Assembly: GCA_026392355.1 (NCBI GenBank) | Contig: JAPLCF010000030.1 | Coordinates: forward strand, 310,001-374,000 | Origin: Actinomycetota bacterium | GTDB lineage: Bacteria > Actinomycetota > Thermoleophilia > Gaiellales > F1-60-MAGs149 | Length of the DNA stretch: 64,000 bases | Direction: 5' to 3' | Shown: piece by piece, positions 1 to 64,000 of the stretch | Layout: each line of letters begins with the position of its first letter | How positions within the stretch are numbered: position 1 is the stretch's first letter | The notes under the pieces: model-generated | Database searches by the model: none | Seen by the model: only the letters and a program-made list of their open reading frames with translations | Told to the model about the DNA's origin: nothing | Translations under genes and position numbers: made by a program

Positions 1-135
1 GAGACGCTGCTCCGGATCGAGAACCTCGATGATGGGCAGCAAGTCATGCTCGTCCGCGCCACGGCCGTGAAACAGCACGAGTGCGCCTTCCGGCTCACCT
101 CGTGACGGACGGATGCGCTCGACGATGCCGCTCAT
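1..135 (-). CDS. phospholipase/carboxylesterase family hydrolase (N-terminus only, truncated by window edge)
   Basis: Reverse-strand translation MSGIVERIRPSRGEPEGALVLFHGRGADEHDLLPIIEVLDPEQRL; LVLFHGRGADEHDLLP is typical of alpha/beta hydrolases of this family; ATGA overlap with the upstream CDS. Confidence 0.75.
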   Translation of the reverse strand, partial: MSGIVERIRPSRGEPEGALVLFHGRGADEHDLLPIIEVLDPEQRL

Positions 136-1043
136 CGATACGGCGCCCATGGGTTGGGAATCGGCGCGAGCCGCTCCTCAAGCAACGGGCGTAGGTGCTC
201 GTGCTGGCGCGGCAGGCGCAGCGACTCGCCCAACGTCTCGAGCGGCTCGTCGACAGCGAAGCCCGGCCCATCGGTCGCCAACTCAAACAGCACGCCGGAA
301 GGCTCGCGAAAGTAGATCGAACGGAAGTAGTCGCGATCGACGATTGGTGTGGCCTGCACGCCGGCGTCGGCGGCTCGGCCGAGCCAGTGGACGTGATCGT
401 CATCGGTGCTTGCCCACGCCACGTGATGGATCGTCCCCGCGCCCCCGATCGAAGCCTCGCCATCGGAGTGCACCAGCTCATACGCGGCCCTACGCCCAGC
501 CGCTTCCGTCCACCAGCTGCCCGCGTCCTGCTCGAAGCCGAGCGAGGCGAGGACAGTGGCACTGCGCTCGGGATCGCGAGCGTGCGCCTGCACGCCGATC
601 ATGCGGCGCAGGGCCGCCTCCGCGGGAATATGCGGGGCCTCAGCGTGCGACAGCCCGGCGCTCTCGGGGACGCTGACCAAGCGCGTGACGAGCCCTTCAG
701 GGTCCCAGACGTCAAGATGCGCAGGCCCGCGCTCCGTCGCCGCCTTGCCTGCGAGGTACCGCTCCCACCAGTTGAGCGCTTCCTCACTGGGCACGCTCCA
801 GTCGATGCGGGTAACCATTCCCTCACCCGTCCGACCGAGGCGCGCGCCGGGATACTCGAAGAACGTCAGTGCTGTGCCGGGTTCCCCCGTCTGATTGCCG
901 TAATACAGGTGGTACGCGCCCGGATCGTCGAAGTTAACCGTCTTCTTGACCAACCGCAGACCGAGCACGCCGCCGTAAAACTCGGCGTTACGTGGGCCAT
1001 CGGCGGTGATCGCCGTGACGTGATGAATGCCATGCAGGCGCAC
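132..1043 (-). CDS. VOC-family ring-cleaving dioxygenase (glyoxalase fold)
   Basis: 303 aa, MRLHGIHHVTAITADGPRNAEFYGGVLGLRLVKKTVNFDDPGAYHLYYG; overlaps hydrolase start as in MhqO/MhqD-type pairs. Confidence 0.85.
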   Translation of the reverse strand: MRLHGIHHVTAITADGPRNAEFYGGVLGLRLVKKTVNFDDPGAYHLYYGNQTGEPGTALTFFEYPGARLGRTGEGMVTRIDWSVPSEEALNWWERYLAGKAATERGPAHLDVWDPEGLVTRLVSVPESAGLSHAEAPHIPAEAALRRMIGVQAHARDPERSATVLASLGFEQDAGSWWTEAAGRRAAYELVHSDGEASIGGAGTIHHVAWASTDDDHVHWLGRAADAGVQATPIVDRDYFRSIYFREPSGVLFELATDGPGFAVDEPLETLGESLRLPRQHEHLRPLLEERLAPIPNPWAPYR

Positions 1044-1046
1044 GGG

Positions 1047-1253
1047 CTACTCGCCGTCCACCGGACGCGCGGCACGGCGGTTGTAAAGGCGCGCACCAAC
1101 CGCACCAGCGCCGCTGATGAGCGCCATCAGAGCGGCATCCTGATACGTGGCCGGCCACGCCGTGAAGAAGTGCATGAGGGCAAGACCGCCAAGGCCAAAG
1201 AAGTAGCCGAAGCCGAAGGTCGCGAGGTAGTCGAAGATCGGACGCTGCGTCAT
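1047..1253 (-). CDS. small membrane protein (68 aa), unknown function
   Basis: Hydrophobic ORF with likely two TM segments between argD and the dioxygenase. Confidence 0.5.
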   Translation of the reverse strand: MTQRPIFDYLATFGFGYFFGLGGLALMHFFTAWPATYQDAALMALISGAGAVGARLYNRRAARPVDGE

Positions 1254-1294
1254 GCAGGCAGTGTCGGCGAACTACCGGACGGGCGCAACTGCGG

Positions 1295-2463
<1,169 letters not shown>

Positions 2464-2467
<4 letters not shown>

Positions 2468-3141
2468 GGCGTCACCTCCGTGCCTGCGCCGATGCGAACG
2501 CGACGCACGCCACCGGCCAGGGCCGCGCTGCACGCCTCGAGTTTGGGCAGCATGCCGCCGCTGACGGTGGGCGAGGCAGCTGCCGAGATCGTCGACAGGA
2601 CGTTGCCCTCCTCGTCGAGTACGCCCGGCACGTCAGACAGGAACGCCAACTCATCGGCCTGCAGCGCCACCGCCACGGCAGAGGCCACGTCGTCGGCGTT
2701 GACATTGAGCAACCGTGGCGACACGCCGTCGCGACCGATCGGCGCAATCAACGGGATACGGTCGGCACTCCAGGCCGCCCGCAGTGGGTCGGTCTCGACG
2801 CTCGCAGGCTCGCCAACGAGACCAAGGTCGACGCGACGCGTGCAGTGCAGAAGCTCGCCTGTACGAAACGGCTGTGCCTCCCGCCCCAGCTCGCGCAGCT
2901 CTGCCACCAGTGCATCGGAAACGTCTGCCAGCGCCACACGCGCGCACGCCAGCGTTGGGAGATCCGTGAAGCGACGACCGTCGACCCAGCGCGAGACAAT
3001 GCCGCGCGTCTCCATCAACGCCGTGATCTGCGCTCCACCACCGTGGACCAGCACGAGCGGGCGCCCGTCCGCCGCGGCAAGCGCGTCCGGCAGCAGCGCC
3101 AGCGCATTGCCGCCGAGTTTCGCAACCAGTGCACCGGTCAT
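2464..3141 (-). CDS. argB: acetylglutamate kinase
   Basis: VLVHGGGAQI, LNVNADDVASAVA, LAFLSDVPGVLDEEG; arg cluster context. Confidence 0.93.
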
Positions 3142-4325
3142 GTCGTGTACTCCGCATTCAGTTCGACGTACAGCTTGGAGAGATCCGAGGCCCAGATCGC
3201 GGCATGGCCTTCGCCGAGACCCAGGTCGATCGTGATCTCGACGGTCGGCTGCGCCGCAGCGGCATCGACGGCGGCCTGGTCAACATCGACCACCGCTGCG
3301 CCTTCGCGGCACAGCGCGTGTCCGCCGATCGCAATGCCAATGCGGGCAGGATCAATGCGCTCACCCGCCACGCCCAGCGCGGCAATGATGCGCCCCCAGT
3401 TCGGGTCGCCGCCGTTGAGGGCACAGCGCACGAGCTGCGCCTCCGCAACCGCATAGGCGATTGCCTTGGCCGCACGGTCGTCGTCCGCGCCCCTGATTTC
3501 CCAGCGCGCGATGCGATGAGCACCTTCCCCATCGCGGACGATCTGCAGCGCGAGGTTCTCGCACACGGCACGGATTGCATTACCGACGGCCACTAGCTCA
3601 CCCGCATCGAGAGTGCCCTCGACCGCGCCACTTGCGAGCAGGGCGACCGTGTCGGACGTCGAGGTACAGCCATCAACGGTGATGCAGTTGAACGTCGCAT
3701 CGACAGCGCCGCGCAGCAACTCGTCGGCCTGCGCCGCAGATAGCGGCGCGTCGGTGGTGACGACCGCGATCATCGTGCCAAGGTCTGGCCGGATCATGCC
3801 CGCGCCTTTGGCGATTCCACCAACGCGGATCTCCCCCAGCGACGTTGCGATCGTCTCTTCCGCCAGCTTCGGGGCCGCATCCGTGGTCGTGATGGCGAGT
3901 GCCGCATCGGCGCCACCATCCGTCGCGAGTACCGCGAGCGCAGCACCAATCCCCGCCTCGACCTTGTCCATCGGCAGCGGCACGCCAATCACGCCCGTCG
4001 AGGCAACGAGAACTTCAGTAGTCGAACAGCCGAGTCCATCTGCAACGAGCGCGACCATGCGTTCAGCGTCGCGCAGGCCCTGCGCTCCGGTGGCGGCATT
4101 GGCATTGCCGCTCTGGACCACGATTGCGCGCACAGCGCCATGTGCGATGTGCGCACGCGATACGACCACCGGCGGCGCGGCAGTGGCGCTGCGGGTGAAC
4201 ACGGCGGCAGCAGGTACTGCTCGTTCAGCCGCGATGACCGCGACGTCCGGGCGACCCGAGGCCTTGATCCCTGCCGTCACGCCCGCCGCGACGAATCCGC
4301 GCGGATGCAGTACTCCTACGGCCAC
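3138..4325 (-). CDS. argJ: bifunctional glutamate N-acetyltransferase/amino-acid acetyltransferase
   Basis: IAKGAGMIRPDLGTMIAVVTTDA (autocleavage region), GGDPNWGRIIAALG. Confidence 0.95.
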   Translation of the reverse strand: MAVGVLHPRGFVAAGVTAGIKASGRPDVAVIAAERAVPAAAVFTRSATAAPPVVVSRAHIAHGAVRAIVVQSGNANAATGAQGLRDAERMVALVADGLGCSTTEVLVASTGVIGVPLPMDKVEAGIGAALAVLATDGGADAALAITTTDAAPKLAEETIATSLGEIRVGGIAKGAGMIRPDLGTMIAVVTTDAPLSAAQADELLRGAVDATFNCITVDGCTSTSDTVALLASGAVEGTLDAGELVAVGNAIRAVCENLALQIVRDGEGAHRIARWEIRGADDDRAAKAIAYAVAEAQLVRCALNGGDPNWGRIIAALGVAGERIDPARIGIAIGGHALCREGAAVVDVDQAAVDAAAAQPTVEITIDLGLGEGHAAIWASDLSKLYVELNAEYTT

Positions 4326-5272
4326 AGGCCTCGCACCGTGAGTCCCGCGCTCTCATCAACGCCGAGCATGATGTTCGCGTTCTGTACCGCCTGCCCGGCG
4401 GCTCCCTTCACGAGGTTGTCCAGCGCTGAGGTGATCAGCACCGTGCCGGTGCGATCGTCAACCCAACCATTGATCCAACAGACGTTGGACCCTGCCAGCT
4501 TCTGTGGGGCAGGCATGCCGCCGAGACGCACGAACGGCTCGTCGCCGTAGCGATTCCGGTAGAGATCGTCGAGATCGGACTGATCCAGCGGGCTGACAAG
4601 ACGCACGTGCGCGGTCACGAGCAAACCGCGACTGGAGGGCAGCAGATGCGGCACGAACGTGGCCGGCTGCGGCGCGCCGGCGAGCGCGCCCAACTCTTGC
4701 TCAATCTCACTCAGATGGCGGTGACCCGTCACCGAATACGGCGTCACGCCGTTGTAAATCTCGGGCAGATGCGTCTTCTCGGTTGGCGTGCGCCCCGCGC
4801 CAGTGACACCCGACTTGCCGTCAAGGTGCACGGGACCATCGATCAGGCCGGCAGCAGCGAGCGGCGCGACACCAAGAATCGCCGCGGTCGCGTAGCACCC
4901 AGGATTGGCCACCGCGCGTGCCACGCGAATGCTCTCGCGATGGAGTTCGGGCATGCCGTACGTCCAGCCATCAACACGAAAATCGGACCCAAGGTCCACA
5001 ACCTGCGTGCCCAGTTCGAGCAAACGCTCGCCCAACGCGCGGGACTCGCCGTGCGGCAGCGCGAGGAAGACGACAGCACAGTCCTTCAGGCCGTCAGCGT
5101 CGATGTCGTCGAAGCCCTCGCTGCGCGCCTGGAGAACGGCAGGACGCAGCGACGGGTGCGCCTCGAGGATCCGGATCAGCTCCTGGCCGGCATAGCCAGA
5201 CGCACCCACGATCCCCGCGGCGAGCGGCCGCGTATCGGGCTCATTCGGGGTCGGTGCGGTCGAGTACTGCAT
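4316..5272 (-). CDS. argC: N-acetyl-gamma-glutamyl-phosphate reductase
   Basis: GIVGASGYAGQELIRILEAHP, ANPGCYATAAILG, SGVTGAGR. Confidence 0.94.
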   Translation of the reverse strand: MQYSTAPTPNEPDTRPLAAGIVGASGYAGQELIRILEAHPSLRPAVLQARSEGFDDIDADGLKDCAVVFLALPHGESRALGERLLELGTQVVDLGSDFRVDGWTYGMPELHRESIRVARAVANPGCYATAAILGVAPLAAAGLIDGPVHLDGKSGVTGAGRTPTEKTHLPEIYNGVTPYSVTGHRHLSEIEQELGALAGAPQPATFVPHLLPSSRGLLVTAHVRLVSPLDQSDLDDLYRNRYGDEPFVRLGGMPAPQKLAGSNVCWINGWVDDRTGTVLITSALDNLVKGAAGQAVQNANIMLGVDESAGLTVRGLWP

Positions 5273-5318
5273 GCCTTTGGAGTCTCGCACAGGCCCGGCG
5301 ATCGCCAAGCCGGCATCT

Positions 5319-6332
5319 CTAGCGGCGGCGCTTGCCGCGAGTTCTCTGGTTCATGTGCATGCGTTGAAGGACCTCAAACTCGTCCAGCGAGCGTCCCGAC
5401 CCGATAGCAACGCACGTCAGCGGCGATTCAGCGATCTGCACGGGCATCTGGGTCTCCGCCCGCACACGCTCATCGATGCGCGTCAAAAGCGCGCCGCCGC
5501 CGGCCAGCACGATGCCCTTGTCCATGATGTCCGCTGCGAGCTCTGGTGGGGTTTGATCGAGCGTCGACTTGATGGCGCCAATGATCTCGATCAGCGGCTC
5601 CTCGAGCGCGCTGCGTACCTCGGCGGCGCTCAGCAGAATCGTCTTCGGCAGGCCGGTCACAAGGTCGCGGCCGCGCACCTCGCAGGACGCCTCCTCATCG
5701 GCACGCGGGTACGCGCTGCCGATCTTGATCTTCACCTGCTCCGCCGTTTGCGTGCCGATCAGAAGCTTGTGTGCGCGCTGGACGTACTTGACGATGGCAT
5801 CGTCGAGCTCGTCGCCACCAACGCGAATCGACTGCGCCACCACGATGCCACCAAGCGAGATGACAGCAACCTCCGTCGTGCCGCCGCCGATGTCAACAAT
5901 CATGTTGCCGGACGGCTCCGAGACGGGCAGTCCGGCGCCGATCGCGGCAGCCATTGGCTCCTCGATCAGGTAGGCCACGCGAGCGCCGGCAGACAGCGCT
6001 GCCTCCTCCACCGCGCGCTTCTCGACGCCGGTGACGCCCGAGGGCACGCACACCACGACGCGCGGGTGCGCCCAGCGATTTTGGTGCACCTTCTGGATGA
6101 AGTGACGGAGCATCTCCTCCGTCACCTCAAAGTCGGCGATAACGCCATCCTTGAGCGGTCGAATCGCGGTGATCGATGCGGGCGTGCGGCCGAGCATGCG
6201 CTTGGCCTCGATACCGACGGCCAGGACGGTCCGCGTCATCTGGTCGAGTGCGACCACGGACGGCTCGGACAGCACGATGCCGCGGCCGCGCACGTAGACG
6301 AGCGTGTTCGCCGTGCCGAGGTCGACAGCCAT
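5319..6332 (-). CDS. mreB: rod shape-determining protein MreB
   Basis: Actin-fold motifs [57 protein letters not shown]. Confidence 0.94.
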
Positions 6333-6419
6333 GTCGCGGCTGCCGAAGCCAAAGGTCCAGTTCCTGATGCCGATTGGGAGCTCCCTTGCGGCAGGGACTG
6401 CCGCTTCAGACCCCGGATT

Positions 6420-7010
6420 CTACGTCCGAACGCCATTCCCTCCTGCACGGACGAGGCTCATGCCCTCCCCCGCGAGGAGCTCGCCGAGCAGCGCAACCGG
6501 CAACCCAACGACATTCGCGTAGTCACCCACGATCGAGTGGACGAGCGCCGCACCCGTCTCTTGGATCGCATACCCGCCGGCACGACCACGCCACTCGCCC
6601 CGCGCCACGTAGGCGTCGAGCTCGGCGTCGTCCAGCGCGACGATGCGCACGCGCGTCTCGGCAACCGCAACCTGCTCCCTGGTGCCGAGGAGCGCGATGC
6701 CCGACAGCACACGGTGTTCACGGCCTGCGAGGTGCTCCAGCATGGCGCGCGCGGCAGCGGCGTCGGCTGGCTGGCCCAGCACCTCCCCGCCATCGACGAC
6801 AACCTCCGTGTCGACACCGAGCACGGGGCGATCCGCTGTCTGGGCGGCGACAGAACGCGCCTTGCCGAGCGCGCGGGCCTGCACGACCTCCTCCGGCGTA
6901 CCCGGAATTGGCACCTCGTCGTAGTCGGGTGCCTCCACACGGAACGACACGCAAAGCGCCGTCAGGATCGCGCGGCGTTGCCGCGAAGTCGATGCGAGGA
7001 CGAGGTCCAC
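6420..7010 (-). CDS. maf: Maf family nucleoside triphosphate pyrophosphatase
   Basis: LVLASTSRQRRAIL, VLGVDTEVVVDGGEVLGQPADAAAARAMLEHLAGREHRVLSGIAL. Confidence 0.9.
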   Translation of the reverse strand: MDLVLASTSRQRRAILTALCVSFRVEAPDYDEVPIPGTPEEVVQARALGKARSVAAQTADRPVLGVDTEVVVDGGEVLGQPADAAAARAMLEHLAGREHRVLSGIALLGTREQVAVAETRVRIVALDDAELDAYVARGEWRGRAGGYAIQETGAALVHSIVGDYANVVGLPVALLGELLAGEGMSLVRAGGNGVRT

Positions 7011-7028
7011 GCGAGGAGTATCCGCGAT

Positions 7029-7928
7029 CTACAGCTCGAGGCCGTGCGAGGCGACGTGCTGCGCGAAGCCAACCGGGACGAACCCGAACTCCTGCTCAAC
7101 ACCCGTCAGGCTCGCAGCGACGTTGTCGTGCTCGAGCAGCTCGACCGCAGCCGGCGTGACCGGCGGATTCGGCAGCACCTGGAACAACTTGGCCTGGATC
7201 TTCACGATCGGCATCGGTGCGTGCAGCTTGCGCACCTTCGACTTGCCCATGGCCTTGCCGATGGTGTCGAGAATGCCGTTCAGCTCGAGCGCTTCCGTGC
7301 CACCAAGCTCGATGTAGCGACCAAGTCGCCCATCGCCGGAGAGGCAGTCCTGCGCCGCGCGGCAGACGTCATCGACGTGAATCATCTGAATCTTCGTCTT
7401 GCCGTTACCGGCGACCGGCGCGATCGGCCCCTTGACGAGCCCAGCCATCGCGGCAATAAACGGCGCGTGCGGTCCAAACTGCACGGACGGCTGCAGGATC
7501 GTCCACGGGACACCAGCGGCCTTCAGCCCCTCTTCGCCGCGCCGTCGACCGGCCAGGTACGGCCCCGGCTTGGATCCGCCGTTATCGATGCCACCAAAGT
7601 GGATGATGCGCCCAGCACCCGCAGCGGTCGCGGCCTCGGCGAGTGCGGTGATGCCATCGGCGTTGATGTAGTCGTAGCCGCCCGGAGGCGCCTTCTTCTC
7701 GCCGGTGATCGCGGCGCACGAGATAACGGCCGAGACACCCTCGCACGCGCGATCCAACGAGTCACGATCGGACAGGTCGCCGACGACCAACTCGGCCCCG
7801 GGTGCCACCGTGGCATCCGCCCGTCGCGCCATGGCGCGCACGGGCAGGCCGGCGCTGGTGAGGCGTCGCGCGAGGCGGCTGCCGATGAAGCCAGTGGCTC
7901 CGGTGATGAGGATCGGACCGTCAGTCAT
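7029..7928 (-). CDS. NAD(P)H-binding / NDUFA9-like NAD-dependent epimerase
   Basis: MTDGPILITGATGFIGSRLARRL Rossmann motif, IHVDDVCRAAQDCL. Confidence 0.85.
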   Translation of the reverse strand: MTDGPILITGATGFIGSRLARRLTSAGLPVRAMARRADATVAPGAELVVGDLSDRDSLDRACEGVSAVISCAAITGEKKAPPGGYDYINADGITALAEAATAAGAGRIIHFGGIDNGGSKPGPYLAGRRRGEEGLKAAGVPWTILQPSVQFGPHAPFIAAMAGLVKGPIAPVAGNGKTKIQMIHVDDVCRAAQDCLSGDGRLGRYIELGGTEALELNGILDTIGKAMGKSKVRKLHAPMPIVKIQAKLFQVLPNPPVTPAAVELLEHDNVAASLTGVEQEFGFVPVGFAQHVASHGLEL

Positions 7929-7932
7929 ATCC

Positions 7933-8499
7933 CTACTGTGCCACGTTCGGGCGGGCGTCGAGTGCAACAGAGCTAGTTGCGAGGCGGCGCATGCCGAGCA
8001 GCGCGCGACTCTTGACGGTGCCGAGCGGCGTATTGGTGCGCTCCGCGATCTCCGGGTACGTGAGGTCGCCGTAGAAGGCGAGGGCGAGCGTCTCGCGCTG
8101 CGCCTCCGGGAGTTCCTTGAGCGCGTCGGTGAAGTCGAGGCGGTCGACGAGCTCGCTGTCGTGCGCGTCCTCGACGATTTCGCGACCCTCGTGCTGCGCG
8201 AGCGGCGGACGCACGGCGGCACGGCGCGTCCAGTCGACAGCGCGACGCGCGGTAATCGTGCGAAGCCAAGCAGCAACCGGCGCGACCTTGGGGTCGTAGC
8301 GCTCGGCGCTGCGCCAGGCGTCAAGAAAGATCTCCTGCGTCAGCTCGTCGGCGCGATCCATGTCGCCCGTGCGACGCCGCGCATACGCACGCACGATGGC
8401 GTGGTAACGCTTGTACAGCTCGGAGTACGCGTCCATGTCGCCCTTGGCGGTGCGAGCGACGAGCGCTTCATCAGTGTCGGTGGGTCGGACGAGTGCCAT
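7933..8499 (-). CDS. ECF-type RNA polymerase sigma factor
   Basis: Region 2 ADELTQEIFLDAWRSAERYDP and region 4 LPEAQRETLALAFYGDLTYPEIAERTNTPLGTVKSRALLGMRRL. Confidence 0.9.
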   Translation of the reverse strand: MALVRPTDTDEALVARTAKGDMDAYSELYKRYHAIVRAYARRRTGDMDRADELTQEIFLDAWRSAERYDPKVAPVAAWLRTITARRAVDWTRRAAVRPPLAQHEGREIVEDAHDSELVDRLDFTDALKELPEAQRETLALAFYGDLTYPEIAERTNTPLGTVKSRALLGMRRLATSSVALDARPNVAQ

Positions 8500-8545
8500 G
8501 AGGTTTGTGCCTTTCAGCCTGTCGGTACACCAATTTATACATCAT

Positions 8546-8576
8546 TTAGTTTCGAATACAAGTAATTCGATACTAA
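8546..8576. promoter_or_regulatory. inverted repeat TTAGTTTCGAAT-N7-ATTCGATACTAA overlapping the predicted -35 region of the ECF sigma gene
   Basis: 12-bp arms with one mismatch; TATAAAT (minus strand, 8533-8539) downstream as candidate -10. Confidence 0.6.
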
Positions 8577-8661
8577 GAGATGCACATACATCGATTTGGT
8601 GACGTGTGCACCGACGACACCCGCGTACACTTCGGCTCCAGCACGGCGCTCGCGCCGTCCC

Positions 8662-8732
8662 GCGGGTATAGCTCAATGGTAGAGCAGCAGCCTTCCAAGC
8701 TGAATACGGGAGTTCGATTCTCCCTACCCGCT
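8662..8732 (+). tRNA. tRNA-Gly (anticodon TCC)
   Basis: GCGGGTATAGCTCAATGGTAGAGCAGCAGCCTTCCAAGCTGAATACGGGAGTTCGATTCTCCCTACCCGCT: cloverleaf arms, CTTCCAA anticodon loop, GTTCGATTC T-loop. Confidence 0.95.
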
Positions 8733-8736
8733 CTCG

Positions 8737-9660
8737 ATGGCCACCGACCTCGCCACTGATCGCGCACGCATCCGCAGCGCGATCGGTCCGTGGGGCGCGT
8801 GGTCGTTCGGCTTCGCGTACGCCCCCGCCTCCGCGATGCGCGAGGCGGCACAGGCGATAGAGGCGACGGGCTACGGCTGCCTGTGGTACCCCGAGACGCT
8901 CGACAGCCACGAGGCGTACACCAACGCCGCCACACTCCTCGCCGCGACTGAGCGCCTGCACATTGCCACCGGCATCGCCAGCATCTGGTCGCGTGACGCA
9001 CGCGCATCCGTGCAGGCGGCGCGGACGCTGGCCGATGCCTCGAACGACCGCTTCATCCTCGGCCTCGGCGTCAGCCACCGTCCGCTGATTACCGCCCGCG
9101 GCCACGTCTACGAGAAGCCCGTCGCCACGATGCGCGGCTATCTGGACGCCATGGACGAGGCTGATGATGCCGTGCCGCTCGGCGACGATCAGCCGCCGAT
9201 CCACGTCGTGCTCGCCGGACTGCGCCCACCAATGCTCCGCCTCGCCGCTGAGCGCTCCCTTGGCGCCCACCCGTATCTCGTCACGGTGGACCACACGCGC
9301 CGCGCCCGCGAGGTGATGGGACCGGAGGCACTGCTCCTAGTCGAGCATAAGGTCGTGCTCGAGTCCGACCCCGAGATCGCCCGCGCCAAGGCCCGGGCCG
9401 AGATCGAGTGGTACCTCGGCGCCGAGAACTACGTCAAGAACCTGCTCTGGCTCGGCTTTACAGAAGACGACGTCGCCAACGGCGGTTCCGACCGGCTGAT
9501 CGATGAGCTCGTCTTCTGGGGCGATGAAGATGCGATCGTCGAGCGCCTGCGTGCCCACCACGCCGCCGGCGCCGACCACGTCGCGATCCATCCCGTGCGC
9601 GACGAGCACGATCCGCTCGGCGTGCAGACGTTCGCGCGCCTCGCGGCGCATCTCGCCTAG
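8737..9660 (+). CDS. LLM class (F420-dependent-like) oxidoreductase
   Basis: Luciferase-like pattern WYPETLDSHEAYTNAATLLAATERLHIATGIASIWSRDA, FILGLGVSH. Confidence 0.85.
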   Translation: MATDLATDRARIRSAIGPWGAWSFGFAYAPASAMREAAQAIEATGYGCLWYPETLDSHEAYTNAATLLAATERLHIATGIASIWSRDARASVQAARTLADASNDRFILGLGVSHRPLITARGHVYEKPVATMRGYLDAMDEADDAVPLGDDQPPIHVVLAGLRPPMLRLAAERSLGAHPYLVTVDHTRRAREVMGPEALLLVEHKVVLESDPEIARAKARAEIEWYLGAENYVKNLLWLGFTEDDVANGGSDRLIDELVFWGDEDAIVERLRAHHAAGADHVAIHPVRDEHDPLGVQTFARLAAHLA

Positions 9661-10165
9661 TTCGTCACAATCGTCAGGCGCCAAGGCGTGTCTGCGCGCT
9701 CCGGCGGATCGAGCTCGCACGGGAAGCGGCGGCGAATCAGCGCGGCCAGCGCGTCGACGCTCTTCGGCATCTCCCCCGTCTCTGCCACGAAGCGCGCGAC
9801 CTCACCTTTCGGACAAAGCTCGATGACGGTGCCGTGCGCATCCTTCTTCAGGACCCAGCCACGCCGGAGCGGAAGGTTCTCGGTGGCGGGTTGATCGAAT
9901 ACGCGAACGCCCTGGGACCGTACTGCGCCGAAATGATCACGAAGCGTCGCTGGATCGCAGCGGGTAGCGACGGCAGATCGAGTGCGGCGTAGAGCACGCC
10001 CGTATAGATCTCGCGCGCCGGTAGCGCCGACGCATCACGTAGCGCAGGCGTGAGGAGCCGCTCGCGCTCGGCCGTCAGCGACGGGAACGAAAGACGGGCG
10101 AGGTCAAGCGGCTTGCCCTTAGCGGGCGTCGCCTTGCCCTCACTGGGCGGCAGCAGGAACAGCAC
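9657..10165 (-). pseudogene. yaaA: yaaA/DUF328-family peroxide-stress protein, apparently frameshifted with an internal deletion
   Basis: N-terminal VLFLLPPSEGKATPAKGKPLDLARLSFPSLTAERERLLTPALRDASALPAREIYTGVLYAALDLPSLPAAIQRRFVIISAQYG in one frame; C-terminal-like KGEVARFVAETGEMPKSVDALAALIRRRFPCELDPPERADTPWRLTIVTN* in another. Confidence 0.6.
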
Positions 10166-10223
10166 CAGATGATCGTCGCAGCCGCCTCCACCGGAACAGG
10201 ACGCGACTTGGCACACTGACCCC

Positions 10224-10952
10224 ATGTCTGGCTTCGTCGACGTCCACTCGCATCTCGTGTTCGGCGTCGACGACGGCGCCCAGTCGCTCGAACACTCCCT
10301 TGAGTTGCTGGCGCAGGCGCGCGACAGCGGCACACGCCTCGTCTTCGCCACGCCACATGTCGTCCCGCCGTACCTCAACTGGAATGCGTCGCAGGAACGG
10401 GTAGCGCGCATCCGACGAAACTTCGCTGCGTTGCAGTCGCGCGCACCCGATGGCATCGACGTGCGCCTCGGCTTCGAGGTGACTGCGCGCCCACATCGTC
10501 TGCGCCCCAACGATGACCCGGCGCGTTTCCGGCTCGAGGGGACGGAGTTCGTGCTGATGGACGGACCGCAGGCCGGGCCGTGGTTCGGCGACTCCACGAT
10601 GGAGCGCCTAGTTCGACGCATCCGCGCCGAGGGCCTCACCCCGATCCTCGCGCATCCCGAGCGGCGCGCAGCCTGGCGTCGCCAGCCACCCGATCCAGGC
10701 TTTGCCGAGCGCATGAAGGAGGCCGGCGCCCTGCTGCAGATCGACGCCTCGGGTCTAACAGGAGCGGATGGCCCCAACACCGACGTCGAGGCGCGACGGC
10801 TACTTCGCGAGGGCCTCGTCGATCTGATCGGCTCTGACGGGCACGGCGATCGCTCGCCCGTGCGCCTCGATATCGCACGCGATATGGCTGCCGAGGTGAT
10901 CGGCGAGACCGCGGCCACACGCCTCGTCGACGGCTCCGCTTTGGGTCTCTGA
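10224..10952 (+). CDS. CpsB/CapC (YwqE-like) PHP-fold protein-tyrosine phosphatase family
   Basis: FVDVHSHLVFGVDDGAQSLEHSLELLAQARDSGTRLVFATPHV; ILAHPER; LIGSDGHG metal-binding motifs. Confidence 0.85.
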   Translation: MSGFVDVHSHLVFGVDDGAQSLEHSLELLAQARDSGTRLVFATPHVVPPYLNWNASQERVARIRRNFAALQSRAPDGIDVRLGFEVTARPHRLRPNDDPARFRLEGTEFVLMDGPQAGPWFGDSTMERLVRRIRAEGLTPILAHPERRAAWRRQPPDPGFAERMKEAGALLQIDASGLTGADGPNTDVEARRLLREGLVDLIGSDGHGDRSPVRLDIARDMAAEVIGETAATRLVDGSALGL

Positions 10953-11036
10953 GCGACGTGGGCTAGACTCTCGGCGTTCGACGGCGCGGGACAGCGTGCC
11001 GGCATCCATCGTTAATGCTGCCGGAGCCTTCTCCCC

Positions 11037-12290
11037 ATGTCCTCGTCGCCTGAACGACCAGTTACCGAGCCGATCCCGGTCGCTGCGCGCCGCCTGACCG
11101 GAGTCGACGTAGGCGTCCTGTGGTCCAACATGGGCATTAGCCTGCTTGGCATCGTGGCCGGCGCGGGCCTGATCGCCTACGGCGCGGGCTCGACCCGTGC
11201 GCTCGTCGCCACCGCGATCGGAGGCGTAATCGGTGGCCTGATGCTGGCTGCGGCCGGAGCACTCGGCGCGTCGTCGGGCCAGCCGGGCATGGTTGTGCTG
11301 CGCCGCGCGCTCGGCGATCGCGGTTCGTACCTCCCCACCGCGCTCAACATCCTGCAGGGCTTTGGCTGGGGCACATTCGAGCTGCTCGTCATTGCCGAGG
11401 CTGCTCGGCTCATCGTCGACGTCGAGGCACGCTGGCCCTTCGCCGTCGCGGCGGGCGTGATCGGCACCGCACTCTCGATCATTGGTCCCGAGAACGTCAC
11501 GCGCCGCGTACTGAAGCGCTTCGTCACACCGCTCGTGGCGATCGCGATCGTGTACCTGCTGCTGCGCCTCGCGATCGACGGCACCTCGTCGGAACTCGGT
11601 ACCGCCGTCGTCGGCGGCATCGGCCTGATGGCCGCGATCGACCTCGTCGTCGCCAACTTCGCCTCGTGGCAGCCGCTCGTCCCGGACTACACGCGGTTCG
11701 CGAAGTCCATCAAGGGCGCCGCCCTCGGGGTTGGTCTCGGCTTCGGGATCGCCAGCACGCTCACCTTCGCCGTCGGGATCCTCGCTGCCGTGCAGGCAGG
11801 CGGCATCGACAATGCCTCAGCCGGCGTCGCGGTGATCCTCGCGGTGCCGCTCGGCACGCTGGTCGCGGCGATCCTCGTCGTCGACGAGTCAGAGAAGGGC
11901 TTTGCCAACATCTACTCGACGGCCGTTTCCGTGCGGAACTTCGCACCCCGCGCGCCGCAGACGCCGATCGTGATCGCCATTGGCGTGATCGTGACGCTCG
12001 GTGCCGTGACGATCTCCCTCGATCGCTTCTTCGACTTCCTCTACCTCCTCGGCGCCGTGTTCGTGCCGCTCTTCGGCGCGGTGTTCGCCGACCGCATCCG
12101 CCCCGTGGCACCCCACGCCACGATCGTCGCCTGGGTTGCGGGCTTCTTGCTCTACGAGTGGCTCAGCCCGACCCGCCTGCTCGGCATCAGCGACCACGTC
12201 TCACCACTCCTTGATGGTGCGCTCGGAGCAACGATCCCGTCCTTCATGCTGGCGGCCGCCATTCGGCTGGCCTGGCCGTCGCGCCGCTAG
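11037..12290 (+). CDS. NCS1 family purine/cytosine permease
   Basis: Multi-TM protein with the GVDVGVLWSNMGISLLGIVAGA N-terminus; adjacent to upp. Confidence 0.8.
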   Translation: MSSSPERPVTEPIPVAARRLTGVDVGVLWSNMGISLLGIVAGAGLIAYGAGSTRALVATAIGGVIGGLMLAAAGALGASSGQPGMVVLRRALGDRGSYLPTALNILQGFGWGTFELLVIAEAARLIVDVEARWPFAVAAGVIGTALSIIGPENVTRRVLKRFVTPLVAIAIVYLLLRLAIDGTSSELGTAVVGGIGLMAAIDLVVANFASWQPLVPDYTRFAKSIKGAALGVGLGFGIASTLTFAVGILAAVQAGGIDNASAGVAVILAVPLGTLVAAILVVDESEKGFANIYSTAVSVRNFAPRAPQTPIVIAIGVIVTLGAVTISLDRFFDFLYLLGAVFVPLFGAVFADRIRPVAPHATIVAWVAGFLLYEWLSPTRLLGISDHVSPLLDGALGATIPSFMLAAAIRLAWPSRR

Positions 12291-12913
12291 CGCGTACCCC
12301 AGAGGCGATCGCCGGCGTCGCCGAGGCCCGGCACGATGTACCCGACCTCGTTGAGGCACTCGTCGAGCGCCGCCACATGAATCTCAACGTCGGGATGATC
12401 GGCCTGCATACGCTCAACGCCCTCGGGCGCGGCCAGCAGCGACAGCAGCTTCACCTTGTGCGCGCCACGCTCCTTACAGACCGTCGCGGCGTAAGAAGCA
12501 GAGCCGCCCGTCGCAAGCATCGGGTCGATGATCAGCATCAGGCGCTCACTGAGATCCTTCGGCAGCTTCTCGTAGTACGAGACTGGCTGCAGGGTCTCCT
12601 CATCGCGATACATACCGAGAAAGCCCACGCGCGCCACGGGGATCATCGCCAGCACGCCGTCGAGCATGCCGACGCCGGCACGCAAAATCGGCACGACGCC
12701 GACCTTCTTGCCCGACACGCGACGCCCGATGGTCTCCTTGATCGGCGTCTGCACCGTCACGTCTTCAAGCATCAGGTCTCGCGTCGCCTCATAGGCGAGC
12801 ACGCCCGCGAGTTCGCTGGAGAGCGCACGAAAGTCGCGGGTCGAAGTACCCACGGCGCGCAAGAGCGCGATCTTGTGCTGGACGAGCGGGTGGTCGCAGA
12901 CGTGGAGAGTCAT
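12287..12913 (-). CDS. upp: uracil phosphoribosyltransferase
   Basis: VCDHPLVQHKIALLRAVGTSTRDFR, GVVPILRAGVGMLDGVLAMIP, IDPMLATGGSA PRPP motif. Confidence 0.96.
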   Translation of the reverse strand: MTLHVCDHPLVQHKIALLRAVGTSTRDFRALSSELAGVLAYEATRDLMLEDVTVQTPIKETIGRRVSGKKVGVVPILRAGVGMLDGVLAMIPVARVGFLGMYRDEETLQPVSYYEKLPKDLSERLMLIIDPMLATGGSASYAATVCKERGAHKVKLLSLLAAPEGVERMQADHPDVEIHVAALDECLNEVGYIVPGLGDAGDRLWGTR

Positions 12914-12942
12914 GGCGCCATGCTACCGATCGCGGTGACCGG

Positions 12943-14190
12943 CTAGAAGCGGCGGTCGGGACGCATCGGTGCCACCCAGGCGGGTGCCGCGCCGTCGAGG
13001 ATCATCTCGGCCAGCAGCGCACCGGTCGACGGCGCCAGCGTGACCCCAAGCATCCCGTGGCCGGTGGCGAGAAACAAGCCGTTGTGCCCGGGCACGGGAC
13101 CCAGGAGCGGGAGCGAGTCAGGCGTCGCCGGGCGGAAGCCCGCCCACCCCTCCACGCTCGTCTCGCTGGTCGAGGGATGCCAGTCGGAGAGGTACGAGCA
13201 GGCGTCCTTGACGACGACGTCCAGGCGACGCTTGTCGATCGTCAGATCCTTGCCCGGCAGCTCGAAGACGCCGGCAATGCGTACGCCCTCGTCGAACCCG
13301 GAGACGCCGATCTTCGACTCGGTCATGTAGAGCGCCTGCGATGGTCGCGTGCCGTCGCCCTTGAGCGTGATCGAGTAGCCCTTAGCCGGCACGATCGGTA
13401 CGTCGATACCGAGCGGCTTGAGCAGCGCCGGACTGAGAGCACCGGTCGCGACAACAACGCGATCTGCCTGCACAGGACCGCCGCTCGTGCTGACCTCCCA
13501 GCCGGACGTCGTCTGGCGCATGCCCGTCACGCTCGTCTGCTCACGCACCTCATGACCGAGTGCGACGACTCGATCGGCCAGGCCGCGCATCAGCGTCTGC
13601 GGCTGCACGTAGCGGTCGATCGTCGTGCGCACCACGAACTTCACGTCGTCACCGATGGCCGGCTCAATCGCGCGGGCCTCTTCCGGCGTGAGCGTCTCGA
13701 TCTGGCCCTCAAAGCCGATCTTCTGCAGGTCCTCGAAGACCGGGCCGAACCACGCAATGCCCTTCTCCGTCTTACCGAGCGTCAGGATGCCACCCGAGTG
13801 CATCTCGAACGGGATGCCGTCGGCCGCATACGCGTCCAACACCTCGAAGGTACGGCGGTTGAGGTTATGCAGCGCCTCGACGCCCTTCAGGAAGCGCTCG
13901 CGCGACGCCGCGCCACGGAACGCCCACAACCAGCGCAGCCAACGGGTGTCGAGCTCGGGTCGAATCACGAGGGCGCCATTGGGATCGAAGGCGCTCTTCA
14001 TGCCCATCATCAGGGTGCCAGGCGAGGCGAGCGGGAACGAGATCGTCGGCGAGACCCAGCCGGTGTTGCCTTTCGACGCGCCTTCGCCGATCACATCGCG
14101 CTCGAGCACGACGACCTCTGCGCCCTTCTGCGCCAGCGACCACGCGCAGGCCAGGCCCACGACCCCGCCACCAATGATCGCCACGCGCAT
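12943..14190 (-). CDS. dadA: D-amino acid dehydrogenase small subunit family FAD oxidoreductase
   Basis: MRVAIIGGGVVGLACAWSLAQKGAEVVVLERD, GWAGFRPATPDSLPLLGPVPGHNGLFLATGHGMLGVT. Confidence 0.88.
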   Translation of the reverse strand: MRVAIIGGGVVGLACAWSLAQKGAEVVVLERDVIGEGASKGNTGWVSPTISFPLASPGTLMMGMKSAFDPNGALVIRPELDTRWLRWLWAFRGAASRERFLKGVEALHNLNRRTFEVLDAYAADGIPFEMHSGGILTLGKTEKGIAWFGPVFEDLQKIGFEGQIETLTPEEARAIEPAIGDDVKFVVRTTIDRYVQPQTLMRGLADRVVALGHEVREQTSVTGMRQTTSGWEVSTSGGPVQADRVVVATGALSPALLKPLGIDVPIVPAKGYSITLKGDGTRPSQALYMTESKIGVSGFDEGVRIAGVFELPGKDLTIDKRRLDVVVKDACSYLSDWHPSTSETSVEGWAGFRPATPDSLPLLGPVPGHNGLFLATGHGMLGVTLAPSTGALLAEMILDGAAPAWVAPMRPDRRF

Positions 14191-14218
14191 GCCGTCACCA
14201 TAGCGACAGCCGAAGGCG

Positions 14219-15364
14219 TCAGGTCGCGACGAGTCCCGGTGCCTGCTCGTCGATCCCGGTGCGGGCACTGATCAGGCAGGTGCGGCAGGCGGCGGCCGTC
14301 TCGATGACGTTCGGACGTCCTGGCCGCTCGCCGCGCACGTTCGCGTGCGCCAGCTCGTACGCGGCGGCTTCGTACTGGTACAGCAGGCGCCGCGCCTCCC
14401 GCCCAGCACGGCGTGCTTGACGGCGCATACGCCCGCGCGTGCGTCCCCCGGCGATCAGCTGCAGATAGGCGGCCTGCGTGAGCGTGCCGCGCGCCACCTC
14501 CTGCTCCAACCCATTCCGCAGGATGCTGCGCTCGCGCCGCGCGCCCGCGATCAGGAGCACGATCCCGATCACGGCGAGCGGCAGGTAGCCGGCGAGGTAC
14601 GCAATCGGGGCGGCGCCGATGCCGGCCGAGAGGTTCCACAGGGCGTGCAGAATTACGGCAAGCAGGAGCCCCACGAGTACGATCGCGATCTTGCCGGCGC
14701 GCCCACCGTGCCGCTTGATCGCGATACCCAGCGCAATGCCCGTCATCGCGGTGAAGATCGGGTGGCAGAGCGGTGTCACCAGCCCGCGCAGCACGAAGAC
14801 CGTTGTCAGATCGCCGAGGCCACCATCGTTCCACGCGGTCGCGTAGTAGAGGATGTTCTCGATGGTGGCGAACCCGAGCGCCACCCACGCGGCGTAGACG
14901 ATGCCGTCGTGCACACCGTCGAGGAAGCCCGGACGCCGGCGGATCACGAACAGCAGCGCCAACGCTTTCGCGCTCTCCTCCACGATGGGAGCGGATGCCA
15001 CCGCTGCTGCGTCTTCCCCAAACGCGAGCCCCACGGCGGTGTTGATCACAAGCGCGATGAAGGTGGCCGCACCGGCACCCCACAGAAACGTGCGCACGAG
15101 CAGCCGCGTCGGTTCCGGCTCGAAGCGGTCGAGCCGCAGCAGGATGGCGGCCACGAGCGGAACGGGCACGAACGCCAGCAGCAGCCCGAGCCCGACGGGC
15201 ACGACGCCATCGAGCGCCGTGATCGCGAGCACCATCACGAGCAGCAGCACGGGCAGGATCACGCCCTCCGCGCGCAGCGCACGCAGCGACCGGCGCTGCC
15301 GGCGCATCACGAGCGCGATCTTCTCAGGTACCTCCGGTGCCACGTTGAGCGCGGCGTCGCTCAT
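14219..15364 (-). CDS. prsW: PrsW family intramembrane metalloprotease
   Basis: Multi-TM with VEESAKALALLFVIRRRPGFLDGVHDGIVYAAWVALGFATIENILYY. Confidence 0.88.
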   Translation of the reverse strand: MSDAALNVAPEVPEKIALVMRRQRRSLRALRAEGVILPVLLLVMVLAITALDGVVPVGLGLLLAFVPVPLVAAILLRLDRFEPEPTRLLVRTFLWGAGAATFIALVINTAVGLAFGEDAAAVASAPIVEESAKALALLFVIRRRPGFLDGVHDGIVYAAWVALGFATIENILYYATAWNDGGLGDLTTVFVLRGLVTPLCHPIFTAMTGIALGIAIKRHGGRAGKIAIVLVGLLLAVILHALWNLSAGIGAAPIAYLAGYLPLAVIGIVLLIAGARRERSILRNGLEQEVARGTLTQAAYLQLIAGGRTRGRMRRQARRAGREARRLLYQYEAAAYELAHANVRGERPGRPNVIETAAACRTCLISARTGIDEQAPGLVAT

Positions 15365-16365
15365 CAGGCGAGATCCACCACGAGCCGACCCTTCACCTGT
15401 CCCTTGAGGATCGCCTTGGCCTGCGCCGGGATGTCCTCGAGCGCGCAGCCACTGGTCATCTCGTCGAGCAGCGATAGGTCGAGCTCGCTCGCCATCCGGT
15501 TCCAGGCGATCACACGACGCTCATACGGCATAGCGACGGAGTCGATGCCGAGCAGGTTCACCCCGCGCAGCAGGAACGGCATGATGTGCCCGTCGAACGT
15601 GGCACCGCCGGCCAGCCCGCAGGCAGCCACCGAGGCGCCGCGCTCAAGCTGGCGGATGACGCGCGAGATCGTCGAGCCGGCGACAGCATCGATGCAGCCC
15701 GCCCAGCGCTCAGACTCGAGCGGTGCGGACGAATCCTCGGCAAGCTCCTCGCGCGTGACGATCTCCGACGCGCCGAGCCCCTTGAGGTAGTCGCCGAGCT
15801 CCGGACGGCCGGTGCTAGCCGCCACGGTGTAGCCGTTGCGGGCGAGCAGCGCGATGCCGACGGAGCCGACGCCACCGGCGCCACCCGTGATCAGGACGGG
15901 CTTGTCGCCGCCCGGCTTGAGGCCATGCTCCTCGAGCGCCATCAGCGCGAACATCGACGTCAGACCGGCGGTGCCGACGGCCATCGCCTGGCGCGTCGTC
16001 ATCGACTCGGGCACATGCACGAGCCAGTCAGCGCGCACGCGGGCCAGCTCGGAGAAGCCGCCCCAGTAGCGCTCACCCATATGCCAGCCGGTGATGACCA
16101 CACGGTCGCCCTCGGCGTAGCGCGCATCAGACGACTCAAGCACGGTGCCGGCGAGATCGATGCCCGGAATGTGCGGGAAGTTGCGCGCGAGGCGCCCCTT
16201 GTTGCCGTCGACGACGAGGCCGTCCTTGTAGTTCAGCGTGGAGTGCTCAACCTTGACGAGCACCTCGCCTTCGGGCAGCTCGGCGACGCCGATCTCCTCG
16301 ATCGCGGCGGCAACCTTGCCGTCTTCGGTCTCGCGCATCATCAGTGCCTTGAAGGTGTCAGCCAT
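15364..16365 (-). CDS. acuI: acrylyl-CoA reductase (AcuI/YhdH-type quinone oxidoreductase)
   Basis: STLNYKDGLVVDGNKGRLARNFPHIPGIDLAGTV; VLITGGAGGVGSVGIALLARNGYTVAASTGRPE. Confidence 0.88.
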   Translation of the reverse strand: MADTFKALMMRETEDGKVAAAIEEIGVAELPEGEVLVKVEHSTLNYKDGLVVDGNKGRLARNFPHIPGIDLAGTVLESSDARYAEGDRVVITGWHMGERYWGGFSELARVRADWLVHVPESMTTRQAMAVGTAGLTSMFALMALEEHGLKPGGDKPVLITGGAGGVGSVGIALLARNGYTVAASTGRPELGDYLKGLGASEIVTREELAEDSSAPLESERWAGCIDAVAGSTISRVIRQLERGASVAACGLAGGATFDGHIMPFLLRGVNLLGIDSVAMPYERRVIAWNRMASELDLSLLDEMTSGCALEDIPAQAKAILKGQVKGRLVVDLA

Positions 16366-16454
16366 GGGGTGTTCTGCTCCGTGTCGGTCTTGGGCGTAGC
16401 GTACGTGGTGGGCGCGCGGAATGGCGCACGCCGGCGCCGTGCCACAATCGCGTT

Positions 16455-16733
16455 GTGCCTTCGTCCGATACTCCCCACTCGTCCTCCCTGCCGTCGCGGG
16501 CCAGCGTCGGCTCTATTGGATCGCTGGCCAGTGCCGGCTCGATCCTGTCGGCCTTCAGCGCTGGCAGCATCCTGTCGCTCGCGAGTGCGGGCTCGATCCT
16601 CTCGCTGGCCAGTGCCGGTTCGATTCTCTCGGTGTTCAGCGCTGGCTCGATCCTGAGTGTCGGCTGCAGTGGCAGCATCCTCAGCGTGCGCCGCGACGGC
16701 GCGATCCTCAACCGCCGCCGTAGCGACGCCTGA
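16455..16733 (+). CDS. small nonapeptide-repeat protein (SAGSILSxx x8), unknown function
   Basis: GTG start; 9-residue repeats SVGSIGSLA/SAGSILSAF/SAGSILSLA/SAGSILSLA/SAGSILSVF/SAGSILSVG/CSGSILSVR/RDGAILNRR. Ser codons alternate TCG/AGC/AGT while Ser is kept, showing selection in this frame. Confidence 0.75.
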   Translation: MPSSDTPHSSSLPSRASVGSIGSLASAGSILSAFSAGSILSLASAGSILSLASAGSILSVFSAGSILSVGCSGSILSVRRDGAILNRRRSDA

Positions 16734-16740
16734 AAACGCA

Positions 16741-16766
16741 GAAGGGGCGCCCGAAGGCGCCCCTTC
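16741..16766. terminator. bidirectional intrinsic-type hairpin between convergent genes
   Basis: GAAGGGGCGCC-CGAA-GGCGCCCCTTC, 11-bp perfect stem. Confidence 0.8.
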
Positions 16767-16792
16767 CACGGTTCACATCACAGGCCTGTGGC

Positions 16793-20332
<3,540 letters not shown>

Positions 20333-20479
20333 CTCGTTCTCCTCCTGGTCCCGCCCCATCGGCGAGGTGTTCGTATCCTAGAACCCGCTCACTCGACGGG
20401 GACGACAAAGGTAGCGCCCCCATCGGACGGACCCCGCGCAGGACACGGTGATCCAGCCCCGAACGTCTAGAATTACCGC

Positions 20480-21733
20480 GTGGAGATCGATCACATCCTG
20501 CGCACGATTGGCATCGTGCTCGCCGTCGGACTGATCGCCATCCCGATCGCGAACGTGCTGCGACTCCCGAGCATGGTCGTGCTGGTAGCGGCGGGTATCG
20601 TCGCCGGCCCCACGCTACTCGACCTCGTCGAGGTGCCGATCAACAGCGTCGGTCCCTCGCTGCTCTTCACCATCGGCGTCGCGCTGATCCTCTTCCATGG
20701 CGGCGTCGGCGTGTCGCTACGGGTGATCTCCAAGACCGCCGTCGGTCTGCTGCTCCTGGCGATTCCCGGCGTGATGATCACGGCCGGCATCGTCGCACTC
20801 GCCGTGATGCCGCTGTTCGGCGTCTCGTGGCAGATCGCCCTGCTCGTCGGCGCCGTACTCAGCGCCACAGACCCCGCCATCCTCGTCCCGCTCTTCGATC
20901 GGCTCGGGCTGCGCCCGCGCGTTGCGCAGACCGTGATCGCGGAGAGCGCGATCAATGATCCGATGGGTGCGATCCTGTCGCTGACGATGGCGGGCATCAT
21001 CACGGCTGGTGGTCTTACCTCCGGCGTCTTGGCCAGCGATAGCCCACTCGTCGAGTTCGCGCGCAGCATCGGCCTCGGTCTCGTGGTCGGTGTCATCGGT
21101 GGCGTCCTGATCGCGCTGCTGCTGTCGTCACATCGCTTCGGGATCTTGCGCGAGTCCGTGGGGGCAACACTGCTCGCGGTCGTCGCCCTCGCTTACGTCT
21201 CAAGCGAGGTGGCGGGCGGCTCGCCGTATCTGGCTGCCTTCATCGCCGGTCTGATCGTCGGCAACAAGGATCTGCTGCGCATCGCGCATGACGACGAGCA
21301 AGAGCACCAGCTCGAGACGTACCTGACACAGACGGTCGACATCATCGTGCTGGCGATCTTCGTGATCCTCGGCCTCAATCTGAACGTGGATCTCCTGATC
21401 GACAATCTCTGGGCCGGCCTCGCCGTGATGGTCGTCTTCATCTTCATCGCTCGCCCGGCGACCGTTGCCTTCGGACTTGGCCTCGATCGTCGCGCCGGCT
21501 GGACACGCCAGGAGGCGATCTTCATCACCTGGTGTCGCGAGACGGGCGTGGTGCCGGTCGCGGTGGCGAGCATGCTGCTGGCCGAGGGCGTACCGGGGGC
21601 CGAGCTTGTGGCGACGCTCGTGACGTTCGCCGTGATCGTCACGCTGCTGCTGCAGGCCACGACCGCGGGGTGGCTGGCGCAGCGTCTGGGGCTGTTGGAG
21701 ATGCAGCCGCTGCTGCCCGACGAGCGCGCCTAG
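20480..21733 (+). CDS. cation:proton antiporter (CPA family, K/H or Na/H exchanger-like)
   Basis: Multi-TM with LVGAVLSATDPAILVPLFDRLGLRPRVAQTVIAESAINDPMGAILSL. Confidence 0.88.
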   Translation: MEIDHILRTIGIVLAVGLIAIPIANVLRLPSMVVLVAAGIVAGPTLLDLVEVPINSVGPSLLFTIGVALILFHGGVGVSLRVISKTAVGLLLLAIPGVMITAGIVALAVMPLFGVSWQIALLVGAVLSATDPAILVPLFDRLGLRPRVAQTVIAESAINDPMGAILSLTMAGIITAGGLTSGVLASDSPLVEFARSIGLGLVVGVIGGVLIALLLSSHRFGILRESVGATLLAVVALAYVSSEVAGGSPYLAAFIAGLIVGNKDLLRIAHDDEQEHQLETYLTQTVDIIVLAIFVILGLNLNVDLLIDNLWAGLAVMVVFIFIARPATVAFGLGLDRRAGWTRQEAIFITWCRETGVVPVAVASMLLAEGVPGAELVATLVTFAVIVTLLLQATTAGWLAQRLGLLEMQPLLPDERA

Positions 21734-22665
21734 CCCGCGTCGAGCGTGTCGAGTACGACACGGGCGCAGTGCGCGATCAGCGCGGCCTCGGCACCCGGTG
21801 TGGCGTCGGCTATGTGCGGCGTGAGCACGACGTTCGGCAGCGCGCGCAACACCGGTGGAACGTGCGGCTCGGCGGCAAAGACGTCGAGGCCCGCGCCGGC
21901 AATGCGTCGCTCGACGAGTGCCGCGATCAGCGCGTCCTGATCGACCACGCCGCCGCGTGCCGTGTTGACGAGCACCGCGTCGGGCCGCATGGCGTCGATG
22001 CGCGCGCGGGTGATCAGCCCGCGCGTCTCGTCGGTCAGCGGGCAGTGGAGGCTGATCACGTCGGCCCAGCCCATCAGCTCGTCGAGGTCCATCAGCGAGA
22101 TGCCCAGCGCGTGCTCATCGGCGCTGCTGAGCGGACGCGGTGTCGCGTACCGGATCTCCATGTCAAAGGCGCGAGCGCGGCGCACGAAGGCGCGACCAAT
22201 CGCACCAAGCCCGATCACGCCGAGGCGCTTGCCGTAGGCATCCTGCGACGCCAGCGGTAGGTACCCGTCGGTCTCCCACGCTCCCTCGCGCACAAGCCGA
22301 TCGTTCTCGACGATGCGATGCTGGACGGCGAGCATGAGCGCCATCGCGTGGTCGGCCACGGCTTCCGCATTGGCGCCAATTGGCCAGGCGAAGGAGATGC
22401 CGCGGCGTGCCAGTGCGTCGCGGTCGATGCCATCCACGCCGACGCCGAAGTTGACGACACAGCGCAACGCGGGCATGCGATCGAGCAGCTCGTCGTCGAT
22501 GCGCTCACCGAACGTCCAGATCCCCCACGTCCGCGCCAGATCCTCTGCCGAGGTCGGCGGCAGCACCGGACCATCGAGGAAGCGCACGTCGCAGCGCTCG
22601 AGCACCTCGTCCATCAGCCCGCCGGCGAGGCGGTAGCGCACGAGCAGGAGCGGCTTAGGCGACAT
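21730..22665 (-). CDS. D-isomer-specific 2-hydroxyacid dehydrogenase
   Basis: LGVIGLGAIGRAFVRRARAFDMEIRYATPRP, LHCPLTDETRGLITRARIDAMRPDAVLVNTARGGVVDQDALI. Confidence 0.9.
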   Translation of the reverse strand: MSPKPLLLVRYRLAGGLMDEVLERCDVRFLDGPVLPPTSAEDLARTWGIWTFGERIDDELLDRMPALRCVVNFGVGVDGIDRDALARRGISFAWPIGANAEAVADHAMALMLAVQHRIVENDRLVREGAWETDGYLPLASQDAYGKRLGVIGLGAIGRAFVRRARAFDMEIRYATPRPLSSADEHALGISLMDLDELMGWADVISLHCPLTDETRGLITRARIDAMRPDAVLVNTARGGVVDQDALIAALVERRIAGAGLDVFAAEPHVPPVLRALPNVVLTPHIADATPGAEAALIAHCARVVLDTLDAG

Positions 22666-23575
22666 CGCTCTCGATGTCGGCGACCAGACGGTCGAAGTCG
22701 GGACCGTCAAACTCGAGCGTGGCGCGATCGTGCTTGTCCATCAGCCACTCCCAGAAGTCGAAGTCGATGTCGGAGAGGTTGTGCTGGATGACGCCCCACA
22801 GCGTCCAGCCGTACTTCGACATCAGGCCCCACATGCGCGCCCGCGCCACCTTGGCCGGCGTCGCCTCGCCCCAGTACGCGGCGACGAGCTCCTCGAGCTG
22901 CACCAGCGAGAGGTCGGACTCGCTCCAGACGTTGCCGAGCTCGAACGATGCCTCGTTCATGCCGGAGTACTCCCAATCGATCAGGCGGAAGCGGCTGCCG
23001 TCCCAGAGGAAGTTCTCGGCGAGCAGGTCGTTGTTGCACGGGACGAGCGCCTCGGGGTTGGCGCGCATCGCCTGCTCGAGCCGACGCACCTTGGGCTCGA
23101 ATTCGTCGTAGCGATCCGGCAGGGCGAAGCCGCGCTCGCGGCAGACCTCGCGGTAGCCCGCCTGAATCCGGAACATGTCGAACGGATCCCGGAATGCGGG
23201 GCCCGCGTGGAGCTGACGGATGGCGGCGGCGGCAGCTGTCAGCCGATCACCACGCTGCATCGTCTCGCGCGACATCGTCTCCGTGTCGGGAATGAACGCG
23301 ATCACGAGCATGGCGTTCGCAGGCTGGTAGGTGATCACCTCAGGACCGACACCGGAAGCGGCGGCAGCGACGGAGTTGACGTGCTCGTTGCCGCGATCGA
23401 TCGCCAGCAGCCCCGTATCGGGATCGGAGATGCGCACCACGAATGAGCCCGCCGCACTGTCGACCTTGAAGTTGTGGTTGGTCAGTCCGCCAGATAGCGG
23501 CGTCACCACGCGGTCGCCGCGCAACTCCTCCACGCCGTCGAACAGTTCTGCGAGTCGTGCGTCAGTCAGATCCAT
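22655..23575 (-). CDS. choline/ethanolamine kinase-like aminoglycoside phosphotransferase family
   Basis: SGGLTNHNFKV, VPCNNDLLAENFLWDGSRFRLIDWEYSGMNEASFELGN. Confidence 0.85.
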   Translation of the reverse strand: MDLTDARLAELFDGVEELRGDRVVTPLSGGLTNHNFKVDSAAGSFVVRISDPDTGLLAIDRGNEHVNSVAAAASGVGPEVITYQPANAMLVIAFIPDTETMSRETMQRGDRLTAAAAAIRQLHAGPAFRDPFDMFRIQAGYREVCRERGFALPDRYDEFEPKVRRLEQAMRANPEALVPCNNDLLAENFLWDGSRFRLIDWEYSGMNEASFELGNVWSESDLSLVQLEELVAAYWGEATPAKVARARMWGLMSKYGWTLWGVIQHNLSDIDFDFWEWLMDKHDRATLEFDGPDFDRLVADIESDVA

Positions 23576-23628
23576 CAGGCCTCCCCGTCTCCGCCGGGAA
23601 GCGTACCCGAGGGCGCTAGGCTGCGCCC

Positions 23629-24111
23629 GTGGACGCAGGCTGGAATCACTGGCTCCCGACGGCACTCCAGGACATCCTGGCCGCCCTCGACGCCTCGGAG
23701 ACGCGCCGCCGCAAGGCATTCGAGGCGCTCGCCGCCGCACCCGACCCGCTGGCGCTGATCGAATGGGAGCGGTTCCGCATGGTTGCCCCCTCGCGGCTGG
23801 ACGTGCCGGCGCTGCCCTCCGAACTGGATGGAGAGGAGGCCATTGCCCTCCTTGAGGGGCTCGGCCTCGCCGCGGGCGACCCGCCACGCCGCGTCGCACA
23901 TCCCGATCCGGTCGAAACGGTGCTCACGCTGGAACACGAAGATGTCCGCGAACTGGAGCGCTTGCGCGCGGCTATCGAGCCCGGCGCAATCGAGACCGGG
24001 GTCGAAGCGCTCCCCAACCTCGGCGCGCAGTTCGGCGGCGCCAAGGTCGGTCGCAACGATCCGTGCCCGTGCGGCTCGGGTCGTAAGTTCAAGAAGTGCC
24101 ACGGCGCCTAG
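23629..24111 (+). CDS. SEC-C metal-binding motif protein
   Basis: C-terminal [21 protein letters not shown]. Confidence 0.85.
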
Positions 24112-24126
24112 GCGCCGCACTGCAAC

Positions 24127-25206
24127 TCAGAAGACGCGCTTGCCGAAGGCGAGACGGTCCTTGTAGTAGCCCTTGTCCCAGCGGGCGAGCGCGATGCCCT
24201 GGCCCGACGACTGGATGAAGAGCTGGCTCGAGATGGCCATGCCCGTGTGCCCAACGCTGCCCGAGGCAGCGTTGACGCCACCGGTACCGAAGAGCAGCAC
24301 GTCGGCGGGCAGGATCTTGTCGGCCGTGAGGCGCTGCTCGGCCGGCGTCTTGCCTGCCATCTCGTACGTCGTGCGACCACCCAGCGCCTTGGCGACCGTC
24401 TTCGGCGACGTCGGGTCGAGCGCAGTCACCCGCCACACGAAGCCGGAGCAGTCGAAACCGCCAGCCGTGTTGGCACCGAACAGGATCTGCGGCTTCTCGG
24501 AGGTGCCGCCCCAGATGTAGGGCATGCCGATGAAGTCGAAGCCGCGCTGAATCGCGTCGTGCTGGGGGCCGGTGGTCGGGGGCACTGCCGCGAGTAGCTC
24601 GACCGTGTCGATCGCGTCCTGCTTCTCCCAGCCGCCCCACTTCAGCATCTGCGCGGCGCTCCAGATGGCGTCACCACGGGAGGCCTGCTCGTACCAGGCA
24701 TGCTCCTTGCTGTCGTCGGCCTGGTCCAAGTTCGTGCGCAGACGCAGCAGACGAGCGACGATCTCGTAGCCGACACCCGGGCGGGCCACATAGCCGGCCT
24801 GCGTGATCAGCTGCTCGGCACGAACTGCCGTCGCATCAAGACCAGCAGCCGCCACGAAGGCCTGATCCACGTCGCCGAGGGTGACGGGCTGGCCGGCGGG
24901 GATCTGACGCACCTTCTTCGCCGCCTTGGGCTGTGCTGCCATCACGAACGCGGTCAGAGAAGGACCGTCGAGCACGCCGTCCGGGTCGATCGTGTCGCCC
25001 GTCACACCGGGAAATGCGCCCGTGTTCAGGACGGTCACGATGGCGCTGCTCACCCAGCTGCGCGTGGTGGGCGCCTGGACGAGCGCCGCAACCGGCTTCT
25101 TCTTGACCGGCTTGCGCTTCTTGCGCTTGGCGTCTGCAACGCCGCTGCACGCCACGAGGGCGATCAGGACGAGGGCGATGGTCTTGGTGAGGCGGTGTGT
25201 AGTCAT
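24127..25206 (-). CDS. secreted C40 (NlpC/P60) family peptidase
   Basis: Signal peptide plus GGFDCSGFVWRVTAL, LPADVLLFGTGGVNAASGSVGHTGMAIS. Confidence 0.85.
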   Translation of the reverse strand: MTTHRLTKTIALVLIALVACSGVADAKRKKRKPVKKKPVAALVQAPTTRSWVSSAIVTVLNTGAFPGVTGDTIDPDGVLDGPSLTAFVMAAQPKAAKKVRQIPAGQPVTLGDVDQAFVAAAGLDATAVRAEQLITQAGYVARPGVGYEIVARLLRLRTNLDQADDSKEHAWYEQASRGDAIWSAAQMLKWGGWEKQDAIDTVELLAAVPPTTGPQHDAIQRGFDFIGMPYIWGGTSEKPQILFGANTAGGFDCSGFVWRVTALDPTSPKTVAKALGGRTTYEMAGKTPAEQRLTADKILPADVLLFGTGGVNAASGSVGHTGMAISSQLFIQSSGQGIALARWDKGYYKDRLAFGKRVF

Positions 25207-25227
25207 CGTTGTGATAGACGGTTAAGG

Positions 25228-25449
25228 GTCTCTCCGTAACCCTGAGGCTATGTTCCTCAGGTGGGGATCGAGACTCTATGGGTACCCCACTCTACACCGC
25301 AAGCTCCTGGCGGTTGCGCTTTCGTAACTGTCTCAAGTAAACCCTGAGGGTATCCCCCATTCTTGGCTCTGTTGAGCGGTAAATGAGGTCATGGGGAAAC
25401 GTAACGGACGCGTCACGATGTCGCCCAAAGTCTCAACCAATACCTGAGG
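25228..25449. repeat. three direct copies of a 20-bp element GTCTC(A/T)(A/C)N4-5(A)CCTGAGG upstream of the NlpC/P60 gene
   Basis: Copies at 25228-25247, 25330-25349 and 25430-25449, identical internal spacing (GTCTC to CCTGAGG = 13 bp). Confidence 0.65.
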
Positions 25450-25460
25450 AAGGTGCGATT

Positions 25461-25481
25461 GAGGGTCAGACAGTGACCCTC
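25461..25481 (-). terminator. hairpin immediately 3' of hisA
   Basis: GAGGGTCA-GACAG-TGACCCTC perfect 8-bp stem; no clear U-tract. Confidence 0.45.
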
Positions 25482-25496
25482 CGCAGAGGTTGAGAG

Positions 25497-26249
25497 TTAC
25501 GCCGAGGCGTGCAGTAGAGCGGCGATCTGCGAGGGGTCGTCGAGCAGCGCTCGACCAACGACCGCGCCGGCACAGCCGAGCGCTCGGACCGCGTGGACGT
25601 CGTCGGGGGTCGTCACCCCTCCCGCGGCAATCACCGCGGCAGTTGGAACCGCGGCGCGTACCGCTCGGAGCAGATCCTCGTCGGGACCACCGAGGGTCCC
25701 GTCGCGATCGATGCCCGTGATCAACAGCGTCTCGACCCCAAGTTCCACGACGGCGCGTGCCGCGTCATCAACGCGGATACCCGCGTCTTCGACCCAACCG
25801 CTGACGCGAACCGTTCCCTGGCGGCTATCGAGCGCCACGGCAATCGGGCTACCGTGACGTTCGACGAGCTCGCCGAGCATCTGTGGATCGCGAAGTGCCA
25901 TTGTGCCGATCAGCACGCGATCGACACCCTGCGCGAGCAACGTCTCGACGGATTCCGCCGATCGCAACCCACCACCGACCTGGAGAATCGCTCCAGGTGG
26001 CTTCGTGGCAGCGAGTTCCGCGATGATCGAGATATTGGGCTCAGCGGGAGCGCCGGTCCGGGCCGCGTCCAGATCGATGATATGCAGTGCGGTGGCGCCT
26101 GCCTCCCAGATCATCGCGGCGCGCACGCGGGCGTCGTCCAGCTCGTTCGTCAGCATGTGATCGAACTGCCCATGCAGCAGCCGCACGGCCCGTCCGTCGA
26201 TCAGATCGATGGCGGGATAGAGGCGGTAGTTGGCGGGTGTCGATGTCAC
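25497..26249 (-). CDS. hisA: phosphoribosylformimino-5-aminoimidazole carboxamide ribotide isomerase
   Basis: YRLYPAIDLIDGRAVRLLHGQF, LQVGGGLRS, TDIDRDGT-like LITGIDRDGTLGGPD, AAGGVTTPDDV; GTG start. Confidence 0.94.
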   Translation of the reverse strand: MTSTPANYRLYPAIDLIDGRAVRLLHGQFDHMLTNELDDARVRAAMIWEAGATALHIIDLDAARTGAPAEPNISIIAELAATKPPGAILQVGGGLRSAESVETLLAQGVDRVLIGTMALRDPQMLGELVERHGSPIAVALDSRQGTVRVSGWVEDAGIRVDDAARAVVELGVETLLITGIDRDGTLGGPDEDLLRAVRAAVPTAAVIAAGGVTTPDDVHAVRALGCAGAVVGRALLDDPSQIAALLHASA

Positions 26250-26250
26250 T

Positions 26251-26268
26251 GTGTTAGCATGCTAACAC
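26251..26268. promoter_or_regulatory. 18-bp perfect palindrome GTGTTAGCATGCTAACAC, candidate operator/divergent promoter
   Basis: Fills the 20-bp gap between hisA (GTG, minus) and the TrpR-like gene (ATG, plus) symmetrically. Confidence 0.85.
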
Positions 26269-26269
26269 G

Positions 26270-26578
26270 ATGACCCAACCGACTGACCCCAGCGACTGGC
26301 GCAGCCCCTCGGTCGAGCAGCTCGCCGACGTGCTTGTCTCGATCGACAACCGTGAGTCGATGCTCGCCTTCCTGCGTGACGTCTGCTCGCACAACGAGTT
26401 GAGTACGCTGGCCCAGCGTCTCGAGGTTGCGCGCCTCGTCGACCAGGGCGTGCCGTACGCCGAGGTGGCCCGTCGACTCAGTGCCTCTACGGCCACGGTC
26501 ACGCGCGTGGCGCAGTGGCTGCGGCATGGCGAGGGCGGCTATCGCGCCGTGCTCGATGCAGAAAGGGTCGACGCATGA
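26270..26578 (+). CDS. TrpR-like YerC/YecD family regulator (candidate histidine regulator)
   Basis: LRDVCSHNELSTLAQRLEVARLVDQGVPYAEVARRLSASTATVTRVAQWLRHGEGGY, characteristic of the TrpR/YerC family. Confidence 0.9.
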   Translation: MTQPTDPSDWRSPSVEQLADVLVSIDNRESMLAFLRDVCSHNELSTLAQRLEVARLVDQGVPYAEVARRLSASTATVTRVAQWLRHGEGGYRAVLDAERVDA

Positions 26579-27435
26579 TCAACAGCACGCTTCGTATCGC
26601 CGTTCCCTCCAAGGGACGACTGGCTGCTCCAACGGTCGCGCTGTTGCAGGCTGCTGGCATTCCCGTGCCGGCCGACGATCGCCGCCTCCTTGTCCCCGTG
26701 CCCGATCAGAACGTCGAGTTGCTGTTTGCGCGCACCGACGACATCCCCACGCTGATCCGCGACGGCGCTGCAGACGTCGGCGTCGCCGGCAGCAACCAGC
26801 TGCTGGAGTACGGCAGCGACGGCGTTGAGGAGCTCTCGCGGCTCGGCTTCGGCGCCTGCCGGCTGGATATCGCTGTCCCCATTGACTCCACGATCCGCAC
26901 GACAGCTGATCTGACGGGTCGGCGCATTGCGACCTCCCACCCCGTCGTGCTCAAGGCGTACCTCGCCGAGCACGGGATCGATGCGATCGTCGTCACGCTG
27001 ACGGGCTCCGTCGAGCTCGCTCCGACGATCGGCGCCGCCGACGCGGTGTGCGACCTCGTGTCGACCGGCGAGACGCTGCGGCAAAACGGGCTGCGACCGA
27101 TCGAGACCATTCTGCGATCCGAGGCGGTGCTGCTTGGCGCCGCCGACCAACGCGACGCAGCGGGTATCGCCGTGCTGTGCACCGCGATTGAGTCGGTGCT
27201 GGCTGCTCGCCCCAAGCGCTATCTGATGCTGAACGCACCCGATGGATCGCTCGACGCAATCGTCAGCCTGCTCCCTGGCATCGATGCACCCACGATCCTG
27301 CCGTTGGCGCGCTCCGACATGCACGCTGTCCACGCGGTCGTCGATGCAGCAGACCTTCCGCGGCTACTGCATCCTCTCAAGGAAGCCGGTGCGTCCGGCC
27401 TCCTCGTCCTCCCGATTGAGCACCTAATCCCATGA
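26575..27435 (+). CDS. hisG: ATP phosphoribosyltransferase
   Basis: LRIAVPSKGRLAAPTVALLQAAGI, DGAADVGVAGSNQL, DLVSTGETLRQNGLRPIE. Confidence 0.95.
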   Translation: MINSTLRIAVPSKGRLAAPTVALLQAAGIPVPADDRRLLVPVPDQNVELLFARTDDIPTLIRDGAADVGVAGSNQLLEYGSDGVEELSRLGFGACRLDIAVPIDSTIRTTADLTGRRIATSHPVVLKAYLAEHGIDAIVVTLTGSVELAPTIGAADAVCDLVSTGETLRQNGLRPIETILRSEAVLLGAADQRDAAGIAVLCTAIESVLAARPKRYLMLNAPDGSLDAIVSLLPGIDAPTILPLARSDMHAVHAVVDAADLPRLLHPLKEAGASGLLVLPIEHLIP

Positions 27436-29135
27436 CTGATCTCGATATCCCCTGGATCCGCCCCGAGCTGGCCCAGCCCTCGCCCTACCGCTGGCAGGAG
27501 GGCATTCCCGACGAGGTCGTGGCGCGCTTTGACCTCAATACGCTGCCGCTCAATCCCTCGTGGTGGCCGGGTATCGCCCGAACGATCGCTGCGCAGTCCG
27601 TCAGCTCGTACCCCGAAGCCGACTACGCACCGCTCAAGCGGGCGATCGCCAGCTACCTCGAGATCGATGCGGCCTGCGTCGTGCCAACCGCCGGCGGCGA
27701 TGAGGCAATCCTGCTGACGGCCTGGCTCGCGCTGGGCCGTGGCGATCGCGCCGTGGTTGGGCGCCCCACGTACCAGCTGCACGCCGCGAGCGTCCGCATG
27801 ACGGGCGCCGAGGTCGATTTGGTCGATCCGCTGCCCGGTCCTGCGCTACGCCTCGATCTCGACACGATCGCGGAGAAGGCCAAGGGCGCTCGCCTCGTCT
27901 GGCTCTGCTCGCCCAACAACCCAACCGGCGAGGATATCCCGGCCGACAAGATCCGCGAGATCGCGGCGAACTGCCAAGGCCTCGTCTGCGTCGACCAGGC
28001 CTACCTCGAATTCGGCGGCTCGACGGATCATCTGGCGCTGCTCGACGAGTTGCCAAACATCGTCTTCGTCCGCACGTTCTCAAAGGGCTGGGGCATGGGC
28101 GCATTGCGCGCCGGCTATGCCATCGCCAACCCGCTGGTCGCCGGTGCCATGGATGCCCTGCGCCCGCCGGGCTCCCTCTCCACCGGCTCCGCCCTCGGCG
28201 CCGAGCTCGCGTGCGGACACGCGGACACCATGCGCGTGGATACCGCCAACTATCGCGCCGAACGCGAGCGCCTCAGTGCCGGCTTCCGCGAGCTCGGACT
28301 CGAGATCATTGGCGAGGCCGCGAACTTCGTCTGTGCCCGCACACCCTGGTCTGGCGACGAACTCTTCGGCAAACTCGCGAGCCGCGGGCTGATCGTGCGC
28401 ACCTTCGGGCATGAGCCGCTACTCGCCGATGCCTTCCGGGCCTGTGTGGCGGTGCCGGCCGACAACGACAAGCTGCTGGCGGCGCTCGCCGACCTGCTCG
28501 GCAAGCCGGCTCCGGCCCCCGCCGATCCCACCGTCGGGGCCAGCACGTTCGGACGTGGCGCGCTCATCGAGCGGCGCACGAAGGAGACCGACATTCGCCT
28601 GCGGGCGACGCTCGACGGCAGCGGCAATGCGCGCATTGCCACCGGGGTCGGCTTCCTCGATCACATGCTGACCGCGCTCGGGCACCACTCGTTGATGGAT
28701 CTCGACCTGGCCTGCACCGGCGACACGCACATCGACCCGCACCACACGGTCGAGGACTGCGGCATCGTGCTCGGCCAGGCGATCGACGCAGCGCTCGGCG
28801 ACCGTGCCGGCATCACCCGCTTCGGCGATGCCTCGGCCCCGCTCGATGAGGCACTCGGCCGGGCCACCGTCGACTTCTCTGGTCGCGGCTCGAGCACCGT
28901 ACGCATCAACTTCACCGACACGATGATCGGCGAGCTACCGACGTCGCTGATCCCGCACCTGATCGACTGCATCGCGATCAATGCTCGCGCCACGATCCAT
29001 GTGGAGGCAAGCGGCGAGGACGACCATCACATTGCCGAGGCAGCCTTCAAGGCATTGGCCCGTGCCCTGCGTGAGGCCTGGTCGATGGATCCGCGGCGTG
29101 GCACGCAGATCGCGTCCACCAAGGGCTCGCTCTGA
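27432..29135 (+). CDS. hisCB: fused histidinol-phosphate aminotransferase / imidazoleglycerol-phosphate dehydratase
   Basis: N-terminus HisC (CSPNNPTGEDIP, FVRTFSKGWGMGALRAGYAIA); C-terminus HisB (RRTKETDIRL, GVGFLDHMLTALGHHSLMDL, HHTVEDCGIVLGQAID, DHHIAEAAFKALARAL) in one uninterrupted 567-aa ORF. Confidence 0.95.
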   Translation: MTDLDIPWIRPELAQPSPYRWQEGIPDEVVARFDLNTLPLNPSWWPGIARTIAAQSVSSYPEADYAPLKRAIASYLEIDAACVVPTAGGDEAILLTAWLALGRGDRAVVGRPTYQLHAASVRMTGAEVDLVDPLPGPALRLDLDTIAEKAKGARLVWLCSPNNPTGEDIPADKIREIAANCQGLVCVDQAYLEFGGSTDHLALLDELPNIVFVRTFSKGWGMGALRAGYAIANPLVAGAMDALRPPGSLSTGSALGAELACGHADTMRVDTANYRAERERLSAGFRELGLEIIGEAANFVCARTPWSGDELFGKLASRGLIVRTFGHEPLLADAFRACVAVPADNDKLLAALADLLGKPAPAPADPTVGASTFGRGALIERRTKETDIRLRATLDGSGNARIATGVGFLDHMLTALGHHSLMDLDLACTGDTHIDPHHTVEDCGIVLGQAIDAALGDRAGITRFGDASAPLDEALGRATVDFSGRGSSTVRINFTDTMIGELPTSLIPHLIDCIAINARATIHVEASGEDDHHIAEAAFKALARALREAWSMDPRRGTQIASTKGSL

Positions 29136-29136
29136 C

Positions 29137-29745
29137 GTGACCGCCGTTACGGTCGTCGACTACGGCGGCGGCAACGTTCGCTCGTTGTGTGCCGCGCTCG
29201 AGCGGTGTGGCGCTGCGGTTACGGTTTCTGCGGATCCCGACGTAGTGGCGGCTTCTCCACGACTAATGCTTGCCGGCCAAGGCGCCGCCGGTGCAGCCAT
29301 GCGGGCTCTCGACTCCACGGGGCTCGCTGAGGCATTGCGCGACTCCGCGCGCCGCCACGTACCGCTCCTCGGCGTCTGCGTGGGTCTCCAGGTGCTGTTC
29401 GACCACTCGGACGAGGACGACTGCACGTGCTTGGGTCTGCTGCACGGGTCGGTGCACCGGATCCAGGGTGCTGAGCGTCTGCCCCATCTCGGCTGGAACG
29501 ACGTCGAGCCGCTGATTGAGCACCTGCTCACGCAGGATCTGCCGGCCATCACCTACTTCGCCCACTCGTACGCGGTCACGGCGGACATCCCGTCCGCGGT
29601 GGCTGTGACACGCATCGATCAGGCGACGATCGCTTCGGTGGTGGCGCGTGGCTCCATCGCCGGTGCGCAGTTTCACCCCGAGCGGTCTTCGGAGGCTGGG
29701 CGCCAGCTGCTGCGCCGCTTCCTCGCCTGGGATGGGAGCCACTGA
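29137..29745 (+). CDS. hisH: imidazole glycerol phosphate synthase glutaminase subunit
   Basis: VTVVDYGGGNVRSL, LLGVCVGLQVLFD, LPHLGWN, QFHPERSSEAG. Confidence 0.92.
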   Translation: MTAVTVVDYGGGNVRSLCAALERCGAAVTVSADPDVVAASPRLMLAGQGAAGAAMRALDSTGLAEALRDSARRHVPLLGVCVGLQVLFDHSDEDDCTCLGLLHGSVHRIQGAERLPHLGWNDVEPLIEHLLTQDLPAITYFAHSYAVTADIPSAVAVTRIDQATIASVVARGSIAGAQFHPERSSEAGRQLLRRFLAWDGSH

Positions 29746-30494
29746 TGCTGCGTCGCCGCATCATCCCCTGCCTCGACGTCTCGGGCGGCCGCGTCGTCAA
29801 GGGCGTCGAGTTCGTCAACCTGCGCGACTGTGGCGAGCCGGTCGATGCCGCGCTGCGCTACGCCGAGCAGGGTGCCGACGAGCTGTGCTGGCTCAACATC
29901 ACCGCGGGCGATGAGGCATGGGACCAGCTGTTGACGCAGGTCGCTGATGCCGGCACGCGAATCGACGTGCCACTCACGGTCGGTGGCGGCGTCTCCGATG
30001 AGCCTCACGTGCGTGATCTCCTTGGGGCGGGCGCCGACAAGGTGTCGATCAACAGCGCAGCGCTCGATCGGCCCGACCTCGTGGCCGAATGTGCCGAGCG
30101 CCATGGGTCGCAATGCATCGTGGTGGCTATCGATGCCCGCCGTACGGGCGACGTCTGGGAGGCAGTTGCCTCTGGCGGTCGTCGCGCGACCGGACGCAAT
30201 GCGGTCGATTGGGCACGCGAGGCCGTGGAGCGAGGCGCGGGCGAGCTCCTGGTGACGAGCATGGACTCCGACGGCACACAGCGCGGCTATGCACTCGATC
30301 TCTACGAGCGTTTGCTCGCGGCAGTCGACGTGCCGATCATCGCCTCGGGCGGTGCCAGCAGTCCCGCCGACATTGCCGACGTCTTGGAGCTCGGCGTCTC
30401 CGCCGCCTTGGCTGCGAGCATCTTCCATGACGGCATCCACACAGTCGAGGAGGTGAAGCACACATGTCGGGAACGGAACCTACCGATGCGCTGA
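29745..30494 (+). CDS. hisF: imidazole glycerol phosphate synthase cyclase subunit
   Basis: [33 protein letters not shown]. Confidence 0.96.
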
Positions 30495-31108
30495 CGCTCA
30501 CAGGCACGCCGCGCTTTGACGACGATGGGCTGATCCCCGCGATCTGCCAGGACACCATTGATGGCTCGGTGCTGATGCTCGCGTGGATGAACGCCGAGGC
30601 GCTCGACCGCACGCTCTCCACCCGTCACGCCTGGTTCTGGTCGCGCTCGCGTCAAGAGCTATGGGAGAAGGGTGCAACCAGCGGCAACGTGCTCACGGTC
30701 CAGGACCTGCGCCTCGACTGCGACCAAGATGCATTGCTCGTGATGGTCTCCCCTGCTGGTCCCGCCTGCCATACCGGTGCACGCACCTGCTGGGGCGACG
30801 ACGCCGGCCCTCTGCTCACGCGTCTGGCGGGCACGATCGAGTCGCGCCGCGGCGCCGACCCGGAAACGTCGTACGTTGCGCGTCTGCTCGGCTCTGACCG
30901 CTCACTCGCTGCCGGCAAGGTCGCCGAGGAGTCGGCCGAGGTGCTCGATGCCGCACCGGGCTCCGACCAGCAGGTCGAGGAAGCCGCCGACGTGCTGTTC
31001 CACCTGCTGGCGCTCCTGGCCCGTGACGGCGTTGATCCCCTGCGCGTGCTGGACGTGCTCGCGCAGCGCGAGGGCCTGCCGCCGCGCTGGCTACGAGACG
31101 CCACGTGA
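30464..31108 (+). CDS. hisIE: bifunctional phosphoribosyl-AMP cyclohydrolase/phosphoribosyl-ATP diphosphatase
   Basis: [39 protein letters not shown]-terminal [13 protein letters not shown]...[14 protein letters not shown]. Confidence 0.93.
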
Positions 31109-31824
31109 GCGACGCCCCCGACCAGTACGAGCCCATCTCCGAGATCTACGACGCGTGGTGCCTTGAAGTTCAGGAAGACATCGGCTTCTACATCGGCATG
31201 GCGCTTGGCACAGAGACAAAGGTCGTGGAACTCGCAGCCGGCACTGGCCGCATCGCGATCCCACTGGCCCTGTCGGGCTATGACGTGATCGCCATCGATC
31301 GCTCCGAGCCGATGCTCGACCTGCTGCGCGGTAAGGCGGCGGAGGCGGGCGCTACCGAGCGGATCGACGTCCGTGTCGGCGACCTCACCGCCCCCGGCAT
31401 CGAGGGCCGGTACGACCGCGTGCTGGTGCCGTTCCGCAGCCTGCTCCACCTCGCCACCGACGAGGAGCGTCTTGCCGCCTTCCGCGCCATGCACCAGCTC
31501 CTCACGCCCGATGGCTATCTCGCCTTCGACGTCTTCAGCCCTACCCCCGCAGACATCACGGCCACCCACCGAGTCTGGCACCACCGGGATTCGGGCGCGA
31601 AGGAACGAGCCGACTGGAACCGTCCAGACGGCACCACGCACGTCGAGGTCGAGATGCGTGGTCGCACCACCACACTCGTCCTCCACCCACTCCCGGCCAA
31701 ACGCTGGCTCGAGCTCGTCGAAGAGGCGGGCTTCGAAGTAATCACCACCTGGGGCGGCTTCGACGGCGAAAAGGTGCGCGGTGACGGCACCGGCGATCTC
31801 GTCATCGTGGCGCAGCCGCTCTAG
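31105..31824 (+). CDS. class I SAM-dependent methyltransferase
   Basis: [39 protein letters not shown]. Confidence 0.88.
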
Positions 31825-33866
31825 CCGGTCACGACGGAGGGCGTCGACGAGTCGCCGCCGTTCCGCGCCGGTAGGTACTTGACAAGCGCACGGCACGCCT
31901 TCGGCAGTTTACGCGCCGTACCGTTCGAGGCGGTCAGGGTCGCCGTGTTCGAGAACGGCTTGACCTGTCCGAACTCTGGCTGCAGGTGCTTGCCCGTTCC
32001 GGTCATCCCGACGAAGCCGATCGCATCGTACGGCATCATGAACCCGTTGCCGGTGAGCGTTCCCTGCAGCCGTGCCCCGGCACCCGTACCACCGAGGATC
32101 ACCGTCTTCTGCACGGGACCCGGCGACACCGCGGTAGCGCAAAGGAGATCCACAGAGCTTGCACCGCGCAGGAGGATCGTGCCGCTGCCCATACCGACCT
32201 CGCTCGCGGCACCGCCGACGACCGTCATCTTGCCCGCCTGCGCCACGTACGCGCCGCCCGCGAATGCTCCGAACGCGCCCGGCCGCATCGCGCCGTTGCC
32301 GCGGCGCGGCGTCGACCAGCGATAGCGTCCGCCGAAGACCGAGCCATCGAGGCGCATCGTCTGCGGCGCCTTACTCGAGACGCGCAGCGTCTTGCCCTTG
32401 GACAGCCTCATGGTTGTCACGGCCGAATAGCCGCTCGCACGATCCGAGCTGCCAGTCAGGCGCCGCGTTCCGGAGGCCGAGGAGATGTACACGGCCCGGA
32501 AGACACTGGCCGGGCTGGCTGTGCAATTGGCCACATTGTCGGCAAACGCGGTCGTGACGACGTGCGGCCCGGCAGCGAGGGCGGTGAACGTCGCAGTCTT
32601 TGACTCCGTGGTGGTCTGATCAGAGAAGGTGACGGTCGATTCATACGCGCCGTCACCGTCATAATCGACGCAAGCGGTGTCGACATACAGTGAAGACGCG
32701 GTCTTCGTGAAGGTCGCGGTGACCGTCGCTCCAGCCGATGGCGCTTCGGTCGACAGATCGACTTCGCTGGTCGCCGTCGAGGTAAAGCTCGCAGGCGTCA
32801 GCATCGTCGTCGCGGTGCCTGTCTGGCCTGCGGCGTTGGTCACCTTGACGCCGACCGTCGGCCCTTGGGTCAATGCGTTGAAACCCTCGGACACGATGAC
32901 GAACGGCTGCAGCACGCTGTCGGGGACGATCGCGACCCCACTGGGCACCGTCACGGATGCGTCCTGCGCCGCAGGCTGATCGCCGTACACGCCGTCGCCA
33001 TTCAGATCCCAGCTGTAGGTGAGCGCCGTTCCGCCGGGATCGGTCGAGGTGCGGGCATCGACCTCCCGCCAGAGATACTCGCCGATCGCTCCGCTGGCGG
33101 ACGCCGGGGTTGCGCGCGCGATGAGGCGCGCGGTCGGTGCCGTCGCCACGGGCGTGACCGGCTCTGCCTTCTTAAGGTTCACCCGCATCCACGAGGTGGC
33201 CTGGATCGGCATTCCGACCGCCGCGGGCGATTCGAACGTCGTTCCGTCCTGCAGGTGGAACGACCAGGGTTGCAGCGCACTCGTGGTGGTGCTCACGAAG
33301 AGCCACGTCACCCTGCTCGCCGACGTGGGCAGAGCCGGCGTATCGAGCGTGAGCTTGTTGCCCTCGAACGCCTTGGCACACTGCAGGCCGTAGGTGAACG
33401 GCTTGGCTTGCGCCGGGAGCTGCTTCGCGATGGTGTCTACCCCTCCACCCGTGAGAGCGATGAGGTCGCTGAGCGGTGCCAAGAGCACGTCTGCCGACTC
33501 GAACCATGCCCAGGTGCCACTCGGGCACGCCCATTCGGGCTTCAACGCAGCGGGACTCCATCCCCCGCCCGCGGTCTGGTTGAAGCGGAGCGGCGTCCAT
33601 ACGAGCCACGACCCGGTCAAGTCGATCGTGGTCTTGCTGCTGGCGGTGAGATCGATGGTCGTCGTCGTCGTCTCGATGCCGGCGGCAGCCGCGGTGGAGG
33701 GTGTGACCGCGCCCGAGGCGGCCGTGGCGGTGACCGACTTGTCGTCGGCAAGCGGAGCCGCGGCGCGGTTGACGGACAGGTAGGCCGTCGGCGACACGAA
33801 ACTGCACGCGCTGGCGGTCAGCGCAACGGCAACGAGCAAGAAGATGGGGACGGGGAGACGGCGCAT
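31821..33866 (-). CDS. large secreted lipoprotein with PKD-like and DxNGDG-type segments
   Basis: Lipobox MRRLPVPIFLLVAVALTASAC; WDLNGDGVYGD and DYDGDGAYE motifs. Confidence 0.65.
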   Translation of the reverse strand: MRRLPVPIFLLVAVALTASACSFVSPTAYLSVNRAAAPLADDKSVTATAASGAVTPSTAAAAGIETTTTTIDLTASSKTTIDLTGSWLVWTPLRFNQTAGGGWSPAALKPEWACPSGTWAWFESADVLLAPLSDLIALTGGGVDTIAKQLPAQAKPFTYGLQCAKAFEGNKLTLDTPALPTSASRVTWLFVSTTTSALQPWSFHLQDGTTFESPAAVGMPIQATSWMRVNLKKAEPVTPVATAPTARLIARATPASASGAIGEYLWREVDARTSTDPGGTALTYSWDLNGDGVYGDQPAAQDASVTVPSGVAIVPDSVLQPFVIVSEGFNALTQGPTVGVKVTNAAGQTGTATTMLTPASFTSTATSEVDLSTEAPSAGATVTATFTKTASSLYVDTACVDYDGDGAYESTVTFSDQTTTESKTATFTALAAGPHVVTTAFADNVANCTASPASVFRAVYISSASGTRRLTGSSDRASGYSAVTTMRLSKGKTLRVSSKAPQTMRLDGSVFGGRYRWSTPRRGNGAMRPGAFGAFAGGAYVAQAGKMTVVGGAASEVGMGSGTILLRGASSVDLLCATAVSPGPVQKTVILGGTGAGARLQGTLTGNGFMMPYDAIGFVGMTGTGKHLQPEFGQVKPFSNTATLTASNGTARKLPKACRALVKYLPARNGGDSSTPSVVTG

Positions 33867-33871
33867 TGAGG

Positions 33872-33889
33872 ACGTGACAATCATCACGT
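33872..33889. promoter_or_regulatory. ACGTGA-CAATCA-TCACGT, CRP/FNR-like inverted repeat (GTGA-N6-TCAC)
   Basis: Perfect 6-bp arms next to the lipoprotein gene start, matching the TGTGA-N6-TCACA geometry. Confidence 0.55.
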
Positions 33890-33952
33890 TCCCGACACGC
33901 TAGTCGACCTTATCGCGAATGCAAGACGACCAGGCGTTCGCCCACAGCCCCG

Positions 33953-34963
33953 TCAGGCAGACGCGATATCGGCGACGAGCGCATCAACGTCAGCGGGCGT
34001 CGTGTCCCACGCCGTCATCAGACGCGCCACATTGCGCGGCGCGTCCCAGATGTAGAACTGATGCGTCGCGGCGAGCGCTTCGATGCGAGCGGCAGGCAGC
34101 ACGGCGAAGACGGCGTTGGCCTCAACGGGGTAGTCGATCGAGACACCCGGAACGTCGGCGATGCCTGAGGCCAGGCGGGCGGCCATCGCATTGGCGTGGG
34201 CGGCGTGAAGACGCCACCGATCATCCGTGAGCAACGCATCCACTTGGGCGGCGACGAAGCGCATCTTCGACTGCAGCTGTGTGGCCTGCTTGCGCGCGTT
34301 CTGGATCGGGCCGCGCAGGTCGGGGTTGCGAGCCACGACAACTTCGGCACCCATCGCGCCGTTCTTGGTGAGACCGAACGAGATGATGTCGGCACCCGGC
34401 ACGACCTCCCCCAACCCGCAGCCGTTATGAACGGCGGCGTTACAGAGGCGCGCGCCATCGACGTGCAGGAGCATGTCGTGTGCGTGCGCCCAGTCGGCGA
34501 GTTCCTGGACGGCCGCGGTCGAGTAGGCCGTACCGCACTCAGTGGACTGCGTTATGCTCACGACGCGCTGGACGACGTGATGCTGCTCGCGCGAGCGCAA
34601 CGCTCCCTCAAGGAGCTCGGGCGTGAGCCGCCCGTCGGGCGTGGCAACGGTCTCGATCTTGGAGCCCGTGATGCGCTCAGGCGCGCCGGCCTCGTCGAGG
34701 TCGATGTGTGCGCCCTTGGCGGCCAGCACGCACTCCCAGCCGCGCAGGGCGAGCGACAGTGCGACGACGTTCGCCCCGGTACCTGTCAGGCACAGCGCAA
34801 AGGCGGCGTCGCCGAAGGTGTCGCGCAGGCGGGCTTCGGCAGCTTCGGTCCACGGGTCCGCCCCGTAGCCGGAGGCATGGCCGATGTTTGCCGAACTGAT
34901 CGCCTCAAGGACCTCGGGCACGAGGCCCGCGTGGTTATCGCTACCGAAGGTCATCTCAGCCAT
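33953..34963 (-). CDS. low-specificity threonine aldolase family (beta-eliminating lyase)
   Basis: FGSDNHAGLVPEVLEAI, LLHVDGARLCNAAV, ISFGLTKNGAMGAEVVV. Confidence 0.9.
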   Translation of the reverse strand: MAEMTFGSDNHAGLVPEVLEAISSANIGHASGYGADPWTEAAEARLRDTFGDAAFALCLTGTGANVVALSLALRGWECVLAAKGAHIDLDEAGAPERITGSKIETVATPDGRLTPELLEGALRSREQHHVVQRVVSITQSTECGTAYSTAAVQELADWAHAHDMLLHVDGARLCNAAVHNGCGLGEVVPGADIISFGLTKNGAMGAEVVVARNPDLRGPIQNARKQATQLQSKMRFVAAQVDALLTDDRWRLHAAHANAMAARLASGIADVPGVSIDYPVEANAVFAVLPAARIEALAATHQFYIWDAPRNVARLMTAWDTTPADVDALVADIASA

Positions 34964-35708
34964 GGCTACGACTCCGGAAGGCGAGCGCCAATGCGATCGC
35001 ACCGGCAGCGGCAACGTTGAGCGACTCGGCGCGGTCGGACTGTGGGATGCGGCAAATGACGTCGGCACGCCTACGGACGGACGTCGGCAACCCGTCGCGC
35101 TCTGCGCCGAGGGCCAGCAGCACTGGGCCACTGAAGTCCACGTCAGCGATATCCGTATCCGCATTGGCGTCGAGGGCGACCAGGCGCACGCCGGGATAGG
35201 CCTGGGCGACATCGTCGATCGGTTGCGTCGGCACGGTGAACGTGGCACCCATGGCTGCGCGCACCGCCTTGGGGCCCGTGGGATCGGCCGACGGCGCGCC
35301 CAGCACGACAACGTCGGCGGCAAAGGCGGCTGCCGAGCGCAGGAGCGTGCCGACGTTGCCTGGATCCCCGACGCCGCAGAGTGCGACACCGAGGCCCATC
35401 AGCTGCGCTGGGGCCTGCGGCAGCGACGCCGTCTTGATCACACCGATCTGGCGCGTGCCGGAGCCAAGCGACGAGAAGCTGTCGAGGATGTCGCCACGCA
35501 CCACGAGCGGTGTAAAGCCTGCACCCTGCGGCGACGGCGTCTCGTCGCGCACGAGCAGATCTTCGAAGCTGCACCCAGCGCTCAGCGCGGCTTCGACGAG
35601 GTCCTCTCCTTCGATCACGAACGCGCCAGCCTCACGCCGCGCGGACGTGCGTGCCAGCGAGCGCACGCGCAACAGCCGCGGGTTCCGCGGGCTGCGGATA
35701 GGCTCCAT
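34956..35708 (-). CDS. TrmH/SpoU family RNA methyltransferase
   Basis: IRSPRNPRLLRVRSLART, CGVGDPGNVGTLLRSAAAFAADVVVLG, LLALGAERDGLP. Confidence 0.9.
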   Translation of the reverse strand: MEPIRSPRNPRLLRVRSLARTSARREAGAFVIEGEDLVEAALSAGCSFEDLLVRDETPSPQGAGFTPLVVRGDILDSFSSLGSGTRQIGVIKTASLPQAPAQLMGLGVALCGVGDPGNVGTLLRSAAAFAADVVVLGAPSADPTGPKAVRAAMGATFTVPTQPIDDVAQAYPGVRLVALDANADTDIADVDFSGPVLLALGAERDGLPTSVRRRADVICRIPQSDRAESLNVAAAGAIALALAFRSRSHG

Positions 35709-35721
35709 CAAGGGCGTTTGC

Positions 35722-36081
35722 CTACGCGGCGAGCGCGGACTTCGCCTGCTCGGCAAGTACGCCGAACGTGGCGGGCTCGTTGAGCGCGAGATCCGCGAGG
35801 ATCTTGCGATCCGCCGTCACACCGGCCAGCTTGAGGCCGTGCATGAACTGCGAGTACGAGAGCTCGTGCTGGCGGGCGCCCGCGTTGATGCGGACGATCC
35901 AGAGCGAGCGGAAGTCGCGCTTACGGACGCGACGGTCGCGGTAGGCGTAGTTGCCCGAGCGGGCAACCTGCATCTTGGCCTGGCGGTAGAGCTTGGACTT
36001 CAAGCCCCAATAGCCGGACGCCTCTTCGAGGACCTTGCGGCGCTTCTTCTGCGCGTGAACGGAACGCTTGACGCGAGTCAT
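35722..36081 (-). CDS. rplT: 50S ribosomal protein L20
   Basis: [26 protein letters not shown]...[30 protein letters not shown]. Confidence 0.98.
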
Positions 36082-36090
36082 GCCTAAACC

Positions 36091-36288
36091 CTATCGCTTT
36101 CCGAGGAGGCGAAGCGCCTCCGGGTAATCGGCCTTGGCCATGGGCTGATCCTGGCTGAGCTGGCGGCGGCGCTTGGCCGACATCTTCCCGCGCAGGTGAG
36201 CCTCATTGGCCTTACGGCGCGTGATGGTGCCCTTGCTGGACAGCTTCATGCGCTTCTTGGCACTGGAGTTGGTCTTGACCTTCGGCAT
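36091..36288 (-). CDS. rpmI: 50S ribosomal protein L35
   Basis: MPKVKTNSSAKKRMKLSSKGTITRRKANEAHL. Confidence 0.97.
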   Translation of the reverse strand: MPKVKTNSSAKKRMKLSSKGTITRRKANEAHLRGKMSAKRRRQLSQDQPMAKADYPEALRLLGKR

Positions 36289-36305
36289 TGCAGTTCCTTT
36301 TATTC

Positions 36306-36962
36306 CTACGAGGTCGTCGTAGGCTCTTCGGCTTCCGCGGTGGGAGCCTCTTCGACTTCCGCATCCGGAGCCCCATCGGGGTCCTTCGCGGCCGCCTCCG
36401 CAGCGTCCTCCTTGAGGAGTTGCTTCGACGGAGCCAACATCATGACCATATTTCGTCCATCTTGTAGCGGTTCCGACTCGATGACCGCCATTTCCTTGAG
36501 ATCTTCGGCCAAACGGAGCAGCAATTCGCGTCCCTTTTCGGGGTGCGTCATCTCGCGTCCGCGGAACATGATGGTGACCTTGACCTTGTCATGGTTCTTC
36601 AAGAACCGCACAACATGGCCCTTCTTGGTCTCGTAATCGTGCACGCCGACCTTCGGGCGGAGCTTGATCTCTTTGATCACGATGACGTTCTGATGCTTGC
36701 GCGCCAGCTTCGCCTTCTGCTCCTGCTCGTACTTGTACTTCGAGTAGTCCATCACGCGGCAGACGGGCGGGCGCGCGTCGGCGGCGACCTCGACGAGGTC
36801 GAGGTTCTGGTTCCATGCAAACTCGAGCGCGTCGTCGCGGTCCTTGACCCCGATCTGCTCACCATCTGCGCCGATCAGGCGCACCTGCGGTACACGAATG
36901 GCCTCGTTGATGCGGGTACGCGGCTCCTCAGGGGGACGGTCGTATCCGCGGCGTGGCCTCAA
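36306..36962 (-). CDS. infC: translation initiation factor IF-3 (probable TTG start)
   Basis: [68 protein letters not shown] 8 nt before TTG at 36962. Confidence 0.95.
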
Positions 36963-37063
36963 GACTGATGCTCCGTGCGCAAGGTGGCTGATCTCCGTTC
37001 GGTGGACGCCCGGCGGAATGTAGCCCGGACGGCGTGATGGTAGCAGGGGTTCACAGACCGACT

Positions 37064-37867
37064 CTACGCCCTGTGCGACGGGTGTGCCGGTCGGCGCACG
37101 TTGCGCACACCGTAGAGCGCAATCGCACCGAGCCCAGCGAGGCTGACCGCGATCAGAATCAGCCCTTCGTGCTCGGCGAGTTGCTGATCGGACAGCGCGT
37201 AGCGAAGTAACACCGCAAACAGGAGTGCGCGCCAGGCCTCGAGCAGTTTCAACGCGTGAAGAAGCCACCACCAGCGCCGCCCACGCCCACCCCCCGTCCA
37301 CGTCCACACGTCGATTCCCGCGACGATGAAGATCGCCGGCGCATACGTAAGGATGAGCCGTGCAAAGACAGGATTGCCCTGGAGATCATGGAGAGCGATG
37401 ACCGACTCCACAAGCGTGACTCCGACGACCGCGATCGTCGCAATGACATCGACGGTTCGCGGTGGATACCCACCGGTACGACTGCCACGTGCCAGACGGT
37501 TCCACGTCCCAGCACCTGTCACTACGAGATACAGCAGTACGGCGTCAAGCCAGATGAAGAAGAGCGGCGCAGTCGTCTGGTTCGAGAAGATCGGGCGGTA
37601 GCTATCAGCGCCGAATGACGTCGCGCCGAGGGTGAGGTTTCCGAGATCAATGTTCAGAAGCTGAGTAAACATCGGGCTCAACAGGAGCGCTGCGCCCGAG
37701 GCGGCGATCAGGACCGTAAGCCACACCGCCCAACGGCCGAGTCGGCGATGGAAGGCATGCTTGGGGAGGAAAATTTGTAGCGGAAACACCACCAGGGCAG
37801 CCAGGATGCCGCCGCCGATATGAATCGGTAGCGCCACCCGGATGATGAGATCCCACATCTCAGACAT
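37064..37867 (-). CDS. multi-TM membrane protein, unknown function
   Basis: 267 aa with several hydrophobic helices ([21 protein letters not shown]...). Confidence 0.6.
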
Positions 37868-37880
37868 CGCTGCGATGGTC

Positions 37881-39797
37881 CTAGTGGGTTGGGGTTGTCG
37901 CCCGACTATCGCGCTCGGTGACGAGCGTGTCGATCACGGAATCGAGCGGTAGCGTGCCGAGGTCGATACGGCCATGGCGGCGAACCGCCACCGCCCCCGC
38001 CTCGGCTTCGCGATCGCCAATCACCAGCATGGCAGGCACCTTCTGCGTCTCGGCTTCGGCAATGCGCTTGCCGATCGACTCGCCACGCGCATCGATCTGG
38101 ACGCGAAGGCCGGCGCTGTGCAGTGCGTCGCGCGCCATCTCCGCCGCGAGGATGTGACGATCGGAGATCGGCAGGACGACGGCCTGGACCGGGGCGAGCC
38201 AGAGCGGGAAGGCGCCTCCGTAGTGCTCGATCAAGATGCCGATGAAGCGCTCGAAGCTGCCGAGCAGCGCGCGATGGATCATCACCGGGCGATGGTCGTG
38301 GTCGTCGGCGCCGGTGTACGTCAGCTCGAAGCGCTCCGGCAGGTTGAAGTCGAGCTGCACCGTGCCGCACTGCCACGAACGACCCAGCGAGTCGGTCAGG
38401 TGAATATCGATCTTCGGGCCGTAGAACGCGCCATCGCCTTCGTTGACGCGGTACTCGATGCCACGCGCCTGCAGGACGCGGTGGAGCGCCTCCTCGGCCT
38501 TGTCCCAGATCGCGTCGTCCCCCACGCGCACCTCGGGTCGCGTGGAGAGCTCGATCTTGAAGTGCATCGCAAACAGCTCGTAGAGGTCGAGTGCGAAGCC
38601 GAGGACGTTCTGGACCTCCTCCTCGATCTGCTCGGTCGTGACGAACAGGTGCGCGTCGTCCTGCGTGATGTGCCGGACGCGCATCAGGCCATGCAGCGTG
38701 CCGGAGGGCTCGTGACGATGCACGAGGCCCACCTCGTTCATGCGCAGCGGCAGCTCGCGGTAGGAGCGGCGGTCACTCTTGAAGATCATGCAGTGCGCGG
38801 GGCAGTTCATCGGCTTCATGCCGAAGGCGCGCTCCTCGATCTCCAGCAGGTACATGTTCTCGCGGAACTTGTCCCAGTGACCCGACGTCTTCCAGAGGTC
38901 GGACGCGTAGAGGATCGGCGTCTTGACCTCTTGGTAGCCGCGCTCGCTGTTCTCCTTGCGCCACATGTCGACGAGCGTATTCCAGACGATCATGCCCTTG
39001 GGGTGCCAGAACGGCGCGCCCGGCGAAACATCGTTGAAGGAGAAGAGATCCAGCTCCTTGCCGAGGCGGCGATGGTCGCGCTTCTGTGCCTCCTCGATGT
39101 TGTGCAGGTGCTGATCGAGGTCTTCCTGCGTGAAGAACGCAGTGCCATAGACACGCGTGAGCATCGTGCGGGTCGAATCGCCGCGCCAGTACGCGCCGGC
39201 CACGTGCGTGAGCTTGAAGGCCTTGATTGGCGCCGTGTCCTGCAGATGCGGGCCGCGGCAGAGGTCGCTGAAGTCGTCCTGCGTATAGACCGTCAGCGGC
39301 TCGTCAGCAGGCAGGTCATCGATCAGTTCGACCTTGTATGCCTCGTCCTCGTCAACAAAACGCTGGCGGATCGTGTCGCGATCGGTCGTCTCGCGCGTGA
39401 AGGCGTGCTTCTGCTTGAGGATGCGGCGCATCTCGTCTTCGATGCGACGGAGGTCGGCCTCACCGATCTGCTCCGGGAACTCGAAGTCGTAGTAGAAGCC
39501 GTTATCGATAGCCGGCCCAATCGAGATCTTCACGCCGGGAAAGACGTGGCGCGTGGCCTCGGCCAGCACGTGCGCCGTGGAGTGGCGCAAGATCGGCAGG
39601 GCCTCCTCGTCGCCGACGCGCAGGATCTTCACCTTCGCGCCGTCGGGGAGCGGCAAACGCAGATCACGCACCTCCCCATCGACCTCGATGGCAGCGGTCA
39701 CCTTGGCGAGCCGCTCACCGATCGCACGAGCACAGTCGAGGCCGGTCGCGCCGTCCTCGAGCTCAAGCTCCGTGCCGTCGGGAAGATGAACCTTCAT
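37881..39797 (-). CDS. thrS: threonyl-tRNA synthetase
   Basis: TGS domain plus class II motifs: HSTAHVLAEA, MNCPAHCMIFKS, LMRVRHITQDDAHLF, FYGPKIDIHLTDSLGRSWQCGTVQLDF. Confidence 0.97.
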   Translation of the reverse strand: MKVHLPDGTELELEDGATGLDCARAIGERLAKVTAAIEVDGEVRDLRLPLPDGAKVKILRVGDEEALPILRHSTAHVLAEATRHVFPGVKISIGPAIDNGFYYDFEFPEQIGEADLRRIEDEMRRILKQKHAFTRETTDRDTIRQRFVDEDEAYKVELIDDLPADEPLTVYTQDDFSDLCRGPHLQDTAPIKAFKLTHVAGAYWRGDSTRTMLTRVYGTAFFTQEDLDQHLHNIEEAQKRDHRRLGKELDLFSFNDVSPGAPFWHPKGMIVWNTLVDMWRKENSERGYQEVKTPILYASDLWKTSGHWDKFRENMYLLEIEERAFGMKPMNCPAHCMIFKSDRRSYRELPLRMNEVGLVHRHEPSGTLHGLMRVRHITQDDAHLFVTTEQIEEEVQNVLGFALDLYELFAMHFKIELSTRPEVRVGDDAIWDKAEEALHRVLQARGIEYRVNEGDGAFYGPKIDIHLTDSLGRSWQCGTVQLDFNLPERFELTYTGADDHDHRPVMIHRALLGSFERFIGILIEHYGGAFPLWLAPVQAVVLPISDRHILAAEMARDALHSAGLRVQIDARGESIGKRIAEAETQKVPAMLVIGDREAEAGAVAVRRHGRIDLGTLPLDSVIDTLVTERDSRATTPTH

Positions 39798-39937
39798 GCG
39801 TGAGAGGCTATCAACGGCACAGCGGGCGAAGGGGCGCTCCGGGGGGGTTGAGCCCGGCCGGTGGCGCAGCCAAGCCGGGTCGCGATCAGGAGCGTCGACT
39901 CCGCTGGCCGAAGAGCTCAAACGTACAGCGGAACCCC

Positions 39938-40044
39938 GATGCTCCAAAGGGGTCAGACCCTTTCGGAGCATCATTGCGATCGTCGGCCTGTTTGGTGCTG
40001 CCAATCTGTGATGCTCCTAAAGGGTCTGACCCCTTTGGAGCATC
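39938..40044. repeat. inverted pair of 35-bp imperfect palindromes (REP/BIME-like)
   Basis: GATGCTCCAAAGGGGTCAGACCCTTTCGGAGCATC (39938-39972) and GATGCTCCTAAAGGGTCTGACCCCTTTGGAGCATC (40010-40044); reverse complement of one matches the other at 34/35. Confidence 0.8.
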
Positions 40045-40052
40045 CCCCACGA

Positions 40053-40973
40053 TCAGCCTAGGTCGAACGACGTCATGGCGTGGAACTCGCCGACACGCGT
40101 CTCGACCTCGTCGCGGGTGAGGCGCTGGACGCGCTCGGTCCCGAACTCTTCGACGTTGAACGAGGCGACGATCGAGCCATAGGCCACGGCGCGCTTGAGG
40201 TGCGCGATGTCCGGCTCGGTCTGCCCTGTCGCGGCCAGGTAACCAACGAAGCCACCGGCGAACGAGTCACCTGCGCCCGTGGGATCGAAGACCTCTTCGA
40301 GCGGATAGCCCGGCACACCGAAGAACGCGCCGTCAACGAACAATGCGGCACCGTACTCACCGCGCTTGATCACCACGATGCGCGGGCCGTGCGCCGAGAT
40401 GGCACGGGCCGCCTTGGCAAGCGTGGACTCACCCGTCAGCTGACGCGCTTCGCCGTCATTGAGAATCACGCAGTCAACTTCGCCGATCGCGCCAATCAGC
40501 GAATCCTTGGCGATTTCGATCCAGAGATTCATCGAGTCGAGCGCGACGAAGCCCGCCTGCGACTGCTTCCGAACGGAGCGCTGCAAGTCGGGGACGATGT
40601 TGCCGAGGAAGAGCACGGGCGCCTTGGCCTGCTCCGCCGACAGCTGCGGATCGAACTGTTCGAACACGCCGAGGCGCGTATCGAGCGTCTCGGCAACGTT
40701 GAGGTCGAAGCCGTACCGGCCTTCCCACGCGAATGTGGCGCCACCCGCGACGACCTGGATGCCGCTGGTGTCGATGCCGCGCTCGGCGAGCACTGGCTCG
40801 CCGTCGAAGTCATCCCCCACCACGCCGACCACGCCGACGTCGGTAAAAAGGTTGGCGGCGAGGGCAAAGTGGACCGCCGACCCCCCGAGCGCCCGGTCGC
40901 GTCGACCGAAAGGCGTCTCGAGGGTGTCGTAGGCGATCGATCCGACTGCAATGAGGCTATTCACAGTCGGCAA
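40053..40973 (-). CDS. PfkB family carbohydrate/nucleoside kinase
   Basis: GGSAVHFALAANLF, VFDPTGAGDSFAGGFVGYLA. Confidence 0.88.
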   Translation of the reverse strand: MPTVNSLIAVGSIAYDTLETPFGRRDRALGGSAVHFALAANLFTDVGVVGVVGDDFDGEPVLAERGIDTSGIQVVAGGATFAWEGRYGFDLNVAETLDTRLGVFEQFDPQLSAEQAKAPVLFLGNIVPDLQRSVRKQSQAGFVALDSMNLWIEIAKDSLIGAIGEVDCVILNDGEARQLTGESTLAKAARAISAHGPRIVVIKRGEYGAALFVDGAFFGVPGYPLEEVFDPTGAGDSFAGGFVGYLAATGQTEPDIAHLKRAVAYGSIVASFNVEEFGTERVQRLTRDEVETRVGEFHAMTSFDLG

Positions 40974-40988
40974 GGTATCACTCGGGCT

Positions 40989-41720
40989 CTAGATCTCGAG
41001 CCCTACCTTGGCGGTGCGACCGGGCATGCAGCGCACACCTTCGTGGACCTCGACCAGAGCGTCCCAGTCGCTCACCCAGATCATGCGGCGTTCGATCGAG
41101 GCGATGTCCTCGGAGCGAAGCCAGCCAGAGACCTTCGTGAGCGTCTCGCGCGTCGTGCCGGTCATCTCGGCCAGAGCGCCGTGCGTCAGGCGGACGTCGA
41201 TGCGGACGCCCTCGGGCGTGACCTTGCCGAAGTGATCGGCCAGCTCGATCACGACGCCGGCGAGGCGTGCGGGCACGGGCTGGAACGCCAGGGCGGCGAG
41301 ACGCTGCTCGGCGCCTCGTAGGCGCTGGCCGTTGGAGCGGGCCAGGTTGCGCGCCACGATCGGGTCAACGCTGGCGAGGGCCTCGATGTCGGCCGTGCTG
41401 GCGCGCAGCACATCACAGTCGACGAGGGCCTCGACCTGCTCGGTGCGGGCGTCCTCGCCGAAGGGCAGATTGCCGAAGACCATGCCGGACTCGATCAGGC
41501 CGCTGGTCAGGCAGCGACCATCGCTGTTGATGCGCACGGAGCGGGCCACGCCGTCGACCATGATGTAGGCACGCGGATCGCTGTCGGCAGCTCCAGAGAT
41601 GGTCTCGCCGCGGTCGTAGTTGCGGACGCAGAAGGCGCCGGCGGCACGAGCGATGCGGTCCTGGGACAGGCCCTCGAAGAGCGGTGTCTCGCTGATGGCG
41701 TTGAGCAGATGCGGGTTCAT
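40989..41720 (-). CDS. Crp/Fnr family transcriptional regulator
   Basis: cNMP-binding-like N-terminus; HTH RLTHGALAEMTGTTRETLTKVSGWLRSEDIASIERRMIWV. Confidence 0.88.
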   Translation of the reverse strand: MNPHLLNAISETPLFEGLSQDRIARAAGAFCVRNYDRGETISGAADSDPRAYIMVDGVARSVRINSDGRCLTSGLIESGMVFGNLPFGEDARTEQVEALVDCDVLRASTADIEALASVDPIVARNLARSNGQRLRGAEQRLAALAFQPVPARLAGVVIELADHFGKVTPEGVRIDVRLTHGALAEMTGTTRETLTKVSGWLRSEDIASIERRMIWVSDWDALVEVHEGVRCMPGRTAKVGLEI

Positions 41721-41851
41721 TGTTCGACCTCCTGTGGTCTGGCTCCCGGTTGTGATCCGGGACCCATCACCATGGTGCGAGGTCGATGTTGATCTGCCCT
41801 TGCCGCTCTGTAGCGCCTACGTTGTCCTCTATTGAGGACGGGTTCAGATTG

Positions 41852-42190
41852 TTAAGACGCTGCGTCGGTGGAGCCGAGGATCTTGTCCAGCTCGCCCTGC
41901 GCATGGAGCTCCTCAACGATGTCGCAGCCGCCGATCAGCTCGCCACCGACGAACAGTTGCGGCGTGGTCGGCCAGCTCGAGTACGCAGTGAGCTGCTGGC
42001 GAATGCGGGGATCCGGCAGGATGTCGACGGCGATGAACTCCACGCCGCTATCGATGACGCGCTCGGCGACGCGGGCGGAAAATCCGCAGCGCGGCTCCTC
42101 CGGGGTGCCCTTCATAAAGAGGGCGACGCGGTTGCCGGTGACGATGGAGACGATCTCGTCGTAGATCTGCTCGTCGCTCATGACGCTCAT
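41852..42190 (-). CDS. grxD: monothiol glutaredoxin (Grx4 type)
   Basis: VALFMKGTPEEPRCGFSARV, WPTTPQLFVGGELIGGCDIVEEL. Confidence 0.93.
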   Translation of the reverse strand: MSVMSDEQIYDEIVSIVTGNRVALFMKGTPEEPRCGFSARVAERVIDSGVEFIAVDILPDPRIRQQLTAYSSWPTTPQLFVGGELIGGCDIVEELHAQGELDKILGSTDAAS

Positions 42191-42435
42191 GCGGGTGCTC
42201 CAGGCTCGAGTGTGACAGTGGTGATAGAGAGTGCGTGAATCGCGCCCGAGTCCATGTGCTCTTGGACGGCCGCGTAGATCATCTTGTGCTGTTCGATCAG
42301 GCTCTTGCCGGCGAACTGCTCGGCCTCGACCCGAACGGCGAGGTGGTCGCCGCCAGCGCCCATGAAGTCCGAGACGTCCGCGCGGCTTCCCGGCAGATGG
42401 GCCTCAATCAGGTCTTGGACGACGGTCAGATCCAC
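42187..42435 (-). CDS. bolA: BolA family protein
   Basis: GAGGDHLAVRVEAEQFAGKSLIEQHKMIYAAVQEHMDSGAIHALSITT; overlaps grxD start. Confidence 0.88.
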   Translation of the reverse strand: MDLTVVQDLIEAHLPGSRADVSDFMGAGGDHLAVRVEAEQFAGKSLIEQHKMIYAAVQEHMDSGAIHALSITTVTLEPGAPA

Positions 42436-43517
42436 GGGGGCAGCGTAGCGGAGGATCGCGGTAGGTTCGGCACCTGCGGAGGTGCCGCGACGACGCCACC
42501 AAGGCGCGGCACGATCCACGCGCTGGCCGCCGGCAGAAATGGCGCAGCAGCCGGATTGGCGGTGCCCGGGTCGAGCACGAGGCGCCAACGCGCTGCCGCC
42601 CATGCACCGCGGGTGCGGCAGCTACCGCGTAGGCGACCATTGACTCGGCTCGTGACACGCTCGCCGAAACGGCACACTGAGGTACCGGTGCGATCGCCGG
42701 GCAGTTTGCCCTCCCAGCTGAGCCGCAGACCCGCCACACCTGGCGCGATCACGCTTCCCGACAGGATGCGGAGATCGCGGATCAGCCTCCGCCCCCCACC
42801 GTCGCGACCGTCCGGCTGTGCGCCCAGCACGACATAAATACGAGGCCGCACACCTACAAGGCCCAACGCAATCCGCTGTGCAGCCTCACCCTGCAGTGCG
42901 ACCTCAAGCCACACGTGCGCATTGACCGTCGGGGTGACATCGGCCGCGATGCGCCCAGTCTCATCGATCGACACAGGCGCCTCGACGGTCGCGTAGGTCG
43001 GGACGGTCGGCTCGAGCACGAGCCGGAGGTCGGCGGTGGCGAACTCGGGGGCGAGACGGCCGATCAGTCGCGCCGAGGCTCCGGCGACGACCGTCCAGCG
43101 ATCAAGGCTCGCTGGCGCGCCTGGCGTGGCACCGACCCGTACAACCTGTGTGACGCGCGCTGGGCCGTAGGCGACGGCAGCCGTGGGTTCAGACCATCCT
43201 TCATCCCTACCCGTCGCGGTCTCGACCACGACATGAACGCGCAGCCGGTGCCCAAGGTCTACGACGGTCGGCACGTAGACGCTCTCGTGCGCGTCGGTGA
43301 TCTCGGTGAATCGGTTGCCATCGGAACGCTCCCACGTGATGGTCATGTCGTCACTGGTTGCCTCGTCCACCTGCGCCGCGAGGACAGCAAGGCGTTCACC
43401 CACGTGCGGCTGTCCAGCGATCGTCGGCGGCTCGACGAGCGTGGGCGCGGCCTGCGCCAATCCGGTGAAGAGCAGTACGGCGATGACCGCCGCACCGGCG
43501 ACGCGAATCAGCGGCAT
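42426..43517 (-). CDS. secreted Ig-like/PKD-like protein, unknown function
   Basis: Signal peptide MPLIRVAGAAVIAVLLFTGLAQAAP; beta-rich APTLVEPPTIAGQPHVGERL. Confidence 0.6.
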   Translation of the reverse strand: MPLIRVAGAAVIAVLLFTGLAQAAPTLVEPPTIAGQPHVGERLAVLAAQVDEATSDDMTITWERSDGNRFTEITDAHESVYVPTVVDLGHRLRVHVVVETATGRDEGWSEPTAAVAYGPARVTQVVRVGATPGAPASLDRWTVVAGASARLIGRLAPEFATADLRLVLEPTVPTYATVEAPVSIDETGRIAADVTPTVNAHVWLEVALQGEAAQRIALGLVGVRPRIYVVLGAQPDGRDGGGRRLIRDLRILSGSVIAPGVAGLRLSWEGKLPGDRTGTSVCRFGERVTSRVNGRLRGSCRTRGAWAAARWRLVLDPGTANPAAAPFLPAASAWIVPRLGGVVAAPPQVPNLPRSSATLPPWI

Positions 43518-44617
43518 GACAGCGCCGCCGATCCGAGCCCGCAGGACGCACCGTTGGGCGCTACCGCCCCACCGACAGAAGCACCGCTACCCCCGTTCGT
43601 CGGTGACGGCGTCGCTGCGCCAGTGCGCGTACTGCTGGGACCGCCAGCGCCCTCGGAGCTGGGTGTCGCTGGCTTGCGATCAGTGAGCAGGCGCGCGCCC
43701 GCTTCGATCGCGAGAATCCGACCGATCGGACCGTAAGGCCCTTCACCGGTGGGCACGGAGGCCTCGACCGCCGGCTCGACAGGAGCTCGCATGCTCGGAG
43801 CAGACCCCTCCAACAGGCTCGCGGTAACGGCAGCACCAATCGCACCGGCCAGCAGCAGCGCGGCAGCAGTGCCGCCAATCAGCCGCCACCGGATGAGGCG
43901 ACGAACCGTGATCTCGGTGCGATCGGTGATGCGCACCAGCACGCCGCCACCAAGGCCCGCGGCGCGACCACGCTCAGCAACGCCGCGCCACTCCGGACGC
44001 AGGCGCGCCATCGCCATCCACAGGCTGTTGGCTGACCGCCCGGTACGCCGCCCAGCCTCGGCGTACGACACGTCGGCCGTCACCATCCCGTAGGCAAGGT
44101 CGTCGGAGATGCCGGTGCGTTGGGCGGTGATGTCTACGGCCTGCTCGACCTCGAGACGAAACCGTGCAAGGTCGATCGACTCGCGCTCAGCGCGTAGCGG
44201 TAGCTCCGACGACAGCGGCTCGTGCTCCTCCGCCCTGCGTCGCTGCGTATCTGCGCGCCACGCTTCGCGCCGTGTCGCACCGTCCACGATGAGGTACGCA
44301 AACAGCCCGTCGGGGCCTGTCCTCTGCAGCACGCGCGCGAGCTCAACCGTCACTGGCTCCCACAGCCGTCGCTCCGCCTCCTCAAGCAGGAGGAGATCGT
44401 GACGCGAGGGCTCGTCACCGGCAGCCAGAGCGAGCGCCAGCTCGAGCGCGCGCGCTACTCCATCCGCCATCGCGCGCCGCCGGTCTGCCACGCACGTGAC
44501 CGCACCACTCGGGATCGCGTCACTGAGCGCCAGCAGCACGGCCGGGCGCGCGCAGACGTCGCGGATCGCGTCCGCCGAGAGATGTCGCTCAAAGGCTGTG
44601 CGTGCCGTCGACGCCAT
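43508..44617 (-). CDS. membrane-anchored protein with sigma-70 region 4-like HTH
   Basis: VSYAEAGRRTGRSANSLWMAMARLRPEW HTH, then TM LIGGTAAALLLAGAIGAAVTASLL and S/T/G-rich tail. Confidence 0.6.
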   Translation of the reverse strand: MASTARTAFERHLSADAIRDVCARPAVLLALSDAIPSGAVTCVADRRRAMADGVARALELALALAAGDEPSRHDLLLLEEAERRLWEPVTVELARVLQRTGPDGLFAYLIVDGATRREAWRADTQRRRAEEHEPLSSELPLRAERESIDLARFRLEVEQAVDITAQRTGISDDLAYGMVTADVSYAEAGRRTGRSANSLWMAMARLRPEWRGVAERGRAAGLGGGVLVRITDRTEITVRRLIRWRLIGGTAAALLLAGAIGAAVTASLLEGSAPSMRAPVEPAVEASVPTGEGPYGPIGRILAIEAGARLLTDRKPATPSSEGAGGPSSTRTGAATPSPTNGGSGASVGGAVAPNGASCGLGSAALSCR

Positions 44618-44676
44618 GGTTCAGCGCGGAACGTAGTCGGCAGCGATATGACGGCGTCGGCCGCCGGTATGCCGGC

Positions 44677-45570
44677 TCACACAGGCGGGATCACGATGTC
44701 GCCGAGCGTCTGCACCTCGTGGTGCAGTTCCACACCGAACTGGTCCTTGGCGCGTCGGCGCGCCTCGGTCATCAGCGCCACGACATCCGCGGAGGTGGCT
44801 CCATCGACGTTCTCGATGAAGTTCGCGTGCTTCTCCGAGATCTGCGCGCCACCGACGCGATACCCCTTGAGCCCACAGGCCTCGAGCAGTTGCCCGCTCG
44901 TGCGCTCGCCCTCAGGGTTCTTGAACACGCTGCCGAAGGTACGCGCCTTGCGCGGTTGGGCAGCCGTTCGTCGCCCCTGGTACTCGCGCACGCGCTCCTT
45001 GATCTGCGCCGGGTCATCCGGCGCGAGCGTGATCTGGGCGGCTGCCACGATCTCGCCGTACTGCAGCGTGGAGTGGCGATACGTGAGCCCCAAGTCGCTC
45101 GCGAGCACCGTGCGTCGGCCGTCGGCACTGCAGATCGTCGCCGTCACCAGCACGTCGACGATTTCGCGTCCGTAGGCGCCGGCGTTCATACGCACTGCTC
45201 CACCCATCGTGCCCGGTATCGCACACGCGAATTCGAAGCCTGCCAGTCCGGCGTCCCCCACCTTCCGCACCGCAGCAGCAAGCGAGGCGCCACCACCAAG
45301 CACCGCGCCAGCCTCGCCGACCTCAATCCGGGTGAGCTCGCCAGCGAGCCGCAGCACGAGACCGTCGAAGCCAGCATCCGCGGGCAGCAGATTGGAACCG
45401 AGTCCAATCACGGCGATCTCCTGCTGTTCCTCGCGGGCCCAGCGGAGCATCTCGACCAGCGACCCATCGTCAGCGGGCTCGCCGAGGAAGGCGGCGGGAC
45501 CACCCGTGCCAATGGTGGTGAAGCGGCTGAGCGGGACCTCACGCTGCACACCGGCCGGGAGCGTGCTCAT
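44677..45570 (-). CDS. murB: UDP-N-acetylmuramate dehydrogenase
   Basis: FTTIGTGGPAAF, AIPGTMGGAVRMNAGAYGREI, FGSVFKNPEG. Confidence 0.95.
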   Translation of the reverse strand: MSTLPAGVQREVPLSRFTTIGTGGPAAFLGEPADDGSLVEMLRWAREEQQEIAVIGLGSNLLPADAGFDGLVLRLAGELTRIEVGEAGAVLGGGASLAAAVRKVGDAGLAGFEFACAIPGTMGGAVRMNAGAYGREIVDVLVTATICSADGRRTVLASDLGLTYRHSTLQYGEIVAAAQITLAPDDPAQIKERVREYQGRRTAAQPRKARTFGSVFKNPEGERTSGQLLEACGLKGYRVGGAQISEKHANFIENVDGATSADVVALMTEARRRAKDQFGVELHHEVQTLGDIVIPPV

Positions 45571-46880
45571 CCGTACAGGACCTCGCGGGCGATGGCGTCG
45601 ACCGGGCCGGCGCCGCAGCACAGGATCAGATCACCGCTGCGACCGAGACCACGCAACTCCTTGACCGCCCGTGGTGCGTCGATCACGAAACTGGCGTGCG
45701 GACCTTGGACCTGCTCGACGATGCGCATGGCACTCGCCTCCGGATCCGGCGCACCGCGAGCCACGTAGGTCTCGAGCACGACGACGTAGTCGGCAGCACT
45801 CAGGGCAGCAGCAAACTCAGCACTGAAGGCCTTGGTCCGCCATGGCTGGTGCGGCTGAAAGAGCACCACGAGGCGCTTGGGATCGCGGCCACGGGCTGCT
45901 GCAATCGCAGCAACGAGCTCGGTTGGATGGTGCGCGTAGTCGTCCACAACGGTGTACCCAAAGGCCGAGCCGATCACCTCGAAGCGACGTCCGGCACCGG
46001 TGAAGCGTTCGAGCGCGGCGAACGCTTCGTCGAGCGAGACACCGAGCTGCTCGAGGACCAGCGCGGCAGCACAGGCGTTGCCAGCGTTGTGGATGCCCGG
46101 CACGGCGAGCTGGACGCGCTCCGGGCCACGCGAGGGGCGAAACGAAACACCGTCGATGTCGGTGACGGCGTCGAGCGCACGCAGACCATCACCCGGGCCG
46201 ACACCGAAGCGTCCTACCTCGGCCGTGGGGGAAATCGCCACGCCGTCCCCGACCGCCACGAACCCATCGGCGGGAATCGTGCGTGCCCAGTCATCGAGCA
46301 GCGCCACGACGTCTTCGACGGAGTCGTAGTGATCAAGATGGTCGAAGTCGACGTTGAGGACCACGCCGATCGTCGCGGGCAGCTGCCGCACCGAGCGATC
46401 GGACTCGTCGCCCTCGACGATTGCGAGGTCGCCACCGCCGCCACGTGCGTTGGTGTCGAGCTGACGCACCTCACCGCCCACGACAAAGGTGGGATCGAGA
46501 CCAAGCTCGACTGCGGCGAACGCGAGCATCGACGAGGTAGTGGTCTTGCCGTGCGCCCCGGTCACGACGACGCGGCGTTCGTGATCGCGCAGGATGTCGG
46601 CGAGCGCCTCGGCGCGATGTTGGATTGGCAGGCCGAGCTCGCGGGCGCGCTCAAGCTCCGGCGTGTCATCGGGGATCGCGCCGGAGACGATCACGCGGTC
46701 GCAGCCATCGAGGTGCGAGGGATCGTGACCAACGTGGCACGTAATGCCGTCCTGGGCCAGGCGCTTGAGCAGTGGGCTGAGCGAGCGATCGCAGCCAGTC
46801 ACCTGTTCGCCGCGCTGCACGAGCACGCGGGCAATGCCGCTCATCCCGGCACCACCGACACCGACGAAGTGCGTGCTCAT
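45567..46880 (-). CDS. murC: UDP-N-acetylmuramate-L-alanine ligase
   Basis: FVGVGGAGMSGIARVL, VTGAHGKTTTSSML, VDDYAHHPTEL. Confidence 0.97.
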   Translation of the reverse strand: MSTHFVGVGGAGMSGIARVLVQRGEQVTGCDRSLSPLLKRLAQDGITCHVGHDPSHLDGCDRVIVSGAIPDDTPELERARELGLPIQHRAEALADILRDHERRVVVTGAHGKTTTSSMLAFAAVELGLDPTFVVGGEVRQLDTNARGGGGDLAIVEGDESDRSVRQLPATIGVVLNVDFDHLDHYDSVEDVVALLDDWARTIPADGFVAVGDGVAISPTAEVGRFGVGPGDGLRALDAVTDIDGVSFRPSRGPERVQLAVPGIHNAGNACAAALVLEQLGVSLDEAFAALERFTGAGRRFEVIGSAFGYTVVDDYAHHPTELVAAIAAARGRDPKRLVVLFQPHQPWRTKAFSAEFAAALSAADYVVVLETYVARGAPDPEASAMRIVEQVQGPHASFVIDAPRAVKELRGLGRSGDLILCCGAGPVDAIAREVLYG

Positions 46881-47947
46881 GCGCGACCACCCGCCAGGTG
46901 CAGGAGGACATCAGCCATCTCGCGTGCCGCATCGGGCTTGGCGAGCGTGGCCATCGCGGCCTCCATCTGCTCGCGCCGACTGGTGTCATCAAGGATGCGA
47001 GCAATCGCGGTGCGCAGCGCTGAGGCCGTTAGCGTCGCGTCGGAGATCACGACAGCAGCGCCAGCGGCGGCGAACGGCGCCGCATTGAGCGTCTGGTGAT
47101 CGTCTGCCGCCCCGGCCCACGGCACGAGGATCGCGGCACGACGAGCCGCTGCGACTTCGTACACGGAGCCGCCGGAGCGTGCCACGACGAGATCGGCTGC
47201 GGCGAGCAGGTTCGGCATGTCGCTCGTGAACTCGAGTTCCTCGAAGCGCTCTGGAGCGGTACCGGCGCGAACCTTGCCGCGCCCCGTCACGAGGATCACG
47301 CGCTGCCCAGGCGGAACGCCATCGTCGTAGGCGCCGCGCAGCGCGTCATTGATGGGGCCGGCGCCGAGCGAGCCACCGAAGGCAACCACCACGCGCTCAT
47401 CGTCGCCAATCCCGAGCGCCGCGCGACCCTGCGCACGCGTCGTCTCGACGAAGGCGCGATCCACGGGACGTCCCGTGACGAGAAACTTGGGTGGCGTGCG
47501 ACCTGCGACCGGGAAAGCGAGGAGCACGCGATCGACCAGCGGCACGGCGAGGCGGTTGGCAAGCCCGATCCGGGCGTCGGCCTCACTGAGGGCACACGGA
47601 ATCCGGTGACGACGTGCGGCCGTCAGCATCGGCCCTGCGACGTAACCGCCAGCGCCGAACACCGCATCGGGACGCACCTGCTTGATGATCGCCGAACACG
47701 AAAACGGTGCCACGACGGCTTTCCCCATCGCCTTGACCAGTTGCAGGCTGGCCGAACGCGGAAACCCCGAGACGTCGAACGGCAAGAACGGATAGCCGCG
47801 GGACGGCACGACCTCGGCCTCGATGCGGTTGGGAGTGCCCGCGAAGGTGACATCGACGCCGCGAGCACGTAGCTCGTCGGCGACGGCAAGGGCAGGCGCA
47901 ACGTGGCCCACCGTTCCGCCTGCGGCGATCAGGATCCGCACCGGCAT
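46877..47947 (-). CDS. murG: UDP-GlcNAc-undecaprenyl-pyrophosphoryl-MurNAc-pentapeptide transferase
   Basis: ILIAAGGTVGHVAPALAVADEL, VVAFGGSLGAGPIN, VVARSGGSVYEVAA. Confidence 0.95.
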   Translation of the reverse strand: MPVRILIAAGGTVGHVAPALAVADELRARGVDVTFAGTPNRIEAEVVPSRGYPFLPFDVSGFPRSASLQLVKAMGKAVVAPFSCSAIIKQVRPDAVFGAGGYVAGPMLTAARRHRIPCALSEADARIGLANRLAVPLVDRVLLAFPVAGRTPPKFLVTGRPVDRAFVETTRAQGRAALGIGDDERVVVAFGGSLGAGPINDALRGAYDDGVPPGQRVILVTGRGKVRAGTAPERFEELEFTSDMPNLLAAADLVVARSGGSVYEVAAARRAAILVPWAGAADDHQTLNAAPFAAAGAAVVISDATLTASALRTAIARILDDTSRREQMEAAMATLAKPDAAREMADVLLHLAGGRA

Positions 47948-47978
47948 GCCTCCAAGGCTAGCCCACCGTGCGGAGGCG

Positions 47979-49247
47979 CTAGGCCCCGACCGGGTGTCGC
48001 TTGCGTGGCGACCGCGGCTTCTTCGGCGTGGGTGCGTCGGGATCCGAGGCGGCGGTGCGCTTCGGGCGTGGGACAAGCTGCGGCTCGCGGCTGATCGCAA
48101 TCAGGATGCCAACGAGGGCCAGAATCACCAGACGCGACGACGAGCCGTAGGAGATCAGCGGCAGCGGAATGCCCGTCAGCGGCAAGATCCCCATGACGGC
48201 GCCGAGGTTGACGATCGCTTGCCCCACGATCAGTGCGGTGGCACCGGCGGCCAGCAGCCGCTGAAACGGATCGACGGTACGCATGGCAATCGTGTAGCCA
48301 GCCCAGGCAAAGGCGGCAAACATGCCCACCACGATCAATGCACCGATCAGGCCGAGCTCCTCGCCAATCACGGCGAAGATCATGTCGGTGTGCGCTTCGG
48401 GCAGGAAGTTGACTTTCTGCACGCTGCCGCCGAGCCCCACGCCGAAGATGCCGCCAGAGCCAATCGCGATCATCGATTGCACAACTTGGTACGCCCCGTC
48501 GGCGCTCTGACCCCACGGATCGACAAACGCGAAGATGCGGTCGCGTCGGTAGGGCGCTGCGTAGATCAGGACCGAACCAACTGCGAGGCCGAGGGCCAGC
48601 AACTGCAGCAGCAACTTCTCGCGCACCCCGACCGCGACGAGCAGCGCGAAGACCATGATCACGACCGCCAGGGTTGTCCCGAGATCCGGCTGCACCATGA
48701 TCAACGCGCAGACAAGCCCAACGAGGAGACCGAGCGGCATCAGCAGCTCCTTCATCGTCTCTGGTGGCTTACGGCGATTGGCGAGGATCAACGCGACGAC
48801 GAGCAACGTCCCGAGCTTGGCGAACTCGGACGGCTGAATCGTGAAGGGCCCGAGCGCGAGCCAGCGCGATGCTCCGTTGGCGGCCACGCCAATTCCCGGG
48901 ATACGCACCGCGGCAAGCCCGATCAGCGATCCGATGAAGACGATCGGCGCGAGCTTCTTGAGCCAGCCGGCGGGCACGAAAATCATGGCGATCATGAGCC
49001 CCACGCCTGCCGCCGTGTAGAGCACGCCCGACTTGATGAAGTACAGCGAATCGAAGTTGAACATCGGGTTCGTCATCGCGTACGCACTGGATGCCGAGTA
49101 CACCATCAGCTGGCCGAACACCACGAGGCACATCGTCACGATCAACAGCACCTGCGCCTCGAGCGGTAGTTCACGCCGCGACGACGAGGCCGTAGGCGGA
49201 TGCTCGCCCGTCCGGACGAGTCGCAGCGGATTGACACTTCGCATCAC
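47979..49247 (-). CDS. ftsW: SEDS family lipid II polymerase/flippase FtsW
   Basis: PADLGTT-like QPDLGTTLAVVIM, LPEAHTDMIFAVIGEELGLIGAL, LPLISYGSSS. Confidence 0.94.
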   Translation of the reverse strand: MMRSVNPLRLVRTGEHPPTASSSRRELPLEAQVLLIVTMCLVVFGQLMVYSASSAYAMTNPMFNFDSLYFIKSGVLYTAAGVGLMIAMIFVPAGWLKKLAPIVFIGSLIGLAAVRIPGIGVAANGASRWLALGPFTIQPSEFAKLGTLLVVALILANRRKPPETMKELLMPLGLLVGLVCALIMVQPDLGTTLAVVIMVFALLVAVGVREKLLLQLLALGLAVGSVLIYAAPYRRDRIFAFVDPWGQSADGAYQVVQSMIAIGSGGIFGVGLGGSVQKVNFLPEAHTDMIFAVIGEELGLIGALIVVGMFAAFAWAGYTIAMRTVDPFQRLLAAGATALIVGQAIVNLGAVMGILPLTGIPLPLISYGSSSRLVILALVGILIAISREPQLVPRPKRTAASDPDAPTPKKPRSPRKRHPVGA

Positions 49248-49285
49248 CGGTGGGTTCGCCGCTCACGCGGCATCCCCTCCGCTCG

Positions 49286-50572
49286 TCAGACGGCGCCGAA
49301 CTCGGCGGCGAGTTCACGAAAACGCGCACCGCGTGCCGTGTAATCCGTGAATTCATCGAAGCTGGCGCAGGCCGGCGCAAGCAAGACGTGCTCGCCGGCA
49401 CTGCTGTCTGCTGTGGCCCGGCGCACCGCATCCTCGAGACCCGTGCACGCCACCGCATCGATCTCACGTGCGGCCAGCGGGCCGGCCATGCGCATGCCCG
49501 CAGGCCCTGTCAGATACACGCGCTGTACACGCCCAACCAGCGCGGCAGCCAGCGGCACGAAATCCGCTCCCTTGTCGCTCCCGCCCAGAATCAGACGGAC
49601 CGGCTCGTCGGGAAACGCCGTCAGCGCCTTCAGCGTGGCATCGACGTTCGTGGCCTTGGAGTCGTTCCAGAAGCGGACACCGCCCACCGCACCGCAGTCC
49701 TCGAGCCGATGCGCGACGGGCCGAAACGCCTGTACGGCCTCGATGATCGAGATCTCGCTCGCCCCCATGGCACGCGCAAGCGCGGCTGCGACGGCAACGT
49801 TCTCGCGATTGTGATCGCCGCGCAGATGGCTTTCTGCGAATCCGAGCTCGACGACGTCGGCACCGCGCACACGCACCACATTGGCCTCGCCGGGTACGCG
49901 GCGCTGGTCCTCGCAGAAGGGGTCATCGACGTTGAGCACGGCCGTGTCCTGCTCGTGCTGATTCTCGAAGATGCGGAGCTTGATGCGCTGGTACTCCTCC
50001 ATCGAGCCGTGCCGATCAAGGTGGTCGGGCGTGATGTTCGTGAGGGCTGCTGCATCGCAGCGGAAGCTGATGATGTCCTCGAGCTGGAAGCTCGACAACT
50101 CACAGACGACGATTGCGCCCACGGGCAAGAGCGGCGCGACCTCACAGAGCGCGATGCCGACGTTGCCGCAGACCTGGTACGGCAGCCCGGCCGCGCGGAG
50201 CATTGCCCCAACCAGCTCGGTCGTGGTGGTCTTGCCGTTGGTGCCGGTCACGCCAACGACACGAGCACCGGGCGGCAATAGGCGATACCCAAGTTCGACC
50301 TCAGACCAGATCGGAATGCCCAACTCGTGCGCGGCCTGCAGTACGGCATGCCCGCTGGGTACCCCCGGGCTGCGAATGATCGCCTCGCAGCCGTCATAGT
50401 CGACCTCCGCGGGGCTGACGACGGGGACGGGAGCACCTGCAACGCTGGCAGGATCGTCATCGACCAGCGTGACCTCGCGCCCTGCATCAGCGAGCGCCGC
50501 AGCAGCCGCAAGTCCCGAGCGCCCCGCGCCGAGGACAATGGGCAACCGAGGGAGGTCGAGAGCTCCGGTCAC
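49286..50572 (-). CDS. murD: UDP-N-acetylmuramoyl-L-alanine-D-glutamate ligase
   Basis: VTGTNGKTTTTELVGAML, NITPDHLDRHGSMEEY, FWNDSKATNVDATLKAL. Confidence 0.95.
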   Translation of the reverse strand: MTGALDLPRLPIVLGAGRSGLAAAAALADAGREVTLVDDDPASVAGAPVPVVSPAEVDYDGCEAIIRSPGVPSGHAVLQAAHELGIPIWSEVELGYRLLPPGARVVGVTGTNGKTTTTELVGAMLRAAGLPYQVCGNVGIALCEVAPLLPVGAIVVCELSSFQLEDIISFRCDAAALTNITPDHLDRHGSMEEYQRIKLRIFENQHEQDTAVLNVDDPFCEDQRRVPGEANVVRVRGADVVELGFAESHLRGDHNRENVAVAAALARAMGASEISIIEAVQAFRPVAHRLEDCGAVGGVRFWNDSKATNVDATLKALTAFPDEPVRLILGGSDKGADFVPLAAALVGRVQRVYLTGPAGMRMAGPLAAREIDAVACTGLEDAVRRATADSSAGEHVLLAPACASFDEFTDYTARGARFRELAAEFGAV

Positions 50573-51630
50573 GAGTACTGGTTGAAGCGCACGTAGTAGA
50601 GAACGAAGGCGATCGACGCGAAGATCGAGGCGATGATCAGAAAGCGGAACATGATCTTTGTTTCGCTCCAGGCCTTCATCTCGAAGTGATGGTGTATCGG
50701 CGCCATCAGGAACACGCGTCTGCCGAAGCGACGGAAACTGATCACCTGAATGATCACGCTGGCAGCCTCGATGACGAAGATGCCGCCGATCAGCGGCAGC
50801 AGGAGCTCTGTCTTCGTGAAGATCGCGAAGCCCGCCAGCGCACCGCCAAGGGCAAGCGAGCCGGTATCGCCCATGAAGACCTCGGCGGGATAGCTGTTGA
50901 ACCAGAGGAAGCCCACACACGCGCCAAGCAGCGCGGCGGCGAGGATCGCAAGGTCGAGCGTCTCGCTCGTCTGCCGCTGCAGGTCGAAGAGTCCGGGACC
51001 ACCGACGCGGTCGTCGAGGCCCGGCATCGCGAGCGCGCGTTGACCGACCTGAAAACCGATGACACACATCGAGGTGAAGGCGAGCATCGCGATCGTGGAC
51101 GTACCGGCTGCGAGCCCGTCGAGGCCGTCCGTCAGGTTCACCGCATTGGAAGCACCGACGATGATCAGGAAGACGAGCAGGTACCAGGCCGGCCCGAGAT
51201 TGACGTGGATGTCGATCAGCGGCACAAAGATCCGCGTCGAGATCCCCTCCTGATTGGCGACGAGGCAGACCACGCCGGCGATCACGACCTGCGCCAGGAT
51301 CTTGTAGCGCCCCTTCAGCCCCAGCGAGCGCTTGCGGATGACGCTGAGGTAGTCGTCGGCAAAACCGATCGCGCCACAGCCGAGCATGACGCCCAGCACG
51401 GCGAGGCTACGAGCGCCGTATGACGAGAACATCAGATACGGAACAACAGTCGCGATGATGATCAGCAGTCCGCCCATCGTCGGCGTGCCCGACTTCGTCT
51501 GGTGCCCCTCCGGCCCCTCCAGGCGGATGCGCTGACCCACGTTGTACCGGCGTAGCAGCCCGACGAACCGTGGCCCAGCGAAGACGGAAATCAGAATTGC
51601 GATGACGCCGGACGCGAGGACGCTGGTCAT
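50569..51630 (-). CDS. mraY: phospho-N-acetylmuramoyl-pentapeptide transferase
   Basis: EGHQTKSGTPTMGGLLI, LTDGLDGLA, FMGDTGSLALGGALA, PIHHHFE. Confidence 0.97.
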   Translation of the reverse strand: MTSVLASGVIAILISVFAGPRFVGLLRRYNVGQRIRLEGPEGHQTKSGTPTMGGLLIIIATVVPYLMFSSYGARSLAVLGVMLGCGAIGFADDYLSVIRKRSLGLKGRYKILAQVVIAGVVCLVANQEGISTRIFVPLIDIHVNLGPAWYLLVFLIIVGASNAVNLTDGLDGLAAGTSTIAMLAFTSMCVIGFQVGQRALAMPGLDDRVGGPGLFDLQRQTSETLDLAILAAALLGACVGFLWFNSYPAEVFMGDTGSLALGGALAGFAIFTKTELLLPLIGGIFVIEAASVIIQVISFRRFGRRVFLMAPIHHHFEMKAWSETKIMFRFLIIASIFASIAFVLYYVRFNQYS

Positions 51631-52994
51631 GCGCCTCCCTCAAGACGTTCGGCAAGCAAGGCGGGAATCGACTCGAGCCCGGCAGAGCGCGAGCCCTTGA
51701 CCAGCACGCGGTCACCGCTGCGCGCGAGTTCGACGAGACGTTCGACGGCGGCGTCGGCGTCAGCAACCCAGCGGCCGTCAACGCCATTGCCGGCCCCGTC
51801 CAGATACGCGCGCGCAAGATCCCCCACGGCGATCACGATATCTATCCCACTCCGGGCCGCGAGCGCGCCGACGTCACGGTGATAACGCTCGGCATCGGGC
51901 CCGAGCTCTGCCATCAGTCCCAGCACGGCGATGCGTCGCCCCTCGGCCGGCAGCTCGCTGAGCAGACGCAACGCGGCCTCCATCGAGGCGGGGTTCGCGT
52001 TGTAGGCGTCGTTGACGACCTCGATGCCGCCTGGCAATTGGACTGATTCACCACGCCAGCGCTGCTGCGGGATGTCGGCCGCCCGGACCGCCACGTCCCC
52101 GAGATCAAGTCCCAGCACGGCGCAGACCGCGAGGGCCGCGGCGAGGTTGCGGGCGTGATGGCGACCCACGAGATTGGTGCGCAGACTGAGCAACTCGCCG
52201 TGAACGAGGTACGTCAGGTCCTGTCCCGTCGCGTCGATCTGTCGATCCACGAGCTGCACATCGGCACCGGCTTCGTCGCCGAAGGTGACGATCGCGACGT
52301 CCTCTGGAAGAAACGGATCGAGCAGCGGCTCGGCAAACGGGATCACGGCGGTGCCCCCATCGCGCAGACCGTTGGCGATTTCGGCTTTCGCCTCAGCGAT
52401 CGCCTCACGCGAGCCGAGGAGCTCCAAGTGCGCCACGCCGATGTTGGTGATCACACCGATATCGGGCGACGCGAGCGCACAGAGCTCGGCGATCTGCCCC
52501 TGGCCGCGCATCGCGAGCTCGCACACGATTACCTCGGTCTCGGGCTCGAGCTGCGTCAGGGTCAGCGGATAGCCAAGCTCGTTGTTGTGCCCCTCCCGCG
52601 CTGCGACGGTGCGTCGCTGCCCGCCGATCAGATGCGCGATGGCGTCTTTCGTCGAGGTCTTCCCCGTGCTGCCCGTCACCCCGACCCGCACCGCGGTAGA
52701 GGCTGTCGCTGTGGCATCGCCGAGGAATTGCAGACAGCGCATGGTCGAGAAGGACATTAGGATGTTGGGGATCTCCGTCGCCATGGCGCGCTCGATCTCC
52801 TCCTCCTCAACGACAACCGCAATTGCGCCGTTCTCGACCGCGCTCTCGATGAACTCGATGCCGCCGCGAATCGCGATGAAGAGGTCTCCTGAACCTGCGG
52901 CGCGCGAATCGATCGTGACGCCAGTGACGAGTGCCTCGGGGTTGCCGCGCATGACGACCGAAGCTGGCACGGCGGCGAGTGTGAGCGGAATCAT
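51627..52994 (-). CDS. murF: UDP-N-acetylmuramoyl-tripeptide-D-alanyl-D-alanine ligase
   Basis: VTGSTGKTSTKDAIAHLI, VVNDAYNANPASMEAALRLL, VLVKGSRSAGLE. Confidence 0.95.
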   Translation of the reverse strand: MIPLTLAAVPASVVMRGNPEALVTGVTIDSRAAGSGDLFIAIRGGIEFIESAVENGAIAVVVEEEEIERAMATEIPNILMSFSTMRCLQFLGDATATASTAVRVGVTGSTGKTSTKDAIAHLIGGQRRTVAAREGHNNELGYPLTLTQLEPETEVIVCELAMRGQGQIAELCALASPDIGVITNIGVAHLELLGSREAIAEAKAEIANGLRDGGTAVIPFAEPLLDPFLPEDVAIVTFGDEAGADVQLVDRQIDATGQDLTYLVHGELLSLRTNLVGRHHARNLAAALAVCAVLGLDLGDVAVRAADIPQQRWRGESVQLPGGIEVVNDAYNANPASMEAALRLLSELPAEGRRIAVLGLMAELGPDAERYHRDVGALAARSGIDIVIAVGDLARAYLDGAGNGVDGRWVADADAAVERLVELARSGDRVLVKGSRSAGLESIPALLAERLEGGA

Positions 52995-54406
52995 GCGAGC
53001 ACCTCGCGTACTACTTCGCGATCGTCGAACGGTGAGACGACACCCGCCACGTCCTGGCCCTGCTCATGGCCTTTACCGGCGATCACCACGACGTCGCCCG
53101 GCTGAGCCATGGCGATGGCCTGCGCAATCGCGCTGCGCCGGTCGAGCTCGACCGTGTGCTGCCCGTCTGCCCCGGTCTCGATCTCCGCCGCAATTGCCTG
53201 CGGGTCTTCGCTGCGCGGGTTGTCGGTGGTGATGATCACGTGATCGGCCAGTGCGCACGCGACGCGAGCCATCTCCGGGCGTTTGCCGCGGTCGCGATCG
53301 CCGCCGCAGCCGAAGACGACGATCACGCGCCCCGTCGCGAGGGGCCGCACGGCACGCAGCACGTTGTCGAGCGCGTCCGCCGTGTGCGCGTAGTCGACGA
53401 TCACGCTAAAGGCCTCGTCCGTGGAGACGACCTCGAGTCGCCCGGGTACACCCGCGAGCCCCGCGAGCCCCGCCATGATCGCCTCGAGTGGCACGCCGGC
53501 CAAGCCGGCAGTGCTCGCCGCCGCGAGGGCGTTTTCGACGTTGAAGCGGCCGACCAGGCCGGTTGCAAGGTCGGTGGTACCCCATGGCGTGCACAGGCGA
53601 AAGGTGGTGCCGCTCGCGCCGTACTGGACGTCCTCTGCCCGCACGTCCGCGTCGGTGGCGTCGATACCGAAGCGCACGTCAGCCGACAACCGCAGGCCGT
53701 ATGCGTCATCGCTATTGGTCGCGGTGGGGCAACGACCGTCGAACAGCAGCGCCTTGGCGGCGAAGTACGCCTCCATGTCGCCGTGGTAGTCCAGATGGTC
53801 CTGCGTCAGATTCGTGAAGGCCGCCGCAGCGAAGCGCACGCCGCCAACACGGTGCTGGTCCAGTGCGTGCGACGAGACCTCCATGGCACATGCCGTGTCG
53901 CCCGCGTCGACCATGCGCCGGAAATCGCGGTGGAGGTCGATCGCCTCACCCGTGGTGCGCTGCGCGGGCTCGACGACGCCGCCGATGCGGCGCTCGATCG
54001 TCCCCAGCAGGCCCGTCGAATGCCCCGCGGCCGTCAGGATTGCGTGTTGGAGATACGCCGTCGTGGTCTTGCCGTTCGTGCCAGTAACCGCCAGCACGAG
54101 CAGCTGCGCGCTCGGCTGTCCAAAAAACAGGTCGGCAATCGGCCCCATCGCCGCTCGACACGAGTCAACGACGATCTGCGGGACGGCGACGTCCAGTTCG
54201 CGTTCGACAACGAGCGCGCAGGCACCGGCCGCGATCGCAGCGTCTGCATGGTCATGCCCGTCCGTCGTTTGCCCAGGCACGCAGAAGAAGAGCGTCCCGT
54301 CCTGCACACGACGCGAGTCGTACGCGAGGTCGCGAACGTCCACGCCATCGATGGAAAGCGTCGTTGCCCGCGCGTGAACGGGACCGAGGAGGTCCGAGAG
54401 CAGCAC
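52991..54406 (-). CDS. murE: UDP-N-acetylmuramoyl-L-alanyl-D-glutamate diaminopimelate ligase family
   Basis: VTGTNGKTTTAYLQHAIL, TNLTQDHLDYHGDMEAYFAAKALLF, VDYAHTADALDNVLRAV. Confidence 0.95.
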   Translation of the reverse strand: MLLSDLLGPVHARATTLSIDGVDVRDLAYDSRRVQDGTLFFCVPGQTTDGHDHADAAIAAGACALVVERELDVAVPQIVVDSCRAAMGPIADLFFGQPSAQLLVLAVTGTNGKTTTAYLQHAILTAAGHSTGLLGTIERRIGGVVEPAQRTTGEAIDLHRDFRRMVDAGDTACAMEVSSHALDQHRVGGVRFAAAAFTNLTQDHLDYHGDMEAYFAAKALLFDGRCPTATNSDDAYGLRLSADVRFGIDATDADVRAEDVQYGASGTTFRLCTPWGTTDLATGLVGRFNVENALAAASTAGLAGVPLEAIMAGLAGLAGVPGRLEVVSTDEAFSVIVDYAHTADALDNVLRAVRPLATGRVIVVFGCGGDRDRGKRPEMARVACALADHVIITTDNPRSEDPQAIAAEIETGADGQHTVELDRRSAIAQAIAMAQPGDVVVIAGKGHEQGQDVAGVVSPFDDREVVREVLA

Positions 54407-54450
54407 CTAACGGAGTCTAGTGCCCGCAGTGGCGGCCATCTTGGGCTGAC

Positions 54451-56205
54451 TCAGCCAGCCGAGGCTGCGCCGGGCTGGTCCATCTGCGCGCCGAGCGAGG
54501 TCAACGCGCGAGCGGTGAGCTTTGCAAACGCCGGTCCGGCGACCTCGCCGCCGTAGTACTGCCCGCCGTGCGGCTCGTCGACCATGATCAGCGTGAGTAC
54601 CTTCGGGTTCTTGACCGGCGCGAAGCCGACGAACCAGGACAGGTAGCGCGCATCCGAGTAGGTGCCATCGTTGTTGAGCTTCTTCGTGGTGCCCGTCTTG
54701 CCGGCAACCGAGTAGCCCGGAATCGCCGCGGCAGAGCCCGTGCCCTGATCAGAGACCACACCCTCAAGCATGTTCGCCAACGTCCGCGCGGCTGCGGCGG
54801 GCATGATGCGCTTGCGCGGAGCCTGCACCGGCCCCTGCCCGTCGATGCGCGTGACGACGTGCGGCTGGATCTGTACGCCGTCGTTGGCAATCGTGGCGTA
54901 GAGCTGCGCGATCTGGATCGGCGTGGTTGCAATGCCATGGCCAATCGGGATGTTGAGCGGCGACGTGCCGGACCACTGCCCGTACGACGGCACGGTGCCC
55001 GACACCTCGCCCGGAAGGTCGATGCCAGTCGGCATGCCGAAGCCAAAGCGATCGATCCACTGCGACAGCACGCTGTCGCGATTTCCCGGGGACGAGAGAT
55101 GCTCGTAAGCAAGTTTTGCCACGCCGATGTTCGACGACATGCGCAGCGCCTCGGCGGCTGTCTTGATGCCTGGATCAGGGTGTGAGTCGCGAAGGATGCC
55201 GTCGTAGAGCTGCCACTCCGACCCCACCTCAACGCGCGTGTTCGGAGAAATCCGGCCCGTCGAGAGCCCTGCGCCAAGCGTGACGGCCTTGAACGTCGAG
55301 CCCGGCTCGTACTGATCGGTGATGCCCCGCAGGCGCAGCTGGTCGGCGGTGGCCTCGCGGAAGGTGCCGTCCTTCGGCAGCGGAGCCGTGGCCATCGCGA
55401 GGATCTCACCGGTGGCCGGCTGGATCACGATTGCCGTGACGGCCTTGGCGCGGTACTGCACGCGCGTCTCGCTCACCACCGCCTCCGCCTCGGACTGCAC
55501 CTGGCGATCGATGCCCGTGCTGATCGTGCGGCCCGGCTGCATCTGCTGGTTGCGAATCACCTTGATCGCATTGCCGACCGGGTCCGCCATCCGCACCTCA
55601 AGGCCGTCCGTACCGCGCAGCACGTCGTCGTACTGGAGTTCCAGCCCGGCAACACCCTCACCCTCGACATTCGTGACACCGATCATCGGTGCGGCGATCG
55701 CGCTCGGGTAGACACGGCGCTGCGCCGGTGCAAAGTCGAGCCCCTTCAGGTTCATCGCCTCGAGCTGCTTGACCTGCGCCTTGGGCACCTCGCGGGCAAG
55801 GTCCACGTGCGAGACGCCCTCGGCATTGAGTCGCTGCATGATCGTGTCGGGCGACTCTCCGCTCGCCTCGGCAACCGCGGCGATGAGACGCGCCGGATCG
55901 GTCACCAGCGACGGCGTAGCGCCAATTGTGCTGGCCTCTTGCGTCAGGGCCAGGCGATAGCCGTCGCGGTCGAGGATCGCGCCGCGCAGCGCGGGCGTGA
56001 CGACCTCGTTGCGGTGCTGCCCCGTGGCGCGCTCGGAGTAGAAGCCACCATCCACGACCTGCATCTGCACTGCGCGGCCAAGGCAAATCGTCAGGAAGAT
56101 ACCGGCGGCAATCAGCAGCCAGCGGATGCGCCGCTCAGGGGGCGGCGACTGCGGGGTCCGTGTGCGGCGCCGCGGCGTGCGAGGGGGAGCGGTCCGCGTG
56201 GCCAC
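54451..56205 (-). CDS. ftsI: division-specific peptidoglycan transpeptidase FtsI/PBP
   Basis: YEPGSTFKAVTLGAGL, RMSSNIGVAKLA, YSVAGKTGTTKKL. Confidence 0.94.
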   Translation of the reverse strand: MATRTAPPRTPRRRTRTPQSPPPERRIRWLLIAAGIFLTICLGRAVQMQVVDGGFYSERATGQHRNEVVTPALRGAILDRDGYRLALTQEASTIGATPSLVTDPARLIAAVAEASGESPDTIMQRLNAEGVSHVDLAREVPKAQVKQLEAMNLKGLDFAPAQRRVYPSAIAAPMIGVTNVEGEGVAGLELQYDDVLRGTDGLEVRMADPVGNAIKVIRNQQMQPGRTISTGIDRQVQSEAEAVVSETRVQYRAKAVTAIVIQPATGEILAMATAPLPKDGTFREATADQLRLRGITDQYEPGSTFKAVTLGAGLSTGRISPNTRVEVGSEWQLYDGILRDSHPDPGIKTAAEALRMSSNIGVAKLAYEHLSSPGNRDSVLSQWIDRFGFGMPTGIDLPGEVSGTVPSYGQWSGTSPLNIPIGHGIATTPIQIAQLYATIANDGVQIQPHVVTRIDGQGPVQAPRKRIMPAAAARTLANMLEGVVSDQGTGSAAAIPGYSVAGKTGTTKKLNNDGTYSDARYLSWFVGFAPVKNPKVLTLIMVDEPHGGQYYGGEVAGPAFAKLTARALTSLGAQMDQPGAASAG

Positions 56206-56206
56206 G

Positions 56207-56668
56207 TCAGTTCGTCTGCAGATCCTTGGGGATGCGGATCTTCAACGTCTGCATCGCCTCAGACGGGACAAGCACCATCCCGTAGGCCGCTGCGGCGCGC
56301 TCAACCCGACCGTCGGCCAGGCGCTGCTCTGTCTGCGCCTGCACGTTGGCGGCGTCGTTCTGCGTCTGCTCGACGTACGCGCGCAGCTCGCCTGCCTGCA
56401 TGGTGGCGCGCAGCGACGAGACGTGGAGGTAGACGATCACCGAGAGGATCACGCCCACGAGAGCGATGATCGCGGCGATGCGGAAGGGACGGCCGCCGAC
56501 CGACGCGCGGCTGGTGGTGCTGCGATGGATCGTGGCCTTGCGGTTGATTGTCGAAGCGCGCTTTGCGGCGGTACGCGAGCGCCCGCCGTCGACGGGGCGC
56601 GGCTTAGGTGCTGCGGCCGGACGGCGGCGCGGCGTGGTCGGCGCCTGGCGGGGAAGCGCGACGGCCAT
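56207..56668 (-). CDS. ftsL: FtsL-like single-TM coiled-coil cell division protein
   Basis: Basic N-terminus, TM IAAIIALVGVILSVIVYLHV and coiled coil between rsmH and ftsI. Confidence 0.75.
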   Translation of the reverse strand: MAVALPRQAPTTPRRRPAAAPKPRPVDGGRSRTAAKRASTINRKATIHRSTTSRASVGGRPFRIAAIIALVGVILSVIVYLHVSSLRATMQAGELRAYVEQTQNDAANVQAQTEQRLADGRVERAAAAYGMVLVPSEAMQTLKIRIPKDLQTN

Positions 56669-57663
56669 CAGGCGGCGTCCTTCGGTAGCGGGGCAGTCGT
56701 GCGCTCGGCGACACGCAGGCGCGACGACGCGGCGCGCGGGTTGCGGTCGAGCTCGGCGGTGCCGGGGCGCACGACGCGGGACGTCAGCACGCGCAGCGTG
56801 GCTTGGCGACCGCAACCGCACATCGGCAGGTCGGGCGGGCAGATGCACGGCGCAGCGGCAGACCGGAAGAAGTCCTTGACGATGCGGTCCTCGAGCGAGT
56901 GGAACGAGATGACCGCAATACGGCCGCCCGGCTTCAGGATCTGCATGGCGGCTTCGAGACCCTCCTCCACCATCGTCAGCTCGTCGTTGACGGCGATGCG
57001 GAGCGCTTGGAAGACGCGCTTGGCCGGATGCCCCGAGCCGAACTGGGCCGGCGTCGGGATGGCATGACGAATCGTGTCGACGAGGTCGGCGCTGCGCTCG
57101 TACGGCTGCGAGGTGCGGCGGCGGCAGATGGCGCGGCTGATCTGGCGGCTGTAGCGCTCCTCGCCGTAGCGGCTGAAGATGTCGGCGAGATCGCGCTCGG
57201 ACAGCTCGGCGAGCAGGTCCGCGGCGGTCTGTCCCCCACGCGGATCCATGCGCATGTCGAGCGGTGCATCGACGGCGTAGGAGAAGCCGCGCTCGGGCTG
57301 ATCAATCTGCATGGAAGACACGCCGAGGTCGAGCAGGATCGCGTCGGCCTGCACGCCTTCAACGGCAAGCGAGCGGAAGCCGTCGACGAAGTCGCGCTTG
57401 AGCAGGCGCACGGCCATGTCGGGGTGCGAGGCGCGGAACGAGCGGGCGCGGTTCTCAACGGACGGGTCACGGTCGATCGCGACGTACGCGCCGCGGCCGT
57501 TCATCACCTCGGACAGCATCGAGGCGTGGCCGCCGGCACCAAACGTGCCGTCGACAACGGTCATGCCAGGCGCGACGTCGAGCAGCGCCACGACCTCGTG
57601 GGCGAGGACCGGATCGTGGATCGCGGCGTTAGCGGGCATCACGGACCAGGCGCTCTGCGACAT
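56668..57663 (-). CDS. rsmH: 16S rRNA (cytosine(1402)-N(4))-methyltransferase (start may be 57639)
   Basis: VVDGTFGAGGHASMLSE, ILLDLGVSSMQIDQPERGFSY, VISFHSLEDRIVKDFF. Confidence 0.96.
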   Translation of the reverse strand: MSQSAWSVMPANAAIHDPVLAHEVVALLDVAPGMTVVDGTFGAGGHASMLSEVMNGRGAYVAIDRDPSVENRARSFRASHPDMAVRLLKRDFVDGFRSLAVEGVQADAILLDLGVSSMQIDQPERGFSYAVDAPLDMRMDPRGGQTAADLLAELSERDLADIFSRYGEERYSRQISRAICRRRTSQPYERSADLVDTIRHAIPTPAQFGSGHPAKRVFQALRIAVNDELTMVEEGLEAAMQILKPGGRIAVISFHSLEDRIVKDFFRSAAAPCICPPDLPMCGCGRQATLRVLTSRVVRPGTAELDRNPRAASSRLRVAERTTAPLPKDAA

Positions 57664-58063
57664 TCTCGGCGCTCCCTTCCAGCTCGGCGAGGCCACGTTC
57701 CCAGGCCCCGCGATCCCAGATCTCAAGACGATCACGGACGCCGACGACGACGATCTCGCGGTTCAATTCGGCGTGCTGCATGAGCGGCGCCGGCACGGCC
57801 ACGCGGCCCTGTCGGTCCAGCTCGGCCTCCACCGCACCGCCGAACAGGTAGCGCTCCATCTGGCGTCCCTCACGGGTGAACGGATCGAGGCGGCTGATCT
57901 GCTGCTCCACGAATGCGTCCCAGCCGTCACGGGCGTAGATCGCGACGCAGCCATCGAGGCCGCGGGTCACGAAGACGCCGTCAGCGAAGGGCTCGCGCAG
58001 CCGCGAGGGAACCGTCACTCGGTTCTTCTCGTCGAGCTTTTGTGCGTATTCGCCAAGCAGCAT
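57629..58063 (-). CDS. mraZ: transcriptional regulator MraZ
   Basis: MLLGEYAQKLDEKNRVTVPSRLREPFADG, DRQGRVAVPAPLMQHAELNREIVVVGVRDRLEIWD. Confidence 0.96.
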   Translation of the reverse strand: MLLGEYAQKLDEKNRVTVPSRLREPFADGVFVTRGLDGCVAIYARDGWDAFVEQQISRLDPFTREGRQMERYLFGGAVEAELDRQGRVAVPAPLMQHAELNREIVVVGVRDRLEIWDRGAWERGLAELEGSAENVAERLVRDAR

Positions 58064-58112
58064 GAGGGTCGTTTCCGTGGTGGTCGGGGGCCCCATTGCG
58101 GCTCCCCCTCTG

Positions 58113-58147
58113 TACCAAGTTGCCCCACTTTACCCCACCTCGCTCCA
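58113..58147 (-). promoter_or_regulatory. MraZ operator: four TGGNN repeats at exact 10-bp period
   Basis: Minus strand TGGAGCGAGGTGGGGTAAAGTGGGGCAACTTGGTA upstream of mraZ. Confidence 0.85.
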
Positions 58148-58302
58148 CCTTGCAACTCCTATCTACCACACGAACATACGTTCGTATCCGCATGGCTATG
58201 CGGAAAACAGGTGATTCGGACCGTGATCCGCGCCGCACTTTGTGACAGCCACAGAGGGCGCCATCCCACTTCGCCCCACCGTGAGCAGAAAGCGCCGGCG
58301 CG

Positions 58303-59124
58303 CTATGCGCCGTACGGACCGCGATGGCAGACGGCGGCCGCGCCCCAGCGGGCAGCCACCTCCACCGCGTCGTGCATGCCAAGCCCGCGGCCCAGCGCAT
58401 AGGTCAGGCCGGCGGCGAACGTATCGCCCGCGCCGTAGGTGTCGCCCGCCTCGCCCGGCAGTTGCTGCCGCGCCCAGAGACCGGAGTCGTCGGTCGACAT
58501 CCAGCGGCCACCGCGCGCGCCGTCGGTCAGCACGATCGCCTTCGTGTGCTTACCGAGAATGCGGAAGTCGATCTGCTCGCCGCGGTCCGAGAGCGAGCCG
58601 ATCACGACATCGGCCTTCACGCCGCTCTCGATCAGCGCGTCAAGCTGCCTCGCCGAGCAGACGAGAATCGGCGAGCGGCGCGCCTCAACGATGGCCGACG
58701 GCTCGCCGCACGTGGCGTAGACGGCCGCGCACGACTCGAGGTCCTCCCACCGCAGTGGGTCCTCGGCGCGCGGATAGGCATTCGGCTGCGACACGATGAT
58801 CGTGCGATCGCCGTGGGCGTCGAGGATGGTCATGGCCCGCGCCTGGCGCCCTCCGCGTGGGCCAACGCGGAGGTCGACCTTCTCGTCGGCCATCCGCATA
58901 CGCGTCGCTGCACCCTCAGTGTCCTGCGCGAGCGCCGTATAGAAGACCACCTCGGCACCGGCGCGCGCCAGCGCGATTGCGACGACGGCGCCACCACCCG
59001 CCGGCTCCTCGAAGGGATCGCGAAAGTGCACGATCTCGCCCGCAACGGGAACCGCGTCGGCGTAGCCGAACAGCACCCACTCAACGTGACCGACAACCCC
59101 GATTCTCGGGCTGGCCGGGCTCAT
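58303..59124 (-). CDS. PfkB family (ribokinase-like) carbohydrate kinase
   Basis: GGGAVVAIALARAGAEVVFYTALAQD, YGAGDTFAAGLTYALGRGLG. Confidence 0.85.
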   Translation of the reverse strand: MSPASPRIGVVGHVEWVLFGYADAVPVAGEIVHFRDPFEEPAGGGAVVAIALARAGAEVVFYTALAQDTEGAATRMRMADEKVDLRVGPRGGRQARAMTILDAHGDRTIIVSQPNAYPRAEDPLRWEDLESCAAVYATCGEPSAIVEARRSPILVCSARQLDALIESGVKADVVIGSLSDRGEQIDFRILGKHTKAIVLTDGARGGRWMSTDDSGLWARQQLPGEAGDTYGAGDTFAAGLTYALGRGLGMHDAVEVAARWGAAAVCHRGPYGA

Positions 59125-59130
59125 GCTGTC

Positions 59131-59463
59131 CTAGTGGCCGAGACCGTTGTCGCGCACTGCGGCAAACAGGAAGTCGACGTGGTCGTCCCACTCGATGCCC
59201 GGCTCCCAGTTCGGCACCTCGACGCCGCCCTTGGTGAGCGTGTCGACGAGCTGCGCAATGAGCTGCTTCTCGAAGATGACACTGGCGGCCGCAATGGCCT
59301 CATCACGCGTGGCGGCGGAGGCCTCGATCGGCTCGCGGAAGTCGGCACCAGCGGGGCGCACCAGAGCAAGCCAACCCGACGGCCGCTCGGGCTGCAGCAA
59401 CACGACGAAGCCGTACTTGCGCGCCCGTGTCTTAAGGTCGTTGGCGGGGTTCTTGATGTTCAC
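59131..59463 (-). CDS. conserved-looking hypothetical protein (110 aa)
   Basis: GTG start with TAGGGT-N6-GTG upstream; coding-like composition. Confidence 0.55.
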   Translation of the reverse strand: MNIKNPANDLKTRARKYGFVVLLQPERPSGWLALVRPAGADFREPIEASAATRDEAIAAASVIFEKQLIAQLVDTLTKGGVEVPNWEPGIEWDDHVDFLFAAVRDNGLGH

Positions 59464-59472
59464 GCGGGAACC

Positions 59473-61296
59473 CTAACGCACGCGGGCCCGATGGTTATCG
59501 AGCGCGCGATCGAGGTAGAGGGCGGCGGACACGAGCGAGAGGTGTGTGAAGGCCTGCGGGAAGTTGCCGAGCGACTCGCCGGACGGTCCGATCTCCTCGG
59601 AGTACAGACCGAGGTGGTTCGCGTAGGTGTGCATCTTCTCGAAAGCAAGGCGCGCCTCCTCGAGGTTGCCGGCACGTGCCAGCGCCTCGACCCACCAGAA
59701 GGAGCAGATCGAGAACGTCCCCTCTTCCCCGCTCAGACCATCGTCCGCGGCGAGCTCCGGGTTGTAGCGATAGACGAGCGAATCGGTCACGAGTTCATCG
59801 CGAATCGCGTTGAGGGTCGAGACCATCAGAGGATCGTTGGGCGAGACGAAGTGGCCCATCACCATCATCAGCGTCGACGCGTCGAGGACATCACCGTCGA
59901 GCACCTGCACGAATGCCTGGCGGTCCTTGGAATAGCCGCGGGTCATGATCTGCTCGAAGATCGCGTCGCGCGTCTCGCGCCAGGCGATCCGCGGGCACGG
60001 GAAGCCGCGCGTCTGGGCGATGCGCAGTGCGCGGTCGAAGGCGATCCAGCTCATCAGGCGCGAGTACGTAAAGTGCTGCTGGCCGCCCCGGACCTCCCAG
60101 ATCCCCTCATCCTTGGAGTCCCAGTTGACCATTAGCCAGTCGAGCAGTTCGACGACGACCTTCCAGAGCTCGTAGTCGATCGGCTCGCCGCGCTTGTCGT
60201 AGAGGTAGATGCTGTTGATCAGCTCGCCGTAGATGTCGAGCTGCAACTGCCCAGCGGCGCCGTTGCCGACACGCACCGGCCTGGATTGGCGGTACCCCTC
60301 GAGGTCGTCAAGCTCGAACTCCTCAAGCTCATGACGCCCATCGATGCCGTACATGATCTGCAGCGGGCCGGCATTCGACGAGTGCTGCTCGAGCGCACGC
60401 GCCTTCAGGAAGGCCATAAAGTCGCGTGCCTCTTCGGTGAAGCCGAGCTTGAGGAACGCATACAGCGTGAACGACGCATCGCGGATCCACGTGTAGCGGT
60501 AGTCCCAGTTGCGCTCGCCACCAATGCCCTCGGGCAGCGATGTCGTCGGCGCAGCGACGATCGCGCCGGTCGGGCGGTAGCAGAGCAACTTGAGCACGAG
60601 CGCGGATCGCCGCACGGTCTCGCGCCAGCGGCCGCGATACGTGCACTGGTTGAGCCAGCGCCGCCAGTAATCGACGGTGCCGGTGAAGAGGTGCTGGCAG
60701 ACCTCCTCGGGAAACGGCCGAGCCGAGTGCCCCTGATCGGGAATGCGCTCCAACACGAAGGTGCGGCGATCGCCCGGCTCGAGCGTGAAGTACGCCTCGA
60801 CGCCACCTTGGTCTTCGGTGAGGTCGATCGGCGAGTCGAGCGCGAGCTTTAGCTCGTCGGTTTCGAAGACCGCACCATGGGAATCGATGTGTAGCTCGTG
60901 CTCGGTGCGGCCATAGTTGAAGCGCGGCGTGCAGTTGAGGCGGAAGTGCATGTGCCCGCGCACGCACTGCACGACACGCACGATGCGGTGCCGGTCTTCT
61001 TCCGCCGAACCAACCGGCATGAAGTCGATCACCTCACCGACGCCCTGATCGGACAAGAAGCGTGTGATCAGGACGTTCGTGTCGGGCAGGTAGAGCTGCT
61101 TGGTGCGGATGTCGTCATCGACCGGGCAGATCTGGAACGACCCGCCCTTCTCGCTGTCGAGGATCGCACCGAAGACGCTGGGCGAATCGAACCGCGGACA
61201 GCAGTACCAATCGATCTCGCCATGTTGGGTAATCAGGGCGACCGAGTGCAGGTCGCCAATGATCCCATGGTCTTCGATCGGCGCGTACTGCGTCAT
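59473..61296 (-). CDS. glycoside hydrolase family 15 (glucoamylase/trehalase-like)
   Basis: APIEDHGIIGDLHSVALITQHGEIDWYCCPRFDSPSVFGAILD, NWDYRYTWIRDASFTLYAFLKLGF. Confidence 0.93.
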   Translation of the reverse strand: MTQYAPIEDHGIIGDLHSVALITQHGEIDWYCCPRFDSPSVFGAILDSEKGGSFQICPVDDDIRTKQLYLPDTNVLITRFLSDQGVGEVIDFMPVGSAEEDRHRIVRVVQCVRGHMHFRLNCTPRFNYGRTEHELHIDSHGAVFETDELKLALDSPIDLTEDQGGVEAYFTLEPGDRRTFVLERIPDQGHSARPFPEEVCQHLFTGTVDYWRRWLNQCTYRGRWRETVRRSALVLKLLCYRPTGAIVAAPTTSLPEGIGGERNWDYRYTWIRDASFTLYAFLKLGFTEEARDFMAFLKARALEQHSSNAGPLQIMYGIDGRHELEEFELDDLEGYRQSRPVRVGNGAAGQLQLDIYGELINSIYLYDKRGEPIDYELWKVVVELLDWLMVNWDSKDEGIWEVRGGQQHFTYSRLMSWIAFDRALRIAQTRGFPCPRIAWRETRDAIFEQIMTRGYSKDRQAFVQVLDGDVLDASTLMMVMGHFVSPNDPLMVSTLNAIRDELVTDSLVYRYNPELAADDGLSGEEGTFSICSFWWVEALARAGNLEEARLAFEKMHTYANHLGLYSEEIGPSGESLGNFPQAFTHLSLVSAALYLDRALDNHRARVR

Positions 61297-61336
61297 CTGA
61301 TCCTCCGCCTCGTCATGCGACGGAGTGTACGGGGCG

Positions 61337-61669
61337 CTAGCCGGAGTGCGCGGCGAGGTTGAGCGTCGAGGCCAGGCGGTCCTTCGGCATCATGCCAACT
61401 GCGCGCTCGACGAGCTCGCCATCCTTGAACAGCGCGATCATCGGAATCGACATCACGCCGAACTGCCCGGCGATGCCCGGCTCGGCGTCGACGTCGACCT
61501 TGCCGACCTTGATCTTGCCGGCGTAGTCGCCCGCGAGCTCGTCGATGATCGGTCCGAGCGCCTTGCACGGTCCGCACCACTCGGCCCAGAAGTCGATCAG
61601 GACGGGAATGTCGGACTCGATGACCTCGCCCTGCCAGTTGGTGCTGTTGATTTCGACTGCGTTGCTCAT
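61337..61669 (-). CDS. trxA: thioredoxin
   Basis: VLIDFWAEWCGPCKALGPIIDELA, VMSIPMIALFKDGE. Confidence 0.96.
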   Translation of the reverse strand: MSNAVEINSTNWQGEVIESDIPVLIDFWAEWCGPCKALGPIIDELAGDYAGKIKVGKVDVDAEPGIAGQFGVMSIPMIALFKDGELVERAVGMMPKDRLASTLNLAAHSG

Positions 61670-61772
61670 GGGTGGCTCCTTGGAAACCGGTGCGAATGCG
61701 TACTCGGAGTATGCCGGGCGCGTCGCCCGCCTACCTCTGTAGACGAACGACGCGCCGCTGGCATTCCCGCGC

Positions 61773-62906
61773 TTACGTGTGGATGCTCTCGAGGACGAAC
61801 TTGCCGGTCAACGAGACGCCAAGAATGGCGATCGGCACATTCGGACGATTGCCCGTCTTCGGCGCGATCGTGATCGGGCCCGTCGCACCAGCCATGTTCT
61901 TGGTGTGCAGGATCTGCTTGCTGAATGCATCGAGATCCGTCGAGCCGGCCTTCTTGATGGCATTGGCCCAGAGGTACACGGAGTCGTAGGCGTAAATGCC
62001 CCACGTGCCGGGCGCCGTGCCGAACGTCGACTTGTAGTTCTTCACGTACGCGCGGCTGATCTTGTTGCCGAACTGCGTCGGCGTCGGCGAACCGCTGAAG
62101 GTGCACCGATGCGCCGCGGTGTTACCGGCAGCGGAGATGAAGCCCGGGTCCTGATTGGCGAGACCCATGAAGCAGCGGGCGTCGTTCCCCGCCTTGGCCT
62201 GAGCAGCGAGCTCTTTGGCGATGATCGCGCCCTGGGGGAAGTACGTCGACACGTAGACCGTGTCGGGGTTGTTCGTCAGCGCCTGCGCAACCTGAGCCGA
62301 GAAATCAGTTGCCGTCGGATCGATCTCGATCTTCGTGACGAGCGCGCCCTGCTTATCGAGCGCGGAGTACATGCGATCAGCCATGCCCTTGGTGTAGGTC
62401 GAGGGATCCCAGAGGATCGAGACCTTCTGCGCCTTGTTCGCCTTCATCCAATTGACCTCGGCCGGCGAGATCTGCGAGTTCTTCGGCTGCACCGTGGCAC
62501 CCATACCTGTGGTGTCGTCGGTCGAGGTCAGCTGGACGGGGAACACGCCGCCCTTGATGTAGAGCGGGAGGTTCTTCACGCCAACGGACGAGTTAAACGG
62601 TCCGATCACAGCGGACGGGTGCTTGGCGATGATCGACTTGGCAACCGTCACGCCAGTCGCAGGATCAGCCTTGTCATTGCCCGAGATCAGCACGACCTTC
62701 ATGCCGAGCAGGCCACCAGCCGCGTTGATTTCCTTCACCGCAAGCTTCGTGCCGCGGAGCATGTCGTACCCGTTGGAACGCTGGTCGCCGGTCAACGGCC
62801 CCTCATACGCAAGCAGGATGGTGCCCTTCGTCGCGGCAGACGCGAGCGGCGCGGCGACAGCCACCGCGATAAGCGATGCGAGCAAGATGAGCAGACGACG
62901 TTGCAC
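61773..62906 (-). CDS. branched-chain amino acid ABC transporter substrate-binding protein (LivJ-like)
   Basis: Signal peptide from GTG 62906 with GGAGG RBS; ILLAYEGPLTGDQRSNGYDMLRGTKLAVKEINAAGGLLG. Confidence 0.88.
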   Translation of the reverse strand: MQRRLLILLASLIAVAVAAPLASAATKGTILLAYEGPLTGDQRSNGYDMLRGTKLAVKEINAAGGLLGMKVVLISGNDKADPATGVTVAKSIIAKHPSAVIGPFNSSVGVKNLPLYIKGGVFPVQLTSTDDTTGMGATVQPKNSQISPAEVNWMKANKAQKVSILWDPSTYTKGMADRMYSALDKQGALVTKIEIDPTATDFSAQVAQALTNNPDTVYVSTYFPQGAIIAKELAAQAKAGNDARCFMGLANQDPGFISAAGNTAAHRCTFSGSPTPTQFGNKISRAYVKNYKSTFGTAPGTWGIYAYDSVYLWANAIKKAGSTDLDAFSKQILHTKNMAGATGPITIAPKTGNRPNVPIAILGVSLTGKFVLESIHT

Positions 62907-63027
62907 AGTGGCCTCCGAGGCGTAGATAGCGAGAGCGTACTGCATGAATCCTGCAACAAGAATCGCGTTTTGTCTGCAGGGCCACCCCTTTGCGGGCGGT
63001 GAAGCCAATTCGAGCTCAAGGCTGACG

Positions 63028-63693
63028 CTAATCGCTCAAACCAGGGCGCCCAAACCCACCGATATCGCTATTGATACGCCACTGCGCGTAGGTTCGCCGC
63101 GTGACGGCGTCGCCAGCATTTCCTTCGATGGTGTGGAGATCGTCGCCACGAACGCGTTCGACGATGCCGACATGCCCGTGCTCGAACCACACGACATCAC
63201 CCGGTTGTGGGTCCGCACTCAGGCGATCCCGGTAGGCCGCACGCGCCACGAACCACGAGCGCACATCGCCCGTCCACGCGATACGCCAGCCACTGGATAA
63301 GCCACCACTGAATGGTTGTCCCGCAGCCCGGAGAACCCATGACACGAAGTCGGCACACCACGCCTCAGCGTTGCCATCGGTGAAGACATCAACGCCGGGC
63401 CCGCGATTTGACCCCGGTGGCGCTTCGGCGATGCCCGCCGCCGCCAGCTGTGCCGCAATCGACACGATCGAACCGCCGGCGACGAGCGGCAACTTGCCTG
63501 GCATCCCGCCGGATAGCTGCGCACCTTGGGCGGCGGATGATCCTGCCGACGCAATCGCATTGAGTGAGGCAACCGTCGAAGCAAAACGCTGCCCCAGACC
63601 ACGCATGCCCATGGCAATGCCCCCAGCCACAAGCGCGGTCACGATCAGCACCGCGAGCCATTCCACCGTGGCTTGCCCCTGCCGCGAGGTCAC
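63028..63693 (-). CDS. TadE/Flp-type prepilin-signal protein with C-terminal CHAP amidase domain
   Basis: N-terminus RQGQATVEWLAVLIVTALVAGGIAMG (G|QATVE); C-terminus WCADFVSWVLRAAG...PQPGDVVWFEHGHVGIVERVRGDDLHTIEGNAG. Confidence 0.8.
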   Translation of the reverse strand: MTSRQGQATVEWLAVLIVTALVAGGIAMGMRGLGQRFASTVASLNAIASAGSSAAQGAQLSGGMPGKLPLVAGGSIVSIAAQLAAAGIAEAPPGSNRGPGVDVFTDGNAEAWCADFVSWVLRAAGQPFSGGLSSGWRIAWTGDVRSWFVARAAYRDRLSADPQPGDVVWFEHGHVGIVERVRGDDLHTIEGNAGDAVTRRTYAQWRINSDIGGFGRPGLSD

Positions 63694-64000
63694 CCCAAGA
63701 CACCCCCGGCGACGTCGCGTAGGACCAGCAGCTGCCCACCGATCACGATCAGCAGCGAGGCTGGGGCCAGGAGCGCACCGACCACGAGCAGCATCTTTGG
63801 CGCCGCTGCGGCAGCTCGCTCACGTGCAGTCGACCGCGCACGGGCGCGCGCATCTGCTGCCAAAAGACGCAATGCGCCGGCAATAGGTACACCCAACTCC
63901 TCGCTCTGTCGCAGCAGCGAACCCAGAGGCCGCAGCTCCGGGTGCAGTGCGCAGAGCCGCGCGCCGACCCCGAGCTCGCCACCGTGTTCAACTGCGTCGA
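63690..64000 (-). CDS. tadC: TadC-like type II/IV secretion system F-domain membrane protein (truncated by window edge)
   Basis: GELGVGARLCALHPELRPLGSLLRQSEELGVPIAGALRLLAADARARARSTARERAAAAAPKMLLVVGALLAPASLLIVIGG, typical GspF/TadC C-terminus. Confidence 0.85.
   Translation of the reverse strand, partial: DAVEHGGELGVGARLCALHPELRPLGSLLRQSEELGVPIAGALRLLAADARARARSTARERAAAAAPKMLLVVGALLAPASLLIVIGGQLLVLRDVAGGVLG

Follow-up and report, generated by a model that had tools for sequence, protein, structure and literature searches.

A conserved 20-bp palindrome between hisA and hisR as a predicted HisR operator in Thermoleophilia and Acidimicrobiia

The hisA–hisR locus and its regulator

The window, i.e. 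the whole 64,000-nt stretch of DNA analysed here, comes from a freshwater actinobacterium with a source-genome size of 2.4 Mb, and its local G+C content is 67%. It carries hisA on the minus strand and, facing away from it, a his operon headed by a gene for a TrpR-family regulator, with the following features:

25497–26249, minus strand: hisA, 250 aa, GTG start at 26249–26247, PF00977 at 195.5 bits
26250–26269, no strand: predicted HisR operator, 20-bp frame TGTGTTAGCATGCTAACACG, the entire hisA–hisR gap
26252–26260, plus strand: candidate extended −10 TGT-TAGCAT of the hisR–hisG operon, 9 bp before the ATG
26259–26267, minus strand: candidate extended −10 TGT-TAGCAT of hisA, 9 bp before the GTG, proposed from the palindrome symmetry
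26270–26578, plus strand: hisR, TrpR-family regulator of YerC/YecD type, 102 aa, ATG at 26270
26575–27435, plus strand: hisG, PF01634 and PF08029, overlapping the hisR stop (ATGA)
27432–29135, plus strand: hisC–hisB fusion, 567 aa, PF00155 at 42–350 and PF00475 at 404–546
29137–29745, plus strand: hisH, PF00117
29745–30494, plus strand: hisF, PF00977 at 236.8 bits
30464–31108, plus strand: hisIE fusion, PF01502 and PF01503

The hisC–hisB product thus unites an aminotransferase and an IGPD in one protein, and hisD lies on a different contig from the hisA–hisR locus. For the hisA protein, the top NCBIfam match was TIGR00007 at 203.9 bits, under its cut-off of 228.95. An Rfam search of 24500–31500, taken up to E = 1, yielded nothing relevant to a T-box or his attenuator near hisA–hisR–hisG, and such control of the his genes was rejected on this basis.

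The hisR product matched PF01371 (E 4.8e-21) and scored 74.6 bits against TIGR02531 (YerC/YecD; cut-off 42.2), bearing out the first-pass annotation of a TrpR/YerC/YecD-type regulator; against the TrpR equivalog TIGR01321 it reached 27.1 bits, under the cut-off of 67.25, which places it outside TrpR proper. Judged by these profiles, the window regulator is HisR of the YerC/YecD type. By our own alignment to TrpR numbering, residues A80, T81, T83 and R84 are kept in the window protein. Its relatives of solved structure are 3KOR, 3FRW and 3G1C, the last of which is named HisR in PMC9413887.

The first-pass annotation had described a perfect 18-bp palindrome 1 bp off both start codons with a TAGCAT on each strand 9 bp from each start, and the sequence agreed on both counts: GTGTTAGCATGCTAACAC occupies 26251–26268, a single base separates its ends from the hisA GTG and the hisR ATG, and the hexamers lie at 26255–26260 (plus) and 26264–26259 (minus). 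The gap is AT-rich within the 67% G+C DNA, and an exact TTAGCATGCTAA occurs once in the whole 2.4-Mb genome. Under a first-order Markov model 0.77 perfect palindromes of at least 18 bp are expected per window versus 2 observed, so palindromy was rejected as evidence on its own, and what carries the case is where the site lies, its composition and its conservation. The second perfect 18-bp palindrome, GGCAATGCGCGCATTGCC at 28623–28640 within the hisC–hisB coding region, is probably due to chance.

Conservation of the gap palindrome

The closest named records were genomes of lake actinobacteria, of which several carry the label Thermoleophilia and one the label Gaiellales, followed by relatives labelled Acidimicrobiaceae or Acidimicrobiales and a few labelled Chloroflexi or Acidobacteria, all labels being those on the records and taken at face value. 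The order hisA(−)–hisR(+)–hisG(+) was found in 80 of 80 named loci. An iterated palindromic 20-mer model, built over 96 distinct hisA–hisR regions from Thermoleophilia, Acidimicrobiia and the few records labelled Chloroflexi or Acidobacteria, was present in 95 of them at 15–31 bits, compared with a mean best score of −9 bits and a 99th percentile of 6.5 in shuffled regions; the sole region without a match, L064, ends in a run of N. The check named by the first-pass annotation, relatives that keep the gene pair and lose the palindrome, thus turned up no case beyond that run of N. The 95 sites gave the consensus CRTGTTAGCATGCTAACAYG, and in the window the model scored 31.1 bits at the operator and 3.2 bits at the next separate site. 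Taking the aligned sites together, we consider the conservation of the gap palindrome decisive.

Within the window's genus (12 loci), the 20-mer was identical in eight loci and differed by one or two bases in four, and in all 12 the 20-mer is abutted by the start codons of both genes, ATG or GTG for hisA and ATG for hisR, although the protein N-termini diverge. Two loci with other DNA between hisA and hisR, L083 and L096, carry two operator clusters, one per gene, and the palindromic symmetry is retained there despite the hisA relocation. When 464 kb around the loci was scanned, scores above 10 bits elsewhere were found only at these separate hisA and hisR operators. An own operator beside a relocated hisA is the best evidence that hisA is a target, and it lends support to the control of hisA that had been claimed from the sequence of the window. 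In G013 and G015, of the same family, the operator lies at hisR, hisA is about 500–650 bp off and no second site was found near it; these two genomes count against universality of the hisA operator.

Promoter elements, half-sites and a proposed two-way switch

In Actinobacteria, leaderless genes are marked by TA-like signals that lie about 12 bp ahead of the start (PMC3160421), the extended −10 reads TGN-TANNNT and TGNTANNNT gives the strongest Mycobacterium tuberculosis promoters (PMC3898074). The window resembles these in having TANNNT 9 nt before both starts, a TGN extension and no SD-like motif, the motif combination looked for in a leaderless pair, and the same hisA −10 spacing recurs in 12 of 12 genus loci; it differs from them in that a single repressor palindrome holds two overlapping elements of this kind and that the first T of TANNNT lies 15 bp before the start in the genus versus 12, a spacing about 3 bp longer. 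Among the 95 loci, TANNNT was found 5–10 nt upstream of the hisR start in 86 and an SD-like motif in 5, and the corresponding numbers for hisA were 29 and 3; in Acidimicrobiia a TANNNT precedes the hisR ATG by exactly 6 nt. Because the hexamer is built into the operator half-site, its presence near a start is partly automatic and thus a weak sign of leaderless transcription. For the same reason, the twin divergent −10 elements that had been suggested fit the TAGCAT placement but remain candidates as promoters. A sigma-70-type −35/−10 pair was not found at the window site, where no obvious −35 occurs, and was rejected for the gap.

Secondary matches of the model are confined to offsets of 8 and 16 bp. 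Part of the 8-bp signal reflects self-similarity of the motif (unit CATGCTAA), and the argument that such matches prove tandem dimers in the window was therefore rejected. Outside the window's genus, and only there, the repeat extends beyond the 20-mer: flanks have an identity of 0.51 at lag 8 and 0.39 at lag 16, compared with about 0.1–0.35 at lags 1–7. Tandem TrpR dimers have been described on some operators (PMC8745587), and by analogy the sister lineages probably load two or more HisR dimers, with two or three predicted for an Acidimicrobiia site such as CATAGTAGCGTTGTAGCATGCTAGCATA. The single dimer site of the first-pass annotation thus suits the window's genus, which by its sequences has one full site, and does not carry over to lineages that repeat half-sites every 8 bp.

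The sequences show that the site exists, that it is conserved and linked to hisR, and that a separated hisA retains it. The palindrome is very probably the operator of the adjacent HisR, serving a two-way shutoff of hisA and the hisR–his genes. We infer DNA binding, histidine as co-repressor, promoter occlusion and leaderless starts as follows. A histidine-activated HisR dimer would bind the 20-bp site and cover both −10 regions of a back-to-back promoter pair, and this occlusion would shut hisA on one side and hisR–hisG–hisCB–hisH–hisF–hisIE on the other; both messages would probably start at or a few bases from the start codon, and with the binding site beside its own gene HisR would autoregulate. 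In Ruminococcus gnavus the binding of HisR to its 20-bp palindrome depends on histidine (PMC9413887), and by homology with that protein histidine-bound HisR should bind here. The hisR-linked site in 95 of 96 regions supports the autoregulated switch proposed at first, controlling hisA and the regulator-led his operon. The fuller scheme of a minimal bidirectional switch, with one 20-bp HisR site over two overlapping extended −10s and an 8-bp lattice for several dimers in sister lineages, stands in our estimate at even chances.

A variant overlapping with the operator reading has HisR acting as a roadblock to transcription from promoters located upstream, inside the opposing genes. The lack of a −35 beside TAGCAT and the 15-bp distance from the first T to the start in the genus would suit it, whereas the scarcity of SD-like motifs (hisR 5/95, hisA 3/95) is what leaderless messages would be expected to show, and the exact 6-nt placement in Acidimicrobiia argues against it as well; we hold this variant to be unlikely. 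Considerably less probable is that the conserved element is a mere bidirectional twin −10 leaderless promoter, symmetric because it serves two genes across a tiny gap, with HisR acting elsewhere or inactive. The TAGCAT on each strand is indeed equidistant from both starts in the genus, and in one genome (G036, L135/L172) an ANTAR response-regulator gene that has no his link carries a near-identical copy equally far from its ATG; however, the conserved stretch is 20 bp, far beyond a TANNNT, its symmetry persists where hisA has been relocated (L083, L096), the half-sites recur at an exact 8-bp spacing, which is a hallmark of the TrpR family, and hisR and hisG are jointly absent in the order. Most improbable of all is a site for some other transcription factor or a nucleoid or repeat element, for although palindromes are generic for dimeric regulators and 0.77 are expected per window, this one is unique in the genome and hisR-linked in 95 of 96 regions, its 20-bp frame fits the published HisR/TrpR operator size, and by our own count the site agrees with the HisR motif of Proteobacteria, TGTAnTArnnnnyTnTTACA (PMC9413887), at 10 of the 14 specified positions.

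Relation to known systems and to histidine synthesis

The HisR regulon is known from Firmicutes, Proteobacteria, Coriobacteriales/Eggerthellales and Synergistetes (Ashniev et al. 2022, PMC9413887). The present locus shares with it the TIGR02531 type of regulator, a 20-bp palindrome, autoregulation as predicted here and the hisR-first operon of Proteobacteria, in which the site lies directly upstream of hisR (PMC9413887), and it differs in the one site common to divergent hisA and hisR. In the main text of PMC9413887, Actinobacteria comprise only Coriobacteriales and Eggerthellales, with hisR never his-clustered, Thermoleophilia and Acidimicrobiia are absent, and the word 'divergent' does not appear. 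Compared with the Firmicutes/Actinobacteria consensus cacTTTAnnnnnnTAAAgtg, 7 of 14 specified positions match here, short of a match to that motif; the consensus of the window lineage is unlike it and nearer the proteobacterial one, HisR motifs being lineage-specific in PMC9413887 so that a mismatch does not exclude membership. Escherichia coli TrpR has the same fold family and an operator frame of about 20 bp, and its tandem dimers (PMC8745587) parallel the 8-bp lattice of the sister lineages, whereas the window protein is under the TrpR equivalog cut-off and its gene is linked to his, not trp.

Earlier work thus already covers HisR with its operator size and autoregulation, as well as the hisR-first his operon, and the novelty lies in the lineages and the consensus, in an operator common to divergent hisA, and in the candidate twin −10 arrangement. 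HisR control of histidine synthesis would thereby be extended to Thermoleophilia and Acidimicrobiia, two large and mostly uncultured classes for which a concrete consensus is now available for regulon search, and the proposed divergent switch would be a very compact one, packing the site of the regulator, both promoters and both starts into 20 bp.

The first-pass annotation had envisaged a wider regulon including hisD, which did not hold up. No operator was found upstream of hisD (best score −16 bits), and TTAGCATGCTAA with up to two mismatches occurred at 4 places genome-wide including the operator, versus 18 for the reversed control. The three extra places lie in a urocanase (hutU-like) frame, in an unrelated long frame and before a PHP-domain gene, where a TAGCATGCTGA-like site is situated about 10 bp upstream in two genomes of the genus (L148, G000:C16 ~34885; L149, G002:C259 ~787); its score was 3.0 bits in the source genome against 0.8 bits in a relative, and the rest of the genus does not keep it. 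On these results a wider regulon in the source genome was rejected.

In one genome of the order Gaiellales, an ANTAR-like response-regulator gene has a near-identical copy of the operator, CGTGCTAGCATGCTAACACG (30.7 bits; L135:1498–1517, G036:C4 ~14112–14131), directly before its ATG, and orthologues of this gene in 29 other relative loci lack the copy. The gene may have captured the promoter/operator recently or be a new target of HisR.

Across the order, hisR was present in 37 of 61 genomes. By the HisG family model, which matched in 13 of 14 control genomes, 22 of the 24 hisR-less genomes lack HisG and the other two have a partial hisG, the pieces of which carry no hisR. That hisR goes missing together with the pathway fits a dedicated his regulator, and this loss of hisR along with hisG, like the relocated hisA that can retain its own operator, offers a natural experiment. 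The HisG-less genomes are 22 of genomes G005 and G018–G058, several of them at least 92% complete, and their gene content suggests repeated loss of histidine synthesis in the order. A divergent IGPD gene (HisB-family, PF00475) is kept in G023, G026, G029, G033, G037, G038, G040 and others that have neither HisG nor HisR, and is present in G017 and G020 as a second copy besides the his-operon one; its product may be related to IGPD but act outside histidine synthesis.

Follow-up and report, generated by a model that had tools for sequence, protein, structure and literature searches.

In a stretch of DNA from an Actinomycetota genome (64,000 nucleotides, hereafter the window), a single open reading frame joins a class III prepilin signal and a hydrophobic helix to a C-terminal CHAP domain, and its start codon overlaps the stop codon of tadC, a platform gene of a Tad pilus. 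With slightly more confidence than doubt, we interpret the product as a modular (minor) pilin that serves a minimal monoderm Tad (type IVc) pilus, and its CHAP head would be a hydrolase that opens the wall where the pilus exits. The features of the gene and its product are collected in Table 1.

Table 1. Prepilin-CHAP fusion gene, its parts and the adjoining tadC, in window positions
Feature	Position	Strand	Basis or remark
Prepilin-CHAP fusion CDS	63028..63693	-	221 aa, GTG start, stop included
Class III prepilin signal, residues 1-12 (MTSRQG/QATVEW; slash, predicted cleavage)	63658..63693	-	Alignment, column counts, background scan
Hydrophobic α1 helix, residues 13-35	63589..63657	-	Model helix 2-52; hydropathy 2.18
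Variable linker, residues 36-67	63493..63588	-	17% mean pairwise identity; residues 51-65 pLDDT < 50
Conserved lead-in to CHAP, residues 68-105	63379..63492	-	53% identity; fold match covers from residue 71-72
CHAP catalytic domain (predicted), residues 106-217	63043..63378	-	PF05257 8e-14; Foldseek and VIA: Ly7917, PlyGRCS, NlpC/P60 enzymes
Cys113, predicted nucleophile	63355..63357	-	Invariant 13/13
His174, predicted catalytic base	63172..63174	-	Invariant 13/13
Glu190-Gly191-Asn192, predicted third and fourth active-site residues	63118..63126	-	Invariant 13/13
tadC, 3' part, cut at window end 64000	63690..64000	-	Whole gene L111:1691-2311; T2SSF 1.4e-10; TGA overlaps fusion GTG (GTGA)

The N-terminus of the fusion carries a short hydrophilic leader ending in Gly or Ala, a Glu at +5 and a hydrophobic tract of about 21 residues, the elements by which a class III signal is defined in the available part of PMC8179133. 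The motif predicts cleavage after Gly6, which would put Glu11 at +5. These columns, which had been noticed in the preliminary description of this open reading frame, are indeed conserved in the 13 aligned homologues: Gly occupies position -1 in 12 of them and Ala in the other one, while Gln at +1 and Glu at +5 are found in all. As a check on chance, the strict motif [GA]Qxx[VIT]E followed by a hydrophobic stretch was sought in 2696 other open reading frames of at least 150 amino acids from 68 fetched loci, and occurred in none. At the C-terminal end, the CHAP profile PF05257 matched residues 106-192 with an E-value of 8e-14 (52.3 bits vs a 26-bit cut-off), and it also matched each of the 13 homologues. 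The CHAP-like Cys, His and Asn picked out in the preliminary description proved to be Cys113, His174 and Asn192, which, together with Glu190, are identical in the whole set; the Cys, the His and a polar third residue are what we take to be the CHAP active site. CHAP enzymes can be amidases or endopeptidases, and the label 'amidase' originally given to the protein is therefore dropped here. The same description had expected profile matches at both ends, and the prepilin half of this expectation failed: Flp_Fap (PF04964) matched none of the 13 N-termini, and TadE (PF07811) reached just E = 1.2 in one of them. It is to be noted that these two profiles are insensitive in this lineage, since a 56-residue Flp-like pilin of the same genus also falls under both cut-offs.

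Among the 13 homologues, the signal (residues 4-12) has a mean pairwise identity of 72%, the helix 31% and the linker 17%, and the value rises again to 53% over residues 68-105 and 70% in CHAP. Conserved ends with a drifting middle are the pattern expected of two working modules in one chain, and sequence and model together would make the fusion a modular pilin, with a pilin module, a linker, and a domain with its own predicted function. An AlphaFold2 (AF2) model from the 13 sequences had a mean pLDDT of 77.1, with a single long helix over residues 2-52 and a poorly ordered segment at 51-65; the CHAP part scored mostly 79-95, and 66-79 at residues 121-140. Sequence searches of PDB sequences returned nothing useful. 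By Foldseek, the best PDB match was the lysin Ly7917 (5d76; E 4.8e-4), with TM-scores of just 0.3-0.4. VIA-align of residues 71-221 matched Acd24020 (Z 12.5, rmsd 2.9, 113 aligned), Ly7917 (Z 11.4, rmsd 2.7, 122 aligned) and PlyGRCS (Z 11.1); VIA hits to other folds were given no weight in either direction. From these matches, the fold of the model is therefore papain-like, of the CHAP/NlpC-P60 type, in agreement with the CHAP assignment first made by eye.

The fusion is the last gene of a minus-strand operon, in which a response regulator, a histidine kinase, an Ssd/CpaE-like ATPase, TadA, TadB and TadC precede it in this order; the window ends inside tadC, and the upstream genes were taken from the extended locus of the same genome (L111, G000:C9:372000-391500). 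TadA matched TIGR03819 at 2.3e-103, yet stayed under the model cut-off (345.9 vs 373.15 bits), and the Ssd-like protein matched TIGR03815 weakly (5.5e-10; 38.9 vs 154.45 bits, well below cut-off). TadB and TadC each consist of a single T2SSF domain (2e-13 and 1.4e-10, respectively; PF00482 for TadC), so that the neighbour named as tadC at the outset is indeed a TadC-type protein. The order tadA-tadB-tadC-fusion was found in 12/12 loci whose contig extends past the tadA start; in one more (L005), where the contig begins inside tadA, tadB-tadC-fusion is kept too. In all 13 loci the tadC stop overlaps the fusion start, by four bases (ATGA, GTGA, CTGA) or by one (TGATG); the overlapping start in L004 would be CTG. 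An artefact of assembly or annotation could thus be ruled out, the fusion being one open reading frame, with the tadC overlap kept, in 13 loci of different genomes. The two parts, which might have turned out to be separate genes, are one tadC-coupled gene in every full-length homologue. Downstream of the fusion lies a gene for a Peripla_BP_6 substrate-binding protein (5.2e-42), the same in 12 loci of the genus; it was not counted as part of the system because it is unmatched in two more distant genera. No obvious immunity gene is present in the operon. Elsewhere in the window, a division and cell-wall cluster (MraZ-like, RsmH-like, FtsL-like, penicillin-binding protein) was recognised by eye at 54451-58096, on the minus strand. 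Two records titled 'Bifidobacterium breve' (L007, L010) hold the Thermoleophilia-type locus, and their titles look mislabelled.

Full-length fusions were found in 13 of the 16 genomes of the family to which the window belongs (G000-G015). In G012 the contig begins inside the fusion gene, whereas G007 and G014 are without it; G007 is also without TadA, and the contig of G014 ends in TadA. Because the close relatives are metagenome bins, these absences may be gaps. Beyond the family, the 45 other genomes of the order held no full-length fusion and CHAP-only matches in 10, and no full-length match was obtained in 399 genomes of the class and 396 of the phylum (seven candidates scored per genome; E-values are per genome). 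The profile score dropped in these class and phylum genomes from 281 bits, for the weakest full-length member of the family, to at most 97 bits for all others. Two class genomes (G330, G145) aligned from profile position 3-4, but their N-termini are without the signal. Outside the family, the strict signal was found in none of about 115 places with a CHAP relative (100 + 27 loci, some duplicates), a sample that included the N-termini of the best 80 of 249 relatives, plus loci taken from the class and phylum matches; L041 and L043 matched a looser pattern, but without Gln at +1, and were rejected as prepilin signals. A maximum-likelihood tree was built from 68 CHAP domains chosen by hand among the fetched loci; its SH-aLRT support is modest, and its bootstrap had not fully settled. 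In this tree, the 13 Tad-linked domains form one clade (99/62; 98% of bootstrap trees), and therefore point to a single origin of the fusion.

A sister family (f2) offers a view of the same operon in another form. At its end, in the place of the fusion, stands a short prepilin of about 80 amino acids (RGQATIEY...) in L156, L157, L158 and L160, although in L156 the frame continues to 167 residues past the signal; L159 has no short prepilin within its 6 kb. Since these short prepilins are without CHAP, a Tad machine of this type can run without the hydrolase, a point that counts against the reading proposed below. The family of the window genome seems to have gained the CHAP head. The tails of the f2 short prepilins bear a CxCP motif (CLCP, CVCP; L156:6565, L157:7668, L158:7050, L160:2937). 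In yet another family (f4; L161, L162, L167), TadB and TadC form one fused open reading frame of about 450 amino acids, with no prepilin directly after it; the next genes differ (UvrC-like by eye).

The fusion might have been the sole prepilin of the machine, as was suggested by the lack of Flp_Fap or TadE matches over cut-off in the genus; this was rejected when weaker matches revealed a Flp-like pilin of 56 amino acids (MTDRRGQGTVEYLGL...) and two larger prepilins, P2a (about 276 amino acids) and P2b (about 260-280). In the window genome, the signals of the four are alike: RRGQGTVEY in the Flp-like pilin, RTGQATIEL in P2a, QRAQATVEW in P2b and RQGQATVEW in the fusion. Matches to the Flp-like pilin with E-values no higher than 2e-11 came from 11 of the 16 family genomes, including that of the window, the other five being incomplete bins or lacking it; P2a had matches in 12 of the 16. 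The flp gene and the fusion share a contig, about 8-11 kb apart, in four genomes (G005, G010, G013, G015), whereas in the window genome flp, P2a and P2b are on other contigs than the fusion. Islands of the Flp-like pilin with divergent P2a and P2b, none at a meaningful Pfam score, lie at L210:7417-9390, L208:262-2535 and L212:6174-8431. Two contigs of the window genome, L208 (G000:C42) and L209 (G000:C1), carry near-identical flp-P2b-P2a islands, reflecting either duplication or unresolved strain variants. P2a has an invariant C-terminal Cys and a conserved [GA]SRxxDxxxCR-like stretch; it was considered as a second enzyme and left uninterpreted, its AF2 model being weak (pLDDT 65.9) and unmatched in PDB within an E-value limit of 0.001.

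As for the rest of the machine, a prepilin peptidase (PF01478) was found over cut-off in 11 of the 15 family genomes searched, including that of the window, its gene lying outside the tad operon (in the window genome at G000:C5:177581-177889). The secretin profile PF00263 matched in none of the 16 family genomes, and in 6 of 14 known genomes that served as control. With no secretin, a filament has just a membrane and a wall to cross; moreover, since near relatives are titled Actinobacteria, Thermoleophilia and Gaiellales, the host probably has a single-membrane envelope, and absence of the secretin is expected in monoderms according to the available part of PMC6916266. Overall, the machine looks like a minimal monoderm Tad pilus to which a modular pilin with a wall hydrolase has been added.

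Among known systems, as far as the available portions of the papers describe them, the nearest machine is the minimal monoderm Tad (Tfpc) pilus, exemplified by Bifidobacterium breve and Micrococcus luteus (PMC6916266) and by the actinobacterial ssd-tadABC loci (TIGR03815/TIGR03819). Its set comprises a pilin, two minor pilins, a peptidase encoded elsewhere, two platform proteins, an ATPase and TadZ (PMC6916266), and the present family has the counterparts, namely a Flp-like pilin, two more prepilins, a peptidase elsewhere, two T2SSF proteins, the TadA ATPase and an Ssd/TadZ-like protein, with no secretin. The differences are that here an extra, CHAP-headed prepilin ends the tadABC operon and that the pilin genes lie either on the opposite strand or on a separate contig. 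The fusion protein itself resembles the modular type IV pilins, such as PilB of Streptococcus sanguinis (PMC8179133), in having a class III signal, an α1 helix, and a functional domain grafted after a linker. The covered part of that survey reports 264 architectures of pilins with grafted domains, two of them predicted peptidase modules (S74, M26), and has no mention of a peptidoglycan hydrolase module ('hydrolase', 0 occurrences); its modular pilins were recognised by the IPR012902 N-terminus, whereas the N-terminus of the fusion is of the Flp/Tad type. The nearest enzyme in function is LytF, the competence-induced CHAP hydrolase of Streptococcus sanguinis, whose active-site Cys is needed for normal transformation (PMC13192262, available text). 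LytF helps a type IV filament across a monoderm wall, as the fusion may do; however, LytF is a separate secreted protein with Bsp repeats and no prepilin signal, and the filament in question is the Com pilus. Lastly, the Kil Tad pili of Myxococcus xanthus have Tad minor pilins with extra domains, exposed at the tip, but the Kil tips are heterotrimers (KilLMN), the KilN4 domain is without a known fold, and the host is diderm (PMC12075869 and PMC8460266, as far as their available text goes).

In the mechanism that we propose, the fusion would be translated together with TadC by stop/start coupling, to which the overlap of the two genes points. Its short basic leader would be removed after Gly6 by the prepilin peptidase encoded elsewhere, as the motif and the presence of that enzyme suggest, and the freed α1 helix with its Glu at +5 could then be taken up by the TadA/TadB/TadC platform that would assemble the Flp-like pilin. 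The place of the protein would probably be the filament tip or close to it, or else the membrane site of assembly, and the linker would give the CHAP head access to the peptidoglycan of the cell itself. There, judging from the conserved residues and the fold, Cys113, His174 and Glu190-Asn192 are predicted to cut peptide or amide bonds where the filament exits, and the wall opening would be confined to that site. Action on the cell's own wall is favoured because the fusion belongs one-to-one to the tadABC operon, because every homologue has the same head, whose rate of divergence is close to that of the platform proteins, because no obvious immunity gene is present, and because a CHAP enzyme, LytF, promotes pilus export in Streptococcus sanguinis. 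The failure of the TadE and Flp profiles to recognise the fusion N-terminus, and the presence of a strong 56-residue Flp match in just 11 of the 16 family genomes, would count against this reading as far as sequence comparison goes. In its strongest form, the proposal would be that each Tad filament carries a CHAP head at its tip or base that opens the peptidoglycan at its exit from a single-membrane cell, with wall opening tied to assembly both through a single covalent connection and through stop/start coupling with the platform gene; this we offer tentatively, as somewhat more doubtful than an even chance.

The conservation of the head also bears on the unlikely case that it is a weapon at the pilus tip, cutting the wall of a touching neighbour for killing, predation or nutrient release, much as the Kil Tad pili of Myxococcus kill on contact by means of variable minor pilins at their tips. 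Prey killing by Tad pili with large, exchangeable pilins at the tip is on record (available parts of PMC12075869 and PMC8460266), and the closest PHROG matches of the fusion are endolysins and tail lysins, i.e., enzymes that break foreign walls. On the other hand, the 13 homologues share one and the same CHAP head, with a pace of evolution like that of the platform proteins and unlike that of a diversifying weapon; the operon has no candidate immunity gene; the fusion gene is coupled to tadC instead of lying in a separate tip cluster; and the words 'hydrolase' and 'peptidoglycan' have 0 occurrences in the available text of the Kil tip paper (PMC12075869). The contact killing by Myxococcus Tad pili that bear large tip pilins is why this possibility was retained.

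Improbable as well, and ranked next, is a helper that is processed like a prepilin and never enters the filament, its helix docking at the Tad platform and its head trimming the surrounding wall. Gram-positive conjugation machines have comparable CHAP or lytic enzymes anchored in the membrane. A linker of 17% identity and a bulky head would suit such a stationary anchor, and other prepilins exist to build the filament; however, the leader and the Glu at +5 are as conserved as in the Flp pilin, and a plain anchor would not need them. A general wall hydrolase with a prepilin-like membrane anchor and no dedicated pilus role is very improbable, for although many of the actinobacterial CHAP relatives in the fetched loci combine a membrane helix at the N-terminus with the lack of any Tad context, the link to tadC is strict in 13/13 loci, the fusion is absent from the genomes searched outside the family although CHAP is common, and the signal motif is strongly constrained.

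We thus return to the modular pilin that would open the cell's own wall, the idea of a pilus-linked wall opening having been raised already in the preliminary description. A pilus-linked function is favoured by the comparative evidence, and LytF offers a recent experimental precedent for a wall hydrolase that aids a pilus in leaving a monoderm cell; incorporation into the filament, catalysis, the bond cleaved and action on the own wall are put forward here as predictions. The architecture had been thought to be undescribed, and consistent with this, the available text of open-licence PubMed Central papers yielded no description of a prepilin joined to CHAP or to another wall hydrolase. Enzyme-bearing modular pilins have already been predicted in print, and the same body of text is consistent with the CHAP, or wall-hydrolase, variant being new. 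A review of monoderm pili (PMC6916266, available part) counts the passage of type IV filaments through the peptidoglycan of single-membrane cells among the open questions, and in 2026 a CHAP hydrolase was reported to aid the exit of a streptococcal pilus from the cell, with the connection between enzyme and pilus left unknown in the accessible text (PMC13192262). In the present family, a hydrolase of the LytF class appears to be covalently joined to the pilin module of a minimal Tad machine, which makes the question of wall crossing directly testable, by asking whether pilus export depends on the catalytic cysteine and whether the filament contains the enzyme. For this family of lake-water Actinobacteria, the fusion suggests a way in which the pilus might make its own passage through the cell wall.

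A related enzyme also occurs beside another wall-crossing appendage, the flagellum. In 24 of 131 loci examined, CHAP relatives lie next to flagellin in other genomes of the class (examples are L226, L227, L267, L288 and L289), with Pfam confirmation for two loci; this neighbourhood speaks for the proposed wall-opening role. Unlike the fusion, these have no prepilin signal, their MSVEAVLARIAEIQ-like N-terminus is without a membrane helix, and they form a separate clade, and the likeness is thus an analogy and not a shared descent of function. Descent of the Tad-linked CHAP from the flagellin-adjacent ones was likewise unsupported, the Tad clade being on the opposite side of the tree. CHAP proteins with the MSVEAVLARIAEIQ-like N-terminus and no signal peptide adjoin flagellin in L226-L239 (in part), L267, L268, L288 and L289, the last also with FlhA, and are candidate flagellar wall hydrolases.
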